Positions 1-64,000 of a DNA stretch of 64,000 nucleotides are shown here, one piece after another. This stretch comes from an uncultured Kordia sp. Lineage in GTDB: Bacteria; Bacteroidota; Bacteroidia; Flavobacteriales; Flavobacteriaceae. The notes beneath the pieces are model-generated. The model did not search any database. It was not told the origin of the DNA and worked only from the letters and a program-made list of their open reading frames with translations. Location of the stretch: positions 1-64,000 of the forward strand of contig NZ_CANLEA010000007.1 of NCBI RefSeq assembly GCF_947489565.1. Direction: 5' to 3'. The position numbers and the translations under genes were made by a program. The stretch's first letter is position 1, and every line of letters starts with the position of its first letter.

Positions 1-53
1 TAAGCCCATTAGCGCAGATGGTACTGCAGAAATGTGGGAGAGTATGTCGCCGC
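1..53 (+). rRNA. rrf: 5S ribosomal RNA, 3' end (partial)
   Basis: The first ~53 bases match the 3' part of a bacterial 5S rRNA: the GATGGTACTGC loop E/helix IV region, then GGGAGAGTATGTCGCCGCC closing helix I. The 5' part lies outside the window. A Rho-independent terminator follows directly, which fits the end of an rRNA operon read on the plus strand. Confidence 0.85.
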
Positions 54-61
54 CTTTTTTT

Positions 62-94
62 AAAACCCTTATCTTAACTGATAAGGGTTTTTTT
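62..94 (+). terminator. Terminator of the rRNA operon
   Basis: Inverted repeat AAAACCCTTATC / GATAAGGGTTTT around a short loop, followed by a T run. It sits about 10 bases after the 5S end, so it probably ends the rRNA transcript. Confidence 0.85.
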
Positions 95-258
95 GTATCA
101 CATAAACTTAAATGATCTAGCTATTGATTTGTAATCTATAGCTATACGCTCTAAAAAAGGGGTGTGAGCTAGTTAAAGATATCTTAAAATATTCTTAATA
201 TTTCTTATTAGTCTTAGCTTATTGTTAATTTCACTGTCAAAACTAATTAATCCAAAAT

Positions 259-2754
259 ATGTTAAGAAAAATACCACTATTTCTATTGGGAATGTTGTTG
301 ATTTCTGTGACTTCTTGTTCTACAGCTAAGAAAGCTTCAGCAAGTAAAAAAGGAGCAGTAGCCGCATCAAAACCAAAGAAAAAACCAAAAAAAGGCGGAA
401 TTCAACCTTATAGTAAAGTTATTACTAAAGAAGCGAAAAGTGATGAAGGACTGTTTACGATTCATGAAGTAGATGATAAATATTTTTATGAAATCCCAGA
501 TACTCTTTTTAATAGAGAGATGTTAATGGTGACAAGAATTGCAAAAACAGCTTCAGGACTTGGTTTCGGAGGAGGAAAGCAAAATACACAAGTACTTCGT
601 TGGGAAAAGAAGAAAAAGCAAGTTTTATTAAGAGTAGTTTCTCATAGTGTTGTAGCTGAAGATTCATTACCAGTACATGAAGCAGTTGTTAACTCTAATT
701 TTGAACCTATTTTATATTCATTCCCAATCAAAGCATTCAGTAAAGATTCTTTGAATACAGTTATTGATGTAACGCCTTTGTTTTCAAAAGATGTGAAAGC
801 TTTAGGGATTCCTCAATTTAGAAGAAGACAATATAAAATTTCACGTTTAGATGCTTCTAGATCATATATCGATAAGTTAAAGAGTTATCCTTTAAATATT
901 GAAGCTAGACATGTTAAAACGTATAATGCAGGTTCGCCACCATCAAATGGAAGTGTAGGTTCTATTTCTGTAGAAATGAGCAACTCAATGATCTTACTTC
1001 CAAAAGAACCAATGAAGCGTCGTTACTTTGATGAGCGTGTAGGTTGGTTTACAAGCAGTCAAGTTGATTATGGATTACAGGCACAGAAAAGTAAAAGACT
1101 TACGTTTTTAGATCGTTGGAGATTAGAAGTAAGAGATGAAGATATCGAAAAATTCAAAAGAGGAGAACTTGTAGTACCAAAAAAACAAATTGTGTATTAT
1201 GTAGATAGAGCAACTCCAGAAGAATGGAAGCCATATATCAAGCAAGGTATCGAAGACTGGCAAGTAGCTTTTGAAGCTGCAGGTTTCAAAGATGCTATTA
1301 TAGCGAAAGATCCTCCAACAGTTGAAGAAGATCCAGATTGGAGTCCAGAAGATGTACGTTATTCAGTAGTTCGCTATTTAGCATCTCCAATTCCAAACGC
1401 AAATGGACCTCACGTAAGTGATCCAAGAAGTGGAGAAATTCTTGAAAGTGATATCAATTGGTATCACAATGTAATGAGTTTACTAAGAAACTGGTTCTTT
1501 ATTCAAACAGCAGCGATCAATCCTGATGCACAAACATTAGAGTTTAAAAATGAAGTAATGGGACGTTTAATTCGTTTCGTATCTGCTCACGAAGTAGGAC
1601 ATACTTTAGGTTTACCTCACAATATGGGAAGTAGTGTTGCATATCCTGTAGAAAAATTACGCGATGCAGCATTCACTAAAAAGTATGGAACAGCACCATC
1701 TATTATGGATTATGCGCGTTTTAATTATGTAGCACAACCTGGAGATGAAGGTGTAGCATTGATGCCAAATATTGGTCCTTACGACAAGTACTCTATTAGT
1801 TGGGGATATCGTCCAATCTTAGACGCTAAAACCGCTACTGATGAAAAGAAAACATTAGATAAGTGGATTCTTGAGAAAGCAGGAGATCCAATGTACAGAT
1901 TTGGTGGACAGCAAGTAGGAGATATAGTTGATCCAAGTTCTCAAACAGAAGATTTAGGAGATGATGCAATGAAGGCTAGTGCTTATGGAATTGCAAATCT
2001 TAAGAGAATTGTTCCTAATTTAATTAAATGGACTGCTAAAGATGGTAAAAACTATGATGATTTAGACGAAATGTACGGACAAGTATTAGGTCAATATAAT
2101 CGTTATATGGGACATGTTTCTTCAAATATTGGAGGTGTTTATGAAAATTTCAAAACATACGATCAAGAAGGAGCTGTATATACACATGTAGCAAAAGCAG
2201 ATCAAAAAAGAGCATTGAAATTTATCAATGAAGAATTATTCCAAACACAAGATTGGTTAATAGATCAAAACATATTTAGTAAAACTCAATATTCTGGAAC
2301 TACAGATAGAATTAGAGGATTACAAGTACGTACATTGAACAAAATTTTAAGTTTAGGAATACTTGCACGTTTGATGGAAAATGAAACATTAAATGGAAAT
2401 GATTCATATACGATCCTAGAAATGATGAAAGATTTACGTACAGGAATTTGGACAGAGTTACGCTCAGGAAAAACGATTGATGCGTATCGACGTAACTTGC
2501 AAAGAGCTCATATTGATAGATTAGCATATTTAATGACAGCTAAAAGTCAGAGAAGAAGTCCTGATTTTGGAGGAATTCTTAAGAACACACCACACAACAC
2601 AAGTCAATCTGACTTACGTGCAGTTGTTAGAGCAGAATTGAATACACTAAAAAGACAAATTAGAAATGCAATTGGTCGTACAAGTAATACAATGAGTAAA
2701 ATACACTTACGTGATGCAGTTGAACGTATCGATGCTATTTTAGATCCGAAATAA
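259..2754 (+). CDS. Zinc-dependent metalloprotease lipoprotein (DUF5117/DUF4953 type)
   Basis: Predicted cell-envelope zinc metalloprotease of 831 residues. A lipoprotein signal ends at Cys20 (LLISVTSC), so the protein should be lipid-anchored. A low-complexity Lys/Ala linker follows to about residue 50. The zinc site is an extended metzincin-type motif, HEVGHTLGLPH, with His444, Glu445 (catalytic base), His448 and His454. A Met-turn-like SIMDY follows, with Met483. Length and motif spacing fit the large Bacteroidota family annotated through DUF5117, DUF5118 and DUF4953. The substrate is unknown. The gene is a single transcription unit with a strong terminator right after it. Family assignment is firm; the physiological role is not known. 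Confidence 0.9.
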   Translation: MLRKIPLFLLGMLLISVTSCSTAKKASASKKGAVAASKPKKKPKKGGIQPYSKVITKEAKSDEGLFTIHEVDDKYFYEIPDTLFNREMLMVTRIAKTASGLGFGGGKQNTQVLRWEKKKKQVLLRVVSHSVVAEDSLPVHEAVVNSNFEPILYSFPIKAFSKDSLNTVIDVTPLFSKDVKALGIPQFRRRQYKISRLDASRSYIDKLKSYPLNIEARHVKTYNAGSPPSNGSVGSISVEMSNSMILLPKEPMKRRYFDERVGWFTSSQVDYGLQAQKSKRLTFLDRWRLEVRDEDIEKFKRGELVVPKKQIVYYVDRATPEEWKPYIKQGIEDWQVAFEAAGFKDAIIAKDPPTVEEDPDWSPEDVRYSVVRYLASPIPNANGPHVSDPRSGEILESDINWYHNVMSLLRNWFFIQTAAINPDAQTLEFKNEVMGRLIRFVSAHEVGHTLGLPHNMGSSVAYPVEKLRDAAFTKKYGTAPSIMDYARFNYVAQPGDEGVALMPNIGPYDKYSISWGYRPILDAKTATDEKKTLDKWILEKAGDPMYRFGGQQVGDIVDPSSQTEDLGDDAMKASAYGIANLKRIVPNLIKWTAKDGKNYDDLDEMYGQVLGQYNRYMGHVSSNIGGVYENFKTYDQEGAVYTHVAKADQKRALKFINEELFQTQDWLIDQNIFSKTQYSGTTDRIRGLQVRTLNKILSLGILARLMENETLNGNDSYTILEMMKDLRTGIWTELRSGKTIDAYRRNLQRAHIDRLAYLMTAKSQRRSPDFGGILKNTPHNTSQSDLRAVVRAELNTLKRQIRNAIGRTSNTMSKIHLRDAVERIDAILDPK

Positions 2755-2776
2755 TACATTTCTCACATACCTTATA

Positions 2777-2804
2777 AAAAGCAGCTTTCGAGCTGCTTTT
2801 TTTT
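2777..2804 (+). terminator. Terminator after the metalloprotease gene
   Basis: Perfect stem AAAAGCAGCT / AGCTGCTTTT with a TTCG tetraloop and a run of T, starting 22 bases after the metalloprotease stop codon. Confidence 0.9.
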
Positions 2805-2887
2805 GCTGCAAAGACAGGAATATTCAATAGAATTCTTCCCAAAAGAATAGACTAAAAATTATTTTTATACATAATTCCCCTTAAAAT

Positions 2888-4153
2888 ATGTATGCAATAA
2901 TTGACTGTAATAGTTTTTTCGCTTCTTGCGAAAGAGCTTTTAATCCTGAGTTGATGGACAAACCATTGGCTATTTTATCGAACAACGACGGTTGTGTAAT
3001 TTCTAGAAGTAGCGAAGCTAAAGCCTTAGGAATTCCTATGGGCGCACCACTTTTTAAATACAAACAAGTCATTGCTGAAAAGAATATTCAAGTACGTTCG
3101 TCCAATTATTCTTTATATGGCGATATGAGTGAACGCGTCATGAAACTTCTTGAAAAATTTTCACCCGAAGTAGAAGTGTATAGTATTGATGAAGCTTTTT
3201 TAAAATTACCAACATCAAACGATTATCAAACACTAGGACATACCATAAAAACGTATATCTACCAATGTACCGGAATTCCTGTAAGTGTTGGCATTGCACC
3301 CACAAAAGCATTGTCAAAAGCAGCAAATAATATAGCTAAGAAATTTCCCAAAAAAACAAATGGATATCACGTTATTGATACTGAAGAAAAACGCATAAAA
3401 ATGCTCCAATGGCTTCCGGTACAAGATATTTGGGGAATTGGTCGCGGAAATACCAAACGCCTCCAAAACAAAGGCGCACAAACAGCATATGAATTTACAC
3501 AACTCAAAGACGATTGGGTAAAACGAAATATGTCAATTGTAGGACTGCGACTCAAAAAAGACTTGGAAGGCGAACCCACAATTCAGCTTGAAGATGAAGT
3601 ACAAAACAAAAAAGCGATTGCCACAACTCGAAGCTTTGAATTTACATTTTCAGACAAAGAAAACATGAAAGAACGCATTGCGACTTTTGCTTCTAGATGT
3701 GCAGAAAAACTACGCATGCAAGATTCATCATGCAATATTGTAATGGTGTATTTGAGAAGCGATCGAAACAAAAAAAACGAATCGCAATACAGAGCTAGTA
3801 AAGTAATAACGCTGCCGTACGCAACAGATTCTACACTTACCATCAATCAATTTGCACAAAAAGCATTGTATGAAATTTTCAAACCAGGAATCAAGTACAA
3901 AAGAGCAGGCGTCATTTTAATGGGATTGATCAAAACAAACGCATTACAGCTAGATTTATTCAAAAACGAAGACCCAAAACACAAACAACTTATGAATGCT
4001 ATGGATGTGTTGAATGAGAAATATGGCGGACGAAAAATAAAAATGGCAAATCAAGACTTACAACGCACATGGAAAATGCGACAAGCACATTTATCTCCAG
4101 AATACACTACAAAATTTAGTGATATTATAACTCTAAACTGTGATACGATTTAA
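2888..4153 (+). CDS. umuC: Y-family DNA polymerase V catalytic subunit (UmuC)
   Basis: Translesion DNA polymerase of 421 residues that, by family knowledge, copies damaged templates with UmuD'. The Y-family signatures are present: the N-terminal catalytic strand MYAIIDCNSFFASCE with Asp6, and YSIDEAFL with Asp101 and Glu102 as metal ligands. Helix-hairpin-helix, little-finger and the C-terminal UmuC-specific region follow, ending with a beta-clamp-like QLDLF (about residue 355). Length is normal for UmuC. The umuD gene follows 12 bases later on the same strand, so the order is umuC-umuD, the reverse of the E. coli operon. SOS control is expected, but I could not identify a LexA box. Confidence 0.93.
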   Translation: MYAIIDCNSFFASCERAFNPELMDKPLAILSNNDGCVISRSSEAKALGIPMGAPLFKYKQVIAEKNIQVRSSNYSLYGDMSERVMKLLEKFSPEVEVYSIDEAFLKLPTSNDYQTLGHTIKTYIYQCTGIPVSVGIAPTKALSKAANNIAKKFPKKTNGYHVIDTEEKRIKMLQWLPVQDIWGIGRGNTKRLQNKGAQTAYEFTQLKDDWVKRNMSIVGLRLKKDLEGEPTIQLEDEVQNKKAIATTRSFEFTFSDKENMKERIATFASRCAEKLRMQDSSCNIVMVYLRSDRNKKNESQYRASKVITLPYATDSTLTINQFAQKALYEIFKPGIKYKRAGVILMGLIKTNALQLDLFKNEDPKHKQLMNAMDVLNEKYGGRKIKMANQDLQRTWKMRQAHLSPEYTTKFSDIITLNCDTI

Positions 4154-4165
4154 TTCAGAAGAAAG

Positions 4166-4606
4166 ATGAAGAAACACAAAAATGACACATCGCTCACATT
4201 TTACACATCCATTCAAGGGAATATAAAATTGCAATATGTAGAGGAAGGAATTTCTGCAGGATTTCCTTCACCAGCGGACGATTTTAAAAACAGACGCATC
4301 AGTTTAGATAGAGAACTTATCAAAGATGAAAACACAACCTATTACGCACGTGTAAGTGGAGAATCTATGATTGGCGCAGGTTTGGACAATAACGACTTAT
4401 TAGTTATTGACAAAAGTATTCCTCCGAAAAATGGTAAAATTGCGGTGTGTTACGTAGATGGAGAATTCACAGTAAAACGTTTAAAAATAACAAAAGAATG
4501 TGTATATCTCATGCCAGAAAATGATAATTATAAGCCGATAAAAGTAACGAAAGATAAGCAATTACTCATTTGGGGAATTGTTACGTACGTGATTAAAAAA
4601 GTATGA
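4166..4606 (+). CDS. umuD: UmuD-like S24 family self-cleaving protein
   Basis: 146-residue LexA/UmuD-type protein (peptidase family S24) that becomes the active polymerase accessory subunit by self-cleavage. The expected cleavage site is Ala31-Gly32 in ISAGFPSPADDF, the canonical (C/A)GFPSP context. The catalytic serine is Ser67 in SGESMIGAG and the catalytic lysine is Lys104 in TVKRL. There is no DNA-binding domain in front of the S24 domain, which separates it from LexA. It lies 12 bases after umuC and is almost certainly co-transcribed with it. The unusual gene order does not affect the assignment. Confidence 0.92.
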   Translation: MKKHKNDTSLTFYTSIQGNIKLQYVEEGISAGFPSPADDFKNRRISLDRELIKDENTTYYARVSGESMIGAGLDNNDLLVIDKSIPPKNGKIAVCYVDGEFTVKRLKITKECVYLMPENDNYKPIKVTKDKQLLIWGIVTYVIKKV

Positions 4607-4701
4607 TTGTATAAAAATTTGAAGTAACAATTTTCTCAAAAAAGATACTGATATAATCTAACGCATATAATTTTTAATAAACCCTAACTGTAAATACGCG
4701 A

Positions 4702-5790
4702 ATGAATATAGACATCGATAAACTAGAATTAACAATAAAAAAGAAGTATAGTTTTAAATACAAACCTGAATTTTCAGAATCATTTACTACAAAAATTAAG
4801 GACAATCAAATAATACCTTTGGCAAATAAAGTTTTTGAAAAATTAGGATGGGCAATTGTGTTTTTTGATGAAAAATCTATAGAAGCGAAAAGGAAAGATA
4901 CTTGGGGAAAGTTTACAGAAAAAATAACAATTACCATAAAGGCAGCAGGAAGAATAAAAGTACATAGCAAGACTTTAGAAGGAAATTTTATTGATTTTGG
5001 AAGAAACTCTAAGCGAACAGGAATATTCATAGCACTGTTTCAAAAGTTAGCAGATGCATACGAAAAGAGTGATGAACTTACCAAAATACAAACAGCGCAC
5101 GAAAAACAGTATGGTTGGGACGATTACGAAGTTCCAACCGAATTACCAAAACCAGGCATTTACAAAGAACCTAATGTCGTACTTTCAATAGTTGGCGGAT
5201 TAATTATTGCAATCATATTTGGAATATTAGTTGGATTCTTAACGCAAAGTTTCACATACATAATCGGATTATATGAAGTCGGAATAGGTTTTGGAATCGG
5301 GTATTTATTTGGTCAAGTTTTAAAGAAGACAAACTATCTCAAATTTAAAACAGTTCAGTTTACGTTAGCAGGAATGATGTTAGTCATGTTGCTCACAAAC
5401 CTTTTCACTCAATATGTATTAATTACAACGAAAGCTAATATTAGTGATTTAAGTTTTTTTGAGTTTTTAAACCTACTTTTAGAAGCAGGATTGACAATAA
5501 AAAAATCGAATTTAGGATGGATTGGCCTCGTAATAAGTTGGTTGTTACAAATAGTGTTTCCATTTATCTTAGCGCAAGCAAAAGTAGCAATGATTGTTAT
5601 GAATCATGACATAAAAAAAGTGCCAGAAGCAGTCATTGAATACACAATTTATCTCTTTGAAATGGGGAAAACCGAAAGTGAAGTCAGAGCAGAATTATCC
5701 CTAAAAGGATGGGGAAAGAAAACGGATCAACAAAGTATCTTTCATGCACTCGTAGCAATTCAAGGATATAAAGAAAGCTATCGCGAATAG
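4702..5790 (+). CDS. Unknown membrane protein with soluble N-terminal domain
   Basis: I do not recognise this 362-residue protein. Residues 1-150 are soluble, rich in Lys and beta-prone, and read like a small PH-like or DUF-type domain. Residues about 160-300 hold four hydrophobic segments with Gly-rich helices (VLSIVGGLIIAIIFGILVG; GIGFGIGYLFG; FTLAGMMLVMLLTNLF; LGWIGLVISWLLQIVFPFILAQ). The C-terminal ~60 residues are soluble and end with a KTESEVRAELSLKGW segment that could form a helical domain. No catalytic motif is visible. The gene stands alone between umuD and the DUF2071 gene on the same strand, about 95 bases after umuD. An inner-membrane location is inferred. Confidence 0.7.
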   Translation: MNIDIDKLELTIKKKYSFKYKPEFSESFTTKIKDNQIIPLANKVFEKLGWAIVFFDEKSIEAKRKDTWGKFTEKITITIKAAGRIKVHSKTLEGNFIDFGRNSKRTGIFIALFQKLADAYEKSDELTKIQTAHEKQYGWDDYEVPTELPKPGIYKEPNVVLSIVGGLIIAIIFGILVGFLTQSFTYIIGLYEVGIGFGIGYLFGQVLKKTNYLKFKTVQFTLAGMMLVMLLTNLFTQYVLITTKANISDLSFFEFLNLLLEAGLTIKKSNLGWIGLVISWLLQIVFPFILAQAKVAMIVMNHDIKKVPEAVIEYTIYLFEMGKTESEVRAELSLKGWGKKTDQQSIFHALVAIQGYKESYRE

Positions 5791-5948
5791 TATGACAATC
5801 TATATGATGATGAATGTGTAATTGTAATTAAAATCATATCTTAGAAAGTAAATTTGAAATGTATGACAGAGTTTACAAGGTGAAAATGCTGAATTTAGCA
5901 TTATATATGAGGAAATAAAAGCATTACTATTTGTGTAAATTTTAAAAA

Positions 5949-6674
5949 ATGAAAATACCCAAAATAAAAGGAATAATTGATAGGCGAATTCTTATCAACT
6001 ATCAAGTTGATAGAGAAGTTTTGGAAAATTATCTCCCGAAACCATTTAAGCCTAAACTGGTGAATGGAAAAGGTATTGCCGGAATATGTTTAATCAGACT
6101 CAAAGAAGTTAGACCTAAAGGATTGCCAAGGCAAATTGGGATTTCTTCTGAAAATGGTGCGCATAGAATTGCGGTGGAATGGAGTGAAAACGGAGCATTA
6201 AAAGAAGGAGTCTATATTCCAAGAAGAGACACTTCTTCCAAACTAAATTCTTTGGCAGGAGGAACTATTTTTCCAGGTGTTCATCATCTTGCGCAATTCA
6301 CAGTAAATGAATCTAAAGGAAATTATAAAGTGGCATTTGTCAGCGATGATGAAACCTCTTTATCAATTGAAGCCAGTGAAACGGATGATTGGAATGAAGA
6401 AAGTATATTTGAAAACCTAAATTGTGTTTCAGAATTTTTTGAAAATGGCGCTGTTGGATATTCTCCTAACAATCATGATTTTGATGGACTAGAGCTCAAA
6501 GCATATCACTGGAAAGTATCACTTTTGAATGTGCATAAGGTGCAATCTAGTTTTTTTGAGAATACAGATATTTTTCCAAAAGGTTCAGTAAAATTTGACA
6601 ATGCACTATTGATGAAAAATATTGAACATGAATGGATTGGATTGAAAAAAATAGAAAACCCGAACACCATATAA
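5949..6674 (+). CDS. DUF2071 family protein (YqjF-like)
   Basis: 241 residues resembling the DUF2071/YqjF family, which has an acetoacetate-decarboxylase-like beta-barrel fold. Supporting features are the N-terminal NYQVDREVLENYLPKPFKP segment, the central GIAGICLIRLKEVRPKGLP strand pair, and the YIPRRDTSSKLNSLAGG and FPGVHHLAQF segments typical of the family. There is no signal peptide, so it is probably cytoplasmic. No biochemical function is established for the family that I could assign here. The two downstream small genes follow after about 75 and 20 bases and may be read through from it, but no operon can be proven. Confidence 0.75.
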   Translation: MKIPKIKGIIDRRILINYQVDREVLENYLPKPFKPKLVNGKGIAGICLIRLKEVRPKGLPRQIGISSENGAHRIAVEWSENGALKEGVYIPRRDTSSKLNSLAGGTIFPGVHHLAQFTVNESKGNYKVAFVSDDETSLSIEASETDDWNEESIFENLNCVSEFFENGAVGYSPNNHDFDGLELKAYHWKVSLLNVHKVQSSFFENTDIFPKGSVKFDNALLMKNIEHEWIGLKKIENPNTI

Positions 6675-6750
6675 AAATACAGCAGTACTTTGGAGATGTA
6701 ATATCTTTGATAATAAACACGTTGTACAATATTAAAAAAGTAACAAGAGT

Positions 6751-6978
6751 ATGAGTCGCTCAAAAAAGAAAACGAAAATACAAGGAATTACGAGTGCAAC
6801 TTCTGAAAAAGCAAACAAACAAGAAGCAAATAGAAAATTTCGCAGAGTAGTAAAACAAAAAGTAAAATTAGGGAAAACAGAATTGCCAGAATTACGTGAA
6901 ATTTCAAATGTTTGGGCTTTTGACAAAGATGGAAAAATATATGATTCCGAAATGACAGCGAAAGAATTAAGAAAGTAA
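6751..6978 (+). CDS. Small basic conserved hypothetical protein
   Basis: 75-residue Lys/Arg-rich protein (MSRSKKKTKIQGITSATS...) with no membrane segment. The N-terminal half is strongly basic. The C-terminal half has a VWAFDKDGKIYDSEM segment that looks folded. The composition suggests nucleic-acid or ribosome contact, but this is inference only. Similar short basic proteins are common in Flavobacteriaceae. It is followed 20 bases later by another gene of unknown function on the same strand, which suggests co-transcription. Confidence 0.7.
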   Translation: MSRSKKKTKIQGITSATSEKANKQEANRKFRRVVKQKVKLGKTELPELREISNVWAFDKDGKIYDSEMTAKELRK

Positions 6979-6998
6979 AAAATCTAAAGAAATAAATA

Positions 6999-7463
6999 AT
7001 GGGAATCGCATTACATGTCATTGGATATAAAAAAAATCAAGACTATATCACTGGCGAAATTAAAGTTCTTGGATGGTATGAAGTAAATTTAGCTATAGAC
7101 AATACAAATGATAGAATTGATAGAAGCGAGACAGATTTGCGACTTGAAATAGACATCTTTAATAAAGCTATTGAAGACTACAGTGTTTTTGGATTATATA
7201 GTACATCAGATGCTGCTTTTATACATTGCATTGCTGATAATATGTCTGGAAGTGGCTACAGAATGGAAAATGGAGTAAACCATGTAGTAATGTTTGATGC
7301 TAAGCGCATCCTAAACGTGATAAGACAGATATTACATAATATAGGTGAAATAAGACTTGATCCAGAAATCATGAAAATGCATAAAGAAAATTTAAGCTAC
7401 TTTGAAAATTCTCTTGATATCATTGCTGCAGAAGATGGAATGGTTTGGTTGTGTGTAGCGTAA
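6999..7463 (+). CDS. Hypothetical protein
   Basis: 154-residue soluble protein that I do not recognise. It starts MGIALHVIGYKKNQDYITGEI, carries no signal peptide or membrane segment, and is acidic and helix-rich in the second half. A GSGYRMENGVNHVVMFDAKRIL segment is the most conserved-looking part. It lies 20 bases after the small basic protein gene and the spacing suggests one transcript. An inverted-repeat hairpin lies about 50 bases after its stop codon and may end that transcript. Confidence 0.65.
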   Translation: MGIALHVIGYKKNQDYITGEIKVLGWYEVNLAIDNTNDRIDRSETDLRLEIDIFNKAIEDYSVFGLYSTSDAAFIHCIADNMSGSGYRMENGVNHVVMFDAKRILNVIRQILHNIGEIRLDPEIMKMHKENLSYFENSLDIIAAEDGMVWLCVA

Positions 7464-7512
7464 TTATTTATTAATTATAGTATTAACGAAAAGTTTTTAC
7501 AATTAACAATGT

Positions 7513-7580
7513 GTCAGTTCGAGCGCAGTCGAGAAAGGAATACGACTAGTTCTATTAAATTTCGACTGCGCTCGATTAGA
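7513..7580. repeat. Head-to-head pair of the dispersed GTCA..TCGAGCGCAGTCGAGA repeat
   Basis: A copy of the window's dispersed intergenic repeat (7513-7535) faces an inverted copy (7561-7580). The arms TCGAGCGCAGTCGA / TCGACTGCGCTCGA pair to form a long hairpin. Further copies lie near 33968, 47680, 53021, 63781 and 63904. The position downstream of a plus-strand gene suggests it may also act as a terminator or mRNA 3' end. Confidence 0.75.
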
Positions 7581-7715
7581 CATTTATATTAAAGAGATAA
7601 GCATCAAATAGATAATAATTCAGTTGTATCAAATTCACATTTTAAATAAAAGTTTTGTGAACATTTTCATTTTTGATTCAACAGATTACTTACACTTAAT
7701 TAGCCGATAAAAGAA

Positions 7716-9617
7716 CTATCTTCCTTCTACTAACTGAGCGGTAAATGGTACTTGACGCAATTTTGGAGCGCTAAAACCTTCCATTTTTACACACAATCCA
7801 AAAGCTACCAAAGCTGATGAAACGGCGCCTTCTTGCCAACCTGGTAATGCGGAAAGCTGATCGCCAACAATATAAAAACCATCGTCTCCTTCCTGTAACG
7901 TATTATAAACCCATTCGGCAGATTCATGCGGTGCATGTTCGGCGCGTTTTAAAATATTTCCTTTTCTAATGCGAAGAATATCGTGGTAATTCAAATTAGG
8001 ATCTTTGGTTTGATCGTCAATCTTTGTCCAATCTACCCAACCACCGCGTTGTGTTTTAATATTTTGCCAAGCGATGGTCAATCCGTGATCCAATTGATCT
8101 GCAAATCCTTCTCCATGTAACAATGCGGCGCCTTCTTTCGCTTCATTTAATCGCCAAGCAGGATCGTGATCGCCCCAATCAATGGCATTATCTGAAAAAT
8201 TATAAGCGCCTGTTAAAATTCCTAAGTTTTGATGATAATCATTTGACGGATACCACATTTGTACCATTGGATGATTGGTCCAAGAAATTCCTCCAAAAAT
8301 TGGAACCGTATTCTTATCTGCTGGATCTTGCCAATACTTACGCTTGCTTTGCCAACCAACTTTTACGGTTGGACGCAGAAATTCTTTATGATCAAATACA
8401 ATATTCAAGGCTTTTTCAAAATCAGCATTTTTAAACAATCCCGGAGTAATTTTATCTTGTAATAGCGGAATTGGCATATTGCTAAAACAATTATTTGCCG
8501 TGATCGTTTCATGAGTTTCTCCACTTGCATAATTCACAATATAGCGATGACCTTTTCTCATAATTTTAGTCACAGGCGCATTTAAAATAATAGTTCCGCC
8601 TAGTTTTTGTACTTCCACAGCTAGTGCTTTTACAAACATATCCATTCCGCCAACAGGTTGAAACGAAGTTTGTTGCCACAGAAAATCATCTGGTTGGTAA
8701 AAACTCAAATTCCAAAACTCAGATTCTAACATGGTTGTAAAATCAAGTTTCGGCATAATATTTTCTTCCTCGCCCAGCATTGTTTTTCCTGGCAATTCAG
8801 TATATCCAGAACGAGATGTTTTTTCAAAAATGCCGCTCTCACTCAAATCACCAAACTTTTTCAACCATGCATGGAATCGAGCTTTATTTTCTTCATCTAC
8901 TTCGCCAGCATCATCTGTCAAAGCATCCATCAAAGGTTTTACAAAACTTAAAAACTTGGTATGTTTTGTAGGATCGTCACTCTTTTTTATGATATCTAAT
9001 AATTCAGGCAAAGCATATAAAAACTGAGAAAAATAGCCTCTAGGATCGTTTGCCAACCTACGATTTACAATAGTTGTGGGTTTATTTTTTGAATTCACAA
9101 AGCTTTTTCCATCATACACAACATTCGAACGACTTTGCATCACATACACTTCCAACTTTACACCAAGTGTTTTACAATAATTCAATACGTCTCTATGTGC
9201 AGAAGGAATCCGTCCTGGACCGCAATTTAAATAAGGTAGATTATACATATCTTCCACGGTAAACTCGCAAGTTTGGGTATAACTTGTCCCAGGTTTATTC
9301 TCTGGGTTTTCGGTAAAACTATCGCCAGGTCGTACGGTAAGACTACGTCCGCCAATTCTATTTTGCGCTTCTAAAACCGTTACTTTAAATTTTGTATGTT
9401 TCAATAATTCATACGCAATTGACAAACCAGCAACGCCAGCTCCAATAACAATAGCTTCTTCGCCGTCGCCGATATCTATAGAAAAAAGGGTAGAGCCAAT
9501 TTTTCGTTCTAAGATTTGTGTTTGATCAAAATTTGTAGTGAACATTTCCAGTTCGCCACCATTCTGATCTGTTTTTCGTAAAAAAGTCATTGTAGACGCA
9601 AATGTACTTTCATCCAT
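7716..9617 (-). CDS. Flavin monoamine oxidase family protein
   Basis: 633-residue FAD-dependent oxidoreductase of the amine oxidase superfamily. The dinucleotide-binding motif is AIVIGAGVAGLSIAYELL with Gly59, Gly61 and Gly64, followed by the acidic ribose-binding end VTVLEAQNRIGGR. The C-terminal FAD-contact motif YIVGDQLSALPGWQEGAV lies near residue 595. The fold and length resemble L-amino-acid and monoamine oxidases, but the actual substrate cannot be read. There is no signal peptide; the N-terminal ~50 residues are an extension before the Rossmann fold. The gene is monocistronic, with non-coding sequence on both sides. Confidence 0.87.
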   Translation of the reverse strand: MDESTFASTMTFLRKTDQNGGELEMFTTNFDQTQILERKIGSTLFSIDIGDGEEAIVIGAGVAGLSIAYELLKHTKFKVTVLEAQNRIGGRSLTVRPGDSFTENPENKPGTSYTQTCEFTVEDMYNLPYLNCGPGRIPSAHRDVLNYCKTLGVKLEVYVMQSRSNVVYDGKSFVNSKNKPTTIVNRRLANDPRGYFSQFLYALPELLDIIKKSDDPTKHTKFLSFVKPLMDALTDDAGEVDEENKARFHAWLKKFGDLSESGIFEKTSRSGYTELPGKTMLGEEENIMPKLDFTTMLESEFWNLSFYQPDDFLWQQTSFQPVGGMDMFVKALAVEVQKLGGTIILNAPVTKIMRKGHRYIVNYASGETHETITANNCFSNMPIPLLQDKITPGLFKNADFEKALNIVFDHKEFLRPTVKVGWQSKRKYWQDPADKNTVPIFGGISWTNHPMVQMWYPSNDYHQNLGILTGAYNFSDNAIDWGDHDPAWRLNEAKEGAALLHGEGFADQLDHGLTIAWQNIKTQRGGWVDWTKIDDQTKDPNLNYHDILRIRKGNILKRAEHAPHESAEWVYNTLQEGDDGFYIVGDQLSALPGWQEGAVSSALVAFGLCVKMEGFSAPKLRQVPFTAQLVEGR

Positions 9618-9788
9618 GATTGTTAATTTTTTAGGTGATTAATTATATGGTATGTTAGAAAGTTAAGGAAAAAAAGTAGTGTTTGTAGTATAAATATGAA
9701 CTAAACAGCAGAATTTACGTTTAGTTATAGAGAAGCAAAGTAAATCTAAGAAGGATATCTATCTAAATAGAAAACGTGTTTCAGCAAT

Positions 9789-10523
9789 CTACTGAAGCAA
9801 CTTATTCAAAATAACTTCCAGATATTCAAGGTCTTTCTCTGTAAAATCTTTCACTTCCTTAGTTTGTTTGTTAAATGTTGGAGGAATTCCAGGACCGATA
9901 TATTCAACAATTCCATCGGTGTTTACGATTATAATTTTTGGATAAGCTTTGACTCCTAAATCATTCTTTAAAAAAGATTTTGCGCTGACCAAATGATCAA
10001 AATTATAAGTGTTCGTTTTCAAAAACGTTGTTACTTCTTCTTTAGAATCAAAAGTAATCGATCTAAAATCAACTTTATCCTTATACTTTTCTTGTAACTT
10101 GTTCAATATTGGCATTTCGCGTCTGCATGGAACACAATCCACAAACCAAAGATTGATAAAAGTTACCTTTCCCTTCAAATCTTTAGCCGTTACTTTTTTG
10201 CCTGCTAAATTTCGCAATCTAAAATCAGGAAAGGCTTTGTGTTCAAGTGTATACAGCTTTTCGTTTCTTCCTGGAGCACTTTCAAATTCATACTTAATAA
10301 TATGGATGATGGAATCATTTCTTTCCATAGTATTCACAATCGTATAACTCGTAGTCACTACAAAAGTGTTATTTTTTGCTTTATCATTTAAGTTCTTAAT
10401 TCTTTCGTCTAACTGTGTTTTGGTAAGAACTTTGTTTCCTTTCTGTGTTTTAAAATATTCTTGTGCCTGCGTTGTAGGTATACAAAAAATAAAAACTAGG
10501 AATACAAAGAAGTACTTCGGCAT
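9789..10523 (-). CDS. Secreted TlpA-like thioredoxin-fold protein
   Basis: 244-residue envelope protein with an N-terminal signal peptide (MPKYFFVFLVFIFCIPTTQAQ). A helical segment of unknown role follows, then a TlpA/ResA-type thioredoxin domain from about residue 95. The redox motif is Cys130-Val-Pro-Cys133 in LWFVDCVPCRREMP. A cis-proline segment (VKAYPKIIIVNTDG) and a GPG turn are present. Members of this family reduce disulfides of exported or cytochrome proteins; the partner is unknown here. The gene stands alone, divergent from the AraC-type regulator at 10772. Confidence 0.88.
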   Translation of the reverse strand: MPKYFFVFLVFIFCIPTTQAQEYFKTQKGNKVLTKTQLDERIKNLNDKAKNNTFVVTTSYTIVNTMERNDSIIHIIKYEFESAPGRNEKLYTLEHKAFPDFRLRNLAGKKVTAKDLKGKVTFINLWFVDCVPCRREMPILNKLQEKYKDKVDFRSITFDSKEEVTTFLKTNTYNFDHLVSAKSFLKNDLGVKAYPKIIIVNTDGIVEYIGPGIPPTFNKQTKEVKDFTEKDLEYLEVILNKLLQ

Positions 10524-10667
10524 GATACAGTTGTCTTTTTAGAAAGTTAGGAAATTCAATATACATCAAATAATAGAAGAAGAAAAACAGTCTTCGTAAG
10601 AAAGAAATCCAAAAAGCAATCTAGTTATTTTTTGATTGAAACGAACAAAGTCTTACTGTTTCAAAAT

Positions 10668-10697
10668 CTGAGCGTATAATCAAAAGTAGTATATTTG
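10668..10697 (+). promoter_or_regulatory. Bacteroidota-type promoter of the AraC gene
   Basis: TATATTTG at 10690-10697 matches the Bacteroidota -7 box TAnnTTTG. CTG at 10668-10670 is one base off the -33 TTG, at the expected 19-base spacing. This predicts a start near 10704, about 70 bases before the coding start. Confidence 0.5.
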
Positions 10698-10771
10698 ACT
10701 TGATGCCAATTTGAAATGCAGTGTTTATCAAGTGTACACACAACTTTTAGCCAATTAAAATCCGAAAGCCA

Positions 10772-11605
10772 TTGATTTTTGAAAACCACATTCTAGAAAA
10801 ACCTTTAGCAGATTATATTGAATCTATCTTTTATTTTAAAGGCTTTACGCCAGATCATTCCATAGAAAGAGTCGTGCCAACAGGACATCTTTTTATCATC
10901 TTTGAATTGGATGGTTTTGAAAGAAATACGTTTAATAATGAAACGCTGCAACCTAATGGAAACTATAAAAATGTATGGATTTCAGGAATGCATAAAAATC
11001 ACTTGACCATTTCGGCACATCAAGATTCTGAAATGTTTGTAATTCAGTTTAAAACCAGTGGCGCATATCCTTTTTTAAAAATACCAATACACGAAGTAAA
11101 TAATAAAGTCATAGATGGTCAAGAATTTTTTGGTGATGACATTCTAGATTTAAGAACTCAAATTTTAGAAGAAACAGAAATTACGGGTAAGTTTACAAAA
11201 GCCGAAAACTGGTTACTCAGTAAACTTGATACAAAAAAAACGGCTCCTACTGAAGCTTTACATGTACTTTCTCAGTTACAAACAAAACCTGTTTCAGAAG
11301 CCAATGAAATCGTTTCTTCTTATCCAAACTCTCAAAAACATTTGATCAACCAGTTTAAAAAATACTTCGGTTTGACTCCTAAAGTGTTTCATAGAATTTA
11401 TAGATTTAATGAAATACTAAAGCAAATCCATAACAAAGAAGATCTAAAATGGTCGCAAATAGCGTATGAATTCGGATATGCAGATCAATCACACTTTATA
11501 AAAGAATTCAAAGAGTTTTCCGGGTTCAATCCGCAAGAGTTTATAAACTCAGATTTTCATAAAGATGATGAAACCAATTTTTTTCCGATTGATCGAAAAG
11601 GTTAA
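10772..11605 (+). CDS. AraC family transcriptional regulator
   Basis: 277-residue regulator. The N-terminal domain (residues ~1-150) is a cupin-like effector domain of the kind found in many Bacteroidota AraC proteins (VPTGHLFIIFELDG...). Two helix-turn-helix motifs fill residues ~170-265. The second ends with the AraC signature IAYEFGYADQSHFIKEFKEFSGFNPQEF. The only sensible start is a TTG codon, since the first in-frame ATG comes tens of residues later. The next gene encodes an SRPBCC protein on the same strand 59 bases away and could be a target or a partner. The effector is unknown. Confidence 0.87.
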   Translation: MIFENHILEKPLADYIESIFYFKGFTPDHSIERVVPTGHLFIIFELDGFERNTFNNETLQPNGNYKNVWISGMHKNHLTISAHQDSEMFVIQFKTSGAYPFLKIPIHEVNNKVIDGQEFFGDDILDLRTQILEETEITGKFTKAENWLLSKLDTKKTAPTEALHVLSQLQTKPVSEANEIVSSYPNSQKHLINQFKKYFGLTPKVFHRIYRFNEILKQIHNKEDLKWSQIAYEFGYADQSHFIKEFKEFSGFNPQEFINSDFHKDDETNFFPIDRKG

Positions 11606-11664
11606 TTTTTTACTATCATGCTAATTTTTTAATATCTTAATTTGTAATTCACATGTATAGAATT

Positions 11665-12243
11665 ATGAAAAAAATAATACTTCAAGCTGTTTTCTTGTGT
11701 CTTCCTTTATTGCTTTTGGCACAAGAACCTATAAAAAATAGAGTTCAATCTGTGATAGATTCTTCGCATGCAAACAATTTAGTTTTAAAACAATCTTTTG
11801 AAATCAATGCGCCGCTAGATGCTGTATGGAATGCTTATACTACAAAAAAAGGTTGGGAAAGTTGGGCAACTGCTAAAGCTGAAATTGACTTCAAAATAAA
11901 CGGAATTATCAAAACGAATTACAATAAAAATGGAGAAATTGGAGACGATTCAACCATTACATTGCATATTATAAATTACATTCCCAAACGTATGTTAACG
12001 CTTCAAGCAGAGATTACCAAAAACTTTCCTGCGTTCATGAAAGCCGATGAAAAAGACTTATTTAATATGATTCTCTTTGAAGAAATCAGCGCAACCAAAA
12101 CAAAAGTGATATCCTACGGAATTGGCTATAAGAAAAATGAAAAATATATGTCTTTAATGAAGTTTTTTATTCAAGGCAATGAACAATCGTATATAAACTT
12201 GATATCGTATTTAGAAACAGGAAAACCTTCAGTAAAATATTAA
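11665..12243 (+). CDS. Secreted SRPBCC (AHSA1-like) domain protein
   Basis: 192-residue protein, taking the second Met (11665) as start because it gives a clean signal peptide (KKIILQAVFLCLPLLLLAQ). The earlier ATG at 11653 adds only four residues. The body is an SRPBCC/START-like ligand-binding fold: QSFEINAPLDAVWNAYTTKKGWESWATAKAE is the typical AHSA1 N-terminal strand and helix. Its ligand is unknown and the export signal is unusual for the superfamily. The DUF4287/DUF5655 gene begins 3 bases after its stop, so the two are co-transcribed. Confidence 0.82.
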   Translation: MKKIILQAVFLCLPLLLLAQEPIKNRVQSVIDSSHANNLVLKQSFEINAPLDAVWNAYTTKKGWESWATAKAEIDFKINGIIKTNYNKNGEIGDDSTITLHIINYIPKRMLTLQAEITKNFPAFMKADEKDLFNMILFEEISATKTKVISYGIGYKKNEKYMSLMKFFIQGNEQSYINLISYLETGKPSVKY

Positions 12244-12246
12244 ATT

Positions 12247-12789
12247 ATGGATAAAGCACTTCAAACAATGATTGATAATATGCCTGAAAAAACAGGTAAA
12301 TCACTAACCGAATGGAAAGCATTGTTAAAAAACAAAACCTTTGCCAAGCATTCTGAAGCCGTAAATTTTCTTAAAAAAGAACACGGCGTAACACATGGTT
12401 TTGCCAATACAATTGTGACTTTATCAAAGGAAGAAAACAACACACCAGATGATCTTGTTCAAAACCAATATAAAGGCAAAGAAAGTCTAGTTTCTATATA
12501 CGAAGCACTTTTGTCGGTAGTAAGCGCTTTTGGTGAAGATGTAACCATTACACCTAAAAAGACTAGCGTAAGCATCATTAGAAAAAAACAATTTGCACTT
12601 ATAAAACCAGCAACTAAAACGAGAATTGACTTAGGTTTAAAAATAAAAGACAAACCAACTACGGAACGACTTGAAAATTCAGGACCATTTGGAACCATGT
12701 GTACGCATAGAGTACGATTGACAGACGCTAATCAAGTGGATGCTGAATTAAAAGAATGGCTTTTAGAAGCCTATGAAAAAGCACAATAA
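12247..12789 (+). CDS. DUF4287 and DUF5655 domain protein
   Basis: 180-residue cytoplasmic protein with two small domains. Residues ~1-65 match the DUF4287 pattern (TMIDNMPEKTGKSLTEW ... HGVTHGFANTIV). Residues ~75-178 match DUF5655 (a transport-associated/MmcQ-like helical fold) with SIYEALLSVVSAFGEDV and a C-terminal DAELKEWLLEAYEKA helix. The function of either domain is not established. It starts 3 bases after the SRPBCC gene, so the AraC-SRPBCC-DUF4287 group probably forms a small functional unit. Confidence 0.85.
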   Translation: MDKALQTMIDNMPEKTGKSLTEWKALLKNKTFAKHSEAVNFLKKEHGVTHGFANTIVTLSKEENNTPDDLVQNQYKGKESLVSIYEALLSVVSAFGEDVTITPKKTSVSIIRKKQFALIKPATKTRIDLGLKIKDKPTTERLENSGPFGTMCTHRVRLTDANQVDAELKEWLLEAYEKAQ

Positions 12790-12825
12790 GATGGTGTGTT
12801 TATATAATTAAGAAAAAACTAAGAG

Positions 12826-12985
12826 AATTCGTATTGAGTTTTTCGAAGTGAAGAGTATTCAACATCATACATTTCTCGATACAATTTTTTGCAAAAATCA
12901 CTCGAAAAGACGTTTTGAGATTATAATTTTATTCAATATATCTAAAAACACTCGTACTGAGCTTGTCGAAATGAAGCAAGTGTAA
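12826..12985. repeat. Dispersed intergenic repeat (TTGAG..TTCGAAGTGAAG type)
   Basis: Non-coding stretch with related pieces: TTGAGTTTTTCGAAGTGAAG near 12834, TTTCTCGATACAATTTTTT near 12872 and CTGAGCTTGTCGAAATGAAG near 12958. Matching pieces recur at the right end of the window (63936-64000). They look like members of the same family of short intergenic repeats as the GTCA..TCGAG element. Confidence 0.55.
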
Positions 12986-13053
12986 TTGTCTAAACCCTAA
13001 GTTTCTGAAATCAAGCTTTTTAATTGAGGATTTGAAAACAATAAACTCTTTTT

Positions 13054-15339
13054 TTAAAGTTCAGTTTCTAATTTGGAATTCAAGTTAGAGGCAATTGTTT
13101 TTTTGAATAAATCTATATCATAAGGTTTTAAAATAATATCATTCATACCACATTCGAAGATTTGATTTTTTTGTTCCTCTATGTCTACGGCAGTAAGTGC
13201 AATTATAGGAATCGTGGTATTAAACTGTCTAATATCTTTAGTAGCTTCAATGCCGTTTTTTACAGGCATATTAATATCCATTAATATCAAATCGAATGTA
13301 GATTGTTTAACGGCGCTGACTGCTTTTTCTCCATTTTCCGCAATAGAACAAACAACTCCTTCACTGTCTAGAATACGTTTCGTAACAGTTTGGTTGATAC
13401 GATTGTCTTCTACAATAAGTACTCTTTTATGTTGTAATTGTTTAAAATCTAAAATAGGAGACATATTCTGTTCTAAAGTCTCATTAGAAATTAGCATACT
13501 TAGCGTAAAAGTAAACGTACTGCCTTTTCCAAGCTCGCTTTCTACGGCAATAGTTCCGTTAGCTTGCTCTATTAGTTTTTTAACAATTGGTAAACCTAAA
13601 CCAGTGCCTTGATAAGCGGAAGACGACGAATCTATTTGCGCAAATTCATTAAAAACGTGATCTAATTTAGTTTTCTCAATGCCAGGACCAGTATCCTTAA
13701 TTGTAAATTTCAACTTTGCAACAGTATCTGTTTTTTCTAATAGTTCTATAGTGATATCAATCTTTCCTTTCTCTGTAAACTTACAGGCGTTGCCTATTAA
13801 ATTCATAAGTATTTGAGACAATCGTACCGAATTACATTTTAATAACAAAGGAACTTCTTTATGTAGCGTTACACTAATTTCATTTTGATGTTGTAGTGTT
13901 ATATACTCGAATGAAGAGACTATTCTAGTCGTTAGCGTTTTTAAATTAAACGTAATATCTTCATCTATAAAGTTTTTATTTTCAATCTTGTTAATATGCA
14001 GTAAATCATTAACAAGCGTGAGTAAATAATTCGCTGAAAACTTTAATGATTTTAAATCTTTTTCATGCTTTTTTAAATCCTCATTTTCAAGTAAAATAGA
14101 ACTTAAGCCAATAACGCCGTATAAAGGTGTTCGCAACTCATGACTTACTGTAGCAAAGAATTTAGTCTTCGTTTTTGCAAATTCTTCACTTTCTTTTTTA
14201 GCTATTAAATACTGCTTATTCTTAATTTTTAAATCTTCTACGAGCGCTTTTCTTCTTTTACTAGAAACGTATGTTATTACTAATATTAAAATCAAAAAAG
14301 CAACAGTAGCTATAGCGAGTATAAAAAAAGTATTTCTTCGTTCAGCTTGTTCTACTAAAAGTTCTTTTTCCAGCTCATTAGTCTTAATCTGATTTTTATA
14401 GCGCTCTACATTTAACTTTGCATTTACCGCATCAATAATATTTTTGGCTTCACTTTCTTCTCTTCCTTCTTCATAGACCTTCAGTATCTTATTAATTTTA
14501 TAAAATTCTTTATAATCTTTTTTCAACTCCAAAGCTTCTCTGTAGCCTGTGTAGCCTTCTACTAAAGCTTCCACAAAATCAGTATTTTCACAAAGCGCAA
14601 TTGTTTTTTTAAAGTTTTCTATCGCTTCATCTGCTTTATTAAGCAATAAAAATCTTCTTCCTACATTGTGAAAATGACTTGCTTGAAAATGCGGAGGATT
14701 TCCTATGGCATTTAAGTAGAACGCTGTTTTTTCTATATGATAATTGCTACTATCAGGGTTATTAACTTCATTAAAAGCACGTGCTAAATTATGATGCAAT
14801 ATAAATAGGCGTGTCGTATCTTTTAAACGTTCGGCCAATTCAACACTTTCTAAATATATACGTATGGTTATGTTTTTTTGACCCTCTTTGTAGTAATAAA
14901 TATTTGCCAAATTGGCTTTTGATTTTAAAATAAGAGAACTATCATTTGTTTTCTCTGCATATGCTAAAGTCTTTAAAAATAATTTCTTTGCTTTTACACT
15001 ATCTTTTACCTTAATTAAGGTATTACCAACAACTCCTCTAGTATCGTGAATATGATTTGCATTGCTGCTCATTTTTGCTAAAGCCAAACCTTTATCTGCA
15101 TAAATTAAAATAGGAGCATAATTTGCTTTGTAATGCTCTTCATTCATTAATTTAATCATGGCATCTACATGTGCTGTAATCTCAGTTTTTGTAGAGTCTT
15201 TAGATATTGTAGGTAATGCGTCTAATATGGAATTAAGATTATTTGAATTTAAATTAGGATCTATATCTTGTGTCTGACCTTGCAAAGTCAAACTAAAGCA
15301 GGATATAATTAGAATTAATATTTTCGTAAGCAATTTCAT
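13054..15339 (-). CDS. Hybrid two-component histidine kinase with TPR sensor and receiver domain
   Basis: 761-residue sensor protein. It starts with a signal peptide (KLLTKILILIISCFSLTLQG), followed by TPR-like helices to about residue 300, probably in the periplasm. A coiled segment and one membrane helix (FFILAIATVAFLILILVITYV, ~335-355) follow. The HisKA domain carries the phospho-acceptor His400 in ATVSHELRTPLYG. The HATPase domain has N-box NLIGNACKF, DTGPGIE and GTGLGLPIV. The C-terminal receiver has the phospho-acceptor Asp688 (LILMDINMPVKNG), the ILKPYD lysine and conserved IALTA. No cognate response regulator lies next to it, so an output protein must be encoded elsewhere. Confidence 0.92.
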   Translation of the reverse strand: MKLLTKILILIISCFSLTLQGQTQDIDPNLNSNNLNSILDALPTISKDSTKTEITAHVDAMIKLMNEEHYKANYAPILIYADKGLALAKMSSNANHIHDTRGVVGNTLIKVKDSVKAKKLFLKTLAYAEKTNDSSLILKSKANLANIYYYKEGQKNITIRIYLESVELAERLKDTTRLFILHHNLARAFNEVNNPDSSNYHIEKTAFYLNAIGNPPHFQASHFHNVGRRFLLLNKADEAIENFKKTIALCENTDFVEALVEGYTGYREALELKKDYKEFYKINKILKVYEEGREESEAKNIIDAVNAKLNVERYKNQIKTNELEKELLVEQAERRNTFFILAIATVAFLILILVITYVSSKRRKALVEDLKIKNKQYLIAKKESEEFAKTKTKFFATVSHELRTPLYGVIGLSSILLENEDLKKHEKDLKSLKFSANYLLTLVNDLLHINKIENKNFIDEDITFNLKTLTTRIVSSFEYITLQHQNEISVTLHKEVPLLLKCNSVRLSQILMNLIGNACKFTEKGKIDITIELLEKTDTVAKLKFTIKDTGPGIEKTKLDHVFNEFAQIDSSSSAYQGTGLGLPIVKKLIEQANGTIAVESELGKGSTFTFTLSMLISNETLEQNMSPILDFKQLQHKRVLIVEDNRINQTVTKRILDSEGVVCSIAENGEKAVSAVKQSTFDLILMDINMPVKNGIEATKDIRQFNTTIPIIALTAVDIEEQKNQIFECGMNDIILKPYDIDLFKKTIASNLNSKLETEL

Positions 15340-15610
15340 GTTAATCTTGAGAGTTTGGGAACAACAAGATACATATTTTCTAATAAAGAATTGCTTTTTA
15401 ATACTTTAAGAAATCCTCTAAACAACTATAATATGAAGATATGAGTATTAAAAATTCAGAACCTATCTCTAAAAGACTCTCGGACATAATTGCATATGAA
15501 CAACCTTATTAAAAAAATGAGTTATCAACTTGATTTGTATTTGCTATAAGTTTAATACTAAACCATGCAATTACATAGAGTCGAAACCATTTTAGTACTT
15601 TTACGAATCA

Positions 15611-16243
15611 ATGAAAATGAACGAAAAAAATAGAGATTATAACCAGCCAATACAATGGAGTGGAGATTTAGATGATGATTGCACAGCAAAGTGGTCAGGA
15701 TTAATGTTACGCGCAGAATGGATGGATGAAGACTATTGGTGGTGGTGCGTTTATGATACACTTGATAATCAAAATCAGATTGATAGTGCTAATGAATATG
15801 ATGAACGAATTATTGGAGGAGAAAAAGCACGAGAAAAAGCCGAAGAAGTAGCCAAAGACTATCTAAAAAATGAGTTGATACACAAATTAAAAAACTCAGA
15901 AGAAGAAATCGATTTTGACAAATTGATTTCAGATTTAAAACGTATAGGAATTTCACCTATAGTTACAATTTTTATTTTAGTCAAAGATTTTGGATTTGAA
16001 TATAGTGATGCGAAAAACAAAGTATTTGATGCGCCAGTTTGGAAAGGAGTAAGAGAACAATCTGAAATGCTGACTCAATCCTTTTTGGATGCTGGAGCAG
16101 AAGATGCGGATGAAGTGGAAATGATTGACGGACGAGTAGCTTCAATAACGTTTGATTTGACAAAAGAAGATGCGGAAAAAGAAGATGAGGAAAAAGAAAA
16201 ACAAACTTTTTGGAAAAGAGTAAAATCGAAATTTAAATACTAA
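15611..16243 (+). CDS. Hypothetical acidic protein
   Basis: 210-residue soluble protein that I do not recognise. The N-terminal part is Trp-rich (PIQWSGDLDDDC, MDEDYWWWCVYD). The middle is helical (residues ~75-130) and the C-terminal ~40 residues are a charged Asp/Glu/Lys tail ending FWKRVKSKFKY. There is no signal peptide or membrane segment. A second ATG two codons later (15617) is an equally possible start. The gene stands alone, with a repeat-rich spacer after it. Confidence 0.65.
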   Translation: MKMNEKNRDYNQPIQWSGDLDDDCTAKWSGLMLRAEWMDEDYWWWCVYDTLDNQNQIDSANEYDERIIGGEKAREKAEEVAKDYLKNELIHKLKNSEEEIDFDKLISDLKRIGISPIVTIFILVKDFGFEYSDAKNKVFDAPVWKGVREQSEMLTQSFLDAGAEDADEVEMIDGRVASITFDLTKEDAEKEDEEKEKQTFWKRVKSKFKY

Positions 16244-16287
16244 AAGTGTACTACAATACAGTATATAAAAGATAGCTAATAAATTTT

Positions 16288-16366
16288 ACCAACATACCAA
16301 AATACCAGCATACCAACATACCAAAAGGCAAAGCCGCGTCTAACAATCTAACAATCTAAGAAGTCT
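16288..16366. repeat. Short tandem ACCAACATACC/ACCAAAATACC units plus TCTAACAATC repeat
   Basis: Four or five imperfect units of ACCAaCATACC at 16288-16323, followed by GGCAAAGCCGCGTCTAACAATCTAACAATCTAAG-like sequence to 16366. The second part recurs in inverted form at 63448-63484, which makes it a dispersed intergenic repeat. No coding signal is seen. Confidence 0.7.
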
Positions 16367-16369
16367 AAA

Positions 16370-16798
16370 TCAAGCTTTAATAAAATCTTCATATTCATAA
16401 TAAAACGCTTCAAACTGTTGCATCGTTTCATTCAAAAATACCATCGTTTCTTGCCAAGTATTTTTATTGTGAATAGAAACATGGTGCTTTTCCAAGTAAA
16501 TTCTGGAAATTTCTTTGCCATTAGGTAACACATGATCTTCATCAAAAGTAGCATCTGGTAGAAATTCGGCTGTCAAAATAGCTTTCAGTGAAATCATTTT
16601 ATCCCAATATTTGATACGATTCTCAATATTCTGATCTTCAATATCCAACGTAACCATGGCTTTCTTTTTATCAAAATAAAACTTAAACGAAAAATCGCGA
16701 ATCTTTGTGTTGTACAAAATCCACTTTCGTGGGAATGATTTCCCAAACGAAGTCCAAAAATCTTCTCGTAATTTCCTTGATTCTGCTTTACTAAACAT
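16370..16798 (-). CDS. DUF4268 domain protein
   Basis: 142-residue cytoplasmic protein that matches the DUF4268 pattern from end to end: FSKAESRKLREDFWTSFGKSFPRKWILYNTKI, FKFYFDKKKAMVTLDIE and the C-terminal helical part QQFEAFYYEYEDFIKA. I take the second Met (16798) as start because the domain begins at FSKAESRK; a start at 16819 would add seven residues. The domain is often seen at the C-terminus of nuclease-related proteins but also alone, as here. Function is not established. Confidence 0.8.
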   Translation of the reverse strand: MFSKAESRKLREDFWTSFGKSFPRKWILYNTKIRDFSFKFYFDKKKAMVTLDIEDQNIENRIKYWDKMISLKAILTAEFLPDATFDEDHVLPNGKEISRIYLEKHHVSIHNKNTWQETMVFLNETMQQFEAFYYEYEDFIKA

Positions 16799-16983
16799 GA
16801 AAAAACTGCAATTTTTCATTCCGCATTGTACATTGAACTTGTCAAAGTTTGATGCAGAATATTTATACTAAATTTCAAAATCAAAGATATTATATTTTTA
16901 AAAAGTATTTATAGCGTATCCTAAAACTATTATCCGTTTATTTACGTTGTTTCAAGAATAAGAAAGCATTATACATAACTAGT

Positions 16984-17412
16984 ATGAACAAGCAAAAAAT
17001 ATACAACCGTATCGTTCAGTTAAAATTGACAAGAATAGCACTTGTTTGTATCGCTATACTATTGATTGGATGTAGCAAAGATAACAATGCAAACAAGTTT
17101 TACCTTGCCAATGCAACCTACGATTTTGGAAATACAAGCGGAAATCAAATCTTAAAAACAACATTTATCATCGATAACCTATTTGACGTTCCTACGGAGA
17201 TTGTTGCGGTAAATTCAAGTTGTAAATGTGTAAAAACTACATATGCTAAAAAGCTTTTACAACCCAATGAATCCATGGAAATAGCAGTGGAGTTTGATAC
17301 AAAAGGCTTTCGCGGAATGCAGAAAAAATCAATAACGATAGAAACGAATCATAAAAACAATAAGTATATACGTTTCTCGGTACAAACGCATATTGAAGGT
17401 TTTAAAGATTAA
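16984..17412 (+). CDS. DUF1573 domain lipoprotein
   Basis: 142-residue lipoprotein. The hydrophobic stretch LVCIAILLIGC gives a lipobox with the cysteine near residue 30. The DUF1573 domain follows, with its typical ATYDFGNTSGNQILKTTFIIDN start, a conserved Cys pair (NSSCKCVKTTYAKKLLQPNE) and the GFRGMQKKSITIETN strand. DUF1573 domains have an Ig-like fold and are abundant in the Bacteroidota periplasm and outer membrane; the role is unknown. The gene converges with the ZIP transporter gene. Confidence 0.87.
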   Translation: MNKQKIYNRIVQLKLTRIALVCIAILLIGCSKDNNANKFYLANATYDFGNTSGNQILKTTFIIDNLFDVPTEIVAVNSSCKCVKTTYAKKLLQPNESMEIAVEFDTKGFRGMQKKSITIETNHKNNKYIRFSVQTHIEGFKD

Positions 17413-17418
17413 AAAGTA

Positions 17419-18090
17419 TTAAATAAAATACGCAATTACGGTAGCACTAATAATGACAAGTAATTTGGTCAAATTAAACTTATGACCTTCCGAACTTTCA
17501 AACAATATCGTTGTCGAAATATGTAAAAAGATTCCAATCACCAATGCTGTAATTTCGTTTTGATAAGCTTCTAAAAATGTCAAATGTTCCGACAAAAAGC
17601 TTCCCAATGGTGTCATTAATGCAAACAAACATAAAAAAGCTAAAATAGAAGCTCTGGGTATTTTCGATTTATAAAAAAACGTTGTTAAAATAATAGCAAT
17701 AGGAATTTTATGTACTACAATGCCATAAATCAAATGATCGTGATGATGCATAGGAAATCCTTCCAAAATGGCGTGAATACTCAAACTAATAAATAGAAGC
17801 CATGGAAAACTACTATTATCTTTATGAATATGTACATGCCCATGTTCGGCTCCTTTAGAGAAAAACTCTAGGAAAATTTGCAACAGTATTCCTGCCATGA
17901 CAAAAATGCCGTAGCTACCTTTATAATTGCTAAAAACGTTTGGTAATAAATTAAAAATGGTAATTGCCAATAAAAAAGCTCCACTAAAAGCTAGTAAAAG
18001 CTTCATGTGTTTCTTTTCGCTTGGACGAAAGATTGTCACAAAAGTAAAACCTAGCACTACGGCTAAGATCGGTAGTATATAATGCATCAT
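17419..18090 (-). CDS. ZIP family metal transporter
   Basis: 223-residue inner-membrane protein with about eight hydrophobic segments. The ZIP signatures are visible: SIHAILEGFP in helix IV and VVHKIPIAI in helix V, which supply the metal-binding His and Glu residues. A His-rich loop (HGHVHIHKD and HHHDH) lies between helices, as in zinc or iron importers. It begins inside the stop of the upstream methyltransferase gene (4-base ATGA overlap), so the two are translationally coupled. Zinc is the likeliest substrate, but the sequence does not settle this. Confidence 0.88.
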   Translation of the reverse strand: MMHYILPILAVVLGFTFVTIFRPSEKKHMKLLLAFSGAFLLAITIFNLLPNVFSNYKGSYGIFVMAGILLQIFLEFFSKGAEHGHVHIHKDNSSFPWLLFISLSIHAILEGFPMHHHDHLIYGIVVHKIPIAIILTTFFYKSKIPRASILAFLCLFALMTPLGSFLSEHLTFLEAYQNEITALVIGIFLHISTTILFESSEGHKFNLTKLLVIISATVIAYFI

Positions 18091-18818
18091 TTGAAAATCA
18101 TAATCAGTCTTGTAGAAGTCTTTTTATTAAACTTCCCCAAACTATAATCGCCAAAAATAGCTAATAAATTAATATCTGCCGCAGTAAAATAGGATTCAAA
18201 ATCTTTTAAACTCAAAGCTTTTACCTTTTCTGTATAATGATGGTCACGTCCATCAGCTTCAAAACGAATATCTTTATAAATAAATCCGTCTTCTACATAA
18301 CGATGCAAACGAAAGATAATACCATCTACTTCCTTAATTTCATTTTCTACTAAGTTCTCTATAATAAAATCAGCATTCAAGAAATCAATCACACCAAAAC
18401 CATGTTCATTGAGTTCTGCTTTAATAGATTTAATGGTGCGCAAATTATCTGATTCATGTTCAAAATAACCAAAACTAGTAAACAGATTAAAAACAGCATC
18501 AAACTGTTGCGGATATGGTTTGCACATATCATGGACTTCAAAACGAAGAGTTTCATTGGCAAACTCAGAAGCATGCGCAATACTATTTGGAGACAAATCG
18601 ACACCTGTCACATTATATCCCATCGTATTCAAAAACACGGAATGTCTTCCTTTACCACACGCCAAATCTAAAATAGTTCCATCTTCGGGCAAATTCAAAA
18701 ACTCCACCAAATGTTTCATAAACGCTTCCGCTTCATCATATCCTCTGTCTTTATATAAAATATGATAATACGGAGTGTCAAACCACGACGCGTACCAAGT
18801 TGTATTTTCTGTCTGCAT
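18087..18818 (-). CDS. Class I SAM-dependent methyltransferase
   Basis: 243-residue methyltransferase of the Rossmann-fold superfamily. SAM-binding motif I is ILDLACGKGRHSVFL, with VTGVDLSPNSI as the acidic ribose loop and FDAVFNLFTSFGYF as motif IV. No domain indicates the substrate. It overlaps the ZIP transporter gene by 4 bases, forming a two-gene operon on the minus strand. The link between the two functions is not obvious and may simply be shared expression. Confidence 0.87.
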   Translation of the reverse strand: MQTENTTWYASWFDTPYYHILYKDRGYDEAEAFMKHLVEFLNLPEDGTILDLACGKGRHSVFLNTMGYNVTGVDLSPNSIAHASEFANETLRFEVHDMCKPYPQQFDAVFNLFTSFGYFEHESDNLRTIKSIKAELNEHGFGVIDFLNADFIIENLVENEIKEVDGIIFRLHRYVEDGFIYKDIRFEADGRDHHYTEKVKALSLKDFESYFTAADINLLAIFGDYSLGKFNKKTSTRLIMIFK

Positions 18819-19312
18819 AATTTTCTTTTGAGGTTTCCGCTATACACTTCCACTTTGTTACGTGTATATCGGCCAGGCTATCCACTATATCTTTTTAAAA
18901 AAAAGTAGTCATTGCGAGAATTTAATAGAAATTCATGGCAATCTCTGCATTCAATACACAAATTACTTCGGCGTATAGCCTCGTAATAACGTAATAAAGT
19001 TTTTAAAAAGGATGTCGTTGCTATCCTTAACCCAATTAGTAACTACAAATAATCAAAGTGCAAAATTAACGTATTTTACACTTTTATGGTCGTAGCAAGG
19101 ATAAAATAATTTCAAAAAAAGATATACAAGCTTTTGTGCTTTTCAAAAAAGCTGCTTTAAAAGCGTAGTTTCAAACTACATGTAATTCCGTGAATTGCAG
19201 GTTTTACGCATGTTGCCATTTCTTTATAATTCCGTGAATTGACGTAAGTGTTCCTATTATAGACTTCATTTTGTAGCTACTTTAGCTCCTGAATCTTAAT
19301 ATGTTTTATAAA
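18819..19312. other. Long intergenic region with short repeats
   Basis: About 490 bases without a credible gene. It holds a GTCATTGCGAGAAT..TGGCAATCTCTG dispersed-repeat-like piece (18909-18950) and two identical 15-base copies of TAATTCCGTGAATTG at 19183-19197 and 19227-19241. The pair could be operator sites for the lectin-domain lipoprotein gene that follows. Confidence 0.6.
19183..19241. repeat. Pair of TAATTCCGTGAATTG direct repeats
   Basis: Two identical 15-base copies, 44 bases from start to start (about four helical turns), lie 72-130 bases before the lectin lipoprotein start. Each contains the partial palindrome AATTCcGTGAATT. Spacing and placement suggest a regulator binding site, but this is inference. 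Confidence 0.5.
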
Positions 19313-20437
19313 ATGAAAAATATGAAAAACACAATGTATGCACTCTTGATGCTCATTATAATTTCTTGCGAAAATGAACCTGCGCCCATCATAACATTAA
19401 GCAGTGAAAAAGCAATCGTAAGTTTTAGTATTAACGGTATGGAAGCGTCAATAAACGAAACCGACAAAACAATTAGTCTTGTATTACCAGGCGGAACAGA
19501 CATTACAGCAATAGCGCCACTAATTACCATATCAAACAATGCGGCTATTGCTCCAAACTCAGGTGAAACTCAAGATTTTTCTGCTCCTGTACTATATACG
19601 GTTACAGCACAAGATGCAAGTACCGTAATATACACAGCTACCATTACTACCGTAGCTCAGAGTTCTGAAAAGCAAATCACTAGTTTTAGCATCAATACAG
19701 TAAATGGAACTATTGATGAAACAGCAAAAACAATCATGATTACGTTACCAACAGGAACCAATGCAACGTCGTTAAGTCCTGTCATTTCCGTATCAGATAA
19801 TGCAACTATTTCACCAAATTCGGGAGTTGCACAAGACTTTACAAATCCTGTAATGTATACTGTTACAGCAGAAGATAATAGTACAGTAAACTATACAATT
19901 ACGGTTACCGTGACACCAAGTACTTGCGCAAACCCTGCAAACATTTATACATTTCAGTACAACGGAAAAACGTATGAATTGGTAAGAGAAAATAAAACCT
20001 GGACGGAAGCAGCAGCTTGTGCTGTAGAAAGAGGTGGATACTTAGCAGAAATTAATGATGCAGCAGAAAACACAGCTATTTTTAATGAGTTAATGAACAA
20101 TGCCGGAATTACATTAAGTAATACAGTATCTAACAGTGGAGGCGCTGCATCGTATGTGTTTTTAGGCGGAAATGATATTGATGCTGAAGGAACTTGGGTT
20201 TGGAATGGCAATAATGACGCAATTACAACACAATTTTGGCAAGGTGATGCTAGTGGTCTTCCGGTGAACGGATTATATAATAATTGGGGAATAGAACCAG
20301 ACAATTTTGGCAATCAAGATGCTTTAGGCTTAGGATTAAATGTATGGCCACAACCTACAGGCGGACTCGGAACGGCAGGGCAATGGAATGATATTCCTGC
20401 AACGGACGCACTTTATTATTTAATAGAATTTGATTAA
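19313..20437 (+). CDS. Lipoprotein with two DUF5018-like repeats and a C-type lectin domain
   Basis: 374-residue predicted surface lipoprotein. The lipobox is LIIISC shortly after the start. Two homologous ~85-residue repeats follow (each with FSIN...I.ET.KTI...LP.GT, then YTVTA.D.STV.YT), of the DUF5018-like Ig type. The C-terminal ~155 residues are a C-type lectin-like domain: WTEAAACAVERGGYLAEI, a GIEPDN motif and WND near the end, which are the positions of the EPN/WND calcium- and sugar-binding motifs. It may bind glycans or another cell-surface ligand. Start 19313 is preferred over 19301 only because it gives a tighter signal peptide. Confidence 0.85.
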   Translation: MKNMKNTMYALLMLIIISCENEPAPIITLSSEKAIVSFSINGMEASINETDKTISLVLPGGTDITAIAPLITISNNAAIAPNSGETQDFSAPVLYTVTAQDASTVIYTATITTVAQSSEKQITSFSINTVNGTIDETAKTIMITLPTGTNATSLSPVISVSDNATISPNSGVAQDFTNPVMYTVTAEDNSTVNYTITVTVTPSTCANPANIYTFQYNGKTYELVRENKTWTEAAACAVERGGYLAEINDAAENTAIFNELMNNAGITLSNTVSNSGGAASYVFLGGNDIDAEGTWVWNGNNDAITTQFWQGDASGLPVNGLYNNWGIEPDNFGNQDALGLGLNVWPQPTGGLGTAGQWNDIPATDALYYLIEFD

Positions 20438-20512
20438 AAAATAAGTAAGAGAATTTTAAAAAGTTTCTCGTATTTAGTTAGTTCTTGGTTTTACGATACA
20501 ATCAAGATATCA

Positions 20513-20566
20513 AAAAAAGGATACAAAGGTAGCTCAGTAGTAAAGCTGAACTATCTTGTATCCTTT
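20513..20566 (-). terminator. Long hairpin terminator between convergent genes
   Basis: AAAGGATACAA (20516-20526) pairs with TTGTATCCTTT (20556-20566), and the inner GGTAGCTCAG / CTGAACTATC extends the stem. The T run lies on the minus-strand side, so it serves the minus-strand gene that ends at 20625. Confidence 0.7.
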
Positions 20567-20624
20567 GTAGGTTTAAAAAAACTATTTTTTCTTTTTCAAT
20601 TTCTTCCCTTATATATATGTACTA

Positions 20625-21344
20625 TTAAATACTATTGATATACTTTATAAGTTTTAGCAAGTCGTTTTCTTTACGCACTTTAAGATTTTCTTGCTTTATA
20701 TAAGCTTTTACTTTTTCCTTTTTTGTAGAAAACAATGCCGCAAATTCTTTATTGTTTCTTGGCAAAGGAATTACGGTTCCTGAGTTGTTGATTTCTACAT
20801 AAAAGCGACTTCGTGCATTTTGAAATTCTGCTTTATCACTCGTTCTTTGATTTCTAGAAGGCACGTACTTTTTATGGTCTTTTCTATATAATGATAAATA
20901 ATTATCTTCTTCCAAGAGTACAAAATACGCTAGTGTAGACGTATTATCTTCATTGTTTTCTCTTAATACTTTATACCTTAAGTTCTTCTCAGGAAATGCA
21001 ATCAAGTGTTTTTGGTGTCTCTTGTCAAGTATAACAACAGCATCTTTGTCTAAAATTTCCATTTCATCCAAAAAAGCGTTGTATCGTACTTTAAAAACAT
21101 TTTCTGTACTCGATATCGTTGCTTCTCTAAAAGTTGCATCGTAAAATTGTGAGCCTTCAGCTTTGCTAATAACACTTTCTAAGGATTCTCCGTTCGTAAG
21201 ATCGCTATACGCTAATGAATTGATATTGTTATGTATAAAAGCAAATTCTCTATCATGATAAGAGCTTACTCTTTGAGAATACATTTCATTGGTGCCTATA
21301 AGCAATAACATGCAAACACACATAATTTTAGATGGTAACTTCAT
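20625..21344 (-). CDS. Hypothetical secreted protein
   Basis: 239-residue protein with a signal peptide (KIMCVCMLLLIGTNEMYSQ). I do not recognise the mature part. It is Lys/Glu-rich and mixes helix and strand, with conserved-looking segments KVRYNAFLDEMEILDK and YFVLLEEDNYLSLYRKDHKKYVPS. The second half resembles uncharacterised flavobacterial envelope proteins in layout only. It is transcribed alone towards a strong hairpin terminator. Confidence 0.7.
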   Translation of the reverse strand: MKLPSKIMCVCMLLLIGTNEMYSQRVSSYHDREFAFIHNNINSLAYSDLTNGESLESVISKAEGSQFYDATFREATISSTENVFKVRYNAFLDEMEILDKDAVVILDKRHQKHLIAFPEKNLRYKVLRENNEDNTSTLAYFVLLEEDNYLSLYRKDHKKYVPSRNQRTSDKAEFQNARSRFYVEINNSGTVIPLPRNNKEFAALFSTKKEKVKAYIKQENLKVRKENDLLKLIKYINSI

Positions 21345-21462
21345 AATAACTTGGTTTTAAGTGTTTATTAATGGTTTTAAACATATCAAAAACCATTCCT
21401 AACATGCCATTTTGTTTTTATATAAGATTCCCATAGTTTTAGCAATAATTTTTAAGTCGTAA

Positions 21463-22050
21463 TTGCAGCATTCAAAAAACACTATGAAAAATAATCTCAA
21501 CAATATGGCAGGCTTGGATATTTATTTATCCAACATTACCGAAGACGAACACGCTCAAAAGAAAGTAAAAATGCAATCCGTAAGTTATAAGACCATGCCG
21601 TTAATGAGTTGGGATATTTTTATGGAAAACTATCATAATACGTTACTTGCTTCAAAAAAGAAAGCAGAGCAGTTACAAGTAGCGAGTTTAGCTAAAAAAT
21701 ACAATTGGCAAAACGATTTGGATTTGGTTTTTTCTGAACATGAATATGAAGCATTGATCATTACAGATATCCATCAAAATATTATTTGGGTCAATGAAGG
21801 ATTTACCAATATGACAGGCTATTCGCAAAAGTTTGCTTTGCACAAAACGCCAAGATTTTTACAAGGAACCGAGACTTCTGTGGAAACAAAAAATAGAATT
21901 CGCCAAAAAATTAAACAGTAACAACCTTTTAAGGAAATCATTATAAATCATAAAAAGGATAAAACTACCTATACATGTGAAGTCAACATTATACCATTGT
22001 ACAATGAAGAAACGACACATTTTATAGCATTAGAAAAACAAGTAGTATAA
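21463..22050 (+). pseudogene. PAS-domain protein interrupted by an in-frame TAA
   Basis: The frame opens at 21463 and runs 152 codons to TAA at 21919-21921 (...RIRQKIKQ-stop). The same frame then continues without a break for 42 more sense codons, QPFKEIIINHKKDKTTYTCE..., to a second TAA at 22048. The joined protein is a PAS domain: EYEALIITDIHQNIIWVNEGFTNMTGYS before the stop, and after it the closing strands KTTYTCEVNIIPLYNE and THFIALEKQ. Without the second part the domain lacks its last three strands. The break is most simply a CAA-to-TAA nonsense change or a sequence error; readthrough is possible. A hairpin terminator follows the second stop, not the first. Confidence 0.8.
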
Positions 22051-22057
22051 AAACAAA

Positions 22058-22085
22058 AAGTCCAACAAATTGTTGGACTTTCTTT
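22058..22085. terminator. Bidirectional terminator
   Basis: Perfect 12-base stem AAAGTCCAACAA / TTGTTGGACTTT with one loop base, flanked by A and T runs. It lies 8 bases after the second stop of the PAS gene and 20 bases after the stop of the minus-strand gene at 22107, so it can serve both. Confidence 0.85.
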
Positions 22086-22106
22086 TTCTAATGAATTCTA
22101 AGAATT

Positions 22107-22361
22107 CTAGCTTTCTTCTTCTCCAACATCTTCTGTTGAAGTATTTACAGAACCTGTGCTTGCGTTTCCGTATACAGGCTTTTCGTTGCGTAAAATATCA
22201 ATAACACGCGCAAAATTTTCAGCGTTCATATATGGTGTTTCTTTACGATTGTTTCTAAAATCAGTAAAATAAAACTTTCCTAAATCTACTTTTGGATCCC
22301 AAATAGCTTGATAGCCTTTTAGAAGAGTCCAACCTTTAGTTCCTTGTGGATGATGTGGCAT
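22107..22361 (-). CDS. Small hypothetical protein
   Basis: 84-residue protein (MPHHPQGTKGWTLLKGYQ...) that I do not recognise. It is polar and has no signal peptide or membrane segment. The last 20 residues are a Ser/Thr/Glu-rich tail that looks disordered. A minus-strand TAGCTTTG, matching the Bacteroidota -7 box, lies at 22397-22404 (36 bases before the start), and a strong terminator follows the gene. That combination supports a real, independently transcribed small gene. Confidence 0.65.
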   Translation of the reverse strand: MPHHPQGTKGWTLLKGYQAIWDPKVDLGKFYFTDFRNNRKETPYMNAENFARVIDILRNEKPVYGNASTGSVNTSTEDVGEEES

Positions 22362-22396
22362 AACTTTTTTCTCTTTAGTGATTAATAATTATGATA

Positions 22397-22404
22397 CAAA
22401 GCTA
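22397..22404 (-). promoter_or_regulatory. Putative -7 box of the 84-residue gene
   Basis: TAGCTTTG on the minus strand fits TAnnTTTG. No clear -33 TTG is present at the expected distance, so this is a partial match only. Confidence 0.35.
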
Positions 22405-22532
22405 ACACACCTGAAAAAGAAGAGAGTAGGAAAATCACCCTATTTATAGTAGTGGAATCACTAATATTTTATAAAAACATAACGCTTATTTTAAAAAAGC
22501 AACCCACGCTAGCGCTCGTTTATAACGAGTGC

Positions 22533-22625
22533 TTAACACTCAAAAGAAATCTTTAATAACCTTCGTTTCAACTCATCTCGCAAAGCTTCACTTAAGTTTT
22601 GTACTTCTTTATTCTTACCAACAAT
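22533..22625 (-). pseudogene. Decayed C-terminal gene fragment
   Basis: A 30-codon open stretch without a start reads IVGKNKEVQNLSEALRDE, then LKRRLLKISFEC and a stop, on the minus strand. The sequence has the helical, charged character of a real protein C-terminus. It is closed by a stop directly upstream, so only a remnant remains. The parent family is not recognised. Confidence 0.35.
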
Positions 22626-22629
22626 TTAG

Positions 22630-22788
22630 TTTCATTACAGCAAGAGTTTCAACAAAGATCATAAAGATCAAGACGATTACTTAGATGGTAAATATTTTTG
22701 GGCTTCAGATATGATTATCGTTGATAAAATTAATAGAAAAGAAATCACAGAAATTATACATCATCTTACAAAGGATTATGAGTTTTGA
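22630..22788 (+). pseudogene. Decayed C-terminal gene fragment
   Basis: A 52-codon open stretch with no start codon at its head follows a TAG at 22627. It includes DQDDYLDGKYFWASDM, then IIVDKINRKEITEIIHHL, and ends KDYEF-stop. Codon use and the amphipathic C-terminal helix look like a genuine protein end. It abuts another remnant on the opposite strand, which makes 22.5-22.8 kb a small gene graveyard. The parent family is not recognised. Confidence 0.45.
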
Positions 22789-22934
22789 ATGTGTTTTTAA
22801 CAAAATACCAGACGAAGAAGAATAGTTATTACGTTAACAGGACTTCATTCATCGTATTCAAAACTTTATTGTGCAATTTGTGATTTCTTTGTAACAAGAA
22901 ACTACTTTTATCTACTTATACACAAAGAAATTAT

Positions 22935-23546
22935 ATGAAAGAACTCCTAGCACTCAATAAAATATTTTTACGAAAATCATTTTTATGGATTAGTGGTATT
23001 GGTTCTTTTTTATTTTCTATCTACGTATGCTTCTTTTTTGCCGAAATTAGTGCCAAGTGGATGCTTATTATCTATAGTTTAACATTAGTGATCATACCGT
23101 TATTTCTAATTTCTGCTTGGTCGCTAGATTGGTTTCGCAAACGACGTTTTAAACGTAAAATACTTGCTCAATATCCTTTTTCTGAATTAGCTTCTATCGG
23201 ATTTGTAGAAAAAACGTTAAAAACCAATCACAACAGTTTGGTAGACCATGTTGTGGTTGCAGAAATAAACGATCTTCATATCGCATTTGATGTAGATCTC
23301 CATACTCCAAAAACGGCCACTTTTACGGTTTATGGTAGCATATATGATATGAATAGTAAAGAGTATATACAAAAAGCGAAAGACTATGCGTATAAAAATA
23401 TTGACTTTACACCAGGATCATTTACAAGAATGATTCACACTAAAAAAGAATCTGTACAATCCATTCAACAATTGCAAAAAGTACTAGTGGAGTTTACACA
23501 TATTGTAAAAAAGGAACGATTTCAATCACTTGCATTGATAAAGTAA
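22935..23546 (+). CDS. Hypothetical membrane protein
   Basis: 203-residue protein with two adjacent hydrophobic helices (FLWISGIGSFLFSIYVCFFF and WMLIIYSLTLVIIPLFLISA, residues ~17-62). A short basic stretch (WFRKRRFKRK) follows, then a ~130-residue soluble domain. By the positive-inside rule the soluble part is cytoplasmic. The domain is not recognised; it has a beta-rich middle (HIAFDVDLHTPKTATFTVYG). The gene is not coupled to a neighbour and converges with the serine hydrolase gene. Confidence 0.7.
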   Translation: MKELLALNKIFLRKSFLWISGIGSFLFSIYVCFFFAEISAKWMLIIYSLTLVIIPLFLISAWSLDWFRKRRFKRKILAQYPFSELASIGFVEKTLKTNHNSLVDHVVVAEINDLHIAFDVDLHTPKTATFTVYGSIYDMNSKEYIQKAKDYAYKNIDFTPGSFTRMIHTKKESVQSIQQLQKVLVEFTHIVKKERFQSLALIK

Positions 23547-23561
23547 AGAATCATACAGTAT

Positions 23562-24620
23562 TTACTTTAACACTACTTCATATATAGTTTTCAATATTTC
23601 ATTGCGTAATTTGTGATTTCTGTGATTCAATAAAATTGCAATGCCCCAATTCTTAGCTCTATTATAACAAAGTATAGACGATTGTCCTATAGAATCTCCC
23701 GATTTTAAGTATAAAGTATTCGCTTCATCATTTAAAATCATGAGCCCCAATCCCATAACTCTATTATCATCTTTGTAAAACTGTTTTTCGGTCAATATAG
23801 CCGCTTTCCCAAGTATTGAATCTTCATTCAATAAAGATTTTATGTACGTAATTAAGTCACTAGCATTCGATTTTATCAATCCTGCAGAAGCCAGAATATT
23901 CCATGTAAAAAAATCTTGTGCGCCGCCTTCTACATTATAACCAACGGTTTTGTTAGGCACATCAAAATCGGTAGTCAATGTATTGGTAAGTTGCAAAGGC
24001 GCAATGAGTTTTTCTTTGACAATTTCCTCATAACTTTTACCATATACGCTTTCTAAAATTTGTCCCAACAAGGCATATCCAATGGTAGAATAACGATAGG
24101 TACCATAATCGGTCAATGTGGTACAATTATTTATAAGTTGTGTGAGTGTTGCTTGCGTTACACTACTTGTAGGTTGCTGCGGATTTTGCGCAATTAATTC
24201 CTTAAAGTCAATATCAGGTAAGCCAGAGATATGCGCGCCCAAATCTGAAATCTTTATTTTTTGTTGAATGTTATTGTGAAGTGTGTATACTTTAGGTAAA
24301 TACACATCTATATACTCATCTAACTGTAATTTGTTTTCATGAACAGCTTGCGCGATTAAATTTGTGGTGATAATTTTAGTAATGGAAGCAATTTCAAAAA
24401 CGGAATTCTTATTTACTTTAACAGCGCTTTCTTTGCTGAGGTTTCCGTATGCCGTATAAAACTCTTGTTGATCTTGTATAAAACCAATACTCATACTAAT
24501 TTCAGGATACTTTTGATGATAACTTTGTACAATAGAATCTAGTTGTTGTGTGTTGCTTTGCGCGAACGAAAACTGATGAATAAATAATAGGACGAATAAA
24601 AGTGTAGCGGTATGTTTCAT
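23562..24620 (-). CDS. Serine hydrolase of the beta-lactamase (class C-like) family
   Basis: 352-residue exported protein, taking the Met at 24620 as start because it gives a proper signal peptide (KHTATLLFVLLFIHQFSFAQ). The upstream ATG at 24656 adds 12 residues with no signal character. The family motifs are Ser-Ile-Thr-Lys (SITK, nucleophile about residue 79) and Tyr-Ser-Thr (RYSTIGYALLG) as the second motif. This group includes penicillin-binding-protein-like esterases and D-aminopeptidases, and few members are true beta-lactamases. The membrane AraC regulator gene lies directly upstream on the same strand (94 bases between the coding regions at the 24656 ATG) and may control it. Confidence 0.87.
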   Translation of the reverse strand: MKHTATLLFVLLFIHQFSFAQSNTQQLDSIVQSYHQKYPEISMSIGFIQDQQEFYTAYGNLSKESAVKVNKNSVFEIASITKIITTNLIAQAVHENKLQLDEYIDVYLPKVYTLHNNIQQKIKISDLGAHISGLPDIDFKELIAQNPQQPTSSVTQATLTQLINNCTTLTDYGTYRYSTIGYALLGQILESVYGKSYEEIVKEKLIAPLQLTNTLTTDFDVPNKTVGYNVEGGAQDFFTWNILASAGLIKSNASDLITYIKSLLNEDSILGKAAILTEKQFYKDDNRVMGLGLMILNDEANTLYLKSGDSIGQSSILCYNRAKNWGIAILLNHRNHKLRNEILKTIYEVVLK

Positions 24621-24749
24621 GTTGCAAAAATGTATTTGTGATTTTGTTGGATACAAATGTGCAATAGAAACAGTTGCTGTGCGACCGATTACGTAAAGTC
24701 GAACGGATTTCTTTAAAATAAAAACGTACGACTTTTTACAAACAGCTGA

Positions 24750-25892
24750 TTATGAGTTGTTTTTTCGGTAAGCAGTTGGTGTAACGCCCGTATGTTTTTT
24801 AAAAGCCGTATTGAAAGAAGATTTCGAATTAAACCCAACTTCGTACAAAATTTCAAGTACAGTGCGTTTTGTATCGGTAGTATCTATTAATAATTCTTGC
24901 GCTTTTTTGATGCGGTATGAATTTACAAAATCAAAAAAATGCTGTTCCAAAGTATGGTTAATCAAGACCGATAATTCGCGTACCGGAATATCAATTGCAT
25001 CCGAAACATCTTGAATCGTTAAGGAAGCATTTAAAAAAGGTTTTTCAGTCTTCATATATGCTTGAAGCTTTTGCAATTCAGCATTGGAAGTAATATTGTC
25101 AACCGTAGCCGTTGACTTCTTTTTTTCTTCAGAAATGATGGTTTCTACCAGTTTTAAATTGGAATTGACACTTTTAAATAATGTCGGATGGTGAAGCGCT
25201 TTGAATAAATACCAACAAATAATAACTAAATTCAACACATACAATCCAATCGTAATTTGATCGGAAACATCGTCATTAGTTGAAAATTTAAAGATATTTT
25301 TCACCAAAGCAAGCACATAAAAAATAGTAATAGCCACAGAAAGTTGAAACAACCATTGATGCGATTGTAAACTGTTTCCTGTATAATTTTGGAGATATAA
25401 TTTTTTAGCTTTTCGTAATGCGAGAAAAATTAAAACAATATAAAATGCTACTTGTACATGCAGAAATACATGATTGAATTGCACTTCAAACACATTTTTA
25501 AAATCGCTTAGAAAGCTTATTTTTTCAGAAGTATTTGCCAAATAAAAACGTGGTACAAACACCAAGTTTACCAACACAAATGAAAGCACATGCAAAAGAT
25601 GTTTCCATTTCAATATAAAGTTGGTATAAGAAGCAGAAAGGATATACAAGTACAAGGTAGGCAGTTGCAAAAAGATGACTAAATTCCGAAACATTGCCAA
25701 ATTAGACATTTCTCCTGCAGCAGGTTGGTACAAAAAACCGCTAACATCAATAGTTGTCAATACTAAAAACAATGCGAAAAGTCGATTGCTCAATTTATTT
25801 TTAGAAGATACCGTTACAAGGAATACTGCTAAAAATAAAGAAATGAATATTGAAATGGTGACAATGGTAAATAAGTAGTCGAAATTTTCCAT
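24750..25892 (-). CDS. Membrane-anchored AraC family regulator
   Basis: 380 residues. The N-terminal ~215 residues contain about seven hydrophobic helices, and the C-terminal ~105 residues carry an AraC helix-turn-helix pair ending ILYEVGFNSKSSFNTAFKKHTGVTPTAYRK. This layout (multi-helix membrane sensor plus AraC output) is common in Bacteroidota, and it implies that DNA is bound while the protein sits in the inner membrane. The linker 240-270 is Lys/Ser-rich. It precedes the beta-lactamase-family hydrolase gene in the same direction, a frequent pairing. The signal it senses is unknown. Confidence 0.87.
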   Translation of the reverse strand: MENFDYLFTIVTISIFISLFLAVFLVTVSSKNKLSNRLFALFLVLTTIDVSGFLYQPAAGEMSNLAMFRNLVIFLQLPTLYLYILSASYTNFILKWKHLLHVLSFVLVNLVFVPRFYLANTSEKISFLSDFKNVFEVQFNHVFLHVQVAFYIVLIFLALRKAKKLYLQNYTGNSLQSHQWLFQLSVAITIFYVLALVKNIFKFSTNDDVSDQITIGLYVLNLVIICWYLFKALHHPTLFKSVNSNLKLVETIISEEKKKSTATVDNITSNAELQKLQAYMKTEKPFLNASLTIQDVSDAIDIPVRELSVLINHTLEQHFFDFVNSYRIKKAQELLIDTTDTKRTVLEILYEVGFNSKSSFNTAFKKHTGVTPTAYRKNNS

Positions 25893-26126
25893 GTAGTTTG
25901 AATCGGATTAAAACTATAATAATCTTATTGAATATCAAAATGATTTATGAGATAAGCTTTTTGCAGATGCAAAAGCAATAAAATAAAGTGCTTGACTACA
26001 ACTTTATGTAAGTGTTTTGATGTATTTATACTGAAATAGAAATAAGAACATAAAAGGAGATCAATCACCGTTTATTAGCTTTATATTACAAAATGTAACA
26101 CTTAAATTACGTAACAAACCTTATAT

Positions 26127-27791
26127 ATGGCAATAGACACAAGCGCATATCGCGAACAAGCAAGAATCGTTTTTGGGAAGTTAAAATCGGCAATCGAAAA
26201 CCCAAATAATGATCCCAATACAGGAAAGGGAACTACCAATGAAATGTCTTATTGGCGAATGGGTTGCTCTTTTGATACCATGACAGATTATCTATTATTG
26301 ATTAAAGATTCTACACTTAAAGAAGATATAAGTCTATATAATGCTTATAAAAGTTCACTTCAAACGCAATTAAAAAATACGACCAATTGGGAAACACGTG
26401 TAGATCCGTATGGACAATATTTAAAAACCATGATTAAATTCTGTGCTTCCTGTTGTTATGATGATTTTGCTTGGTGGGGAATTGTTTCAGCGAAAGCGTA
26501 TCCTAAAAGTCCTTACTACCATTTATTTTTAGATCTTTTTGGAAGCGAAGGTGTACAAACGTTTCAAAATATGGCAACTCAAATTTGGGAAGTTGTAAAT
26601 AATGGAAAATATGAAGCGATCTTTAGTACAATTCCAGCGGATTATCCTGGATTTGACGAAGATTTTAAAACAAAATTTGTAGCTCGTAAAGCGTATCATG
26701 GCGGTTCACCAAATGTTTGGAAACGGATTACAGAAGATACTCCGAAAGGAGTCAAAGATTATTTTGACAGTCCGTCCGCGAATAGTTATGTAGAACCACG
26801 CTATCCAAACGGAATGTGGCAGTATGATTACTATTGGGATCCGGTAAATAAAACAGATAGTTATAAAGATGGAACGCCCCAAGAATGTTGTGCGCAGAAT
26901 GGTGATCCAAAAAACACAAACTTTCGTATTGGACCTTTTCAAAATACCTTAATGAGCGGATTGGTATTGGTATATGCATCACGTTTACATTCATGGAAAT
27001 CGGATACTCCAGAAAGTGCTTATTTAAATGTAGCCAAAGGTGTGAAAGGATTCTTAGATAATTGGTTTACTCTAAAAGGAGTTTCTGGAAAAACTGCCGA
27101 CAATCAATTATTATGGCATTATGATGATGATATAAGTGGCACTAAAATTCTAGCGCGCGAACGTGTTGGTACGTATGCGCCTAAAAAAGGAGCAGGAGGA
27201 AAGTTGGAAGAAATGAAAGTACGTGGATATTGGGCTTCTGATAAAGCGGAGACTGATGGAACACCTATTCCGAATCCAGATTTCCCCACAAATAGAGTGT
27301 GGACAGGTGATCAAGGGTTGTTATTGGGTGGACTTGTGGAGTATGAACTTGCAAATGGAAATTCTGAAGAAATAAGTGAACTAATTACAAACTTAATTAC
27401 AAGTACTCTTGATGTTGATGGAAAACTGTTTTATCCACAAAGCGCTTCTTCTGGAGGAAGTTTGCAGCATTTTCAACCGTATGAAGAGTGGGGAAGTCAT
27501 GCCAATCTTTTTTGCTTACGCGATTATTGGTCTGGCGCAGGAGTTTTTTGGCGTTACCTTTTACAAACGTATAAAACCAACGATACAGTCAAAAAAGCGG
27601 TCGATTCAATATTAAGTACAGAAAATAATGCAATTATTCAATCTGCCAATGCTGCACCAACACCAACTTGGCCTAAGGGAAAAGGATCAACACCTTTAAA
27701 AAATGAAGTTGGTGAACTATTTCTATGGTTCAGTCCAATGGCAACACTAACAGCTGCTATTTATATTTTGGAAAATTCGGCAGCTCAATAA
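26127..27791 (+). CDS. GH76-like glycoside hydrolase family protein
   Basis: 554-residue protein with an (alpha/alpha)6-barrel pattern. The Asp-Asp pair typical of family GH76 alpha-1,6-mannanases is present in CCYDDFAWWGI (Asp112, Asp113, Trp116, Trp117), and NTLMSGLVLVYASRLH is another GH76-type segment. The protein is longer than a usual GH76 catalytic domain (~370 residues), with insertions between ~190 and 270 rich in Tyr/Pro/Asp. There is no signal peptide, which is odd for an enzyme that normally acts on extracellular or envelope mannan. A non-catalytic or cytoplasmic role cannot be excluded. No other polysaccharide-utilisation gene is adjacent. Confidence 0.7.
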   Translation: MAIDTSAYREQARIVFGKLKSAIENPNNDPNTGKGTTNEMSYWRMGCSFDTMTDYLLLIKDSTLKEDISLYNAYKSSLQTQLKNTTNWETRVDPYGQYLKTMIKFCASCCYDDFAWWGIVSAKAYPKSPYYHLFLDLFGSEGVQTFQNMATQIWEVVNNGKYEAIFSTIPADYPGFDEDFKTKFVARKAYHGGSPNVWKRITEDTPKGVKDYFDSPSANSYVEPRYPNGMWQYDYYWDPVNKTDSYKDGTPQECCAQNGDPKNTNFRIGPFQNTLMSGLVLVYASRLHSWKSDTPESAYLNVAKGVKGFLDNWFTLKGVSGKTADNQLLWHYDDDISGTKILARERVGTYAPKKGAGGKLEEMKVRGYWASDKAETDGTPIPNPDFPTNRVWTGDQGLLLGGLVEYELANGNSEEISELITNLITSTLDVDGKLFYPQSASSGGSLQHFQPYEEWGSHANLFCLRDYWSGAGVFWRYLLQTYKTNDTVKKAVDSILSTENNAIIQSANAAPTPTWPKGKGSTPLKNEVGELFLWFSPMATLTAAIYILENSAAQ

Positions 27792-27800
27792 TCTTAAAAG

Positions 27801-27847
27801 TACCACTAAGCAGGCTAACAAATCTTAAATTAGTTTGTTTAGTGGTA
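27801..27847 (+). terminator. Hairpin after the GH76-like gene
   Basis: TACCACTAA (27801-27809) pairs with TTAGTGGTA (27839-27847), with an inner AACAAA / TTTGTT extension. It lies 10 bases after the stop. The T run is weak, so this is a probable rather than certain terminator. Confidence 0.45.
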
Positions 27848-27887
27848 AGCTTTCTCAAAACAAATTTTATAAGGCAACAAATTAATG

Positions 27888-27895
27888 TACTTTTG
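27888..27895 (+). promoter_or_regulatory. -7 box upstream of the rRNA methyltransferase gene
   Basis: TACTTTTG matches TAnnTTTG 20 bases before the ATG at 27916. The -33 TTG is not clear at the usual distance. Confidence 0.45.
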
Positions 27896-27915
27896 CAGTC
27901 AGATTAGAGAAGCAA

Positions 27916-29085
27916 ATGGGACAAGATAATTTTAAAATGGTTGCCAAGACCTTACATGGTTTTGAAGACTTATTGGAAGACGAACTTAAAAAGTTAGGTG
28001 CGCAAGACATCCGAAAAGGAACGCGTAATGTTACTTTTAGAGGCGACAAAGGGTTTATGTACAAGGCGAACTTATGCTTGCGTACAGCAATTAAAATCCT
28101 GAAACCAATTCGTTATTTTAAAATTAGAAACGAACAAGACTTGTACGATCAGGTATATAATATGCATTGGGATAAATACTTAACGCATAGCGATACCTTT
28201 ATGATTGATGCTACAGTAGCTTCGGAACAATTTACACATTCGCAGTTTATTGCTTTAAAAACCAAAGATGCTATTGCCGATAAATTTCGTAATACGGAAG
28301 GCAGACGTCCAAATGTAGATTTAAAGTTTCCAACATTACGCATACATGTACATATTCAAAACAATGATTGTACAATTTCTTTAGACAGTTCGGGTGGTTC
28401 ATTGCACAAGCGTGGATACAAAACGGCAACCAATATTGCACCAATCAATGAAGTATTGGCGGCTGGTTTGGTGATGATGTCTGGTTGGGATGGACAATCT
28501 GATTTACTCGACCCAATGTGCGGAAGCGGAACATTGGCTATTGAAGCGGCTATGATTGCGTGTAATATTCCGCCAAACATCAACCGAAAAGAATTTGGTT
28601 TTGAAAAATGGCAAGATTGGGATGTCGATTTGTTTGAAAAGATAGAAGAATCTTCTTTGAAAAAAATTCGTGAATTCCACTACAATATCTACGGATATGA
28701 CAAAGCGCCTTCGGCAGTACAAAAAGCAAAAGACAATGTGAAAAATGCTAATTTGGATGACTACATCAAAATTAGTCGTGCAAACTTCTTTGAAACGAAA
28801 AAAGAAGGAGAAGAAAAGTTGCATATTTTGTTCAATCCGCCATACGGAGAACGTTTGCATATTGACATGGAAGAATTTTATGCAGATATAGGAGATACTT
28901 TAAAGCAAGGATATTCCAATACAAATGCTTGGTTTATTACTTCAAATCTGGAAGCTTTAAAATTTGTAGGTTTGCGTCCATCGCGAAAAATAAAAGTATT
29001 CAACGGAAAACTAGAATCACGTTTGGTAAAGTATGAAATGTACGCAGGAAGTAAAAAAGCCAAACATCAACATAAAAACTCTTAA
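27916..29085 (+). CDS. THUMP-domain class I SAM rRNA methyltransferase (RlmL/UPF0020 type)
   Basis: 389-residue RNA N2-guanine methyltransferase. An N-terminal THUMP RNA-binding domain (~residues 50-160) is followed by the UPF0020 catalytic domain. SAM motif I is LLDPMCGSGTLAIEAA. The catalytic motif is Asn307-Pro-Pro-Tyr310 in LFNPPYGERL, the form used for exocyclic amino groups. Length and order fit the N-terminal half of E. coli RlmKL (m2G2445 of 23S rRNA), so the same target is likely. A small membrane protein gene follows 14 bases after its stop and is probably co-transcribed. Confidence 0.9.
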   Translation: MGQDNFKMVAKTLHGFEDLLEDELKKLGAQDIRKGTRNVTFRGDKGFMYKANLCLRTAIKILKPIRYFKIRNEQDLYDQVYNMHWDKYLTHSDTFMIDATVASEQFTHSQFIALKTKDAIADKFRNTEGRRPNVDLKFPTLRIHVHIQNNDCTISLDSSGGSLHKRGYKTATNIAPINEVLAAGLVMMSGWDGQSDLLDPMCGSGTLAIEAAMIACNIPPNINRKEFGFEKWQDWDVDLFEKIEESSLKKIREFHYNIYGYDKAPSAVQKAKDNVKNANLDDYIKISRANFFETKKEGEEKLHILFNPPYGERLHIDMEEFYADIGDTLKQGYSNTNAWFITSNLEALKFVGLRPSRKIKVFNGKLESRLVKYEMYAGSKKAKHQHKNS

Positions 29086-29099
29086 AAGATTTAAACAAC

Positions 29100-29333
29100 A
29101 TGACACCAAAAACAAAAGCATTGATTTTGAACCTTATTGCCTTTGTATCACTTTTTGTAGTGTTACGTTACTTAGTATTAGGTTATATCATTTCTACAGA
29201 TGGATTATGGTTAGCATTTATTGCAGCAGTGATTACAAGTATTTTAGCACCTAAGTTTTTTGTAGTAAAAGATCAAGGAAAAGAAAAGCTGATTATGAAA
29301 ACCATTTTTAGTAAGGATATTAGGGAGTTGTGA
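29100..29333 (+). CDS. Small two-helix membrane protein
   Basis: 77-residue protein with two hydrophobic helices (ALILNLIAFVSLFVVLRYLV and GLWLAFIAAVITSILAPKFF) and a basic C-terminal tail (KDQGKEKLIMKTIFSKDI). It begins 14 bases after the rRNA methyltransferase gene, which points to co-transcription. Small proteins of this kind follow the methyltransferase gene in many flavobacteria, as far as I recall. The function is unknown and an inner-membrane location is inferred. Confidence 0.75.
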   Translation: MTPKTKALILNLIAFVSLFVVLRYLVLGYIISTDGLWLAFIAAVITSILAPKFFVVKDQGKEKLIMKTIFSKDIREL

Positions 29334-29417
29334 TTTAACAACTATCCCAGTAAAAACACATTTTGAAAAAGTCTTTTTTGATAAGGTTATCTTGAATCAA
29401 TAAGTGATTTTATGAAG

Positions 29418-29936
29418 CTATTCTTCCAGTAATTTTTCTAAATACAGAATCACTTCCACATACTTTTCATCATATAGTTTTTCAATAAAGGCAGGATTTT
29501 CTTTTCGGTAAACATTCAACATACGACTTCCTGTATTTTTAGAATGTGTCACATTCGCAATACGATCGCATAATTTTATAAAGGTGGCATACGGTGTATT
29601 TCGAATACCAGCATAATATTTATCTCCAGCGCGTTCTTTTCGTGTGCGTCCCTTATCGTTTGTCAAAGCATAGGCGAGTTCGGCAACATCTTCATTCAAA
29701 GCCTTTTTTACATCATTATAAGTTTCACGGGCATCTTCAATGACATCATGAACCCAACAGCCAGCCAATACATTGTGTTGCGCTTCTTGAGGGATGAGAT
29801 GTAAAAATTGTTCAGCAGCATTAACAACCATTTGTAAATGAAACTCATACGGATACTGATCGTACATATGATTGGCATCTCTATGTTTTTCAGATGCGTA
29901 TAAGCGTGCTTTTTCGTTGATAATGGTAATTCCCAT
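29418..29936 (-). CDS. HD domain phosphohydrolase (SpoT/MESH1-like)
   Basis: 172 residues from the Met at 29936. The longer frame upstream adds a hydrophobic stretch that does not fit an HD protein. The metal ligands are visible: His33 (EFHLQMV), His63-Asp64 in GCWVHDVIEDARETY, and the distal Asp in KLCDRIANVTHS. The HDVIED block and the ANDKGRTRKE-like ALTNDKGRTRKERAG segment resemble the hydrolase domain of SpoT/MESH1. No synthetase domain is present. A small (p)ppGpp or nucleotide hydrolase is a reasonable guess, not a proof. Confidence 0.82.
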   Translation of the reverse strand: MGITIINEKARLYASEKHRDANHMYDQYPYEFHLQMVVNAAEQFLHLIPQEAQHNVLAGCWVHDVIEDARETYNDVKKALNEDVAELAYALTNDKGRTRKERAGDKYYAGIRNTPYATFIKLCDRIANVTHSKNTGSRMLNVYRKENPAFIEKLYDEKYVEVILYLEKLLEE

Positions 29937-30040
29937 AAAAATTAAATTTCTATCTAAAAGTAGTAAATATTGAATTGAATACACTCAAAAAATATAGCTA
30001 AACTACGTTTTATAAATCGTAAAAAATATACGCTTATATA

Positions 30041-30067
30041 AAAAAATGCCATCAAATATTTGAGGGC
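30041..30067 (-). terminator. Terminator of the DUF6452-DUF6048 transcript
   Basis: On the minus strand a stem built around the palindrome TCAAATATTTGA, closed by GCC/GGC, is followed by a run of T. It lies 30 bases beyond the DUF6048 stop codon. Confidence 0.75.
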
Positions 30068-30097
30068 GCTTTCTGTCTTTATATGCTTTTAAGAATT

Positions 30098-30853
30098 TTA
30101 TTCTTCCGTTTCTTCTTCTATTTCTTTTTCTACCTTTTTCTTTTTGGCTTTTTTATAAATTGGAATGGAATAACTAATGGTATAGTTGAATCCTGCACCT
30201 ACATTATTATCGGTAGTTACTTTATTGAATCCCGGAATGAATAGATTTTGAAAATTCTCAGGTTCTTTGGTGTTTATCAATCGATTTAAACGTACACTGA
30301 ATCCCATGTAAATGTTGTTTAAGACTTCTACTTTTATCCCAGCAACTACTTCCACCCAATGTCCGTTAAGACTTGAAAATTCAGTACCTGGAGTTTGTGT
30401 CAGTAAACTTTCACCTTCTACATGCTGATTGGTTTGATAAGTTCTGTAACTGTTCAGCGTTTGTTTGTGTGTGCTATATCCATAACGCATTCCCACAATA
30501 ATAGAATTCTCCATTCCAAACCAATTTTCATAGGCATTAAAATCAAATCCTAATTTGACAAAACTTCCTTCTGTGGTGAAATTTAGTTGTTCTTCATCAA
30601 CGGTTTTCTTTTCATTTCCGAGTTCGGCAGCGATATAAAACTTCTTAGTCAATCTAAAATCTGCAGCAATTTCAAAACCTTGGTAATCGTCTTCTAACAA
30701 CATACGAATCGGCTTGCTTATATCAATTCCAATACGTAATGGAAACGTTTCTAATTTTGGAAGTGTATCATTTGCCACTGTAGTTTCAGCATCTTGAGCA
30801 AAACTTACGCTACAAACTAAAATTGCGAGTATACTAGTGATATATTTTAACAT
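30098..30853 (-). CDS. DUF6048 family outer-membrane-type protein
   Basis: 251 residues from the Met at 30853, which gives the best signal peptide (LKYITSILAILVCSVSFAQ); starts at 30868 or 30877 are also possible. The mature part is rich in alternating beta strands (FPLRIGIDISKP, KLGFDFNAYENWFG, MENSIIVGMRYGYS) and looks like a small outer-membrane barrel. The C-terminal tail is strongly charged (KKAKKKKVEKEIEEE). It matches the DUF6048 family that follows DUF6452 and rlmD in flavobacteria. Its start overlaps the end of the DUF6452 gene, so the two are coupled. Confidence 0.82.
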   Translation of the reverse strand: MLKYITSILAILVCSVSFAQDAETTVANDTLPKLETFPLRIGIDISKPIRMLLEDDYQGFEIAADFRLTKKFYIAAELGNEKKTVDEEQLNFTTEGSFVKLGFDFNAYENWFGMENSIIVGMRYGYSTHKQTLNSYRTYQTNQHVEGESLLTQTPGTEFSSLNGHWVEVVAGIKVEVLNNIYMGFSVRLNRLINTKEPENFQNLFIPGFNKVTTDNNVGAGFNYTISYSIPIYKKAKKKKVEKEIEEETEE

Positions 30854-31409
30854 GTGTAACGGTTTCATTTTGAACATTTATTTCTGAAATCTGTATACCA
30901 TTGGTAAGATTAATCCAATTGTTGCCATCGTCAGTCACTACAGCACCGCCAGAAACATTTAACGTATAATTGGTAATGTATCCGCAGGCGCGCGAAAGGA
31001 AAATTTCCTGAGTTTCGTAGTTGAATGTAAGTATGTCTTCGTTTCCTAACTGATTTCCATCAACGTCCTCTTCATATTCAGAGATAAATCGATACTGAGT
31101 GCTAGTTTCATTAGTACGTAACGGAATAGAAACGGTACTTACAGTTTGTGGCGTTGCCTGAATTGCATCTACAATCACAGGAATACCATCAATGATTTCC
31201 GTATTTGGATCTACAGCTTCTACCCATAAATCAGTCACATTTTTTGCAACTTCAGTTCCTGTAGTATTGTTAATATCAAAGAATTCAATCACTAACAATG
31301 GTGTCGCTAGTGTACCTTCAATACAAATATCATCTTTTTCACAGGAAAACGATAAAAATGCTACGGTCATAAGCATTCCTAAAAGTCCTATATAGGATAA
31401 TTTTTTCAT
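30834..31409 (-). CDS. DUF6452 family lipoprotein
   Basis: 191-residue lipoprotein with the lipobox LSFSC at about residue 23, followed by a Cys-containing EKDDICIEG motif. The rest is beta-rich and Thr-rich, with a late NVSGGAVVTDDGNNWI segment. It matches DUF6452, a Bacteroidota envelope family found between rlmD and DUF6048 genes. It begins 18 bases after the rlmD stop and overlaps DUF6048. The three genes therefore form one operon, rlmD-DUF6452-DUF6048, on the minus strand. The function is unknown. Confidence 0.82.
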   Translation of the reverse strand: MKKLSYIGLLGMLMTVAFLSFSCEKDDICIEGTLATPLLVIEFFDINNTTGTEVAKNVTDLWVEAVDPNTEIIDGIPVIVDAIQATPQTVSTVSIPLRTNETSTQYRFISEYEEDVDGNQLGNEDILTFNYETQEIFLSRACGYITNYTLNVSGGAVVTDDGNNWINLTNGIQISEINVQNETVTHVKIYH

Positions 31410-31427
31410 ATATTTTTTACTTCTTCG

Positions 31428-32840
31428 TTAACTTCTTTTTTCTAAAAGTACCACATTTTCAATATGATGCGTTTGCGGAAACATATCCACAGCTTGTACT
31501 TTTGTCACTTTATATGTTGCATCCATCAGTGTCAAATCGCGCGCTTGTGTTGCACTATTACAACTTACATAGACTACTTTTTTAGGTGCAATATTTAAAA
31601 TTTGTTGCACCACATCTGCATGCATTCCGTCACGTGGCGGATCGGTAATGATTACATCTGGAATTCCGTGTGCGTTGATAAATTCAGCATTAAATACCTT
31701 TTTCATATCACCGACAAAAAATTCAGTATTGGTAATATCATTAAAAGCAGCATTTTCTTTGGCAGCTTCAATGGCTTCAGGAACAGACTCGACGCCAATT
31801 ACTTTTTTTGCTTTTTTTGAGACGAACTGTGCGATGGTTCCAGTTCCGGTATATAAATCGTATACCAATTCATCACCTTCTAAACCTGCGAAATCACGTG
31901 TAATTTTATACAATTCATACGCTTGATCAGAATTTGTTTGATAGAATGATTTGGCATTAATCTTAAACTTCAAACCTTCCATTTCCTCAAAAATATGATC
32001 ACGACCATGATAGGTAATCACTTCCTGATCGTAAATCGTATCATTTCCTTTTCCGTTGATTACATATAACAATGCTGTAATTCCAGGGAACGTTTTTTGT
32101 ACATAATCTAAGAGTAATTCGCGTTTCTCTTTATCTTCTTTATAAAATTGAATCAACACCATTACTTCACCAATTGATGAGGTACGAATCATTAACGTTC
32201 GTAACAATCCTGTTTGATGGCGTGTATTAAAAAAAGCAATATTATGCTCTGTAGCAAACTCCTTAATCGCATTACGGATCGCATTTGAAGGATCGGCTTG
32301 CAAGTGACATTTCTTTACATCTAAAATCTTGTCCCACATGCCTGGAATGTGAAAACCTAACGCATTTCTATCGCCTAAATCTTCTTGTGAATCAACTTCT
32401 TCCTGTGTCAACCAACGACTGTCGGAAAACGAAAACTCCATTTTATTTCGGTAGAAATATTGTTCGGCACTTCCTAAAATAGGCGTTAGCTCAGGCAATT
32501 CAACCTTTCCGATACGCGTTAAGTTATTCAGTACTTCTTTCTGCTTATAAAACAATTGGTGTTCGTATGCCATATGTTGCCATTTGCAACCGCCACAAGT
32601 TCCAAAATGTTCGCACACAGGTTCGGTACGTTTCTCTGAAAGCGTGTGAAACTTCACGGCTTTTCCTTCATAATACGCTTTTCGCTTCTTGTATGTTTGA
32701 ATATCTACTACATCGCCAGGTACCGCGTTTGGTAAAAAAATCACGGTGCCTTCTTCCGTTTTGGCAACCGTTTTTCCTTTCGTAGCTGTATCAACTACTT
32801 CAACCTGCTCAAACAATTTCTTACGATTCTTTCTTCCCAT
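31428..32840 (-). CDS. rlmD: 23S rRNA (uracil-1939-C5)-methyltransferase
   Basis: 470-residue RNA m5U methyltransferase of the RlmD/RumA/TrmA group. An N-terminal TRAM RNA-binding domain (residues ~10-65) precedes a [4Fe-4S] site with Cys76, Cys82, Cys85 and Cys178 (CEHFGTCGGCKW ... KKCHLQ). The catalytic domain has SAM motif YDLYTGTGTIAQF, DPPRDGMH, and the nucleophile Cys427 in VYVSCNSATQARD. The length is normal. It is the first gene of the operon with DUF6452 and DUF6048. TATTTTTG (minus strand, 32845-32852) lies only 5 bases before the ATG, which would give a nearly leaderless mRNA. Confidence 0.93.
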   Translation of the reverse strand: MGRKNRKKLFEQVEVVDTATKGKTVAKTEEGTVIFLPNAVPGDVVDIQTYKKRKAYYEGKAVKFHTLSEKRTEPVCEHFGTCGGCKWQHMAYEHQLFYKQKEVLNNLTRIGKVELPELTPILGSAEQYFYRNKMEFSFSDSRWLTQEEVDSQEDLGDRNALGFHIPGMWDKILDVKKCHLQADPSNAIRNAIKEFATEHNIAFFNTRHQTGLLRTLMIRTSSIGEVMVLIQFYKEDKEKRELLLDYVQKTFPGITALLYVINGKGNDTIYDQEVITYHGRDHIFEEMEGLKFKINAKSFYQTNSDQAYELYKITRDFAGLEGDELVYDLYTGTGTIAQFVSKKAKKVIGVESVPEAIEAAKENAAFNDITNTEFFVGDMKKVFNAEFINAHGIPDVIITDPPRDGMHADVVQQILNIAPKKVVYVSCNSATQARDLTLMDATYKVTKVQAVDMFPQTHHIENVVLLEKRS

Positions 32841-33099
32841 GCGGCAAAAATAACAATAGCGGTAAATATATATATTATTTATTCGGCGAATCTTTAAAAA
32901 AATGCTAAAAGTTTTGTTAGCTAACGAAGTAGGTGATGATAGGAGTTGTTTTTATTTTTTTTCTGTGGTTAAGGAAAGCCGTAAGGTATTAATAAGTCTT
33001 TAGATTAATTTTACAAGAATTATCTAAAATCAAAATTTTGAATTAATTATTCTTATTGAATTGCTATACCATAGTTTAAAACTTTTATAATACAGCGAT

Positions 33100-33885
33100 A
33101 TGACAAAAAATAAAGATAAAAAAGACGTTTTGGATTTAGCGAATAAATCTATTTGGTTTCTAAGGCTTGCTTCATTGATAATAGGTATTCTTTTTGCAAA
33201 ATATGTTGTTTTTTCACCTTTCACTGATTTAGTTAAAGAGGAAATAAATAACTTAAGTTACTTGTTAGTATTGAAAATAATGTTAATATTTTTATTTAAT
33301 TCCAGATTGTATGGGGTATTTATGGATTTAAAAGAAATGAAGAGAGAGTTTATAAAAATTAGCAGTAATAAGTTTCCATGGCAAGGCTATATACTCTTAT
33401 TACTCTTTACAGTATCATTCTCTTCAATGATAATTTATCATTCTGAAAACTTTGAATTATTCATAATCTTATATCTTCTTTTTTGGATTTTAGATATGTT
33501 GTTTTGGCAAACATTTAAACCATATATAAAAAAGAGAGTAACAGATACTTTTAGAGCCAATAAGTATAATGAAGTTGAAAAGCTTCAGAATAGAATTTTT
33601 TGGGATTATTTTTCTAGTAATTGGATGAGAGATTCTAGGAATTGGGCTTTAAGCTTCATTTTTTTTACACTTTTAATTACTGTAGGAAAATTTGAAACAG
33701 ATATCCAATCTTATTTGAAAATAAACTCAGAAAATTTGATATCTTCAATTTTATTGTTGACTAGTGTTATACTTACAGAAACTATTGCGTGGACTAAAAG
33801 ATTAAAAAGAAAATATCAGATAAGATTTTTAGATCAAAAATATTTAAAAATAAAAAATACTATTGAAAAAAATAATCTACGATAA
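33100..33885 (+). CDS. Hypothetical multi-pass membrane protein
   Basis: 261-residue protein with about five hydrophobic segments (FLRLASLIIGILFAKYVVF; LVLKIMLIFLF; GYILLLLFTVSFSSMIIY; LFIILYLLFWILDMLF; LSFIFFTLLITVGKF; ISSILLLTSVILTE) and charged ends. No family is recognised. The gene is noticeably richer in A and T than its neighbours and stands alone with an AT-rich 260-base spacer before it, both of which hint at acquisition by transfer. A hairpin terminator follows 24 bases after the stop. Confidence 0.7.
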   Translation: MTKNKDKKDVLDLANKSIWFLRLASLIIGILFAKYVVFSPFTDLVKEEINNLSYLLVLKIMLIFLFNSRLYGVFMDLKEMKREFIKISSNKFPWQGYILLLLFTVSFSSMIIYHSENFELFIILYLLFWILDMLFWQTFKPYIKKRVTDTFRANKYNEVEKLQNRIFWDYFSSNWMRDSRNWALSFIFFTLLITVGKFETDIQSYLKINSENLISSILLLTSVILTETIAWTKRLKRKYQIRFLDQKYLKIKNTIEKNNLR

Positions 33886-33908
33886 TTCTCTGAATGTTTA
33901 GAAATAAT

Positions 33909-33948
33909 AAAACCAACCCAAGAAAAAACATTCCTCAAGTTGGTTTTT
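33909..33948 (+). terminator. Terminator after the membrane protein gene
   Basis: AAAACCAAC (33909-33917) pairs with GTTGGTTTT (33939-33947), followed by T. It lies 24 bases after the stop at 33885. Confidence 0.75.
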
Positions 33949-33967
33949 AAAATATCCTTTAGTAACT

Positions 33968-33993
33968 GTCACATCGAGCAGAGTCGAGATGCA
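33968..33993. repeat. Copy of the GTCA..TCGAG dispersed repeat
   Basis: GTCACATCGAGCAGAGTCGAGATGCA is a variant of the repeat seen at 7513, 47680, 53021, 63781 and 63904. It is in intergenic sequence between convergent genes. Confidence 0.65.
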
Positions 33994-34004
33994 GTAACTA
34001 ATAA

Positions 34005-34307
34005 CTAACTCCTAGCAGAAGTATGATGAACTTCAATTTTTGCTTTCGGATTTATTGCATTGAGATGCAAAGCAATATGATCAATAAAATTGTCTGGATC
34101 GTCAAACTTAAAGTGAAACACATCTTCTTCCGCTTTTACTTCTACAATACGTGCGTTGCCAACGCTTACGCCTTCATGAGCTAATTTCAAAGCAGCTTCT
34201 TGAATGTGTTCCATAAAAGCTTCTGTGGCTACTTCAATGGATTGAGATTTTATATGCAATGCGTCAGCACTCAGAGAAATCTGACGAATTTTTGTTTGTG
34301 TACTCAT
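34005..34307 (-). CDS. Small hypothetical protein
   Basis: 100-residue soluble protein (MSTQTKIRQISLSADALHIKSQ...). Residues ~15-50 form a predicted helix (IEVATEAFMEHIQEAALKLAHEG). The rest reads as strands around FHFKFDDPDNFIDHIALHL, and the tail HHTSARS is basic. No family is recognised. It lies 51 bases after another small minus-strand gene, so the two are probably a transcript pair of unknown purpose. Confidence 0.65.
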   Translation of the reverse strand: MSTQTKIRQISLSADALHIKSQSIEVATEAFMEHIQEAALKLAHEGVSVGNARIVEVKAEEDVFHFKFDDPDNFIDHIALHLNAINPKAKIEVHHTSARS

Positions 34308-34358
34308 AGTGTTTGTTTTTTAAATATTAATAAAAATAAATTCACTTCATAAAAGCGT

Positions 34359-34646
34359 TTATGCTCCTGCAGAAGCCGTACAATTAGAATCACTATAATA
34401 CACGGTTACTTTGACATCTCCCGAAGAGATATTAATGTTGAGTTTCGATTGACTTACGCCAGGATACACATATTGTCCGCCAATATTAAAATCGTCTGGG
34501 TAAAAATAACGTGTAAGACCTCCTTGACGTACAATAATCCACGTTAAAATAGCTGGATTTGTGCCAGATTGTGCTCCGACCATAATGTTTAGGTTGTTTC
34601 CGTTTCTAATTGGATTCACAACCACTGAATTACATTGATTACTCAT
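34359..34646 (-). CDS. Small hypothetical beta-rich protein
   Basis: 95-residue protein (MSNQCNSVVVNPIRNGNNLNIMVG...). It has no signal peptide. The sequence alternates short strands rich in Asn, Val, Ile and Tyr with turns, as in an Ig-like or jelly-roll fold, and has a Cys near each end (Cys5 and Cys90) that could pair. No family is recognised. It is upstream of the 100-residue gene on the same strand and probably co-transcribed. The secretion route, if any, is not visible. Confidence 0.65.
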   Translation of the reverse strand: MSNQCNSVVVNPIRNGNNLNIMVGAQSGTNPAILTWIIVRQGGLTRYFYPDDFNIGGQYVYPGVSQSKLNINISSGDVKVTVYYSDSNCTASAGA

Positions 34647-34870
34647 AATTTTTGGTTTTGATAGGTTTCCTACTCTTTTTTTATAGGTTTTTCAGATAAC
34701 ACCTTTGTAAATAATAAAAGTTTACATTACAAAATTATAGTGTTATTACAGTCTGGTAAAGAAGGAAAACACCTATTTTGTTGAAACAAGTAATTTTCTT
34801 CCACATAAAAACAAAAAATAAGTTGATCACAGTAATATTTCATTATTTTTAAAACCGATTCACAAACTTC

Positions 34871-35329
34871 ATGATAATGACTATTTTTAAAAGTAAAATT
34901 GATTCTACTAAAAAATCAGCAGAATTTGAAAAAGTATTAGTGCATAAAACCTTAAAAACGGGAAAAACACTAAGTATCATGAATACCGTAAACATGACCG
35001 AAAATGATAAAGATTTTTATGGGAAATATGAAAATGAAGTGTTATCAATTACACGAATTCGTAGACTTTCGGTATTACGATTCTTACCAAAATTAATTAT
35101 AGAGTTTCCTGAACTCGAAAAGAATAAAAAGTTCAATGTAAAACTGGGACTTTTTACATTCTTACTATCAATTATTCTTTGTTTGGCTTTGTTGGCAAAT
35201 GTGTATGAACTCTTAAGTACAAGTAGATTAACAAATGACTTGATAACGGTATTGGGTTTTATTGGAATATTCTTTGTCTTGATTTACATAGAGTTTTTCA
35301 TCTACAAACAAAAATTGAACAACTATTAA
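34871..35329 (+). CDS. Hypothetical membrane protein
   Basis: 152-residue protein with a ~85-residue N-terminal soluble part (MTIFKSKIDSTKKSAEF...) and two membrane helices (LGLFTFLLSIILCLALLANVYELL and LITVLGFIGIFFVLIYIEFFIY). The soluble part has a YGKYENEVLSITRIRRLSV segment that looks structured. No family is recognised. The gene stands alone. The start at 34871 (MIMTIFK) could equally be the ATG two codons later. Confidence 0.65.
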   Translation: MIMTIFKSKIDSTKKSAEFEKVLVHKTLKTGKTLSIMNTVNMTENDKDFYGKYENEVLSITRIRRLSVLRFLPKLIIEFPELEKNKKFNVKLGLFTFLLSIILCLALLANVYELLSTSRLTNDLITVLGFIGIFFVLIYIEFFIYKQKLNNY

Positions 35330-35341
35330 ATTAATTTCCAG

Positions 35342-35365
35342 AAACCAGCAACCAGCAACCAGCAA
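35342..35365. repeat. Tandem AACCAGCA heptamer repeat
   Basis: Three to four units of AACCAGC in tandem, ending in CAATTACCC. It is a simple intergenic microsatellite with no coding potential. Confidence 0.6.
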
Positions 35366-35515
35366 TTACCCATACTTCTGCATCAAATCATCTACCACAG
35401 TTGCTGTTTTTATACATTTCCGACCTTCTTTGTATCTTTAGAAAAGACAAAATTCTTTTCAAAAAATGAACCTTTCCAACTTTTTCCCGTCTCTAGTGTA
35501 AACGGAATGTTTTTT

Positions 35516-36055
35516 ATGCATAAAAAAAATCACATATCAGATGGCGAATTGGTAACACAATATGTTGCAGGCAATCAAAAAGCATTGACAATATTGGTGA
35601 AGCGATTTCATAAAACATTTTGTAATCATGCGTATTGGATTGTCAAAGATGCAGAAGTCGCAAAAGATATTGCTCAAGACAGTTGGAAACTCATTATTGA
35701 TAAACTGGAAACACTGCAAAATCCAGCGCGTTTCAAAAGTTGGGCGTTGCGCATTGTACACCGGAAATCCATTGATTGGACACGTACGATGGCAAAGCAA
35801 AAGCAACAAAAGAGCGATTACAAAGTCACACAATCCATTCGTGATATTCCGTCAGCAGATACATCGTTGGTAAAGCAGCAACTTAAGGAAGCCATTGCAA
35901 AGCTTTCCATTTCACAACAGCGAATAGTTCGTTTATTTTATGTACATGAACTAAGTTTAAAAGACATTGCTAAAACCTTAGAAATCTCCGTTGGAACTGC
36001 CAAATCACGCTTGTATCATGCGAGAGAACAATTAAAAAAACAATTAAAAAAATAG
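35516..36055 (+). CDS. RNA polymerase sigma factor (ECF-like, sigma-70 family)
   Basis: 179-residue alternative sigma factor from the Met at 35516; the ATG three codons earlier adds little. Region 2 is visible as LVKRFHKTFCNHAYWIVKD then AKDIAQDSWKLIIDKL, and FKSWALRIVHRKSIDW follows it. Region 4 has QQRIVRLFYVHELSLKDIAKTLEISVGTAKSRLYHAREQLKK, the typical helix-turn-helix for the -35 element. A DUF6768 membrane protein follows 5 bases later, a common pair in Bacteroidota. That protein may act as an anti-sigma factor, which is inference from the layout. Confidence 0.88.
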   Translation: MHKKNHISDGELVTQYVAGNQKALTILVKRFHKTFCNHAYWIVKDAEVAKDIAQDSWKLIIDKLETLQNPARFKSWALRIVHRKSIDWTRTMAKQKQQKSDYKVTQSIRDIPSADTSLVKQQLKEAIAKLSISQQRIVRLFYVHELSLKDIAKTLEISVGTAKSRLYHAREQLKKQLKK

Positions 36056-36060
36056 AAATT

Positions 36061-36444
36061 ATGAGCACACTAGAAGACATCGACAAATTAATTAAAGAAA
36101 CACTAACGGAAGAAGAATCTAAATTCTATGATGAGTTAGAAGAACAAGGGCTGTGGGGATCTGTCAAAAGCATCTTTATGGGCAAATTAGGCTGGCTTGC
36201 CGTTATTATGAACATTGTGAATTTAGCTGCGTTTGGAGTTTTAGTATATTGTTTAATACAATTTTTCACGGTTACAGAAACTAACGAAATGCTTAAATGG
36301 GGATTGGGAATTTTAATCTGTTCAATGTTTAATGCAATGATTAAATTATACGCTTGGATGCAAATGGACAAACGCGCGATTTTACGAGAAATGAAGCGTT
36401 TGGAATTGCAAGTATCTTCTTTATCAGCTAAAATATCTGAATAA
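36061..36444 (+). CDS. DUF6768 family membrane protein, possible anti-sigma factor
   Basis: 127-residue protein. A soluble N-terminal ~45 residues starting MSTLEDIDKLIKETLTEEE is followed by two membrane helices (WLAVIMNIVNLAAFGVLVYCL and LKWGLGILICSMFNAMIKLY) and a short basic, helical tail (DKRAILREMKRLELQVSSL). It matches the DUF6768 pattern, and its gene follows the sigma factor after 5 bases. A cytoplasmic N-terminal segment plus membrane anchor is what an anti-sigma factor needs, but no zinc-binding motif is present and the role is unproven. Confidence 0.8.
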   Translation: MSTLEDIDKLIKETLTEEESKFYDELEEQGLWGSVKSIFMGKLGWLAVIMNIVNLAAFGVLVYCLIQFFTVTETNEMLKWGLGILICSMFNAMIKLYAWMQMDKRAILREMKRLELQVSSLSAKISE

Positions 36445-36586
36445 GATTTTATTTCGAGGTGAATATTTATTAATTTGCAAGCCTCTAGGGATGATTTCTC
36501 TCCCACGCTGAATTTTCGAGTCCTTCGGAAAGATAAAGGTAGAGAAGGAATGGTAATTTATGTATCATTTAAAAACTTTATTAAAA

Positions 36587-37864
36587 ATGGCTGTTATAGA
36601 ACAATTAACATCTCAGCAAGCAATTGAATTAGAAGACAAGTATGGAGCGCACAACTACCATCCATTACCAGTAGTATTGAGTAGAGGAGAAGGCGTGTAT
36701 GTTTGGGACGTAGAAGGAAAAAAATATTTTGATTTCCTTTCTGCTTACTCTGCAGTAAACCAAGGACATTGTCACCCAAAAATTGTCAATGCAATGACTT
36801 CGCAAGCACAAACGCTTAGCTTAACATCTCGTGCATTTTACAACGACATGTTAGGTCGCTATGAAAAATTTGCATCCGAATACTTTAACTTCGACAAGTT
36901 ATTACCAATGAATACAGGTGCAGAAGCGGTAGAAACTGCTTTAAAAATCTGTAGAAAATGGGCATATGAGAAAAAAGGAATCGCAGAAAATCAAGCAGAA
37001 ATCATTGTATGTGAAAACAATTTTCACGGAAGAACTACAACTATTATTTCATTTTCAAACGATCCAGTAGCACGTAAAAATTTCGGACCTTACACAGACG
37101 GATTCATCAAAATAGCATATGACAATCTAGAAGCATTGGAAACTGCGTTGAAAAACAATCCAAATGTAGCAGGATTCTTAGTAGAGCCAATTCAAGGTGA
37201 AGCTGGAGTATATGTGCCAACAGAAGGATATTTAGCAAAAGCAAAAGCCTTATGTGAAGCATACAATGTATTATTCATTGCCGATGAAGTACAAACAGGG
37301 ATTGCACGTACAGGACGTTTGTTAGCAACTTGTGGAAACTGTTCTTGTGAAAAGAAAAACTGTAGCGGAACACCAGACGTAAAACCAGATGTTTTAATCT
37401 TAGGAAAAGCATTATCTGGCGGAGCATATCCAGTATCTGCAGTATTAGCAAATGACGATATTATGAGTGTCATTCGTCCTGGAAATCACGGTTCAACTTT
37501 TGGAGGAAATCCAATTGCAGCCGCAGTAGCAATGGCAGCACTTGAAGTTGTAGAAGACGAATCGTTGGCAGAAAATGCTTTCCAATTAGGAGAATTATTC
37601 AGAAGCGAATTAAATAAATACATTGAAACAAGTAAAATTGTATCTTTAGTACGAGGAAGAGGATTGTTGAATGCAATTGTAATCAACGATTCTGAAGATA
37701 GTGATACTGCTTGGAATATTTGTATGGCATTACGCGACAATGGATTATTAGCAAAACCAACACATGGAAACATCATCCGTTTTGCGCCACCATTAGTAAT
37801 GACCAAAGAACAATTATTAGAATGTGTTGCTATTATCACAAAAACACTTAAAGAATTTGAATAG
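36587..37864 (+). CDS. rocD: Ornithine--oxo-acid transaminase
   Basis: PLP-dependent enzyme of 425 residues from the Met at 36587. The upstream ATG (36560) would add nine residues that are absent from the usual N-terminus. It moves the delta-amino group of ornithine to 2-oxoglutarate, linking arginine breakdown to proline and glutamate. The PLP lysine is Lys274 in [10 protein letters not shown], and [14 protein letters not shown] holds the PLP-ring Asp. Class-III aminotransferase motifs [12 protein letters not shown] and GSTFGGNPI are present. A Cys-rich insertion ([11 protein letters not shown]) just before the lysine strand is unusual and could bind metal. The DUF5362 gene overlaps the stop. 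Confidence 0.92.
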
Positions 37865-38319
37865 TGCCAATACGCAAACAAGATACTAACGTATTCGATA
37901 ACTTCGAATTACGATTAAACGAAAGCTCAAAGAAATTTCTACGCGAAACTTCAAAATGGGCTTTCGTGCTTTCTATCATTGGGTTTGTGTTATCAGGTTT
38001 TCTATTATTTGTAGGCATCTTTTCATTGATCTTTTTCAACGATGCCGCGACAGTTTTGGCAAGTTTGAGCGAATTGCCTCCGTATGCTTATTCCATCATT
38101 TACATGCTCATTGCGGTGATAAGTTTCTTTCCAGCATTATATTTATATACCTTTTCCAGGAAAATGAAAGTCGCTTTGTCAGAGAAAGATACAGAAGATT
38201 TAACTACAGCATTTTCCAAACTAAAATCATACTATAAGTTTTTAGTCTTAGCCATTATAAGTGTCGTCTTCGTAGCGATTTTAGGAATATTGTTTTTAAT
38301 TCTTTTAAGTAATTCGTAA
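37864..38319 (+). CDS. DUF5362 family membrane protein
   Basis: 151-residue membrane protein that starts at a GTG overlapping the rocD stop by one base (TAGTG), so it is translationally coupled to rocD. Three to four hydrophobic helices are visible (WAFVLSIIGFVLSGFLLFVG, YAYSIIYMLIAVISFFPALYLY, FLVLAIISVVFVAILGILFL). The N-terminal segment RKQDTNVFDNFELRLNESSKKFL is soluble. It matches the DUF5362 pattern common in Bacteroidota. No function is known, and the coupling to rocD may only reflect shared expression. Confidence 0.82.
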   Translation: MPIRKQDTNVFDNFELRLNESSKKFLRETSKWAFVLSIIGFVLSGFLLFVGIFSLIFFNDAATVLASLSELPPYAYSIIYMLIAVISFFPALYLYTFSRKMKVALSEKDTEDLTTAFSKLKSYYKFLVLAIISVVFVAILGILFLILLSNS

Positions 38320-38442
38320 AAAATTGATACTGCTAGAAAAATAACTTTTCTTTTATTGAAGCCTGAAATTTATCTTCACCACTTTCACATCACATTACAT
38401 AGTAGTTTTACACAAAAAAAATGGTGCTTATACAGAAAGTAC

Positions 38443-38450
38443 TATTTTTG
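38443..38450 (+). promoter_or_regulatory. -7 box upstream of the two-gene Smr transcript
   Basis: TATTTTTG matches TAnnTTTG 20 bases before the GTG start at 38471. The -33 element is unclear. Confidence 0.45.
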
Positions 38451-38470
38451 TATTTTAAAACTGTAGCAAC

Positions 38471-38719
38471 GTGAATTCTAAATATAAAACAGCAATTTAT
38501 TTCTTTATGGTATTTCTTGGAGGCGGATTATTGCTCTTTCGAGAAGATATAAAAGGTGAAACGCAAATCGTAGTAACGGTAATTGCTGTCTGCGTGATGA
38601 TGTTTGGCTTGTACAAAGTAACTTCTAGTCAAATGTCCAATCAAAAAAAAGAATACAATGATCAAGAATATTTTAACAGAGAAAAATATTCGCAACAAGA
38701 AGAACTAGAAGAAGAGTAA
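38471..38719 (+). CDS. Small membrane protein
   Basis: 82-residue protein that starts with GTG. Two hydrophobic helices (AIYFFMVFLGGGLLLFR and TQIVVTVIAVCVMMFGLYKV) are followed by a polar C-terminal tail with repeated Gln/Asn/Glu (NQKKEYNDQEYFNREKYSQQEE). The Smr-domain gene follows 12 bases later, so the two share a transcript. No family is recognised. A -7 box (38443-38450) supports transcription starting just upstream. Confidence 0.75.
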   Translation: MNSKYKTAIYFFMVFLGGGLLLFREDIKGETQIVVTVIAVCVMMFGLYKVTSSQMSNQKKEYNDQEYFNREKYSQQEELEEE

Positions 38720-38731
38720 AGAAGAAGTATA

Positions 38732-39286
38732 ATGAGTTTTCAAGTAGGAGATAAAGTAGAAACAATTGATGATGTGCTTGCAGGAGTTGTGCAAGCTGTA
38801 AACGGAACAACAATTACGATTGAAACAAATGAAGGTTTTCCGTTAACATTTGAAGCTTCCGAATTGGTGAAAGTGTCAGTTGATGAAATTTCACGCGAAC
38901 TATCCAATCAAAAAATATACAGTGCACTTCAAGAGAAGGAAGCTGCAAAAAAGCCAAAACGTACGCTAGAGAAAACGCGAAAAGAACGTGTAGAAAACGT
39001 TATGGAAGTCGATTTGCATATTCATCAATTAACGAAATCAAGCAAAGGCATGAGCAATTATGAAATGTTGGAGTTGCAAACAAATACTGCAAAACGACAA
39101 TTGGAATTTGCCATTAGAAAACGCATTCCGAAAGTAGTTTTTATTCACGGAGTTGGCGCAGGTGTATTGCGAGAAGAATTGGAATATTTATTTCGCCGTT
39201 ACGACAATGTAAAATATTACGATGCTAATTACCAAAAATATGGTTTAGGCGCAACCGAAGTCTATATTTACCAGAATCCGAAGTAA
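38732..39286 (+). CDS. Smr (MutS2 C-terminal) domain nuclease-like protein
   Basis: 184 residues. The N-terminal ~60 residues form a small beta domain of the DUF2027/KOW type (FQVGDKVETIDDVLAGVVQAV). Residues ~95-184 are the Smr domain, with the motifs DLHIHQLTKSSKGM (the LDLH-like motif) and IHGVGAGVLREEL (the HGxGxGxLR motif). Smr domains nick or bind nucleic acids; here the role in DNA or RNA repair is not determined. The gene lies in an operon with the small membrane protein before it, and starts 12 bases after that gene. Confidence 0.88.
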   Translation: MSFQVGDKVETIDDVLAGVVQAVNGTTITIETNEGFPLTFEASELVKVSVDEISRELSNQKIYSALQEKEAAKKPKRTLEKTRKERVENVMEVDLHIHQLTKSSKGMSNYEMLELQTNTAKRQLEFAIRKRIPKVVFIHGVGAGVLREELEYLFRRYDNVKYYDANYQKYGLGATEVYIYQNPK

Positions 39287-39310
39287 TTTTTTTAAAGTTT
39301 AGTTCTCATC

Positions 39311-39697
39311 ATGAAAAAATACATTTCCATACTATTTATCGTATTCATCATACACATTTCTTGTACACCAACAAAGAGTGATAAACAATTGAAAATTGAA
39401 CACTTTCAATCGGAAATGAAAAGGATAAATGATTCTTCACTATATTATTTTGACAAAGGAATCAAATTGCTCGAAGAAGGTGTGCATCCAAATGTAATAT
39501 CAGCTCGAATTAATGGAAAACTAACCTATTATAAAACTGAAATTAACATCAGATCAAGAGGTTTTAAAACGATTGCAAAAAAGTTGAATCTTTCAGAGAA
39601 AGAATATGATAAGGTTTTTGAAGAACTCGGAGAAATCTTCCAATCCAGTCGCGAAAAATTTAAATATCTGACTGAAAACGGAGTAAAAATCAATTAA
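39311..39697 (+). CDS. Hypothetical lipoprotein
   Basis: 128-residue lipoprotein with signal peptide and lipobox (FIVFIIHISC, Cys near residue 18). The mature part is helical and charged (KQLKIEHFQSEMKRINDSSL ... FEELGEIFQSSREKFKYL). It follows the Smr gene by 24 bases and could be part of the same transcript. No family is recognised. Confidence 0.7.
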   Translation: MKKYISILFIVFIIHISCTPTKSDKQLKIEHFQSEMKRINDSSLYYFDKGIKLLEEGVHPNVISARINGKLTYYKTEINIRSRGFKTIAKKLNLSEKEYDKVFEELGEIFQSSREKFKYLTENGVKIN

Positions 39698-39718
39698 TAA
39701 TTTCCTTCTAAAATTTTA

Positions 39719-40234
39719 TTATAACGTAGTTTCAAATTCGCCATACGGAAATTCATTATAGCGTACATCTTGTCCGTTATCACCTGTAAACACTACATTT
39801 GTTAGTAAAATGGTATGCTTATAACCTGTTAATGTAGTTCCTTCTATAACTTCTTCAGTAATCACTTCTACCGAACCAGAAACTGCCGTATATTCTAAAG
39901 TAATAGCAATGTCTGAAGGTAATTCGTCACAAAAATAACCGCTAGTAATATTGCTTTCAAAGCTTCTATAAAAACAAGAGGATTCACTATTTAATGGACT
40001 TACTCTAGGCGTATCTGTATCTTCGGTAACTTCATTGATCAGCAAATCATTAGGAACTTCCAAAATCAAGGTTTCTGCACTATTAATCTTAAACAGTAAT
40101 GTAACTCCAGATGCTGTTGAGCAAGCGTCTACAGTAGCACTGGTTGTCAAATCAATTTCATCTAAAGTTAAATCTCCATCATCACAACTAAAAAAAGTAA
40201 ATGCGAGTACAAAAAGTAGTACTATTTTCTTCAT
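39719..40234 (-). CDS. Hypothetical lipoprotein
   Basis: 171 residues from the Met at 40234. The frame extends upstream to 40303 but only this Met gives the lipoprotein signal KKIVLLFVLAFTFFSC with Cys17. The mature part is beta- and Thr-rich with several Cys (VDACSTASG, SSCFYRSFE, GYFCDEL), as in small secreted adhesin-like or DUF-type envelope proteins. No family is assigned. It is convergent with the lipoprotein gene on its left and divergent from the cysteine desulfurase gene on its right. Confidence 0.72.
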   Translation of the reverse strand: MKKIVLLFVLAFTFFSCDDGDLTLDEIDLTTSATVDACSTASGVTLLFKINSAETLILEVPNDLLINEVTEDTDTPRVSPLNSESSCFYRSFESNITSGYFCDELPSDIAITLEYTAVSGSVEVITEEVIEGTTLTGYKHTILLTNVVFTGDNGQDVRYNEFPYGEFETTL

Positions 40235-40308
40235 AAAGGTACAATTATAATTTTCCGTCAAATTTGTAAACAAATGTATTAAGAAAACTCTATTTATATC
40301 CAAACTTA

Positions 40309-40338
40309 TTGTTAATAATTTTATTTCTTCTATTTTTG
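40309..40338 (+). promoter_or_regulatory. Promoter of the cysteine desulfurase gene
   Basis: TTG at 40309-40311, 19 bases, then TATTTTTG at 40331-40338. This is a full match to the Bacteroidota sigma-ABfr consensus TTG-N19-TAnnTTTG and the clearest promoter in the window. The predicted transcription start is near 40344, 34 bases before the ATG. Confidence 0.75.
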
Positions 40339-40377
40339 TTCATCTATTAAGCCAACCCTATTTACAAACATAACTAA

Positions 40378-41526
40378 ATGAAAAACGTATATTTTGATAG
40401 TGCAGCCACGACGCAAATTCGACCAGAAGTTGTAGAGCGTATTAAGAAAGCATTAGAAGAGAATTTTGGGAATCCATCTTCGACGCACAGTTACGGACGC
40501 TCGTCCAAAACGCTTATTGAAACGGCACGTAAAACCATTGCAAAATATTTAAATGCTTCTCCTCAGGAAATTATTTTTACTTCTGGAGGAACGGAAGCCG
40601 ATAATATGGCATTGCGTTGTTCCGTGAGAGATTTAGGTGTTACCACAATTATTACGTCTCCAATTGAGCATCATGCCGTATTACATACCGTAGAACAATT
40701 GCGTGTAGAAAGCGATATAAAAGTTGCGTATGTAAAATTGCAATCTTGCGGAACACCTGATTATGAGGATTTAGAAGCATTGTTGAAAGCGGATAACTCT
40801 AAGAAATTAGTGAGTTTAATGCACGTAAATAATGAAATTGGAAACCTTTTAGATGTAGATAAAGTAGCTGGTATTTGCAAAGAATACGGCGCATTATTTC
40901 ATTCAGATACGGTACAATCTATCGGACATTTTGATTGGGATTTACAAAAAACACCAGTCGATTTTATGGCAGCTGCGGCACATAAATTTCACGGACCTAA
41001 AGGAATTGGATTTGCATTTATCCGAAAAGATTCTGGATTAAAACCTTTAATTTTTGGAGGATCGCAAGAACGCGGATTCAGAGCAGGAACCGAAGCTGTA
41101 CACAATGTTGTAGGTTTAGAAGAAGCATTTCGATTGGCGTATGACAATTTGGAAGAAGAAAAAAGCTATGTAGAAGGATTGAAATCATACTTCATGGAGG
41201 AACTTAAAAAAGTATTGCCAGAAGTCAAATTCAACGGAAACTGTCATGAAACAACCAAAAGTACCTATACATTGATCAATGTTTGTTTGCCATTCGATCA
41301 GCAAAAAGCATTAATGTTATTATTTCATATGGACTTAAAAGGAATTGCTTGTTCCAAAGGAAGTGCTTGCCAATCTGGAAGCAGCAAAGGTTCGCATGTA
41401 TTAAGAGCTATTTTGAGTGATGAAGATTTAGAAAAGCCATCGTTGCGTTTTTCATTCTCTAAATTCAATACCAAAGAAGAAATTGATTATGTAGTACAGA
41501 CATTACACGAATATGCAAATTCGTAA
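40378..41526 (+). CDS. Cysteine desulfurase (NifS/IscS family)
   Basis: 382-residue PLP enzyme that takes sulfur from cysteine for Fe-S clusters and thio-modified cofactors. The PLP lysine is Lys203 (AAAHKFHGPKG). The catalytic cysteine is Cys331 on the mobile loop GSACQSGSSKG, a NifS/IscS group I type loop. TSGGTEADNMAL, SPIEHHAVLH and FGGSQERGFRAGTE are family signatures. There are no iscU, iscA or sufBCD genes nearby, so the sulfur acceptor is elsewhere. The promoter at 40309 and a hairpin terminator at 41559 make it a single-gene unit. Confidence 0.93.
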   Translation: MKNVYFDSAATTQIRPEVVERIKKALEENFGNPSSTHSYGRSSKTLIETARKTIAKYLNASPQEIIFTSGGTEADNMALRCSVRDLGVTTIITSPIEHHAVLHTVEQLRVESDIKVAYVKLQSCGTPDYEDLEALLKADNSKKLVSLMHVNNEIGNLLDVDKVAGICKEYGALFHSDTVQSIGHFDWDLQKTPVDFMAAAAHKFHGPKGIGFAFIRKDSGLKPLIFGGSQERGFRAGTEAVHNVVGLEEAFRLAYDNLEEEKSYVEGLKSYFMEELKKVLPEVKFNGNCHETTKSTYTLINVCLPFDQQKALMLLFHMDLKGIACSKGSACQSGSSKGSHVLRAILSDEDLEKPSLRFSFSKFNTKEEIDYVVQTLHEYANS

Positions 41527-41558
41527 TCTGAACTTATCTAATACATAACAAAATACCG

Positions 41559-41589
41559 AAAGCGAATTCAGAAATGGATTCGCTTTTTT
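41559..41589 (+). terminator. Terminator of the cysteine desulfurase gene
   Basis: AAAGCGAAT (41559-41567) pairs with ATTCGCTTT (41578-41586), followed by T, 32 bases after the stop. Confidence 0.8.
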
Positions 41590-41663
41590 ATTTGAAATAG
41601 ACTGAAGTTTTAGCTCTTTTTTCTAACTTTATCACCTAATAACTACTACTAATTTGAACAAAA

Positions 41664-42224
41664 ATGTGTCGATACGGATTTCATGATTACAAACCACATT
41701 ACGCTTGTTTTGAATGTCGAAAAACATTTAAAAGAAGATTTCTTATTGATATAAATAAGGGTTCAAGAGAGTTTGAATCGCAACCGTACAAATGTCCTGA
41801 ATGTGGTGGAATGACCGCAAATATGGGCTTAGATTTTGAATCGCCAAAAAAGTCTGATTTGAAAGCGTGGAACCACGTAAAAGATCTTTATAAAACAGGA
41901 ATTACATTTCATTCTTGCGGATGTTCTGGTCCTGGTTATATTCCAAGAGATACATCTACGCTGATTGACTTTCTGAATGAAAAAAGGGAAACCTATATTG
42001 AACATCTGCGTTTTTGGATGACAAGAATAGAACCACAGACTGAAAGTGAAAAAAATAGAGACCAAAAAAAGAACAGTCATTTCTTATACAGATTGCCCGC
42101 TGAATATGAAACAGGAACAAAAAAGAACAAAAAAACGGATCTAAAAAAAGCGGTGGAATATTGGACTGAAAAGGTGAATGAAGTAGAAAAAAATATAGAG
42201 GAAATTACGAACAGCAATGCATAA
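41664..42224 (+). CDS. Hypothetical zinc-ribbon protein
   Basis: 186-residue soluble protein with a zinc-ribbon-like N-terminus: YACFECRKTFKRR supplies one CxxC pair and YKCPECGGMTANM the second. A third Cys cluster occurs in FHSCGCSGPGYIPR. The second half is helical and rich in Lys and Glu (KKAVEYWTEKVNEVEKNIEEI). The layout suggests nucleic-acid or protein binding. No family is assigned. The gene is separated by 97 bases from the next gene and probably stands alone. Confidence 0.7.
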   Translation: MCRYGFHDYKPHYACFECRKTFKRRFLIDINKGSREFESQPYKCPECGGMTANMGLDFESPKKSDLKAWNHVKDLYKTGITFHSCGCSGPGYIPRDTSTLIDFLNEKRETYIEHLRFWMTRIEPQTESEKNRDQKKNSHFLYRLPAEYETGTKKNKKTDLKKAVEYWTEKVNEVEKNIEEITNSNA

Positions 42225-42321
42225 CAACAATTTTAAGTAGCGCTGGCACTAATTATATTTAATAATATCTTTATATTGAAACACCAATCAGAAACTAGGC
42301 TTTTAAAATGCCGAACCTAAA

Positions 42322-44154
42322 ATGATTAAATCTATTGCATCCCATCCGGAACGTATCAGAATTATATACATTCTTACGCTGGTCATTGGTTTTTTTGTGA
42401 TTTACAGTACTATTTTTGACGAAAAGGTAAGTCTAGGTGGCGACAATGCAAACTATTATATTTTGGGAAACTCCTTAGCGAATGGCGAAGGATATACCAA
42501 CATTCAACATATTGAAAAAGAAGCACATTATCATTATCCGCCAGGATATCCAGTACTTATTGCTGCTGTAGCCACAGTATTTTCAAACGATATTATAGCC
42601 ATAAAAATACTAAACGGCGTATTTCTTTTAGGCGCTATTTTATTATTGTTTTTTATCGTAAAACGACTTTCGGAAAATGATCATATTGCTTTTGCAGCAA
42701 GTTTACTTACACTACTGAATTACCATATTTTAGAGTATTCTACGATTATGATGAGTGAAATTCCGTTTCTGTTTTTCTCCTTATTATGTATTTGGCTTTT
42801 CTTAAAAATAGACTTCTCAAAACCTATTTTTAAAAATTGGCTTTTCTTTTTAATGCTACTGTGTTTAGTATTTTCATTCTACATTCGTTCAGTCGGATTG
42901 GCGTTATTAGTAAGCATGGTTTGCAGTTTAGGATCTAAAAAACAGTGGAAATACGCCATGACTTTGATGGGAGGTTTTATCATACTATACCTGCCTTGGA
43001 TGATCCGAAATATGAATGCGGTTGGAAATACGTATGTATCTCAATTATCATTGAAAAATCCGTATCAACCTGAATTAGGACAAGCAAATATTATAGATAT
43101 CTGTTCCCGAGTTTTTCGAAACCTTGAACGTTATATTGCCATAGAAATACCGTCTGGACTAATTTCTTCTAAAGAAATAGTGTATAAAGATTTGTCTATC
43201 TCAATTGCTGAATGGTTTTTAGGTTTTTTTATTTTGGGAACGATTGCTTTCGGAATTTACAGATTAAAAAAATACAGAACCTTTATAGTATTCTACATGT
43301 TGGCTTTTTTCGGATTGCTCATGGTTTGGCCAAGCGTTTGGTTTGGAACACGCTTTTTAGTACCACTCATTCCGCTTTGTATGTTTCTACTCATTTTTGG
43401 ATTGATAGAATTCTTAAGCTTGCTTCAAATAAAAATGTTGCCAAAACAAACAACATCATTAGTACCAATAGTGGTAGTCGTATTGTTAATTTTTTGGTCT
43501 TTTTTCTACGGAAGTAATTCTATTTCAAAACTGCGAGAACAAGCAAACAGTGATTATGCTGATAATTATAAAAACTATTTTGCTTTGGCGGAATGGATCC
43601 ATAAAAATGCTGCTGACGATGCTATTACAGTAACTCGAAAGGAAGGATTGTTCTATCTCTTCTCAAAAAAGAAGGTGACAAATTATCAAAAAACACTTGA
43701 TAGAGAAGCACAAATTGAATACTTAAAACAAAAAAATATTAGCTACGTAGTAGTAGAACAATTAGGCTATTCTACGACAAGTAAATATTTAGTGCCTGCG
43801 ATAGATCGGTATCCAAACAAATTTAAAACCATCTTACAACTACCAAATCCAAATACCTATTTGATGAAATTTGAGCCAGAACTAGGATATTGGGGCGATT
43901 GGAAAGATGAAAAAAGAAATGGTTTTGGAAATTATCTTTGGAAAGATGGTCAAAAATATTCAGGTCAGTGGAAAAATGATGTGCGACACGGAAAAGGAAC
44001 AGTATATTTTAACAATGGGGAAAGTTTGGAAGGAAGCTGGGAAAACGGCAAACTAAATGGAAAAGCCGTAAAAAGAGATGCAAATGGTGTCATTATCGAG
44101 AAAAGTATGTATAAAGACAATGCAAAAATTGAAGTGATCAATGAAAGTAACTAA
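42322..44154 (+). CDS. GT39-type membrane glycosyltransferase with C-terminal MORN repeats
   Basis: 610-residue protein. Residues ~1-390 hold about ten hydrophobic helices of the PMT/ArnT-type (GT-C fold) transferases, which take sugar from a lipid carrier on the outer leaflet. The first loop carries GGDNANYYILGNSLANGEGY, with the acidic pair expected there. The periplasmic part is followed by three MORN-like repeats from ~523 to 592 (YWGDWKDEKRNGFGN, YSGQWKNDVRHGKGTVYF, LEGSWENGKLNGKAV). This fusion is unusual. It overlaps the next gene, a DPM1-like transferase, by 14 bases; the pair fits making a lipid-linked sugar and using it. Confidence 0.85.
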   Translation: MIKSIASHPERIRIIYILTLVIGFFVIYSTIFDEKVSLGGDNANYYILGNSLANGEGYTNIQHIEKEAHYHYPPGYPVLIAAVATVFSNDIIAIKILNGVFLLGAILLLFFIVKRLSENDHIAFAASLLTLLNYHILEYSTIMMSEIPFLFFSLLCIWLFLKIDFSKPIFKNWLFFLMLLCLVFSFYIRSVGLALLVSMVCSLGSKKQWKYAMTLMGGFIILYLPWMIRNMNAVGNTYVSQLSLKNPYQPELGQANIIDICSRVFRNLERYIAIEIPSGLISSKEIVYKDLSISIAEWFLGFFILGTIAFGIYRLKKYRTFIVFYMLAFFGLLMVWPSVWFGTRFLVPLIPLCMFLLIFGLIEFLSLLQIKMLPKQTTSLVPIVVVVLLIFWSFFYGSNSISKLREQANSDYADNYKNYFALAEWIHKNAADDAITVTRKEGLFYLFSKKKVTNYQKTLDREAQIEYLKQKNISYVVVEQLGYSTTSKYLVPAIDRYPNKFKTILQLPNPNTYLMKFEPELGYWGDWKDEKRNGFGNYLWKDGQKYSGQWKNDVRHGKGTVYFNNGESLEGSWENGKLNGKAVKRDANGVIIEKSMYKDNAKIEVINESN

Positions 44155-44866
44155 ACTCTCCATCATCATCCCGGTTTACAATGAAGCTGCTACAGTTCGG
44201 TTAATTTTAGACAAGATCAAAGCGGTGCAATTGATCCAGAATATTGAAAAAGAACTCATTATAGTCGATGATGGTTCGCAAGATGATTCAAAGAAATTGG
44301 TGCAGACTTTCCTTAAAGAAAATCCATCAGTAACGATAAAATTCTACGAACACGAAAAAAACCAAGGAAAAGGCGCTTCCATAGCAACCGGAATTTCCAA
44401 AGCTACAGGTGAATGTCTTATCATACAAGATGCGGATTTAGAATACAATCCAGAAGAATACAATTTGCTTTTACAACCTATACTAAAAGGAGATGCCGAT
44501 GTGGTATATGGTTCCCGTTTTCTAAACAAAAAAGAAAAACGAACGTCTTATTTTTGGCATTACAATGCGAATAAGTTTTTGACTTTTCTCTCGAACCTAT
44601 TTTCAGGTTTGAAACTTACAGATATGGAAACCTGTTACAAGTTACTCAATACAGAAATGATGCAATCCATTACGATTACAGAGAAACGTTTTGGTTTTGA
44701 ACCAGAAATCACGGCGAAAATATCCAGAATCAAAGGAATTCGTTTGCAAGAAGTTCCTATTTCTTATGAAAGTCGAAGATACAACGAAGGAAAAAAAATT
44801 GGTTGGAAAGACGGCGTAAGAGCTATGTATTGTATTTTGAAATATGGTTTGTTTCGAATGAATTGA
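44141..44866 (+). CDS. GT2 family glycosyltransferase (polyprenyl-phosphate sugar synthase type)
   Basis: 241-residue GT-A fold enzyme similar to dolichyl/polyprenyl-phosphate mannose or glucose synthases. The nucleotide-sugar motifs are IIPVYNEAATV at the start, VDDGSQDDS (43-51) and QDADLEYNP with the metal-binding Asp97/Asp99. There are no membrane helices in the N-terminal part, as in DPM1-type soluble enzymes. It probably makes the lipid-linked sugar donor used by the upstream membrane transferase, whose gene it overlaps by 14 bases. The last ~115 bases are duplicated at 46347 in decayed form. Confidence 0.9.
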   Translation: MKVTKLSIIIPVYNEAATVRLILDKIKAVQLIQNIEKELIIVDDGSQDDSKKLVQTFLKENPSVTIKFYEHEKNQGKGASIATGISKATGECLIIQDADLEYNPEEYNLLLQPILKGDADVVYGSRFLNKKEKRTSYFWHYNANKFLTFLSNLFSGLKLTDMETCYKLLNTEMMQSITITEKRFGFEPEITAKISRIKGIRLQEVPISYESRRYNEGKKIGWKDGVRAMYCILKYGLFRMN

Positions 44867-44928
44867 CTCTAAGTACTCAAAAATAGAAAGAGCGTTTCTA
44901 TCGCTTTATTTTTACATCTATCAATACG

Positions 44929-45097
44929 CTACCAATAAGTAGTATAGCAGTTCAAATTGTAAATGTAACTTTCAAAACCTTCTCTTTGTTTATCACATAA
45001 TTCTCTTTGCTTTAATTTTTCCAAGAGTGCTGTAAACATTTCAAAGGTTTTGATTTCTGTTTTTTTATTGATTTTAGAAAGCTGTTTGTTTTGCTAA
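44929..45097 (-). pseudogene. Possible short gene or C-terminal remnant
   Basis: An open minus-strand stretch of about 55 codons ends in TAG at 44931-44929. It reads NKQLSKINKKTEIKTFEMF, then TALLEKLKQRELCDKQREGFE and YIYNLNCYTTYW. It has no stop for its whole length and a natural helical composition. Only an internal ATG (MFTALLEK) is available, giving 36 residues. It is either a very small gene downstream of 45112 or the remnant of a larger one. Confidence 0.35.
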
Positions 45098-45111
45098 TTA
45101 ATTTACACCGA

Positions 45112-46104
45112 TCAACTAGTCTTAACCTTCCACATTGGAGGACTATTGTCATTACTTGCATAAGGAACACTGCTTTCAATATCAGCTATTATAGTAGGAG
45201 TCTTTCTGCCAGTTTGAAGAATGTAATAAATAGACTCAGCCGAATTATCCACTGCTTTTTTTACTAAATCATAGTTTTCTTTATTCTCACTAGTCTCTAA
45301 TCTTCCATCTCCATACGCTCTCCATTTTTTTCCATTTGAAGATTGTACATTCAAGCCGTTTTTGCCATCTTCATCGTGCATTTCCTTTATTAGTACGCCT
45401 GCATAAATTAGAAAAACTTGTGTAGTTGTGCCTTTTGGAAAATGTTGAGCTATAAACAATGCGCCATTTAATATCTTACTTTCCCTTCCTACTTCTATTC
45501 TTTCGGGATTTTCTCTCATTACTTTTGCTGGAGTCCTGATATGTCCTGCTGAAAAGCTGTCTGATAAAAAATGGTCAGCAAATGCATTATATAAAAATGC
45601 GTTTCGTATTTCTAAATCACCACCTTTTAAATAGTCATTCACCACGTCTTTAGTTAAAGTAATAGTATGCGAATGAAACGCTTTCATAGCATAATCTTCT
45701 GCTTGTGCCTTAAATTTTTTCCATGTTTCAATATTCTGGGGACTAAAATGTGAAGTATTAGTTAGCGCAATAGTGGCCATTTCTCCAAAGGCTTCATTAT
45801 ATAATTCCTTATTATAAGGTCTATCATCTACACCTTCGCCTCCTAGTATTGCATCTATTTTTTCTTTGCTAGCGTTTATTAGATCTTCAGGAGTTTCAAA
45901 CCAATCACCTGCCAATGCAACTATTTCACCATAGGTCATAGAGTATCCTTGAGGTCTCATGTATATATCAACTTTAGGACCCAATTTTGCGTGTTCATCA
46001 GTTTCCCAGCCAAGACCTGAGTTTTTTGAGTTTTCTGGATTTTTTGATTGTTCAAATGCTAGTTTAGCATCTTCAATTTGTTTTTTAATTTCTGCTTCTT
46101 CCAT
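45112..46104 (-). CDS. Putative zinc phospholipase C/P1-nuclease-like protein
   Basis: 330-residue protein without a signal peptide. It contains two blocks seen together in a poorly described family: SMTYGEIVALAGDWFETP (~55-72) and FADHFLSDSFSAGHIRTP (~175-192). The second has the HxxxDxxxxGH arrangement used for metal in phospholipase C/P1-nuclease-like folds. Segments NTSHFSP and KAFHSHTITL add further His residues. A metal-dependent lipase or nuclease is inferred, not shown. The gene is alone on the minus strand between the GT2 gene and its decayed 3' copy, so it probably arrived by insertion. Confidence 0.55.
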   Translation of the reverse strand: MEEAEIKKQIEDAKLAFEQSKNPENSKNSGLGWETDEHAKLGPKVDIYMRPQGYSMTYGEIVALAGDWFETPEDLINASKEKIDAILGGEGVDDRPYNKELYNEAFGEMATIALTNTSHFSPQNIETWKKFKAQAEDYAMKAFHSHTITLTKDVVNDYLKGGDLEIRNAFLYNAFADHFLSDSFSAGHIRTPAKVMRENPERIEVGRESKILNGALFIAQHFPKGTTTQVFLIYAGVLIKEMHDEDGKNGLNVQSSNGKKWRAYGDGRLETSENKENYDLVKKAVDNSAESIYYILQTGRKTPTIIADIESSVPYASNDNSPPMWKVKTS

Positions 46105-46346
46105 AAGAATTACATTTTTAAATTAGTTACTTTTAAATCAATGTAGAGATTATTCTTATGTAATAGATAGGAAATGTTTTGATTGAATAGTAGTTTGTTC
46201 TGAATAATAAAAAGTATGTTCTTACAATATTATAATTGACCTTTTTTAGTTTGTGCTCATGTTTCTTTACTGAAATGATTTTAATCATCTCACAAGGGAA
46301 TTTTAAAATCAACTTTAATATTTTTTCTTTTCACGATGAACTCTTC

Positions 46347-46466
46347 TTTTGCAAGAAGCTCCCATTTCTTATGAAAACAGAAGATACAATGAAGGGAAAA
46401 AGATGGAAAGATGGCGTAAGAGCCATGTATTGTATTTTGAAACTCGGTTTGTTTTAAATGAATTAA
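46347..46466 (+). pseudogene. Decayed copy of the GT2 3' end
   Basis: About 118 bases match 44743-44866, the 3' end of the GT2 gene, at roughly 85-90 percent identity by eye (TTTGCAAGAAG.. through ..GGTTTGTTT..AATGAATT). A 5-base deletion puts the two halves in different frames, and no match exists upstream of TTTGCAAG, so this is a fragment only. The two copies flank 44867-46346, which suggests an insertion that duplicated the GT2 end, or a lost second GT2 gene. Confidence 0.7.
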
Positions 46467-46487
46467 CCGAAAATTACGAACACGATT

Positions 46488-46955
46488 TTATATAGATTTT
46501 AGTTTTTCACTGAGTTCAGTCAAACACTTTTGAAACGGCTCTTGAGGTACGGTTATTGACTTTTCGTCGTTTGCCTCAAAATCAGTGATTGATTCAAAAT
46601 AGTCAATCGGATTTATTGGATTGACGCTCCAACCTTCTCGTCTAGAAAATCCGTAAGTCAAATGCAAATCACTATTCTTTTCTACTTTTAAACAGCCTGT
46701 ATATTGGTCTGAAAAATCAATAGGTAAATAAATAATGTGTCCATTTTTCAAGGTCATCAATCTTTTATTCCACGAAGTTATTAATTGAGATACGGCATTT
46801 TTAATTGCTCGTATGCCACTTTTGGGTTCAATGGTTAAAGCAAAATAATACGTATCAAATTGTTTCTGACTAATTAAATTAGGAATTTCAAACACTAGAT
46901 CTTCATGTCCGCCTTTGTCATTTTCTATGACGTCTATATGTATAAGTGAAGCCAT
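46488..46955 (-). CDS. Hypothetical protein
   Basis: 155-residue soluble protein (MASLIHIDVIENDKGGHEDL...). A strand-helix-strand beginning is followed by FDTYYFALTIEPKSGIRAIKNAV and GHIIYLPIDFSDQYTGCLKV. The C-terminal part is acidic. The size and mix of features are reminiscent of immunity-like or SMI1-type small proteins, but there is no match that I can defend. No signal peptide or membrane segment is present. Confidence 0.65.
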   Translation of the reverse strand: MASLIHIDVIENDKGGHEDLVFEIPNLISQKQFDTYYFALTIEPKSGIRAIKNAVSQLITSWNKRLMTLKNGHIIYLPIDFSDQYTGCLKVEKNSDLHLTYGFSRREGWSVNPINPIDYFESITDFEANDEKSITVPQEPFQKCLTELSEKLKSI

Positions 46956-47008
46956 TTAATTGTTAAAGTAGATTCCGTTCAATGTATTTAAAAGTGTATA
47001 GAGAAGCA

Positions 47009-47656
47009 CTATCGCTTTTCCTCATACGGAAACTTACGACTCGCTTTTCGCATCATTCTATTGATGATATTTTGCGTGTTTTTTCCCGATTTACGATTGA
47101 TAGTTTTTTCGTAGCGCCATAACAACTTTCCTGTGGTTTTATCACTCAATTTAATGATGATTTTACCGTAATCAGATTTTCCTTTTAAATAGGTAATCAA
47201 GTCGAAAGAAGTATCTATATCTTTTGAAAGCAATAGGCGAGAAGTCAACGAACCACTAATGACAGCGTCTACTTTTAAAATTTTACACAATTCTTGCGGC
47301 GAATAAATGTCCATATCTTCAGAAACAACGCCAGCCTTTTTCAGCATACGATTCGTTGTATTGATATCTTGAAATTCAATTTTCAACTTCTTCTTACGCT
47401 TTCTATTCAAAAAGTAACTTTCCAAAGCTTCCTGTACCGCAACACCTTCGCGTTCTTCTAATTCTTGAATTTGTGCTTTGGTATACGTTTTATCTTTGGA
47501 TTTAAGATTCAGTGTTGTCTGAAAAGGAAGAATGGCAATAATCTTATGATCTTTTGAAAGTTCATCAAACTTATCACTTTCATAAATCTTTTTCTGTGCG
47601 TTGGCAAATTGCATTCCAACGATTAAAATAAGCAAAGAAGTAAGTATCTTTTTCAT
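47009..47656 (-). CDS. Secreted hypothetical protein of CsgG-like layout
   Basis: 215 residues from the Met at 47656, which gives the signal peptide KKILTSLLILIVGMQFANAQ. The upstream extension to 47719 lies in a repeat copy (GTGTCACATC...). The mature part has IIAILPFQTTLNLKSKD (typical first strand of the CsgG/GNA1162-like fold), helix ELEEREGVAVQEALESYF, then VDAVISGSLTSRLLLSKD and GKIIIKLSDKTTGKLLWRYE. That pattern resembles the alpha/beta fold shared by CsgG and related lipoproteins. No lipobox is present. The role is unknown; it may serve envelope assembly with the adjacent TonB receptor. Confidence 0.7.
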   Translation of the reverse strand: MKKILTSLLILIVGMQFANAQKKIYESDKFDELSKDHKIIAILPFQTTLNLKSKDKTYTKAQIQELEEREGVAVQEALESYFLNRKRKKKLKIEFQDINTTNRMLKKAGVVSEDMDIYSPQELCKILKVDAVISGSLTSRLLLSKDIDTSFDLITYLKGKSDYGKIIIKLSDKTTGKLLWRYEKTINRKSGKNTQNIINRMMRKASRKFPYEEKR

Positions 47657-47679
47657 GTTTATTCTTTTGTCATTTCTGC

Positions 47680-47705
47680 GTGTCACATCAAACGAAGTCA
47701 GATGC
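47680..47705. repeat. Copy of the GTCA..TCGAG dispersed repeat
   Basis: GTGTCACATCAAACGAAGTCAGATGCA is a diverged member of the repeat family, close to the copy at 53021. It lies just upstream of the CsgG-like gene's start. Confidence 0.55.
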
Positions 47706-47804
47706 AAGCAGAAATCCAATCTTTTTCAATTTCAAATTATAATTAGTGTTTTTAGTCCATGAGTAAGAACCAAGACCTAAAACCTAACACCCAAGACCTA
47801 ACAC

Positions 47805-50276
47805 CTAAAAACGCATTCCCATCTTCACATTAAACACACGACCAGTTAAGAAATTTGGGATTCCAAATTGACGTTTGGTATATACATCACGAACCCACGT
47901 ATTGGTAATAGAGTTTTGTGCATCAAATACGTTGAAAATCTCAAAACCTACATTTAATTCTTTGAATGCCGAACGCCAGCCACTTTCAAACTGTCTCTTT
48001 TTATCAACCAAAACATACGAGAATCCTACATCGGCACGCTTATAATCTGGCAATACACTTTGGAATAAATACGGATCTGAATAACTTGGCGATCCACCAG
48101 GCAATCCTGTATTATACGTTAGATTCAGGTATAATTTCAAATTCGGAATCTTTCGCATATAATCTTGGAATAAAATAGCAAACTTCAAACGCTGATCCGT
48201 TGGTCGTCTGATAAATCCACGATTGTTAATGTTTTCTTCTGTTTTTAAATATCCAAAACTTACCCAACTTTCCGTTCCAGGAACAAATTCTCCATTCAAA
48301 CGCATGTCCAAACCATAAGCAAAAGCTTTGGCATTATTATCCGCTCGGTATCGAATACGAACGTTTTCAATGGTATATGCGTTTACATCAGATAGATTTT
48401 TATAATACGCTTCGGTGGTCAACTTAAAAGGTCTGTCCCACAACTTAAAACTATAATCATTTCCTAATACGACATGAATAGATTGCTGTGCTTTTACATT
48501 CGGATTTACAACACCATCAGGACCACGTAATTCTCTGTAAAATGGTGGTTGATGATAAAATCCTCCCGACAAACGGAACAACATATCTTTTTCCCATTTC
48601 GGTTTGATAGCAATTTGTGCTCTTGGACTCACCACAGCTTGTGTTTTACTCTGAATTCCTTCGCCACTAACGGTCCAACTATGTGCACGAACACCAATAT
48701 TAGTGTACAATTCATGTTCTCCAATCATTGATTGCTTGCTCCATTGTGCGTATCCTGAAATACGATCAATTTGTGTATTATTACGCGCACGAATCGATTG
48801 GAAAGGCTCTAATGGACCTTCAAATGCTTCATACGGTTGATTATTTCCTAAACCTGGTAATGGAGGACGAATAGAGAAACCTGCAGAATCAATCACTTCC
48901 CATTCAATCAAACGGTCACGAATGTCTTCATGTGTATATTTCAATCCCCAATCTACTTGGTTTTCGTCTTCATCTATTTCGTAAGTTCCTTTGTGTTCTA
49001 CATTTACAATTAAGGCATCTAAATCGTTTCGACCATGATTCAATTGCGAACCAATTCCTTCACTAAATTCAACATCACCTAAATTCTGATCGCCAATATT
49101 TGTGTTTACTTCTCCCAAACGATACTGCGCAAAAATGTCAAAATGTTCTTGTTCTGTGGTATGATACATCGAAGTAATCAATTTCAACGTGACATCATCA
49201 TTCAAGAAATAATTCGCTTTAAAAGCTCCAAAATACGTACGGAAACGATCTTGTTCTTGTCCTTGATAAAAAATCAATAAGGCAATCGGATCTTGTAAGG
49301 TTCCAAAATTCGTTTGACGAGTTAAAGGTTCGTAATCGTAATCGTTAAAAGAAACATTTCCTAAAAAACTCAAGTGAAACTTATCTGAAAACTTATACGT
49401 CATATAGGTTTGGAAATCTGTAAATCGCGGTCTAAAATTCGTTTCAGTTTGTTTACTATTTACCAATAAACTATTGTCTCGATAACGAATTCCAGAAATT
49501 GTGGTAAACTTACTATCGTTACTTGCAGTTTCAACAGAAGCGCTTCCGCCAAGGAGACTCAAATTGACTCTTCCGCCAAAGCGAGACGGTCTTTTGTACG
49601 TAATATCTAAAACAGAAGATAATTTATCACCAAACTTCGCTTGAAATCCTCCAGCAGAAAAATCTACATTCTGAACCAAATCTGTATTCACAAAACTCAA
49701 TCCTTCTTGTTGTCCCGATCGAATTAAAAACGGACGATATACTTCAATTTCGTTGACATATACCAAGTTCTCATCGTAGTTTCCACCACGAACCGAATAT
49801 TGTGTACTTAGTTCGTTATTCCCACTAACACCAGGAAGCGATTTCAGTAAGTTTTCGACACCAGGAGTTGCGCCAGGAATCAAACGCACCGTTTCCGCAG
49901 AAAGCACTTCAATACCTTGTACCGCTTTTCGTTTGCGTGAATCTAAAATAACAGTCCCAATTTGTTCTGCCGTTGTAGACATTACAGGGAAGAAATCGTA
50001 ATCTTCACCGTTTTTCAATTCAACAGTTATAATAATAGGTTTGTGAGCAATATGCGTAAATGTCAAGGTAACCTTTTCATTGGCAGGAATTACAATTTTG
50101 AAAAAACCATTCTTATTGGTTTGTGTTCCTGTGCCGGCAGAAGTTTTAATATTTACTGCATCAATCGGTTGCTTATCGCCATCTAAAATAACTCCTCGTA
50201 CAGTTCCTGTTTGTGCCAACATAACGCTAGCAAACAATAAAAAACTCAAGAAAAGTATACAACGTGTGGGTTTCAA
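47805..50276 (-). CDS. TonB-dependent receptor with carboxypeptidase-regulatory-like domain
   Basis: 823-residue outer-membrane importer. The signal peptide (CILFLSFLLFASVMLAQ) precedes a CarboxypepD-reg-like domain (GTVRGVILDGDKQPIDAVNI ... THIAHKPIIITV, ~22-100). The plug domain follows (AETVRLIPGATPGVENLLKSLPGVSGNN, YSVRGGNYDENLVYVN), then a ~600-residue beta-barrel of repeated Tyr/Phe-rich strands, ending ...VFNVKMGMRF with the aromatic C-terminus needed for insertion. No TonB-type SusD partner is adjacent, so it is not a typical SusCD pair. The ligand is unknown. Confidence 0.93.
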   Translation of the reverse strand: MKPTRCILFLSFLLFASVMLAQTGTVRGVILDGDKQPIDAVNIKTSAGTGTQTNKNGFFKIVIPANEKVTLTFTHIAHKPIIITVELKNGEDYDFFPVMSTTAEQIGTVILDSRKRKAVQGIEVLSAETVRLIPGATPGVENLLKSLPGVSGNNELSTQYSVRGGNYDENLVYVNEIEVYRPFLIRSGQQEGLSFVNTDLVQNVDFSAGGFQAKFGDKLSSVLDITYKRPSRFGGRVNLSLLGGSASVETASNDSKFTTISGIRYRDNSLLVNSKQTETNFRPRFTDFQTYMTYKFSDKFHLSFLGNVSFNDYDYEPLTRQTNFGTLQDPIALLIFYQGQEQDRFRTYFGAFKANYFLNDDVTLKLITSMYHTTEQEHFDIFAQYRLGEVNTNIGDQNLGDVEFSEGIGSQLNHGRNDLDALIVNVEHKGTYEIDEDENQVDWGLKYTHEDIRDRLIEWEVIDSAGFSIRPPLPGLGNNQPYEAFEGPLEPFQSIRARNNTQIDRISGYAQWSKQSMIGEHELYTNIGVRAHSWTVSGEGIQSKTQAVVSPRAQIAIKPKWEKDMLFRLSGGFYHQPPFYRELRGPDGVVNPNVKAQQSIHVVLGNDYSFKLWDRPFKLTTEAYYKNLSDVNAYTIENVRIRYRADNNAKAFAYGLDMRLNGEFVPGTESWVSFGYLKTEENINNRGFIRRPTDQRLKFAILFQDYMRKIPNLKLYLNLTYNTGLPGGSPSYSDPYLFQSVLPDYKRADVGFSYVLVDKKRQFESGWRSAFKELNVGFEIFNVFDAQNSITNTWVRDVYTKRQFGIPNFLTGRVFNVKMGMRF

Positions 50277-50281
50277 TAGTA

Positions 50282-51982
50282 TCAGTTTTTAGTTTTTCTA
50301 TAAAATGTGCTGGTAAAAGTAGTATTATTTCCAACATTATCAGTAACGATCAACTTTAAATTATGTTTTGCTTCGGTAAAACTAATATCGTTAAAATCGT
50401 AGGTAAGCATGCCTTTTTTAGGATCATATTCAAATAAAATCCACTTTCCGTTAATCGTTCCACGAAAACTTCGGACACCAGAAAGATCGTCGCTTACTTT
50501 AACTTTTAAATATTTTTTGGAAGAAATCCATTTATCTTTTGAAAAGTTGACAGGCTTTACTTTTGGCGGAACAGAATCTTTTACAAGAAAATAAGTTCCT
50601 AAACTCTTTGTGCTTGTGGTAAATTTTGTGCCTTTCTTTTTCGTTTTACTATAAGATGGTTTTTGCTTCCTATTCAAACTCGCAATAAATAACTGTTTGC
50701 GTTCTTTTGCGGAATACTTGGAAACATCAAACGAAATTACAAAGTTTTTATGTGCGGCTACTTTATCATTATGAATGTTGTAACGTCCTTTTTTATCTTT
50801 TGATAGATCGAAATAAAAATCTTCATAAAACGTATGTTTAGGAACATACACACTAACATCACCTTCTTTCAGCGTATGTTCAGCGTTTCTTGTCACTAAA
50901 TTATTGGTAACATTCTTTTGTCGTTTTTGCGTGATTTTTTGTTTTTTACCAACAATAGGAATGGTAATCGTGGTAATATTATTTTTAAAATCTTTGACCT
51001 TCAACACAACGGTATATTCTTTTCCTTCTTCAACTTGAATACGTCCGTTATTTATCACATTATCGTAAATACTCAGCTTATTCGCAGGAGTTATAAAACA
51101 GCGTTGTACACGTTGCTTTAATTTTTTAAAACGCGCATAATCAATCAGTGTATTGATATATCTCGATTCGCCAAACGAAAACTTATTGAAAGTATAGCTA
51201 AAGTTTGGAGCGCCATTTACAAAGCTTTCTACTTGATAGACACCATTTTTATTAAATGCTAAATCTTGTCGATCGAAAGAATTGATTCCTAAACCAATTT
51301 CGCCAGAAGCATATATTTTTGAAGAAATAAAATTATTTTTCTCTTTTCCTTTTCGTAATTGCAATTGTACAATTTTATTAGAAGCATTTACTTGTGCGGA
51401 ATCTGAAAGTGCATAAGCATAAACACCATTTACTGTCGGATTGTGTGAATCTTTCACTTCAATACCAAACAACATCGGATTCATAGGTTTTGATGCAGAA
51501 TCTCTAATTTCAAAGTGCAAATGCGGTCCGCCAGAAGAACCACTATTCCCAGAATAGGCAATAACTTCTCCTTTTTTAACCACTAATTCCGTTGGTTTTG
51601 GATACAACTGTATCGCATAACTTTCTTTATTGTATTGCTGTTTCTTTAAATACGCTTCTAATTTTGGAGACAATTTTTTCAAATGCGCATACACAGAAGT
51701 ATATCCATTCGAATGTGTTAAGTACAATGCTTTCCCAAATCCCCAATGTTGAATTTTAATACGAGAAATATGGCCATCGCCAATGGCAAACACTTCAAAA
51801 CCTTCCTTTTGCTTTGTTTTAATATCAATTCCTGAATGAAAATGATTGCTTCTCAATTCGCCAAAAGTTCCCGATAAAATAATAGGAATATCTAACGGCG
51901 ATCTAAAATCGACATTCTTAATTTTTGTTTGAGAAAAGGCAAATGAAAAGAAAAATAAAAAAATATAAAACAGTCTGTACAT
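50282..51982 (-). CDS. M23 family metallopeptidase
   Basis: 566-residue secreted zinc peptidase of the LytM/lysostaphin type, which acts on peptidoglycan peptide bridges. The signal peptide is FYIFLFFFSFAFSQ. Zinc ligands are His49 and Asp53 (HFHSGID) and the HLH motif with His154 and His156 (GGPHLHFEIRD). The long C-terminal half (~165-566) is beta-rich with many Lys and Thr, and is typical of flavobacterial versions of this family. Genes for a coiled-coil protein and ZapA lie divergently next to it, so a cell-division or wall-remodelling role is plausible but inferred. Confidence 0.92.
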   Translation of the reverse strand: MYRLFYIFLFFFSFAFSQTKIKNVDFRSPLDIPIILSGTFGELRSNHFHSGIDIKTKQKEGFEVFAIGDGHISRIKIQHWGFGKALYLTHSNGYTSVYAHLKKLSPKLEAYLKKQQYNKESYAIQLYPKPTELVVKKGEVIAYSGNSGSSGGPHLHFEIRDSASKPMNPMLFGIEVKDSHNPTVNGVYAYALSDSAQVNASNKIVQLQLRKGKEKNNFISSKIYASGEIGLGINSFDRQDLAFNKNGVYQVESFVNGAPNFSYTFNKFSFGESRYINTLIDYARFKKLKQRVQRCFITPANKLSIYDNVINNGRIQVEEGKEYTVVLKVKDFKNNITTITIPIVGKKQKITQKRQKNVTNNLVTRNAEHTLKEGDVSVYVPKHTFYEDFYFDLSKDKKGRYNIHNDKVAAHKNFVISFDVSKYSAKERKQLFIASLNRKQKPSYSKTKKKGTKFTTSTKSLGTYFLVKDSVPPKVKPVNFSKDKWISSKKYLKVKVSDDLSGVRSFRGTINGKWILFEYDPKKGMLTYDFNDISFTEAKHNLKLIVTDNVGNNTTFTSTFYRKTKN

Positions 51983-52109
51983 AAATCAAAAGTGCGTTTC
52001 GAAGAGCTAAAATAGCTAATACTTAGTTAATTTGGAATCTTTAAATTCAAAAACTGCACCAAAAATTAAAGGAATCTTAAAGCTTTACTTTAAATAATAG
52101 TCAAAACCC

Positions 52110-52140
52110 TTGCGAACTAATTTTATGAATGTTAAATTTG
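52110..52140 (+). promoter_or_regulatory. Promoter of the coiled-coil-zapA transcript
   Basis: TTG at 52110-52112, 20 bases, TAAATTTG at 52133-52140. This matches the Bacteroidota consensus closely. The predicted start is near 52147, 21 bases before the ATG at 52168. Confidence 0.65.
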
Positions 52141-52167
52141 TATCCATACGCATTGAATTAAAATGTA

Positions 52168-52458
52168 ATGAGCAGTACTTTGAAAATCGTTGATTCTCTT
52201 GAGAATAGAGTGAGTAAAATGCTTCACAGACTTGAGGTTTTGGAGCAAAAAAATCATCAACTACGTCAAGAATTAGCCAATTCAAAGGAAGAATCTCAAC
52301 GTTTACAACAAGAAATCTCACAATGGGAAGAAAAGTATAACACGTTAAAAATTGCAAATTCAATGCTTGGCAGTGATAACAACAAAAAAGAAGCTAAGCT
52401 TAAAATAAATACATTAATTCGGCAAATTGACCATTGTATTGCACAATTGGCCGAATAA
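52168..52458 (+). CDS. Coiled-coil protein upstream of zapA (ZapB-like position)
   Basis: 96-residue protein that is almost entirely one predicted coiled coil (residues ~5-70: KIVDSLENRVSKMLHRLEV, LEQKNHQLRQELANSKEES, RLQQEISQWEEKYNTL), ending in INTLIRQIDHCIAQLAE. It is encoded 21 bases before zapA, in one transcript. The size, coiled-coil structure and position resemble ZapB, which bridges ZapA and the Z-ring in proteobacteria. Direct sequence homology to ZapB cannot be claimed from what I see. It may be the functional counterpart. Confidence 0.75.
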   Translation: MSSTLKIVDSLENRVSKMLHRLEVLEQKNHQLRQELANSKEESQRLQQEISQWEEKYNTLKIANSMLGSDNNKKEAKLKINTLIRQIDHCIAQLAE

Positions 52459-52479
52459 AAGAAGACAGTTCTTTACACT

Positions 52480-52773
52480 ATGGACAACAAGCTCAAAATA
52501 AAGCTTTCTATTGCGGATAGAGTCTATCCATTAACCATTTCAGCAGGCCAAGAAGAAGGATTGCGGAAAGCGGCTAAAAAAATAGAAGCTATGATTAAAC
52601 AATTTGAGCAAAGCTACGCAGTAAGAGACAAACAAGATGTATTGGCCATGTGTGCCTTGCAATTTGCAGCTCAAGTAGAGCAAAAAACTATAGATAAAGA
52701 CACAAATCAAACAGCATTAGAAGAAAAATTAAAAGCGCTTGACGATTTATTGAAAGCGCAGCTTAGTTCATAA
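52480..52773 (+). CDS. zapA: Cell division protein ZapA
   Basis: 97-residue ZapA, a factor that bundles FtsZ protofilaments in the division ring. The family motifs are present: KLKIKLSIADRVYPLTISAGQEEG at the N-terminus (the globular domain) and AAKKIEAMIKQFEQSYAVRDKQDVLAMCALQFAAQ, followed by a long C-terminal helix (QTALEEKLKALDDLLKAQ). It lies 21 bases after the coiled-coil gene. A 6S-type RNA gene follows and then rny, an arrangement seen in flavobacteria. Confidence 0.9.
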   Translation: MDNKLKIKLSIADRVYPLTISAGQEEGLRKAAKKIEAMIKQFEQSYAVRDKQDVLAMCALQFAAQVEQKTIDKDTNQTALEEKLKALDDLLKAQLSS

Positions 52774-52797
52774 GTTCTTTAAAATATAAATAGGTTA

Positions 52798-52986
52798 CTG
52801 CCTACATTGGTTTTTATTTTTGATAAACTCAACGTTAATTTAATTAAAAAGAGTGAGTCATGGTTGTAAAAGCACGCTGTCAATACAAATTTACTTTGTA
52901 TTTGGACGGATCCTTGATCAATCTGTTAGCTCTAAACTTGTTTTTTGGAGTTTATACAAAACTCTAATCAATGTAGGCTTTTTTTA
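52798..52986 (+). ncRNA. ssrS: 6S-type RNA (6S-Flavo)
   Basis: The ends pair perfectly: GCCTACATTG (52800-52809) with CAATGTAGGC (52969-52978), followed by a T tail to 52986. A second helix inside is ATAAACTC (52823-52830) with GAGTTTAT (52948-52955). A central hairpin (CAATACAAA...TTTGTATTTG) closes a large open region, which gives the rod with a central bulge that defines 6S RNA, the inhibitor of housekeeping RNA polymerase. Length (~187 bases) is right. The position directly after zapA matches the zapA-ssrS neighbourhood of proteobacteria and flavobacterial 6S candidates. Homology is inferred from structure and location. Confidence 0.8.
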
Positions 52987-53020
52987 TTAGCGAAACTCAG
53001 TTTTGAGAAGTCTATAGCGT

Positions 53021-53046
53021 GTCACATCAAACACAATCGAGATGCA
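53021..53046. repeat. Copy of the GTCA..TCGAG dispersed repeat
   Basis: GTCACATCAAACACAATCGAGATGCA lies between the 6S RNA and rny. It is most like the copy at 47680. Confidence 0.6.
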
Positions 53047-53131
53047 CTCAAAATAAAGTTGAACTGATACCGCTGCAACGCGGAAACTAAGGTTTTACCT
53101 TAAAAAACGAATACATAATTAAGATCGATAG

Positions 53132-54706
53132 ATGATGGATAGCACAACAATCATAATTGCAGTCGCGGTAGGAGCGATTGGTTTAATCATAGGCTTTCTC
53201 ATAGCAAAGAGTTTGGAGAAAAAACAAGCTTCTAAAATGATAGAAGAAGCCAAAAAAGAAGCTTCTTCTTTACTAAAAGATGCGAAGGCAAATGCCGAAA
53301 ATGTGAAGAAAGACAAGATTCTTCAAGCCAAAGAGAAGTTCCTCGAATTAAAAGCAGAACACGAAAAATTTATCTTATCAAAGGATAAGAAAATGGCAGA
53401 AGCTGAAAAGCGTACACGAGATAAAGAATCTCAAATTTCTAGTGAATTATCAAAGAATAAGAAACTCAATCAAGAATTAGAATCAAAAGTAAAAGATTAC
53501 AATTATCGATTGGATTTTATTGATAAAAAGAAATCAGAAGTTGAGCGACTTCATAAAAGTCAGGTAGAACAATTGGAAGTTATCTCAGGATTATCTGCAG
53601 ACGAAGCCAAAGAACAATTAGTAGCTTCCTTAAAACAAGAAGCGAAAACAGATGCGATGAGCTATATTCAAGCAAAACTTGAAGAAGCAAAACTAACCGC
53701 ACAACAAGAAGCGAAAAAAGTAATTATCAATACCATTCAACGTATTGGAACAGAAGAAGCTGTAGAAAACTGTGTTTCTGTATTCAATATAGAATCTGAC
53801 GATGTAAAAGGTCGTATTATTGGTAGAGAAGGACGAAATATTAGAGCTTTAGAAGCTGCTACGGGAGTTGAAATTATTGTAGATGATACGCCAGAAGCGA
53901 TCATTTTATCATGTTTTGATTCGGTTCGTAGAGAAATTGCACGTTTATCATTACACAGATTGGTTACAGACGGACGTATTCATCCAGCACGTATCGAAGA
54001 AGTAGTTAAGAAAACACGCAAGCAAATTGATGAAGAAATTATTGAAGTAGGGAAGCGTACTGTAATCGATTTAGGAATTCATGGATTGCATCCAGAGTTG
54101 ATAAAAACGGTAGGGCGTATGAAATACCGCTCTTCATACGGACAAAACTTGTTACAACACTCGCGTGAAGTAGCAAAACTTTGTGGTGTGATGGCAGCTG
54201 AATTAGGATTGAATCCAAAATTAGCGAAAAGAGCAGGATTACTACACGATATTGGAAAAGTGCCAGATACAGAAACAGAAGTGCCACACGCAATCTTAGG
54301 AATGCAATGGGCTGAAAAATATGGTGAAAAAGCAGAAGTTTGCAATGCTATTGGAGCACACCACGACGAAATTGAAATGAATTCATTATTATCACCAATC
54401 GTTCAGGTTTGTGATGCAATTTCAGGAGCAAGACCAGGCGCACGTCGTCAAGTATTAGACAGTTATATTCAACGTTTAAAAGACTTAGAAGACATTGCCT
54501 TCGGATTCAGCGGAGTGAAAAAGGCGTATGCAATTCAAGCAGGTAGAGAATTACGTGTTATTGTTGAAAGTGAAAAAGTTGACGATGCAAAAGCAGCTGA
54601 ATTATCATTCAATATTTCACAAAAAATACAAACGGATATGACTTATCCGGGACAAGTGAAGATTACAGTAATTCGTGAAACAAGAGCTGTAAATATTGCA
54701 AAATAA
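53132..54706 (+). CDS. rny: Ribonuclease Y
   Basis: 524-residue membrane-anchored endoribonuclease that starts mRNA decay. One N-terminal membrane helix ([19 protein letters not shown]) is followed by a long coiled coil (~30-190; Lys/Glu-rich with [19 protein letters not shown]). Next come a KH RNA-binding domain ([19 protein letters not shown], ~ 230-250) and the HD catalytic domain with His372-Asp373 ([12 protein letters not shown]) and AHHDEIEMN. The length is the normal 520 residues. Start at 53132 or 53135 differs by one residue (MMDS). The zapA-6S RNA cluster lies directly upstream and a hairpin terminator follows. Confidence 0.95.
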
Positions 54707-54736
54707 ACGGGCAACGTTTATCAAAATACATTCACA

Positions 54737-54783
54737 AAACGTGAATATCGAGGTTTTATGAAACTACGGTATTCACGTTTATT
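54737..54783 (+). terminator. Hairpin terminator after rny
   Basis: AAACGTGAATA (54737-54747) pairs with TATTCACGTTT (54770-54780), 31 bases after the rny stop. The T run is short (TTTATT), so efficiency is uncertain. Confidence 0.6.
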
Positions 54784-54856
54784 GTTTATGGCAAACCTAT
54801 GACGGCGCGGTTTTTTTTATGGGTATCTTTAAGTATAACCTAAATAAGAACCCAAC

Positions 54857-55027
54857 ATGTTAAAGAAAATCTTGAATCTGACTGGCGTTGATGCACTTAC
54901 AAAAATAGACCAAGTGCAAGCCAATGGAGGAAAAGACTCCTCCGTCGCATCTTCTTTTATGTGTTACTGTAACAGTATTTTTATCGGAGAAAAAAGATCC
55001 GTAAAAGATTGTTGGAAATCTTGTTAA
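54857..55027 (+). CDS. Cys-rich double-glycine peptide precursor (bacteriocin/RiPP-like)
   Basis: A 56-residue gene that falls below common length cut-offs. The N-terminus MLKKILNLTGVDALTKIDQ is a leader of the double-glycine type, ending VQANGG (Gly24-Gly25). The 31-residue core contains four cysteines (Cys36, Cys38, Cys52, Cys56), two of them in MCYCNS and two in DCWKSC, plus several Ser. Similar Gly-Gly leaders in Bacteroidota are removed by C39-type peptidase/ABC transporters. It lies between rny and xerD, is bounded by hairpins at 54737 and 55052, and has a 7-of-8 match to the -7 box (TATCTTTA) at 54824. The product may be an antimicrobial or signalling peptide, which is inferred. Confidence 0.75.
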   Translation: MLKKILNLTGVDALTKIDQVQANGGKDSSVASSFMCYCNSIFIGEKRSVKDCWKSC

Positions 55028-55051
55028 AATCAGTAATGCTAGAAAAAGAGG

Positions 55052-55087
55052 AAAAAGCAGAAATCTTACAAAAGGTTTCTGCTTTTT
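55052..55087. terminator. Bidirectional terminator between the peptide gene and xerD
   Basis: AAAAAGCAGAAA (55052-55063) pairs with TTTCTGCTTTTT (55076-55087) with A runs on the left and T runs on the right. It can end both the peptide transcript and the xerD transcript. Confidence 0.85.
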
Positions 55088-55984
55088 TTATGTTCGTGGA
55101 TGAAATTGCTCCATAATTTGGGCTAAATGCTTTCTATCCACATGCATGTAAATTTCTGTTGTAGTAATACTTTCGTGTCCTAACATGAGTTGTATGGCAC
55201 GTAAATCGGCTCCATTCTCTAATAAATGTGTTGCAAACGAATGTCGAAAAGTATGTGGAGACACATTTTTTTTCAAACCTATTTTTGCCACTAAGCGTTT
55301 GATAATCGTGAAAATCATAACGCGCGTCAGTTGTTTTCCACGTCTGTTTAAAAAAACAGTATCGCTAAAAGCAGGAACTTCTTTGACCAAAGGGCGTGAT
55401 TCTTTTACATAAATAGTAATGTACTTTTGCGTAACAGCACCAATAGGCACAAAACGTTGTTTGTCACCTTTTCCAGTGACTCGAATAAAACCTTCATCAA
55501 AAAACAAATCAGACAACTTTAAATTGACCAATTCGCTGACACGCAAACCACAACCGTACAAAGTTTCAATAATTGCTTTATTTCGATGTCCTTCGGCCGA
55601 ACTTAAATCAATTGCAGCAATCAGTTTTTCAATATCTTCAAGCGCTAAAGTATCAGGTAATTTCCTTCCTATTTTAGGTGCTTCAATCATTTCCATGGGA
55701 TTGTCCTTTCGGTAATCTTCAAACACCAAATAATTAAAAAAGCTTTTCAAGCCAGAAATAATACGCGTTTGCGATCGGGCATTCAGTACTTTGGCAATTT
55801 CATAAATAAATTGCTGTACCGTTTCTTCGTCAATAGATATAGGAGTATGATTGATTTCATTGTGTTCAATATACCGAATCAGCTTTTCAATATCATGTGA
55901 ATAGTTTACAATTGTATTGTCGGATAAGCCACGTTCAATCTTTAAAAAATGTTTAAAGTCTTTAAGAGTATGTATCCATTTCAT
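55088..55984 (-). CDS. xerD: Tyrosine recombinase XerD
   Basis: 298-residue site-specific recombinase that, with XerC, resolves chromosome dimers at dif. Residues ~1-100 are the SAM-like N-terminal core-binding domain. The catalytic domain has all six residues: Arg148 (GLRVSELV), Lys172 (GKGDKQR), His244 and Arg247 (HTFRHSFATHLL), His270 (MLGHESITT) and the nucleophile Tyr279 (TEIYMHV). Length is typical and no integrase-type extension exists, so it is the housekeeping enzyme and not a phage or island integrase. No adjacent xerC or dif is visible. Confidence 0.94.
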   Translation of the reverse strand: MKWIHTLKDFKHFLKIERGLSDNTIVNYSHDIEKLIRYIEHNEINHTPISIDEETVQQFIYEIAKVLNARSQTRIISGLKSFFNYLVFEDYRKDNPMEMIEAPKIGRKLPDTLALEDIEKLIAAIDLSSAEGHRNKAIIETLYGCGLRVSELVNLKLSDLFFDEGFIRVTGKGDKQRFVPIGAVTQKYITIYVKESRPLVKEVPAFSDTVFLNRRGKQLTRVMIFTIIKRLVAKIGLKKNVSPHTFRHSFATHLLENGADLRAIQLMLGHESITTTEIYMHVDRKHLAQIMEQFHPRT

Positions 55985-56150
55985 AGAAAATCGCTTTTGT
56001 GTAAGTTTTTACCTTGATTTTAAAGGATTGGTTGTCAGTTTTTTATTGCAATTGAACTATTCTATAATGTTAATAATTAGTTAACAAATGTAGCTGAAAT
56101 TACAAAAATTAGTTACTTTATTGTTGAATTAATTAAAAAACTATAATAAA

Positions 56151-56642
56151 ATGAAAAAACTAATTTTAGCAGCAGTAGCTGTTTTTGCATTTGCTTTTTC
56201 TGCAAACGCACAGAACTTTGAAGTAGGTATTAACGGAGCTATTCCTATAGGAGATGCTGGAGATTTTTCGAGCTTTAGTATCGGAATAGATGCAGCTGCA
56301 TTATGGAATGTATCTGAAGATTTTGATGCAGGTGTTGCAACAGGATTTACAAATGCATTTGCAAAAGACATTGCAGGCGTTTCTGTTGATGATGCGCAAT
56401 TTATTCCTATTGCTGGAGCTGCACGTTACAATGTTTCTAGTAAATTTTATGTAGGTGCTGATTTAGGGTACGCAATTGGAATCAACGATGGAAACGATGG
56501 TGGATTTTACTACAGACCAAAAGTTGGGTATGATGTTACTGAAAAAATTAACATTAACTTGTCGTATACAGGAATATCCATTGATTCGCCAGGTTTGAGT
56601 ACTTGGGATACTATCGGATTAGGAGTTGCGTTCGGATTATAA
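56151..56642 (+). CDS. Small outer-membrane beta-barrel protein
   Basis: 163-residue protein with signal peptide (MKKLILAAVAVFAFAFSANAQ, cleaved after AQ). The mature part is a run of short amphipathic strands typical of an eight-stranded OmpX/OmpA-type barrel: FEVGINGAIPIG, FSIGIDAAALWNVS, ARYNVSSKFYVGADLGYAIG, FYYRPKVGYDVT and INLSYTGISI, ending in WDTIGLGVAFGL. No OmpA peptidoglycan-binding domain follows. The role may be structural or adhesive. A hairpin terminator follows 22 bases after the stop, so it is transcribed alone. Confidence 0.87.
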   Translation: MKKLILAAVAVFAFAFSANAQNFEVGINGAIPIGDAGDFSSFSIGIDAAALWNVSEDFDAGVATGFTNAFAKDIAGVSVDDAQFIPIAGAARYNVSSKFYVGADLGYAIGINDGNDGGFYYRPKVGYDVTEKININLSYTGISIDSPGLSTWDTIGLGVAFGL

Positions 56643-56663
56643 TAATACGCAAACATACAAACT

Positions 56664-56695
56664 AAAAAGGAAGTCAATTTTGACTTCCTTTTTTT
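56664..56695 (+). terminator. Terminator of the first barrel gene
   Basis: Near-perfect 14-base stem AAAAAGGAAGTCAA / TTGACTTCCTTTTT with a minimal loop and T run. Confidence 0.9.
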
Positions 56696-56874
56696 GTTAT
56701 AGAAAATGTTGTAAAGGGATTTCTTAAAATAAACTTATCAAGTTCTTATAGAAATCATAAAAGGAAGTATTCAGTTTCTTTTTTTTGTTAAAGTGAGTTA
56801 AAGCAATAGTAATGGATAGAACTTTTTAGATAGATTCGTAGTAACATTAATTCATAATTTAAATCGATTACTAC

Positions 56875-57480
56875 ATGAAAAAAACTACTATCCTAATTGT
56901 ATTACTGTGTATTGGATTTACCACGAATGCACAAGAAAAATTTTCTTTTGGAGTCAAAGCTGGAGGTAACTTGTCCACTGTTTCAGGCACAAATACGGGC
57001 TCAGATATTACGAGTCCACGAGTCGGATTTCACGTTGGAGTTATGTCTGAGCTATCTCTTTCCAATAAGTTTTCACTACAAGGAGAATTAGTCTACTCGC
57101 AACAAGGAGTCAAACAAGATGCTTTGGTTTCTATTGCGCCATCTTTGATCCAAGAGGTGGAATCACGTTACGACTATTTGAATGTACCTATTTTGGCAAA
57201 ATATTATTTGACAAACAATTGGAGTGTTGAAGCTGGTCCTCAATTGGGAATTTTACTTTCTGCAAAACGTGACATTGCTGGTGCAGAAGTAAATGTAAGA
57301 AGCAGTTTGGAGTATGTGGATCTGTCAGCTGCGATTGGAACTAGTTATAAATTTAATAATGGATTGAACCTAAGTGCACGTTACAATTTTGGTTTAACTA
57401 ATTTGAATGGGACATCAGGTGTATCTGCAACAAATTATAATAGCGTATTCCAATTATCCGTTGGTTATTTCTTTAAATAA
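56875..57480 (+). CDS. PorT-like outer-membrane beta-barrel protein
   Basis: 201-residue outer-membrane protein with signal peptide (KKTTILIVLLCIGFTTNAQ). The barrel strands show the pattern of the outer-membrane beta-barrel family that includes PorT: FSFGVKAGGNLSTVSG, VGFHVGVMSELSLSNKFSLQ, ELVYSQQGVKQ, RYDYLNVPILAKYYL, SVEAGPQLGILLSAK and NGLNLSARYNFGLTNL. The name PorT is not claimed, because many members do unrelated jobs. It is a close paralogue of the gene at 57609, and a terminator follows each. The pair is a tandem duplication. Confidence 0.88.
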   Translation: MKKTTILIVLLCIGFTTNAQEKFSFGVKAGGNLSTVSGTNTGSDITSPRVGFHVGVMSELSLSNKFSLQGELVYSQQGVKQDALVSIAPSLIQEVESRYDYLNVPILAKYYLTNNWSVEAGPQLGILLSAKRDIAGAEVNVRSSLEYVDLSAAIGTSYKFNNGLNLSARYNFGLTNLNGTSGVSATNYNSVFQLSVGYFFK

Positions 57481-57503
57481 TTTTTAAAACGACATATAAG
57501 TTG

Positions 57504-57532
57504 AAAAAAGAAGCCTTTGTGCTTCTTTTTTT
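57504..57532 (+). terminator. Terminator of the second barrel gene
   Basis: AAAAAAGAAGC (57504-57514) pairs with GCTTCTTTTTT (57521-57531) around a 6-base loop. Confidence 0.9.
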
Positions 57533-57608
57533 GTGGAAAACATATTGATAATACTTCTAAACTTAATACATTCGTAAGACATTAACAATCATTAAAATCG
57601 AATATTAT

Positions 57609-58214
57609 ATGAAAAAAGTGACTATTCTTTTCCTATTGCTATGTGTTGGAATTACCGCCAATGCGCAAAATTTTTCTTTTGGTTTTAAAGGCGGATATAA
57701 CTTAGCAGGTATACAAGGAGATAATTCTAATGGATTTAAAATGCGCCATGGTATTCATTTAGGAGCTGTTGCTGAATTTGAGTTAGCTAGTAACTTTTCA
57801 ATTCAACCAGAATTAATGTATTCACAACAAGGCGCAAATAATAATGCGATTTTTATATTCAGTGAATTTCCTCTTTTAGAAGGGGAATTGGAAGCGCGTT
57901 ACAATTTTATAAATCTGCCAATCATGGCAAAATATTATATTGTAAAAGGATTGAGTATAGAATTAGGACCTCAAATAGGTTTTTTGCTTTCCGCAGAGCA
58001 AAGAGAAGAAGGACAAATTATAGATGTAAAAGATCGTATAAAAAGTATCGATTTTGGTGTGAATTTTGGCATAGCTTATAAATTCTCAAACGGATTAAAC
58101 TTTGGTGTACGTTACAATGCAGGACTCTCAAATATAAATGATGTGAGTGGTTTTACGGATAAAAACAGATATGGTGTAGCACAACTATCCATTGGTTATT
58201 TTTTACGAAAATAA
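57609..58214 (+). CDS. PorT-like outer-membrane beta-barrel protein, tandem paralogue
   Basis: 201-residue protein with signal peptide (KKVTILFLLLCVGITANAQ). It aligns along its whole length with the protein encoded at 56875: both have MKKxTIL.LLLC.G, FSFG.K.G.NL, HLGAVAEFELASNFSIQPE, YSQQGA, RYNFINLPIMAKYYI, SIELGPQIGFLLSAE and NGLNFGVRYNAGLSN. Identical length and strand order with diverged loops show an old tandem duplication. The different loops may give different ligands. Each copy has its own leader region and terminator. Confidence 0.88.
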   Translation: MKKVTILFLLLCVGITANAQNFSFGFKGGYNLAGIQGDNSNGFKMRHGIHLGAVAEFELASNFSIQPELMYSQQGANNNAIFIFSEFPLLEGELEARYNFINLPIMAKYYIVKGLSIELGPQIGFLLSAEQREEGQIIDVKDRIKSIDFGVNFGIAYKFSNGLNFGVRYNAGLSNINDVSGFTDKNRYGVAQLSIGYFLRK

Positions 58215-58234
58215 GACGCACATACACAAATCAT

Positions 58235-58262
58235 AAAAAGGAAGCTTCAGGCTTCTTTTTTT
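58235..58262 (+). terminator. Terminator of the third barrel gene
   Basis: AAAAAGGAAGC / GCTTCTTTTTT stem with one bulged base, followed by T. The T run overlaps the 5' end of the aroQ leader. Confidence 0.8.
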
Positions 58263-58299
58263 GTGCATTGAAATTTGTATTTTTACCAAAACAATTGCC

Positions 58300-58716
58300 A
58301 TGAATATCATTATAATCAATGGACCAAATTTAAATCTGCTTGGAAAGCGCGAACCAGAAATCTACGGAAGTGCTACGTTTGAAGATTATTTTGAAACACT
58401 GAAATCTCAATTTCCTAAAGTAAATTTAAGCTACTATCAATCCAATGTAGAAGGTGAATTGATCAATAAACTACAAGAAGTAGGTTTCGAATACGATGGC
58501 ATCATACTCAATGCAGGCGCATATACACATACATCTATAGCCATTGGCGATGCAATCAAAGGAATTACTTCGCCTGTAGTAGAAGTACATATTTCTAATA
58601 CATTTGGCAGAGAAGCATTTCGTCATCAATCGTATATTTCTCCTAATGCCAAAGGTGTCATCTTAGGTTTTGGAATGCAAAGTTATCAATTGGCAATTCA
58701 GAGTTTCTTAGCTTAA
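58300..58716 (+). CDS. aroQ: Type II 3-dehydroquinate dehydratase
   Basis: 138 residues from the Met at 58300. The family N-terminus is NIIIINGPNLNLLGKREPEIYG, so the longer frame from a TTG at 58261 is not used. The enzyme removes water from 3-dehydroquinate in the shikimate pathway. The catalytic Tyr22 sits in the flexible loop (PEIYG) and His97 in VEVHISN. NAGAYTHTS (71-79) and REAFRHQS (104-111) provide substrate contacts. Length and motifs are normal, and assembly into a dodecamer is known for this family. xerD and aroQ are neighbours in many flavobacteria; here three barrel genes lie between them. Confidence 0.95.
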   Translation: MNIIIINGPNLNLLGKREPEIYGSATFEDYFETLKSQFPKVNLSYYQSNVEGELINKLQEVGFEYDGIILNAGAYTHTSIAIGDAIKGITSPVVEVHISNTFGREAFRHQSYISPNAKGVILGFGMQSYQLAIQSFLA

Positions 58717-58808
58717 TTTCACGAAATAAACGATATCAATTTGTCATCATTCCCTGAATTTTTGTTGACGAATTCCATCTGACCCAAAACTAAAACAAAA
58801 AATCACAG

Positions 58809-59531
58809 ATGAAAAAGGCATACTTTAATTGGAGTACAGGAAAAGATTCTTCGCTGGCTTTATATCATATTTTACAACAAAAAGAATACAATGTAACGCA
58901 ATTAGTGACTACGGTCAATAAAGATTACGAACGTGTTTCGATGCATGGTTTGCGAGAAGCACTGTTGGATGCGCAAGTGGAACGTTTGCAATTGCCTTTG
59001 CAAAAAATATACTTTCCAGCGGAAGTCACCATGTCCGATTATGACAAAGCAATGCGCAACGCTACTCAAAAGCTGATTGAGCAAGATTATAAGTATGGAA
59101 TTTTTGGAGATATCTTTCTAGAAGATTTACGAAAATATCGTGAGGAAAAACTACAAGAAGTCGGTATTACAGGTGTTTTTCCACTTTGGAAGCAAGATAC
59201 AAAAGCCTTATTGAAAGAATTTCTCTCGTTAGGCTTTAAAGCCATTACAGTTTGTGTCAATGCGAAATTGTTGGATGAATCGTTTGTAGGTAGAATTTTA
59301 GATGAAGACTTTATCAATGACTTGCCTGAAAACGTTGATCCTTGTGGCGAAAACGGAGAATTTCATACATTTACCTTTGATGGACCTATTTTTTCGTCTC
59401 CGATTGATTTTACAATTGGCGAAAAAGTGTTAAAAACCTACGCACCATCTAAAAAAGAGGAAGATACTTGTGGCTCAGATGATTCTAGTTGGGATCGGGC
59501 TTTTTGGTATTGTGATTTGATTCCGAAATAG
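58809..59531 (+). CDS. PP-loop ATPase of the Dph6 (diphthine--ammonia ligase) family
   Basis: 240-residue adenine-nucleotide alpha-hydrolase. The PP-loop is AYFNWSTGKDSSLALYHIL, with STGKDS as the ATP-phosphate motif. The RVSMHGLREALLDAQVERLQL segment and GVFPLWKQDTKALLKEF match the Dph6/MJ0570 group. NVDPCGENGEFHTFTFDGPIF is a conserved C-terminal signature. Bacteria lack diphthamide, so the archaeal/eukaryotic reaction cannot be the real job and the bacterial role is unknown. The gene stands alone after aroQ. Confidence 0.85.
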   Translation: MKKAYFNWSTGKDSSLALYHILQQKEYNVTQLVTTVNKDYERVSMHGLREALLDAQVERLQLPLQKIYFPAEVTMSDYDKAMRNATQKLIEQDYKYGIFGDIFLEDLRKYREEKLQEVGITGVFPLWKQDTKALLKEFLSLGFKAITVCVNAKLLDESFVGRILDEDFINDLPENVDPCGENGEFHTFTFDGPIFSSPIDFTIGEKVLKTYAPSKKEEDTCGSDDSSWDRAFWYCDLIPK

Positions 59532-59620
59532 ACAAAATCTCTTAAAAATTAACATTTCCCTGTGAAAACTTTACATAAGTTTTGGCAATTACTTAAGAAC
59601 AAATTAAGACACATCTAAGC

Positions 59621-59738
59621 TATATTTGAATGTGAAACAAAACGAAGTTTCACAGCAATTTTTTCATAGCTGAAGGTGGGATATCAGTTATTAGGTTGGT
59701 TGAGGGAAAAGTCATTCAAGTGAGATTGAATGGCTTTT
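59621..59738 (+). ncRNA. Candidate small RNA
   Basis: TATATTTG at 59621-59628 fits the Bacteroidota -7 box; no clear -33 TTG is present. A 5' hairpin (GTGAAAC / GTTTCAC, 59632-59653) begins at the predicted start. A strong terminator closes it: AAAAGTCATTCAA (59707-59719) with TTGAATGGCTTTT (59726-59738). Between them lie ~50 bases without an ATG or a plausible reading frame. The T run is on the plus-strand side only, so the hairpin ends a plus-strand transcript, but no plus-strand gene precedes it after 59531 except the PP-loop gene 100 bases back. An independent ~105-base RNA, or the long 3' UTR of that gene, fits. Confidence 0.45.
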
Positions 59739-59752
59739 TGCATTTATAAAAA

Positions 59753-59884
59753 TCACATAAAAATCTCTTTAAAATACACAATTACAGCTATAGGAAGTAA
59801 CCATTTAATAGCAGTATACACAATAGAAGCAATCACTGCTAATACGATGACAACCCACAACCATCTTTTTTGTTTTTTATCCAT
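59753..59884 (-). CDS. Small membrane peptide
   Basis: 43 residues from the Met at 59884 (MDKKQKRWLWVVIVLAVIA), with one long hydrophobic helix followed by a second weak one (IKWLLPIAVIVYFKEIFM). The charged N-terminus and continuous hydrophobic run look like a genuine small inner-membrane protein rather than random sequence. A longer frame starts at 59941 but adds unlikely residues. It lies between the candidate sRNA and the first RiPP precursor gene. Function unknown. Confidence 0.5.
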   Translation of the reverse strand: MDKKQKRWLWVVIVLAVIASIVYTAIKWLLPIAVIVYFKEIFM

Positions 59885-59949
59885 CTTAAAACGTACAAAA
59901 TCTCTTATTGCAAATAAAAAGCAAATAGAGAAAAGAAACAATAAAAAAA

Positions 59950-59981
59950 GAGGTCGTTAAAGTTGCCTTTAAAACGACCTC
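59950..59981 (-). terminator. Terminator of the first RiPP precursor gene
   Basis: GAGGTCGTT (59950-59958) pairs with AACGACCTC (59973-59981); on the minus strand the T run follows the stem. It lies 26 bases after the stop at 60007. Confidence 0.75.
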
Positions 59982-60006
59982 AATAATTATCATAGTTAGT
60001 TAAAGT

Positions 60007-60228
60007 CTACTGTTCTTGTTGGCAAGGAATGTCTCTGGTGATACATAATTGTATGCTCAAACAAGAAACACATGTATTGTTGTGCTGTGTATAGGTAATA
60101 CATGACATCACTCTACTGCAAATGGACCAAGTCTGTGATCCATCTCTTCCACCAATAATTTGATTTGGAGTTAAGTCAGAAATGGAATTTTTGTTAAGCT
60201 GTAAATTTTTTAAATTTCGTTTTTTCAT
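60007..60228 (-). CDS. RiPP precursor, class I lanthipeptide-like (array member 1)
   Basis: 73-residue precursor. The leader MKKRNLKNLQLNKNSISDL has the K(x)L(x)LNKxxIS motif of Bacteroidota class I lanthipeptides (pinensin-type leaders). A Gly-Gly cleavage site follows at IIGGRDG. The core has six Cys and eleven Ser/Thr (SICSRVMSC ... TCVSCLSIQLC), which suits thioether or disulfide rings. No LanB/LanC dehydratase or cyclase gene lies in the window, so the product class is inferred from the leader. It has its own terminator at 59950. It is the leftmost of four similar genes on the minus strand. Confidence 0.8.
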   Translation of the reverse strand: MKKRNLKNLQLNKNSISDLTPNQIIGGRDGSQTWSICSRVMSCITYTQHNNTCVSCLSIQLCITRDIPCQQEQ

Positions 60229-60309
60229 AATAGATAAATTTTAAAATTAATAATGAATTAAAAGTATTGATAATGAATCTATTATGAGTAAGTGTTTATG
60301 TAGTGCAGC

Positions 60310-60357
60310 GTGCAATTTATAAATTAACAGGCATAAGTATTGCACAATTTATGAATT
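60310..60357. repeat. Paired GTGCAATTTATAA-type motifs upstream of precursor 1
   Basis: GTGCAATTTATAAATT (60310-60325) and GCACAATTTATGAATT (60342-60357) share one core, and TTATGAAATTGCAC (61186-61199) near precursor 3 is an inverted relative. Their position 80-130 bases before precursor genes suggests operator sites, but chance in AT-rich DNA is possible. Confidence 0.4.
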
Positions 60358-60403
60358 GAAATATTGGCAATACAATTCTAGTAGTCGAATGACATTAAAA
60401 TAA

Positions 60404-60473
60404 AAGCGAACTTCGGTTTAGTCATTGCTGGAAGATTTTTTCTTCCGACCATAACTAATTTCGGTTCGCCTTA
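60404..60473 (-). terminator. Extended terminator of RiPP precursor 2
   Basis: AAGCGAAC (60404-60411) and GGTTCGCCTT (60463-60472) are the arms of the terminator found after precursors 3 and 4, but here ~50 bases separate them, including a second hairpin (GGAAG / CTTCC). On the minus strand a T run follows. Confidence 0.7.
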
Positions 60474-60478
60474 AAAAA

Positions 60479-60718
60479 TTACCTTACAGTTTCTGTACAA
60501 GGTCCTATTTCTCCAGGATCTGTAGTATTACATCCAAAATCTATTGAAGGACAGTCATTCGCTACTGAAGGGCAAGTGTGTGAACCACATATTTTTGGAT
60601 GCGAATCACAACCAGGAAATAACCATGATCCTGCATTACCTCCTGTCAAATCGCGAACTTGAAGGCTGGAAATTGATTTTTTGTTAAGCTTAAGAGAATT
60701 AAGATTCTTTCTTTTCAT
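60479..60718 (-). CDS. RiPP precursor, class I lanthipeptide-like (array member 2)
   Basis: 79 residues from the Met at 60718; the longer frame to 60787 adds a hydrophobic run that is not part of the leader. The leader MKRKNLNSLKLNKKSISSL is nearly that of member 1, and the cleavage site is LTGGNAG. The core carries six Cys (FPGCDSHPKICGSHTCPS and three more, ending GPCTETVR) among Ser, Thr, Asp and Pro. The shared leader motif and the shared terminator arms with members 3 and 4 show a common origin. Its terminator has been expanded by about 50 bases. Confidence 0.8.
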   Translation of the reverse strand: MKRKNLNSLKLNKKSISSLQVRDLTGGNAGSWLFPGCDSHPKICGSHTCPSVANDCPSIDFGCNTTDPGEIGPCTETVR

Positions 60719-60836
60719 AATAAATGATTTTAATATTAATTGTTTAAAAGTCAGGTAAATAATGAGCGGAAACAATAGAGAATACAAATTTGTAGTGTTT
60801 TAATTCATATTCGTAAAAACAAAATAGACATAAAAA

Positions 60837-60856
60837 AAGCGAACCGAAGTTCGCTT
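60837..60856 (-). terminator. Terminator of RiPP precursor 3
   Basis: AAGCGAAC-CGAA-GTTCGCTT, a perfect 8-base stem, with a run of T on the minus strand. It is identical in stem and loop to the one at 61205. Confidence 0.85.
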
Positions 60857-60875
60857 AATTTGATAATTACATTAA

Positions 60876-61124
60876 TTAACAAACGTTAAAAGTATCATCT
60901 GATGAATACCAGCAACCTGTTGGTTTGTTCGATTTACCATCACAAACAGTTTCTATAGTATGCGGGTCACATTGCGTACAATGCGTTTGTTGTGATAAAC
61001 ATACATCTACAACAACTGTTGCACAATTTCTAGAATAGGTCGGAATTTGACCTCCGCGTAGCGCATTAAAATTAGAAACTTGCGTTTTGTTAAGCGCTAG
61101 GCTTTTGAAACTCTTTTTTTTCAT
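60876..61124 (-). CDS. RiPP precursor, class I lanthipeptide-like (array member 3)
   Basis: 82-residue precursor with leader MKKKSFKSLALNKTQVSNF and cleavage site ALRGGQI. The core has seven Cys (RNCATVVVDVCLSQQTHCTQ, C at TVCDG, GCWYSS and NVC) and many Thr/Ser. A 28-base segment of the leader coding sequence (61067-61094) is identical to that of member 4 (61397-61424), so these two separated recently. It has its own terminator at 60837. The maturation enzymes are not encoded nearby. Confidence 0.8.
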   Translation of the reverse strand: MKKKSFKSLALNKTQVSNFNALRGGQIPTYSRNCATVVVDVCLSQQTHCTQCDPHTIETVCDGKSNKPTGCWYSSDDTFNVC

Positions 61125-61204
61125 AATCTAAATGATTTTATGTTAATACTTTCTAGTTCGTGAAGTAGTAAAATGTTACCCTATGTTATGAAATTGCACA
61201 AAAA

Positions 61205-61224
61205 AAGCGAACCGAAGTTCGCTT
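61205..61224 (-). terminator. Terminator of RiPP precursor 4
   Basis: AAGCGAAC-CGAA-GTTCGCTT with a T run on the minus strand, the same hairpin as at 60837, which shows that gene and terminator were copied together. Confidence 0.85.
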
Positions 61225-61232
61225 ATAAGTTG

Positions 61233-61454
61233 TTAGGCAACTGAGCAATCACAGGAATGTTCATTATTTTCTGTGACACAAGCACAAGTACCAAAAAAAG
61301 TACCTCCAGGTGGACAAAAATCAGTATCCTGTGTTGGATGATTTGTGCAAATAAATCTGAATGTAGTAATGCTTCCTCCTTTAATTTTTGATGCTGTAAA
61401 ATTAGAAACTTGCGTTTTGTTAAGGCGTAAATTTTTTGGATTCTTTTTTTTCAT
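61233..61454 (-). CDS. RiPP precursor, class I lanthipeptide-like (array member 4)
   Basis: 73 residues from the Met at 61454; the longer frame to 61529 adds a hydrophobic run upstream of the leader. The leader MKKKNPKNLRLNKTQVSNF is closest to member 3, and the cleavage site is IKGGSIT. The core has six Cys (FRFICTNHPTQDTDFC, GTCACVTENN and EHSCDCSVA) with Thr-rich spacing. It is the rightmost array member and probably the first of the cluster in the direction of transcription. It has its own terminator at 61205. Confidence 0.8.
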   Translation of the reverse strand: MKKKNPKNLRLNKTQVSNFTASKIKGGSITTFRFICTNHPTQDTDFCPPGGTFFGTCACVTENNEHSCDCSVA

Positions 61455-61588
61455 AGTATATATATTTACATTGATATAGTACAATGATAAAAAGATGAAC
61501 AGCAGAATAAAAACGCTATTTCTCTGCATTTATAAATCACGACTCGTTATTTATAAATTGCTAGAAATCAATGGTTATACGCAAGTTT

Positions 61589-61906
61589 TTATTTGTGCTC
61601 AAGAGTTTTTGTTCTCAGATATTTTTTCTCAATATAAAACGTTGCAAAAGGAACTAACGATGCAATAAATAAAATAGCAAAACGCTTCATTGTCCATTTT
61701 TGTTCTTCCGTAACTAAATAAGCAAATACCACATAAATTACAAACAAAAGACCATGTGCCATTCCTACAATCTTATTCGGCATGGTAATTTCCATCATAT
61801 ACTTTAATGGCATTGTAATAAAAAATGCGATGTATGAAATTCCTTCCGCTATGGCAATCCAACGAAAGTTTTTTAAAGTTTTTGTTTCTCTGATAGTTGA
61901 GTCCAT
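61589..61906 (-). CDS. DUF3817 family membrane protein
   Basis: 105 residues from the Met at 61906; the frame extends to 61969 but that part overlaps the terminator of lpdA. The protein has three membrane helices. The first segment, FRWIAIAEGISYIAFFITMPLKYM, is the hallmark of DUF3817 (YdzA-like). IVGMAHGLLFVIYVVFAYLV and MKRFAILFIASLVPFATFYI complete the set, with a conserved His in the GMAHG turn. The function is unknown. A short basic tail (EKKYLRTKTLEHK) closes it. It is monocistronic, downstream of lpdA. Confidence 0.85.
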   Translation of the reverse strand: MDSTIRETKTLKNFRWIAIAEGISYIAFFITMPLKYMMEITMPNKIVGMAHGLLFVIYVVFAYLVTEEQKWTMKRFAILFIASLVPFATFYIEKKYLRTKTLEHK

Positions 61907-61933
61907 AAATATAAACGTAAAAAAGTATAAAAA

Positions 61934-61960
61934 AAGCCGCTCTAGGAGCAGCTTTTCAAA
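61934..61960 (-). terminator. Terminator of lpdA
   Basis: AAGCCGCTC / GAGCAGCTT stem with CTAG-type loop and one mismatch; a T run follows on the minus strand, 9 bases after the lpdA stop. Confidence 0.75.
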
Positions 61961-61968
61961 ATATATCA

Positions 61969-63360
61969 TTAAATGTGAATGACTTCATCATACGCATCAG
62001 CAACTGCTTCCATGACTGCTTCACTCATGGTCGGATGCGGATGGACAGCTTTTAATACTTCGTGTCCTGTAGTTTCTAATTTTCTACCCAATACAGCTTC
62101 GGCAATCATATCAGTCACACCGGCACCAATCATATGGCAGCCTAACCATTCTCCGTATTTAGCATCAAAAATTACTTTTACAAAACCTTCTTTATTTCCA
62201 CCTGCGCTAGCTTTTCCAGATGCAGAGAACGGGAACTTACCAACTTTGATATCGTATCCTTGCTCTTTTGCTTGTGCTTCTGTTAAACCAACCGAAGCAA
62301 TTTCTGGAGAACAGTACGTACATCCAGGAATATTTCCATAATCTAAGGCTTCTACATGCATTCCTGCAATTTTCTCTACACACAAAATTCCTTCCGCAGA
62401 AGCAACGTGAGCTAAAGCTTGTCCTGGCGTAACATCTCCAATTGCGTAATATCCAGGAATATTCGTTTGGTAGTAATCGTTTACTAAGATTTTATCTCTA
62501 TCGGTAGCAATTCCAACAGCTTCCAATCCAATATTTTCAATATTTGTTTTAATTCCAACAGCCGATAATACAATGTCAGCTTCTAAAACTTGTTCTCCTT
62601 TTTTCGTTTTGACGGTAGCTTTTACGCCATCGCCCGAAGTATCAACCGAAGTAACTTCTGCAGAAGTCATCACTTTAATTCCACTTTTCTTAAACGAACG
62701 TTCTAACTGTTTAGAAACATCTGCATCTTCTACAGGAACAATCTTAGGCATATATTCTACAACAGTAACTTCTGTTCCCATTGAGTTATAAAAATAAGCA
62801 AACTCCACACCAATCGCTCCAGATCCTACTACGATCATCTTCTTTGGTTGTGTTGGCAAGGTCATTGCTTCGCGGTAGCCAATAACTTTCTTTCCATCTT
62901 GTGGCAAGCTTGGCAACTCACGCGAGCGTGCTCCAGTAGCAATCACAATATGTTGTGCACTATATTCGGTTACTTTTCCATCAGCATCTTTTACATCGAT
63001 CTTCTTTCCAGCTTTCAAGGTTCCAAAACCGTTCAATACATCAATCTTATTCTTTTTCATTAAGAACTGAACACCTTTGCTCATTCCGTCAGCAACACCA
63101 CGACTACGTTGTACGACAGCGTCAAAATCCTTATCGTATTCTTTCACTGACAATCCGTAATCTCCAGCATGTTTCAAATATTCAAAAACCTGTGCTGATT
63201 TCAATAAAGCTTTCGTTGGAATACATCCCCAGTTTAAGCAAACTCCACCAAGACTTTCTTTCTCAACGACTGCGGTTTTAAACCCTAATTGAGAAGCTCT
63301 AATGGCAGTTACATATCCACCAGGACCACTTCCTAAAACGATGATATCGTATGTACTCAT
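61969..63360 (-). CDS. lpdA: Dihydrolipoyl dehydrogenase
   Basis: 463-residue flavoprotein, the E3 component of pyruvate, 2-oxoglutarate and branched-chain dehydrogenase complexes, which reoxidises dihydrolipoamide with NAD+. FAD motif: IIVLGSGPGGYVTAIRASQLG. The redox disulfide is Cys41-Cys46 in GGVCLNWGCIPTK. The NAD domain has VVGSGAIGVEFAYFYNSMG. The C-terminal dimer interface has HPHPTMSEAV with catalytic His442 and Glu447. Length is normal. The gene is not next to E1/E2 genes. A promoter-like CAAATTTA (minus-strand TAAATTTG) lies 34 bases before the start. Confidence 0.95.
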   Translation of the reverse strand: MSTYDIIVLGSGPGGYVTAIRASQLGFKTAVVEKESLGGVCLNWGCIPTKALLKSAQVFEYLKHAGDYGLSVKEYDKDFDAVVQRSRGVADGMSKGVQFLMKKNKIDVLNGFGTLKAGKKIDVKDADGKVTEYSAQHIVIATGARSRELPSLPQDGKKVIGYREAMTLPTQPKKMIVVGSGAIGVEFAYFYNSMGTEVTVVEYMPKIVPVEDADVSKQLERSFKKSGIKVMTSAEVTSVDTSGDGVKATVKTKKGEQVLEADIVLSAVGIKTNIENIGLEAVGIATDRDKILVNDYYQTNIPGYYAIGDVTPGQALAHVASAEGILCVEKIAGMHVEALDYGNIPGCTYCSPEIASVGLTEAQAKEQGYDIKVGKFPFSASGKASAGGNKEGFVKVIFDAKYGEWLGCHMIGAGVTDMIAEAVLGRKLETTGHEVLKAVHPHPTMSEAVMEAVADAYDEVIHI

Positions 63361-63393
63361 ATCTTAAAATTTTGTTGTCTGTTTTTCAAGATG

Positions 63394-63423
63394 CAAATTT
63401 ACGGAATTCTGCTTTAAGAATAA
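63394..63423 (-). promoter_or_regulatory. Putative promoter of lpdA
   Basis: On the minus strand TAAATTTG (63401-63394) fits the -7 box, and TTA (63423-63421) stands 19 bases upstream, one base from the -33 TTG. The predicted start is near 63388. Confidence 0.45.
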
Positions 63424-63447
63424 ACTATATGTACTTGTTTTTGATTG

Positions 63448-63500
63448 TTAGGCACGCTTTGCTCTTAGATTGTTAGACTTGCTTTGCTTATAGACACGCT
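63448..63500. repeat. Dispersed TCTAACAATC/GCAAAGC repeat (inverted copy)
   Basis: The complement reads GCAAAGCAAGTCTAACAATC and repeats it, matching the sequence at 16324-16366. A direct duplicate of GTTAG...CTTTGCT lies within the piece. Confidence 0.6.
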
Positions 63501-63780
63501 TGCGCTTTGGGATTGTGTGTCTTTGTCAATCTATCAATTTGTTTATTCGTTCATTTCGTATATCAATTTCATTCAAGAATTCCAAAGTACGTTTATCGTT
63601 ACTCTCAAATTGACAAATAGACAAAAAGACAAATCAACAAATTGACACAATAAGGAAGTTCCCTTTCGCTACGCTTCAGGTCGCGCTATTCGCTGCAAGT
63701 CCGCGCTCGAAACTCGCTGTGGGCTTTCCACTGCTATCACTAACTCAGTTCGAAGTACGCTTTTTATTTGATACACTGCA

Positions 63781-63929
63781 TGTCAATTCGAGCGCAGTCG
63801 AGAATACTGAGTATTTTATCTTTTGTTGATTTATTGTTGATTAGTTTTTTCGCCCATTTATTCTTTTGTGTTTTATTCTCTAACCGTCAGTTCGAGTGTT
63901 TTTGTCATATCGAGTGCAGTCGGGATAGG
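63781..63929. repeat. Cluster of three GTCA..TCGAG dispersed repeats
   Basis: TGTCAATTCGAGCGCAGTCGAGA (63781), GTCAGTTCGAGTG (63886, truncated) and GTCATATCGAGTGCAGTCGGGA (63904). These are copies of the family also found at 7513, 33968, 47680 and 53021. Confidence 0.7.
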
Positions 63930-64000
63930 CAAAAATGTATCGAGAACAGCTCAGAAAATCAAAGTACTTCTCGATACTAAATTTCTTCGAAATTTCACTC

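Follow-up and report, generated by a model that had tools for sequence, protein, structure and literature searches.

The window, i.e. the whole 64,000-nucleotide stretch of Kordia DNA analysed here, contains four consecutive minus-strand genes for short peptides (Table 1). An earlier note on this DNA had described an array with a shared leader layout and a Gly-Gly site, and the array is present as described: the N-termini read MKKR, MKRK or MKKK, followed by L.LNKxxxSx(L/F) and then by Gly-Gly at the leader end (4/4 genes). The LxLxKx5L leader motif is exact in genes 1 and 2; genes 3 and 4 have F in place of its final L. Core Cys, for which the note had given six or seven, number 6, 6, 7 and 6 in genes 1-4.

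Table 1. Predicted precursor genes, identical leader segments and hairpins of the array in the window.
Feature	Position	Strand	Description	Basis
Precursor gene 1	60007..60228	(-)	73 aa; leader LQLNKNSISDL..IIGG; core 6 Cys	ORF call
Precursor gene 2	60479..60718	(-)	79 aa; leader LKLNKKSISSL..LTGG; core 6 Cys	ORF, inner ATG at 60718
Precursor gene 3	60876..61124	(-)	82 aa; leader LALNKTQVSNF..LRGG; core 7 Cys	ORF call
Precursor gene 4	61233..61454	(-)	73 aa; leader LRLNKTQVSNF..IKGG; core 6 Cys	ORF, inner ATG at 61454
28-base leader segment of gene 3	61067..61094	(-)	identical to the gene 4 copy	exact match
28-base leader segment of gene 4	61397..61424	(-)	identical to the gene 3 copy	exact match
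Terminator-like hairpin of gene 1	59941..59990	(-)	unrelated sequence	
Terminator of gene 2	60403..60472	(-)	same arms around a nested hairpin	fold -26.8 kcal/mol
Hairpin terminator of gene 3	60837..60856	(-)	exact copy	fold -11.0 kcal/mol
Hairpin terminator of gene 4	61205..61224	(-)	exact copy	fold -10.0 kcal/mol

The identical 28-base leader segment claimed for genes 3 and 4 is exact and goes beyond family-level similarity: at least 28 identical bases occur in 9/235 leader pairs within one locus versus 0/3000 sampled other pairs. Because such a long run is rare outside same-locus pairs, the two genes are likely to be related by local copying or conversion. Their cores are 26% identical, near the background (mean 22%, 95th percentile 32%), so the low core similarity reported before is borne out. 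Core relatives of gene 2 lie at three other loci (C5:129575, C5:344518 and C20:37612) and one of gene 3 lies elsewhere (C3:205485), which means that dispersal counts alongside local copying. The proposal that whole gene-plus-terminator units were copied is supported for genes 3 and 4; against it, the terminator is family-wide and relatives of the gene 2 and gene 3 cores are found at other loci.

The hairpin AAGCGAACCGAAGTTCGCTT stands exactly behind genes 3 and 4, and its arms recur behind gene 2, again as noted earlier. In the gene 2 terminator the family hairpin arms are kept, with an extra stem and a nested hairpin between them. The array is not the sole owner of this 20-base element, however, because the genome holds 14 exact copies and 36 with up to two mismatches; the pattern read backwards has no occurrence in the same genome search. 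Most copies (26/36) follow a leader gene at a distance of up to 200 nt, which for these rules out a generic genome element, and the GCGAAC..GTTCGC hairpin is found up to 250 nt downstream in 26/256 leader genes. The element is associated with the leader family, a minority of whose genes use it. Finding it unchanged behind both gene 3 and gene 4 is therefore by itself no proof of a recent copy, and a private terminator proving recent copying is ruled out by the 36 copies.

A leader family spread over the genome

Further leaders were searched for in 1.79 Mb of the 6.4-Mb genome (28%, window included), i.e. in stretches chosen for leader, LanC or terminator matches, with an HMM trained on the own-genome leaders of these same stretches. 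It gave 260 matches at E<0.05, and 257 leader genes were retained at E<0.003. The same HMM found 0 leader genes in a reversed copy of the same DNA and 0 in the 0.97 Mb of DNA taken from other Bacteroidota at 80 loci, which rules out chance ORFs or a model artefact. Forty random 20-kb tiles from the unsampled part contain 4 leader genes; scaled to the 3.8 Mb unsampled, this count predicts ∼19 more (Poisson range roughly 5-49), so that the genome total is estimated at ∼280. The note had suggested seeking further LNKxxxS leaders elsewhere in the genome; leaders of the family were found in their hundreds.

Gly-Gly is present in 239/257 leader genes. Two of the 257 have mis-trimmed starts and were left out of the core analysis (255 genes), while the composition analysis kept them. 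The 255 genes are distributed over 137 loci (76 single genes and 61 arrays of 2-6), the window array being one of ten four-gene arrays, and comprise 193 core families, 163 of which are single genes. Two neighbouring leader genes (C3:96944-97120 and 97238-97414, locus L146) code for one and the same 58-aa peptide, the core of which is acidic and poor in Cys; the family is thus not uniformly Cys-rich.

In a six-frame search of the genome, the NCBIfam model NF038153 ('class I lanthipeptide' leader) has at least 150 matches (E up to 10). No other model matches all four array genes, and NF038153 does so weakly: hmmscan scores for genes 1-4 are 20.9, 19.6, 17.2 and 10.9 bits, all below the cut-off of 22 bits. 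In the six-frame genome search, gene 1 reaches 22.5 bits and genes 2 and 3 stay under the 22-bit cut-off, while gene 4 is absent among the 150 matches listed and was found by the genome-trained HMM. A Pfam search of the four array proteins gave no match.

Compared with the long ORFs of the same stretches, the cores are enriched in Cys (13.9x), Pro (2.5x) and Thr (2.0x) and poor in Lys (0.29x). Across 193 dereplicated cores (one per family), Ser/Thr are enriched at positions -5 (z 9.4) and -6 (z 6.3) from Cys and also two after it (z 7.3), and are depleted at +1, +4, +6 and +8; adjacent Cys are depleted as well (z -8.1). When the first Cys only is considered (164 cores), the register has the same direction and is weak (z 2.3 at both -5 and -6). 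The Ser/Thr preference on the N-terminal side of Cys fits N-to-C lanthionine rings, whereas disulfides would leave it unexplained.

Enzymes, relatives and regulators

The window had been said to lack LanB and LanC, and no such enzyme is present there. Distant LanB, LanC and C39-ABC genes, which the note had proposed to search for, were found far away on contig C2. The note would have been refuted by a genome with no modification enzymes or no other leaders of this type, and on both points the outcome favours it. The genome contains a single Lant_dehydr_N (PF04738) match. PF04738, PF14028 and PF05147 match at C2:165345-169724, and a C39 peptidase with an ABC domain lies within C2:164-176k. The locus encodes a LanC of 405 aa and a split LanB (an N-part of 759 aa and a PF14028 part of 302 aa), with the C39-peptidase ABC protein (PF03412) on the opposite strand. 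It also contains genes for a TPR protein, a TPR-HTH_18 protein and a sigma-70-like protein (the last just below the Pfam cut-off), and three leader genes. These three are the only ones at the LanB locus (3/255); the other 252/255 lie away from it. The only LanB is on a contig other than that of the window, and no LANC_like match was found on the window contig.

The LanC at C2:165345 has WCYG and CHG motifs, which were read by eye as CCH type and which we take to be the usual zinc ligands. For the known cyclases that act on scattered precursors, a published account (PMC11251773, in the part covered) gives the CCC type. Six LANC_like frames are found in the genome, all of 340-427 aa and thus too short for a LanM; LANC_like matches in frames of LanM-type size (974-982 aa) occur in three relatives (G001:C34:229372, G005:C2:129796 and G007:C5:128579) and not in the own genome. 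Several LanC-like genes form modules with a nucleotidyltransferase-like gene and a leader gene in the absence of LanB (L010:9450-11495, L011:6801-10063 and L013:9221-11551); the nucleotidyltransferase of these modules might conceivably activate Ser/Thr. Two of the LanC-like proteins (C2:226449 and C6:19832) are without zinc-ligand motifs.

The arrangement recurs within the genus. All 11 genomes (11/11) have exactly one PF04738 match with an adjacent LANC_like gene and a C39 gene 7-10 kb off, and NF038153 matches per genome (E up to 0.05) range from at least 37 to at least 80. The relative G003 has a single LANC_like gene, at its LanB locus, and at least 39 leader matches at E up to 0.05; one enzyme set thus coexists with many precursors. 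Beyond the genus, the survey took in one genome from each of 118 further genera in the family (leader threshold E up to 1e-3). LanB is present in 13/118 and leaders are present in 4/118. Among the matches listed, leaders occur in 4/13 LanB-positive vs 0/105 LanB-negative genomes (Fisher p 9e-5; all p-values given here treat genes and genomes as unrelated and ignore kinship), so that none was found in 9/13 LanB-positive genera. In two of these genomes (G071 and G023), leader and LanB are no more than 2 kb apart; the distance is ∼11 kb in G042, and in G122 the leaders are on other contigs.

The slot occupied by the array extends from the side of the gene at 61589-63360, presumably lpd (the names of the flanking genes are likewise our assumption), to the gene at 58809-59531. 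It holds 1-4 leader genes in 8/10 relatives and none in 2/10, and the members differ between species. G007 has an ortholog of gene 1 at the same slot with all six core Cys kept; the pair differs by amino-acid changes in 7/26 leader and 16/44 core codons, with 8 and 7 silent changes, respectively. A further subfamily at this slot, which is not represented in the own array, hardly varies among five relatives. The slot, as compared across these genomes, gains and loses members, with some cores conserved.

Leader genes are also accompanied by a family of putative regulators, 46 members of which were collected by BLAST and 31 of which were picked by a tail pattern as TPR-AraC regulators. A leader gene lies within 1.5 kb of 32/46 members vs 380/1806 genes, and 50-136 nt downstream on the same strand of 28/31 TPR-AraC regulators vs 82/1806 genes overall, both numbers being raised because the stretches had been chosen for leader matches. 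The layout comprises an apparent signal peptide, TPR, a hydrophobic segment and an AraC-type end (e.g. L008:14887-16911, which is C2:169886-171910); TPR and HTH_18 are Pfam-confirmed in one regulator, and the signal peptide and hydrophobic segment were judged by eye. A 32nd regulator (C2:395740) missed the tail pattern and has a weak leader match behind it (E 0.015). Regulator-linked peptides have LNK in 1/28 leaders and a Cys content of 8.6 vs 11.4%. The ORF list shows no TPR-AraC regulator beside the window array.

Probably shared enzymes and alternative readings

On these sequence comparisons, the four array genes are probably unlinked ('orphan') precursors in a RiPP system of the class I lanthipeptide type, sharing one LanB/LanC/C39 set. 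The suggestion that one distant enzyme set may serve several precursors is the best interpretation, and the scale would exceed what the note envisaged. The split LanB would bind the leader and dehydrate core Ser/Thr, the LanC would join Cys to dehydrated residues that in most cases precede it by five or six positions, and the C39 transporter would cut after Gly-Gly and export the peptide. With one enzyme set for many precursors, cores would be free to diversify under a conserved leader. Local copying (genes 3 and 4) and dispersal (the core relatives of genes 2 and 3) may both give rise to new genes, often together with the common hairpin. The peptides may serve antagonism, signalling or both; that they are secreted and act on neighbouring cells is a guess. 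The leader, which fits the Bacteroidetes class I LanA motif, and the finding of leaders outside the genus in LanB-positive genomes only, among the matches listed, support the lanthipeptide reading. Against it are the absence of an enzyme from the window, the NF038153 hmmscan scores below cut-off (4/4), the 9/13 LanB-positive genera with no leader among the matches listed, the weak register at the first Cys, the marginal preference for even Cys numbers, which would suit disulfides, the further LanC-like genes beside precursors of their own and the CCH, not CCC, type of the cyclase.

Cys-rich cores, a prevalent Gly-Gly (239/257) and C39 transporters, with no LanB nearby, would also be expected of unmodified, disulfide-bonded secreted peptides, in which the GG leader serves C39 only, as in double-glycine bacteriocins or microcins; even core Cys numbers are marginally favoured too (109/191, p 0.06). 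We nevertheless regard this as unlikely, given the Ser/Thr-to-Cys register with its asymmetry, the twofold Thr enrichment of the cores and the occurrence of leaders outside the genus in LanB-positive genomes only, although C39 is widespread (8/14 control genomes). It also appears quite unlikely that the array is modified by other enzymes, i.e. by a further LanC-like/nucleotidyltransferase module or a radical SAM maturase. G003 has no LANC_like gene besides that of its LanB locus and yet at least 39 leader matches, even though further LanC-like genes adjoin leader genes of their own in the present genome. As to a maturase, gene 2 reaches 16 of the 25 bits of TIGR04149 (rSAM-modified RiPP), and rSAM-modified peptides are listed for Kordia in the covered part of PMC11118758; however, only one of the four SPASM genes (C18:16378) has a leader gene less than 4 kb away, and none is on the window contig. 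TIGR04149 does not match genes 1, 3 and 4. With the TIGR04149 score under the cut-off and no SPASM match on the contig, rSAM modification of the array is not supported.

A multigene family under birth and death, in which most duplicates are decaying or neutral and each copy contributes little function, would account for the fast turnover of the slot (2/10 relatives leaderless, members differing between species) and for the many core families that are single genes (163/193). It would not lead us to expect four intact frames with GG and Cys retained, a slot subfamily nearly unchanged in five genus genomes or the conservation in G007 of all six core Cys of gene 1, and we consider it highly improbable.

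If the four genes do share one LanB/LanC/C39 set, (i) the prochlorosins would have a class I equivalent of several times their size, in a culturable genus; (ii) many-substrate lanthipeptide synthesis would have evolved with LanB/LanC as well as with LanM; (iii) such synthesis would run on a CCH, not a CCC, cyclase; and (iv) ∼190 core families would form a natural library for one enzyme set. Gene-cluster mining would miss most of these precursors, because 3/255 are at the enzyme locus. A broader and more tentative view is that of a genome-wide class I factory (∼280 precursors at more than 100 loci, with one LanB/LanC/C39 locus), in which at least 28 sensor-paired precursors might form a communication network and a part, including the window array, might be freely diversifying output. 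Through the regulator-peptide pairs, the purpose of such libraries would become accessible to experiment.

Comparison with known systems

Class I LanA peptides of Bacteroidetes, in the covered part of PMC7268733, have an LxLxKx5L leader, Gly-Gly and C39 proteases. The Kordia genome has the same leader motif (see also NF038153), GG, C39 and a split LanB with LanC, and the pinensins treated in the same text are a Bacteroidetes class I lanthipeptide with a split LanB, as here. By contrast, those LanA genes are described inside biosynthetic clusters, whereas 252/255 genes here are off the LanB locus. The class I lanthipeptides of Chryseobacterium and Runella were made in Escherichia coli, with LanB/LanC dehydrating and cyclising them, and the account as covered (PMC9993889) gives one precursor peptide per cluster, beside the enzymes; here the precursors are unlinked.

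Up to 176 precursors in a Bacteroidota genome have been reported, with Kordia named as RiPP-rich (Gao et al. 2024, PMC11118758), so richness itself is not new. That report concerns the same genus and large numbers of lanthipeptide and rSAM-type precursors; its main text, in the part covered, is without the single-LanB trans arrangement, the core register or the regulator pairing. In the literature searched, within the parts covered, neither a single LanB with unlinked precursors in the hundreds nor TPR-AraC regulators directly upstream of leader genes are described.

A parallel in arrangement is provided by the prochlorosins and synechococsins, for which the covered part of PMC10783134 gives 29 scattered precursors in the case of the LanM ProcM and 79 in that of the LanM SyncM. 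Like the prochlorosins, the Kordia precursors are scattered, with a conserved leader, GG, variable Cys cores and one enzyme presumed to be promiscuous. Prochlorosins, as described in that text, are made by a class II LanM from precursors with Nif11-type leaders, whereas here a split LanB/LanC, another leader and ∼280 precursors are found, and promiscuity is deduced from the genome. As judged from its genes, the Kordia system is not a member of the prochlorosins: it has no LanM-sized LANC_like frame, its cyclase reads as CCH type and its leaders belong to another family.
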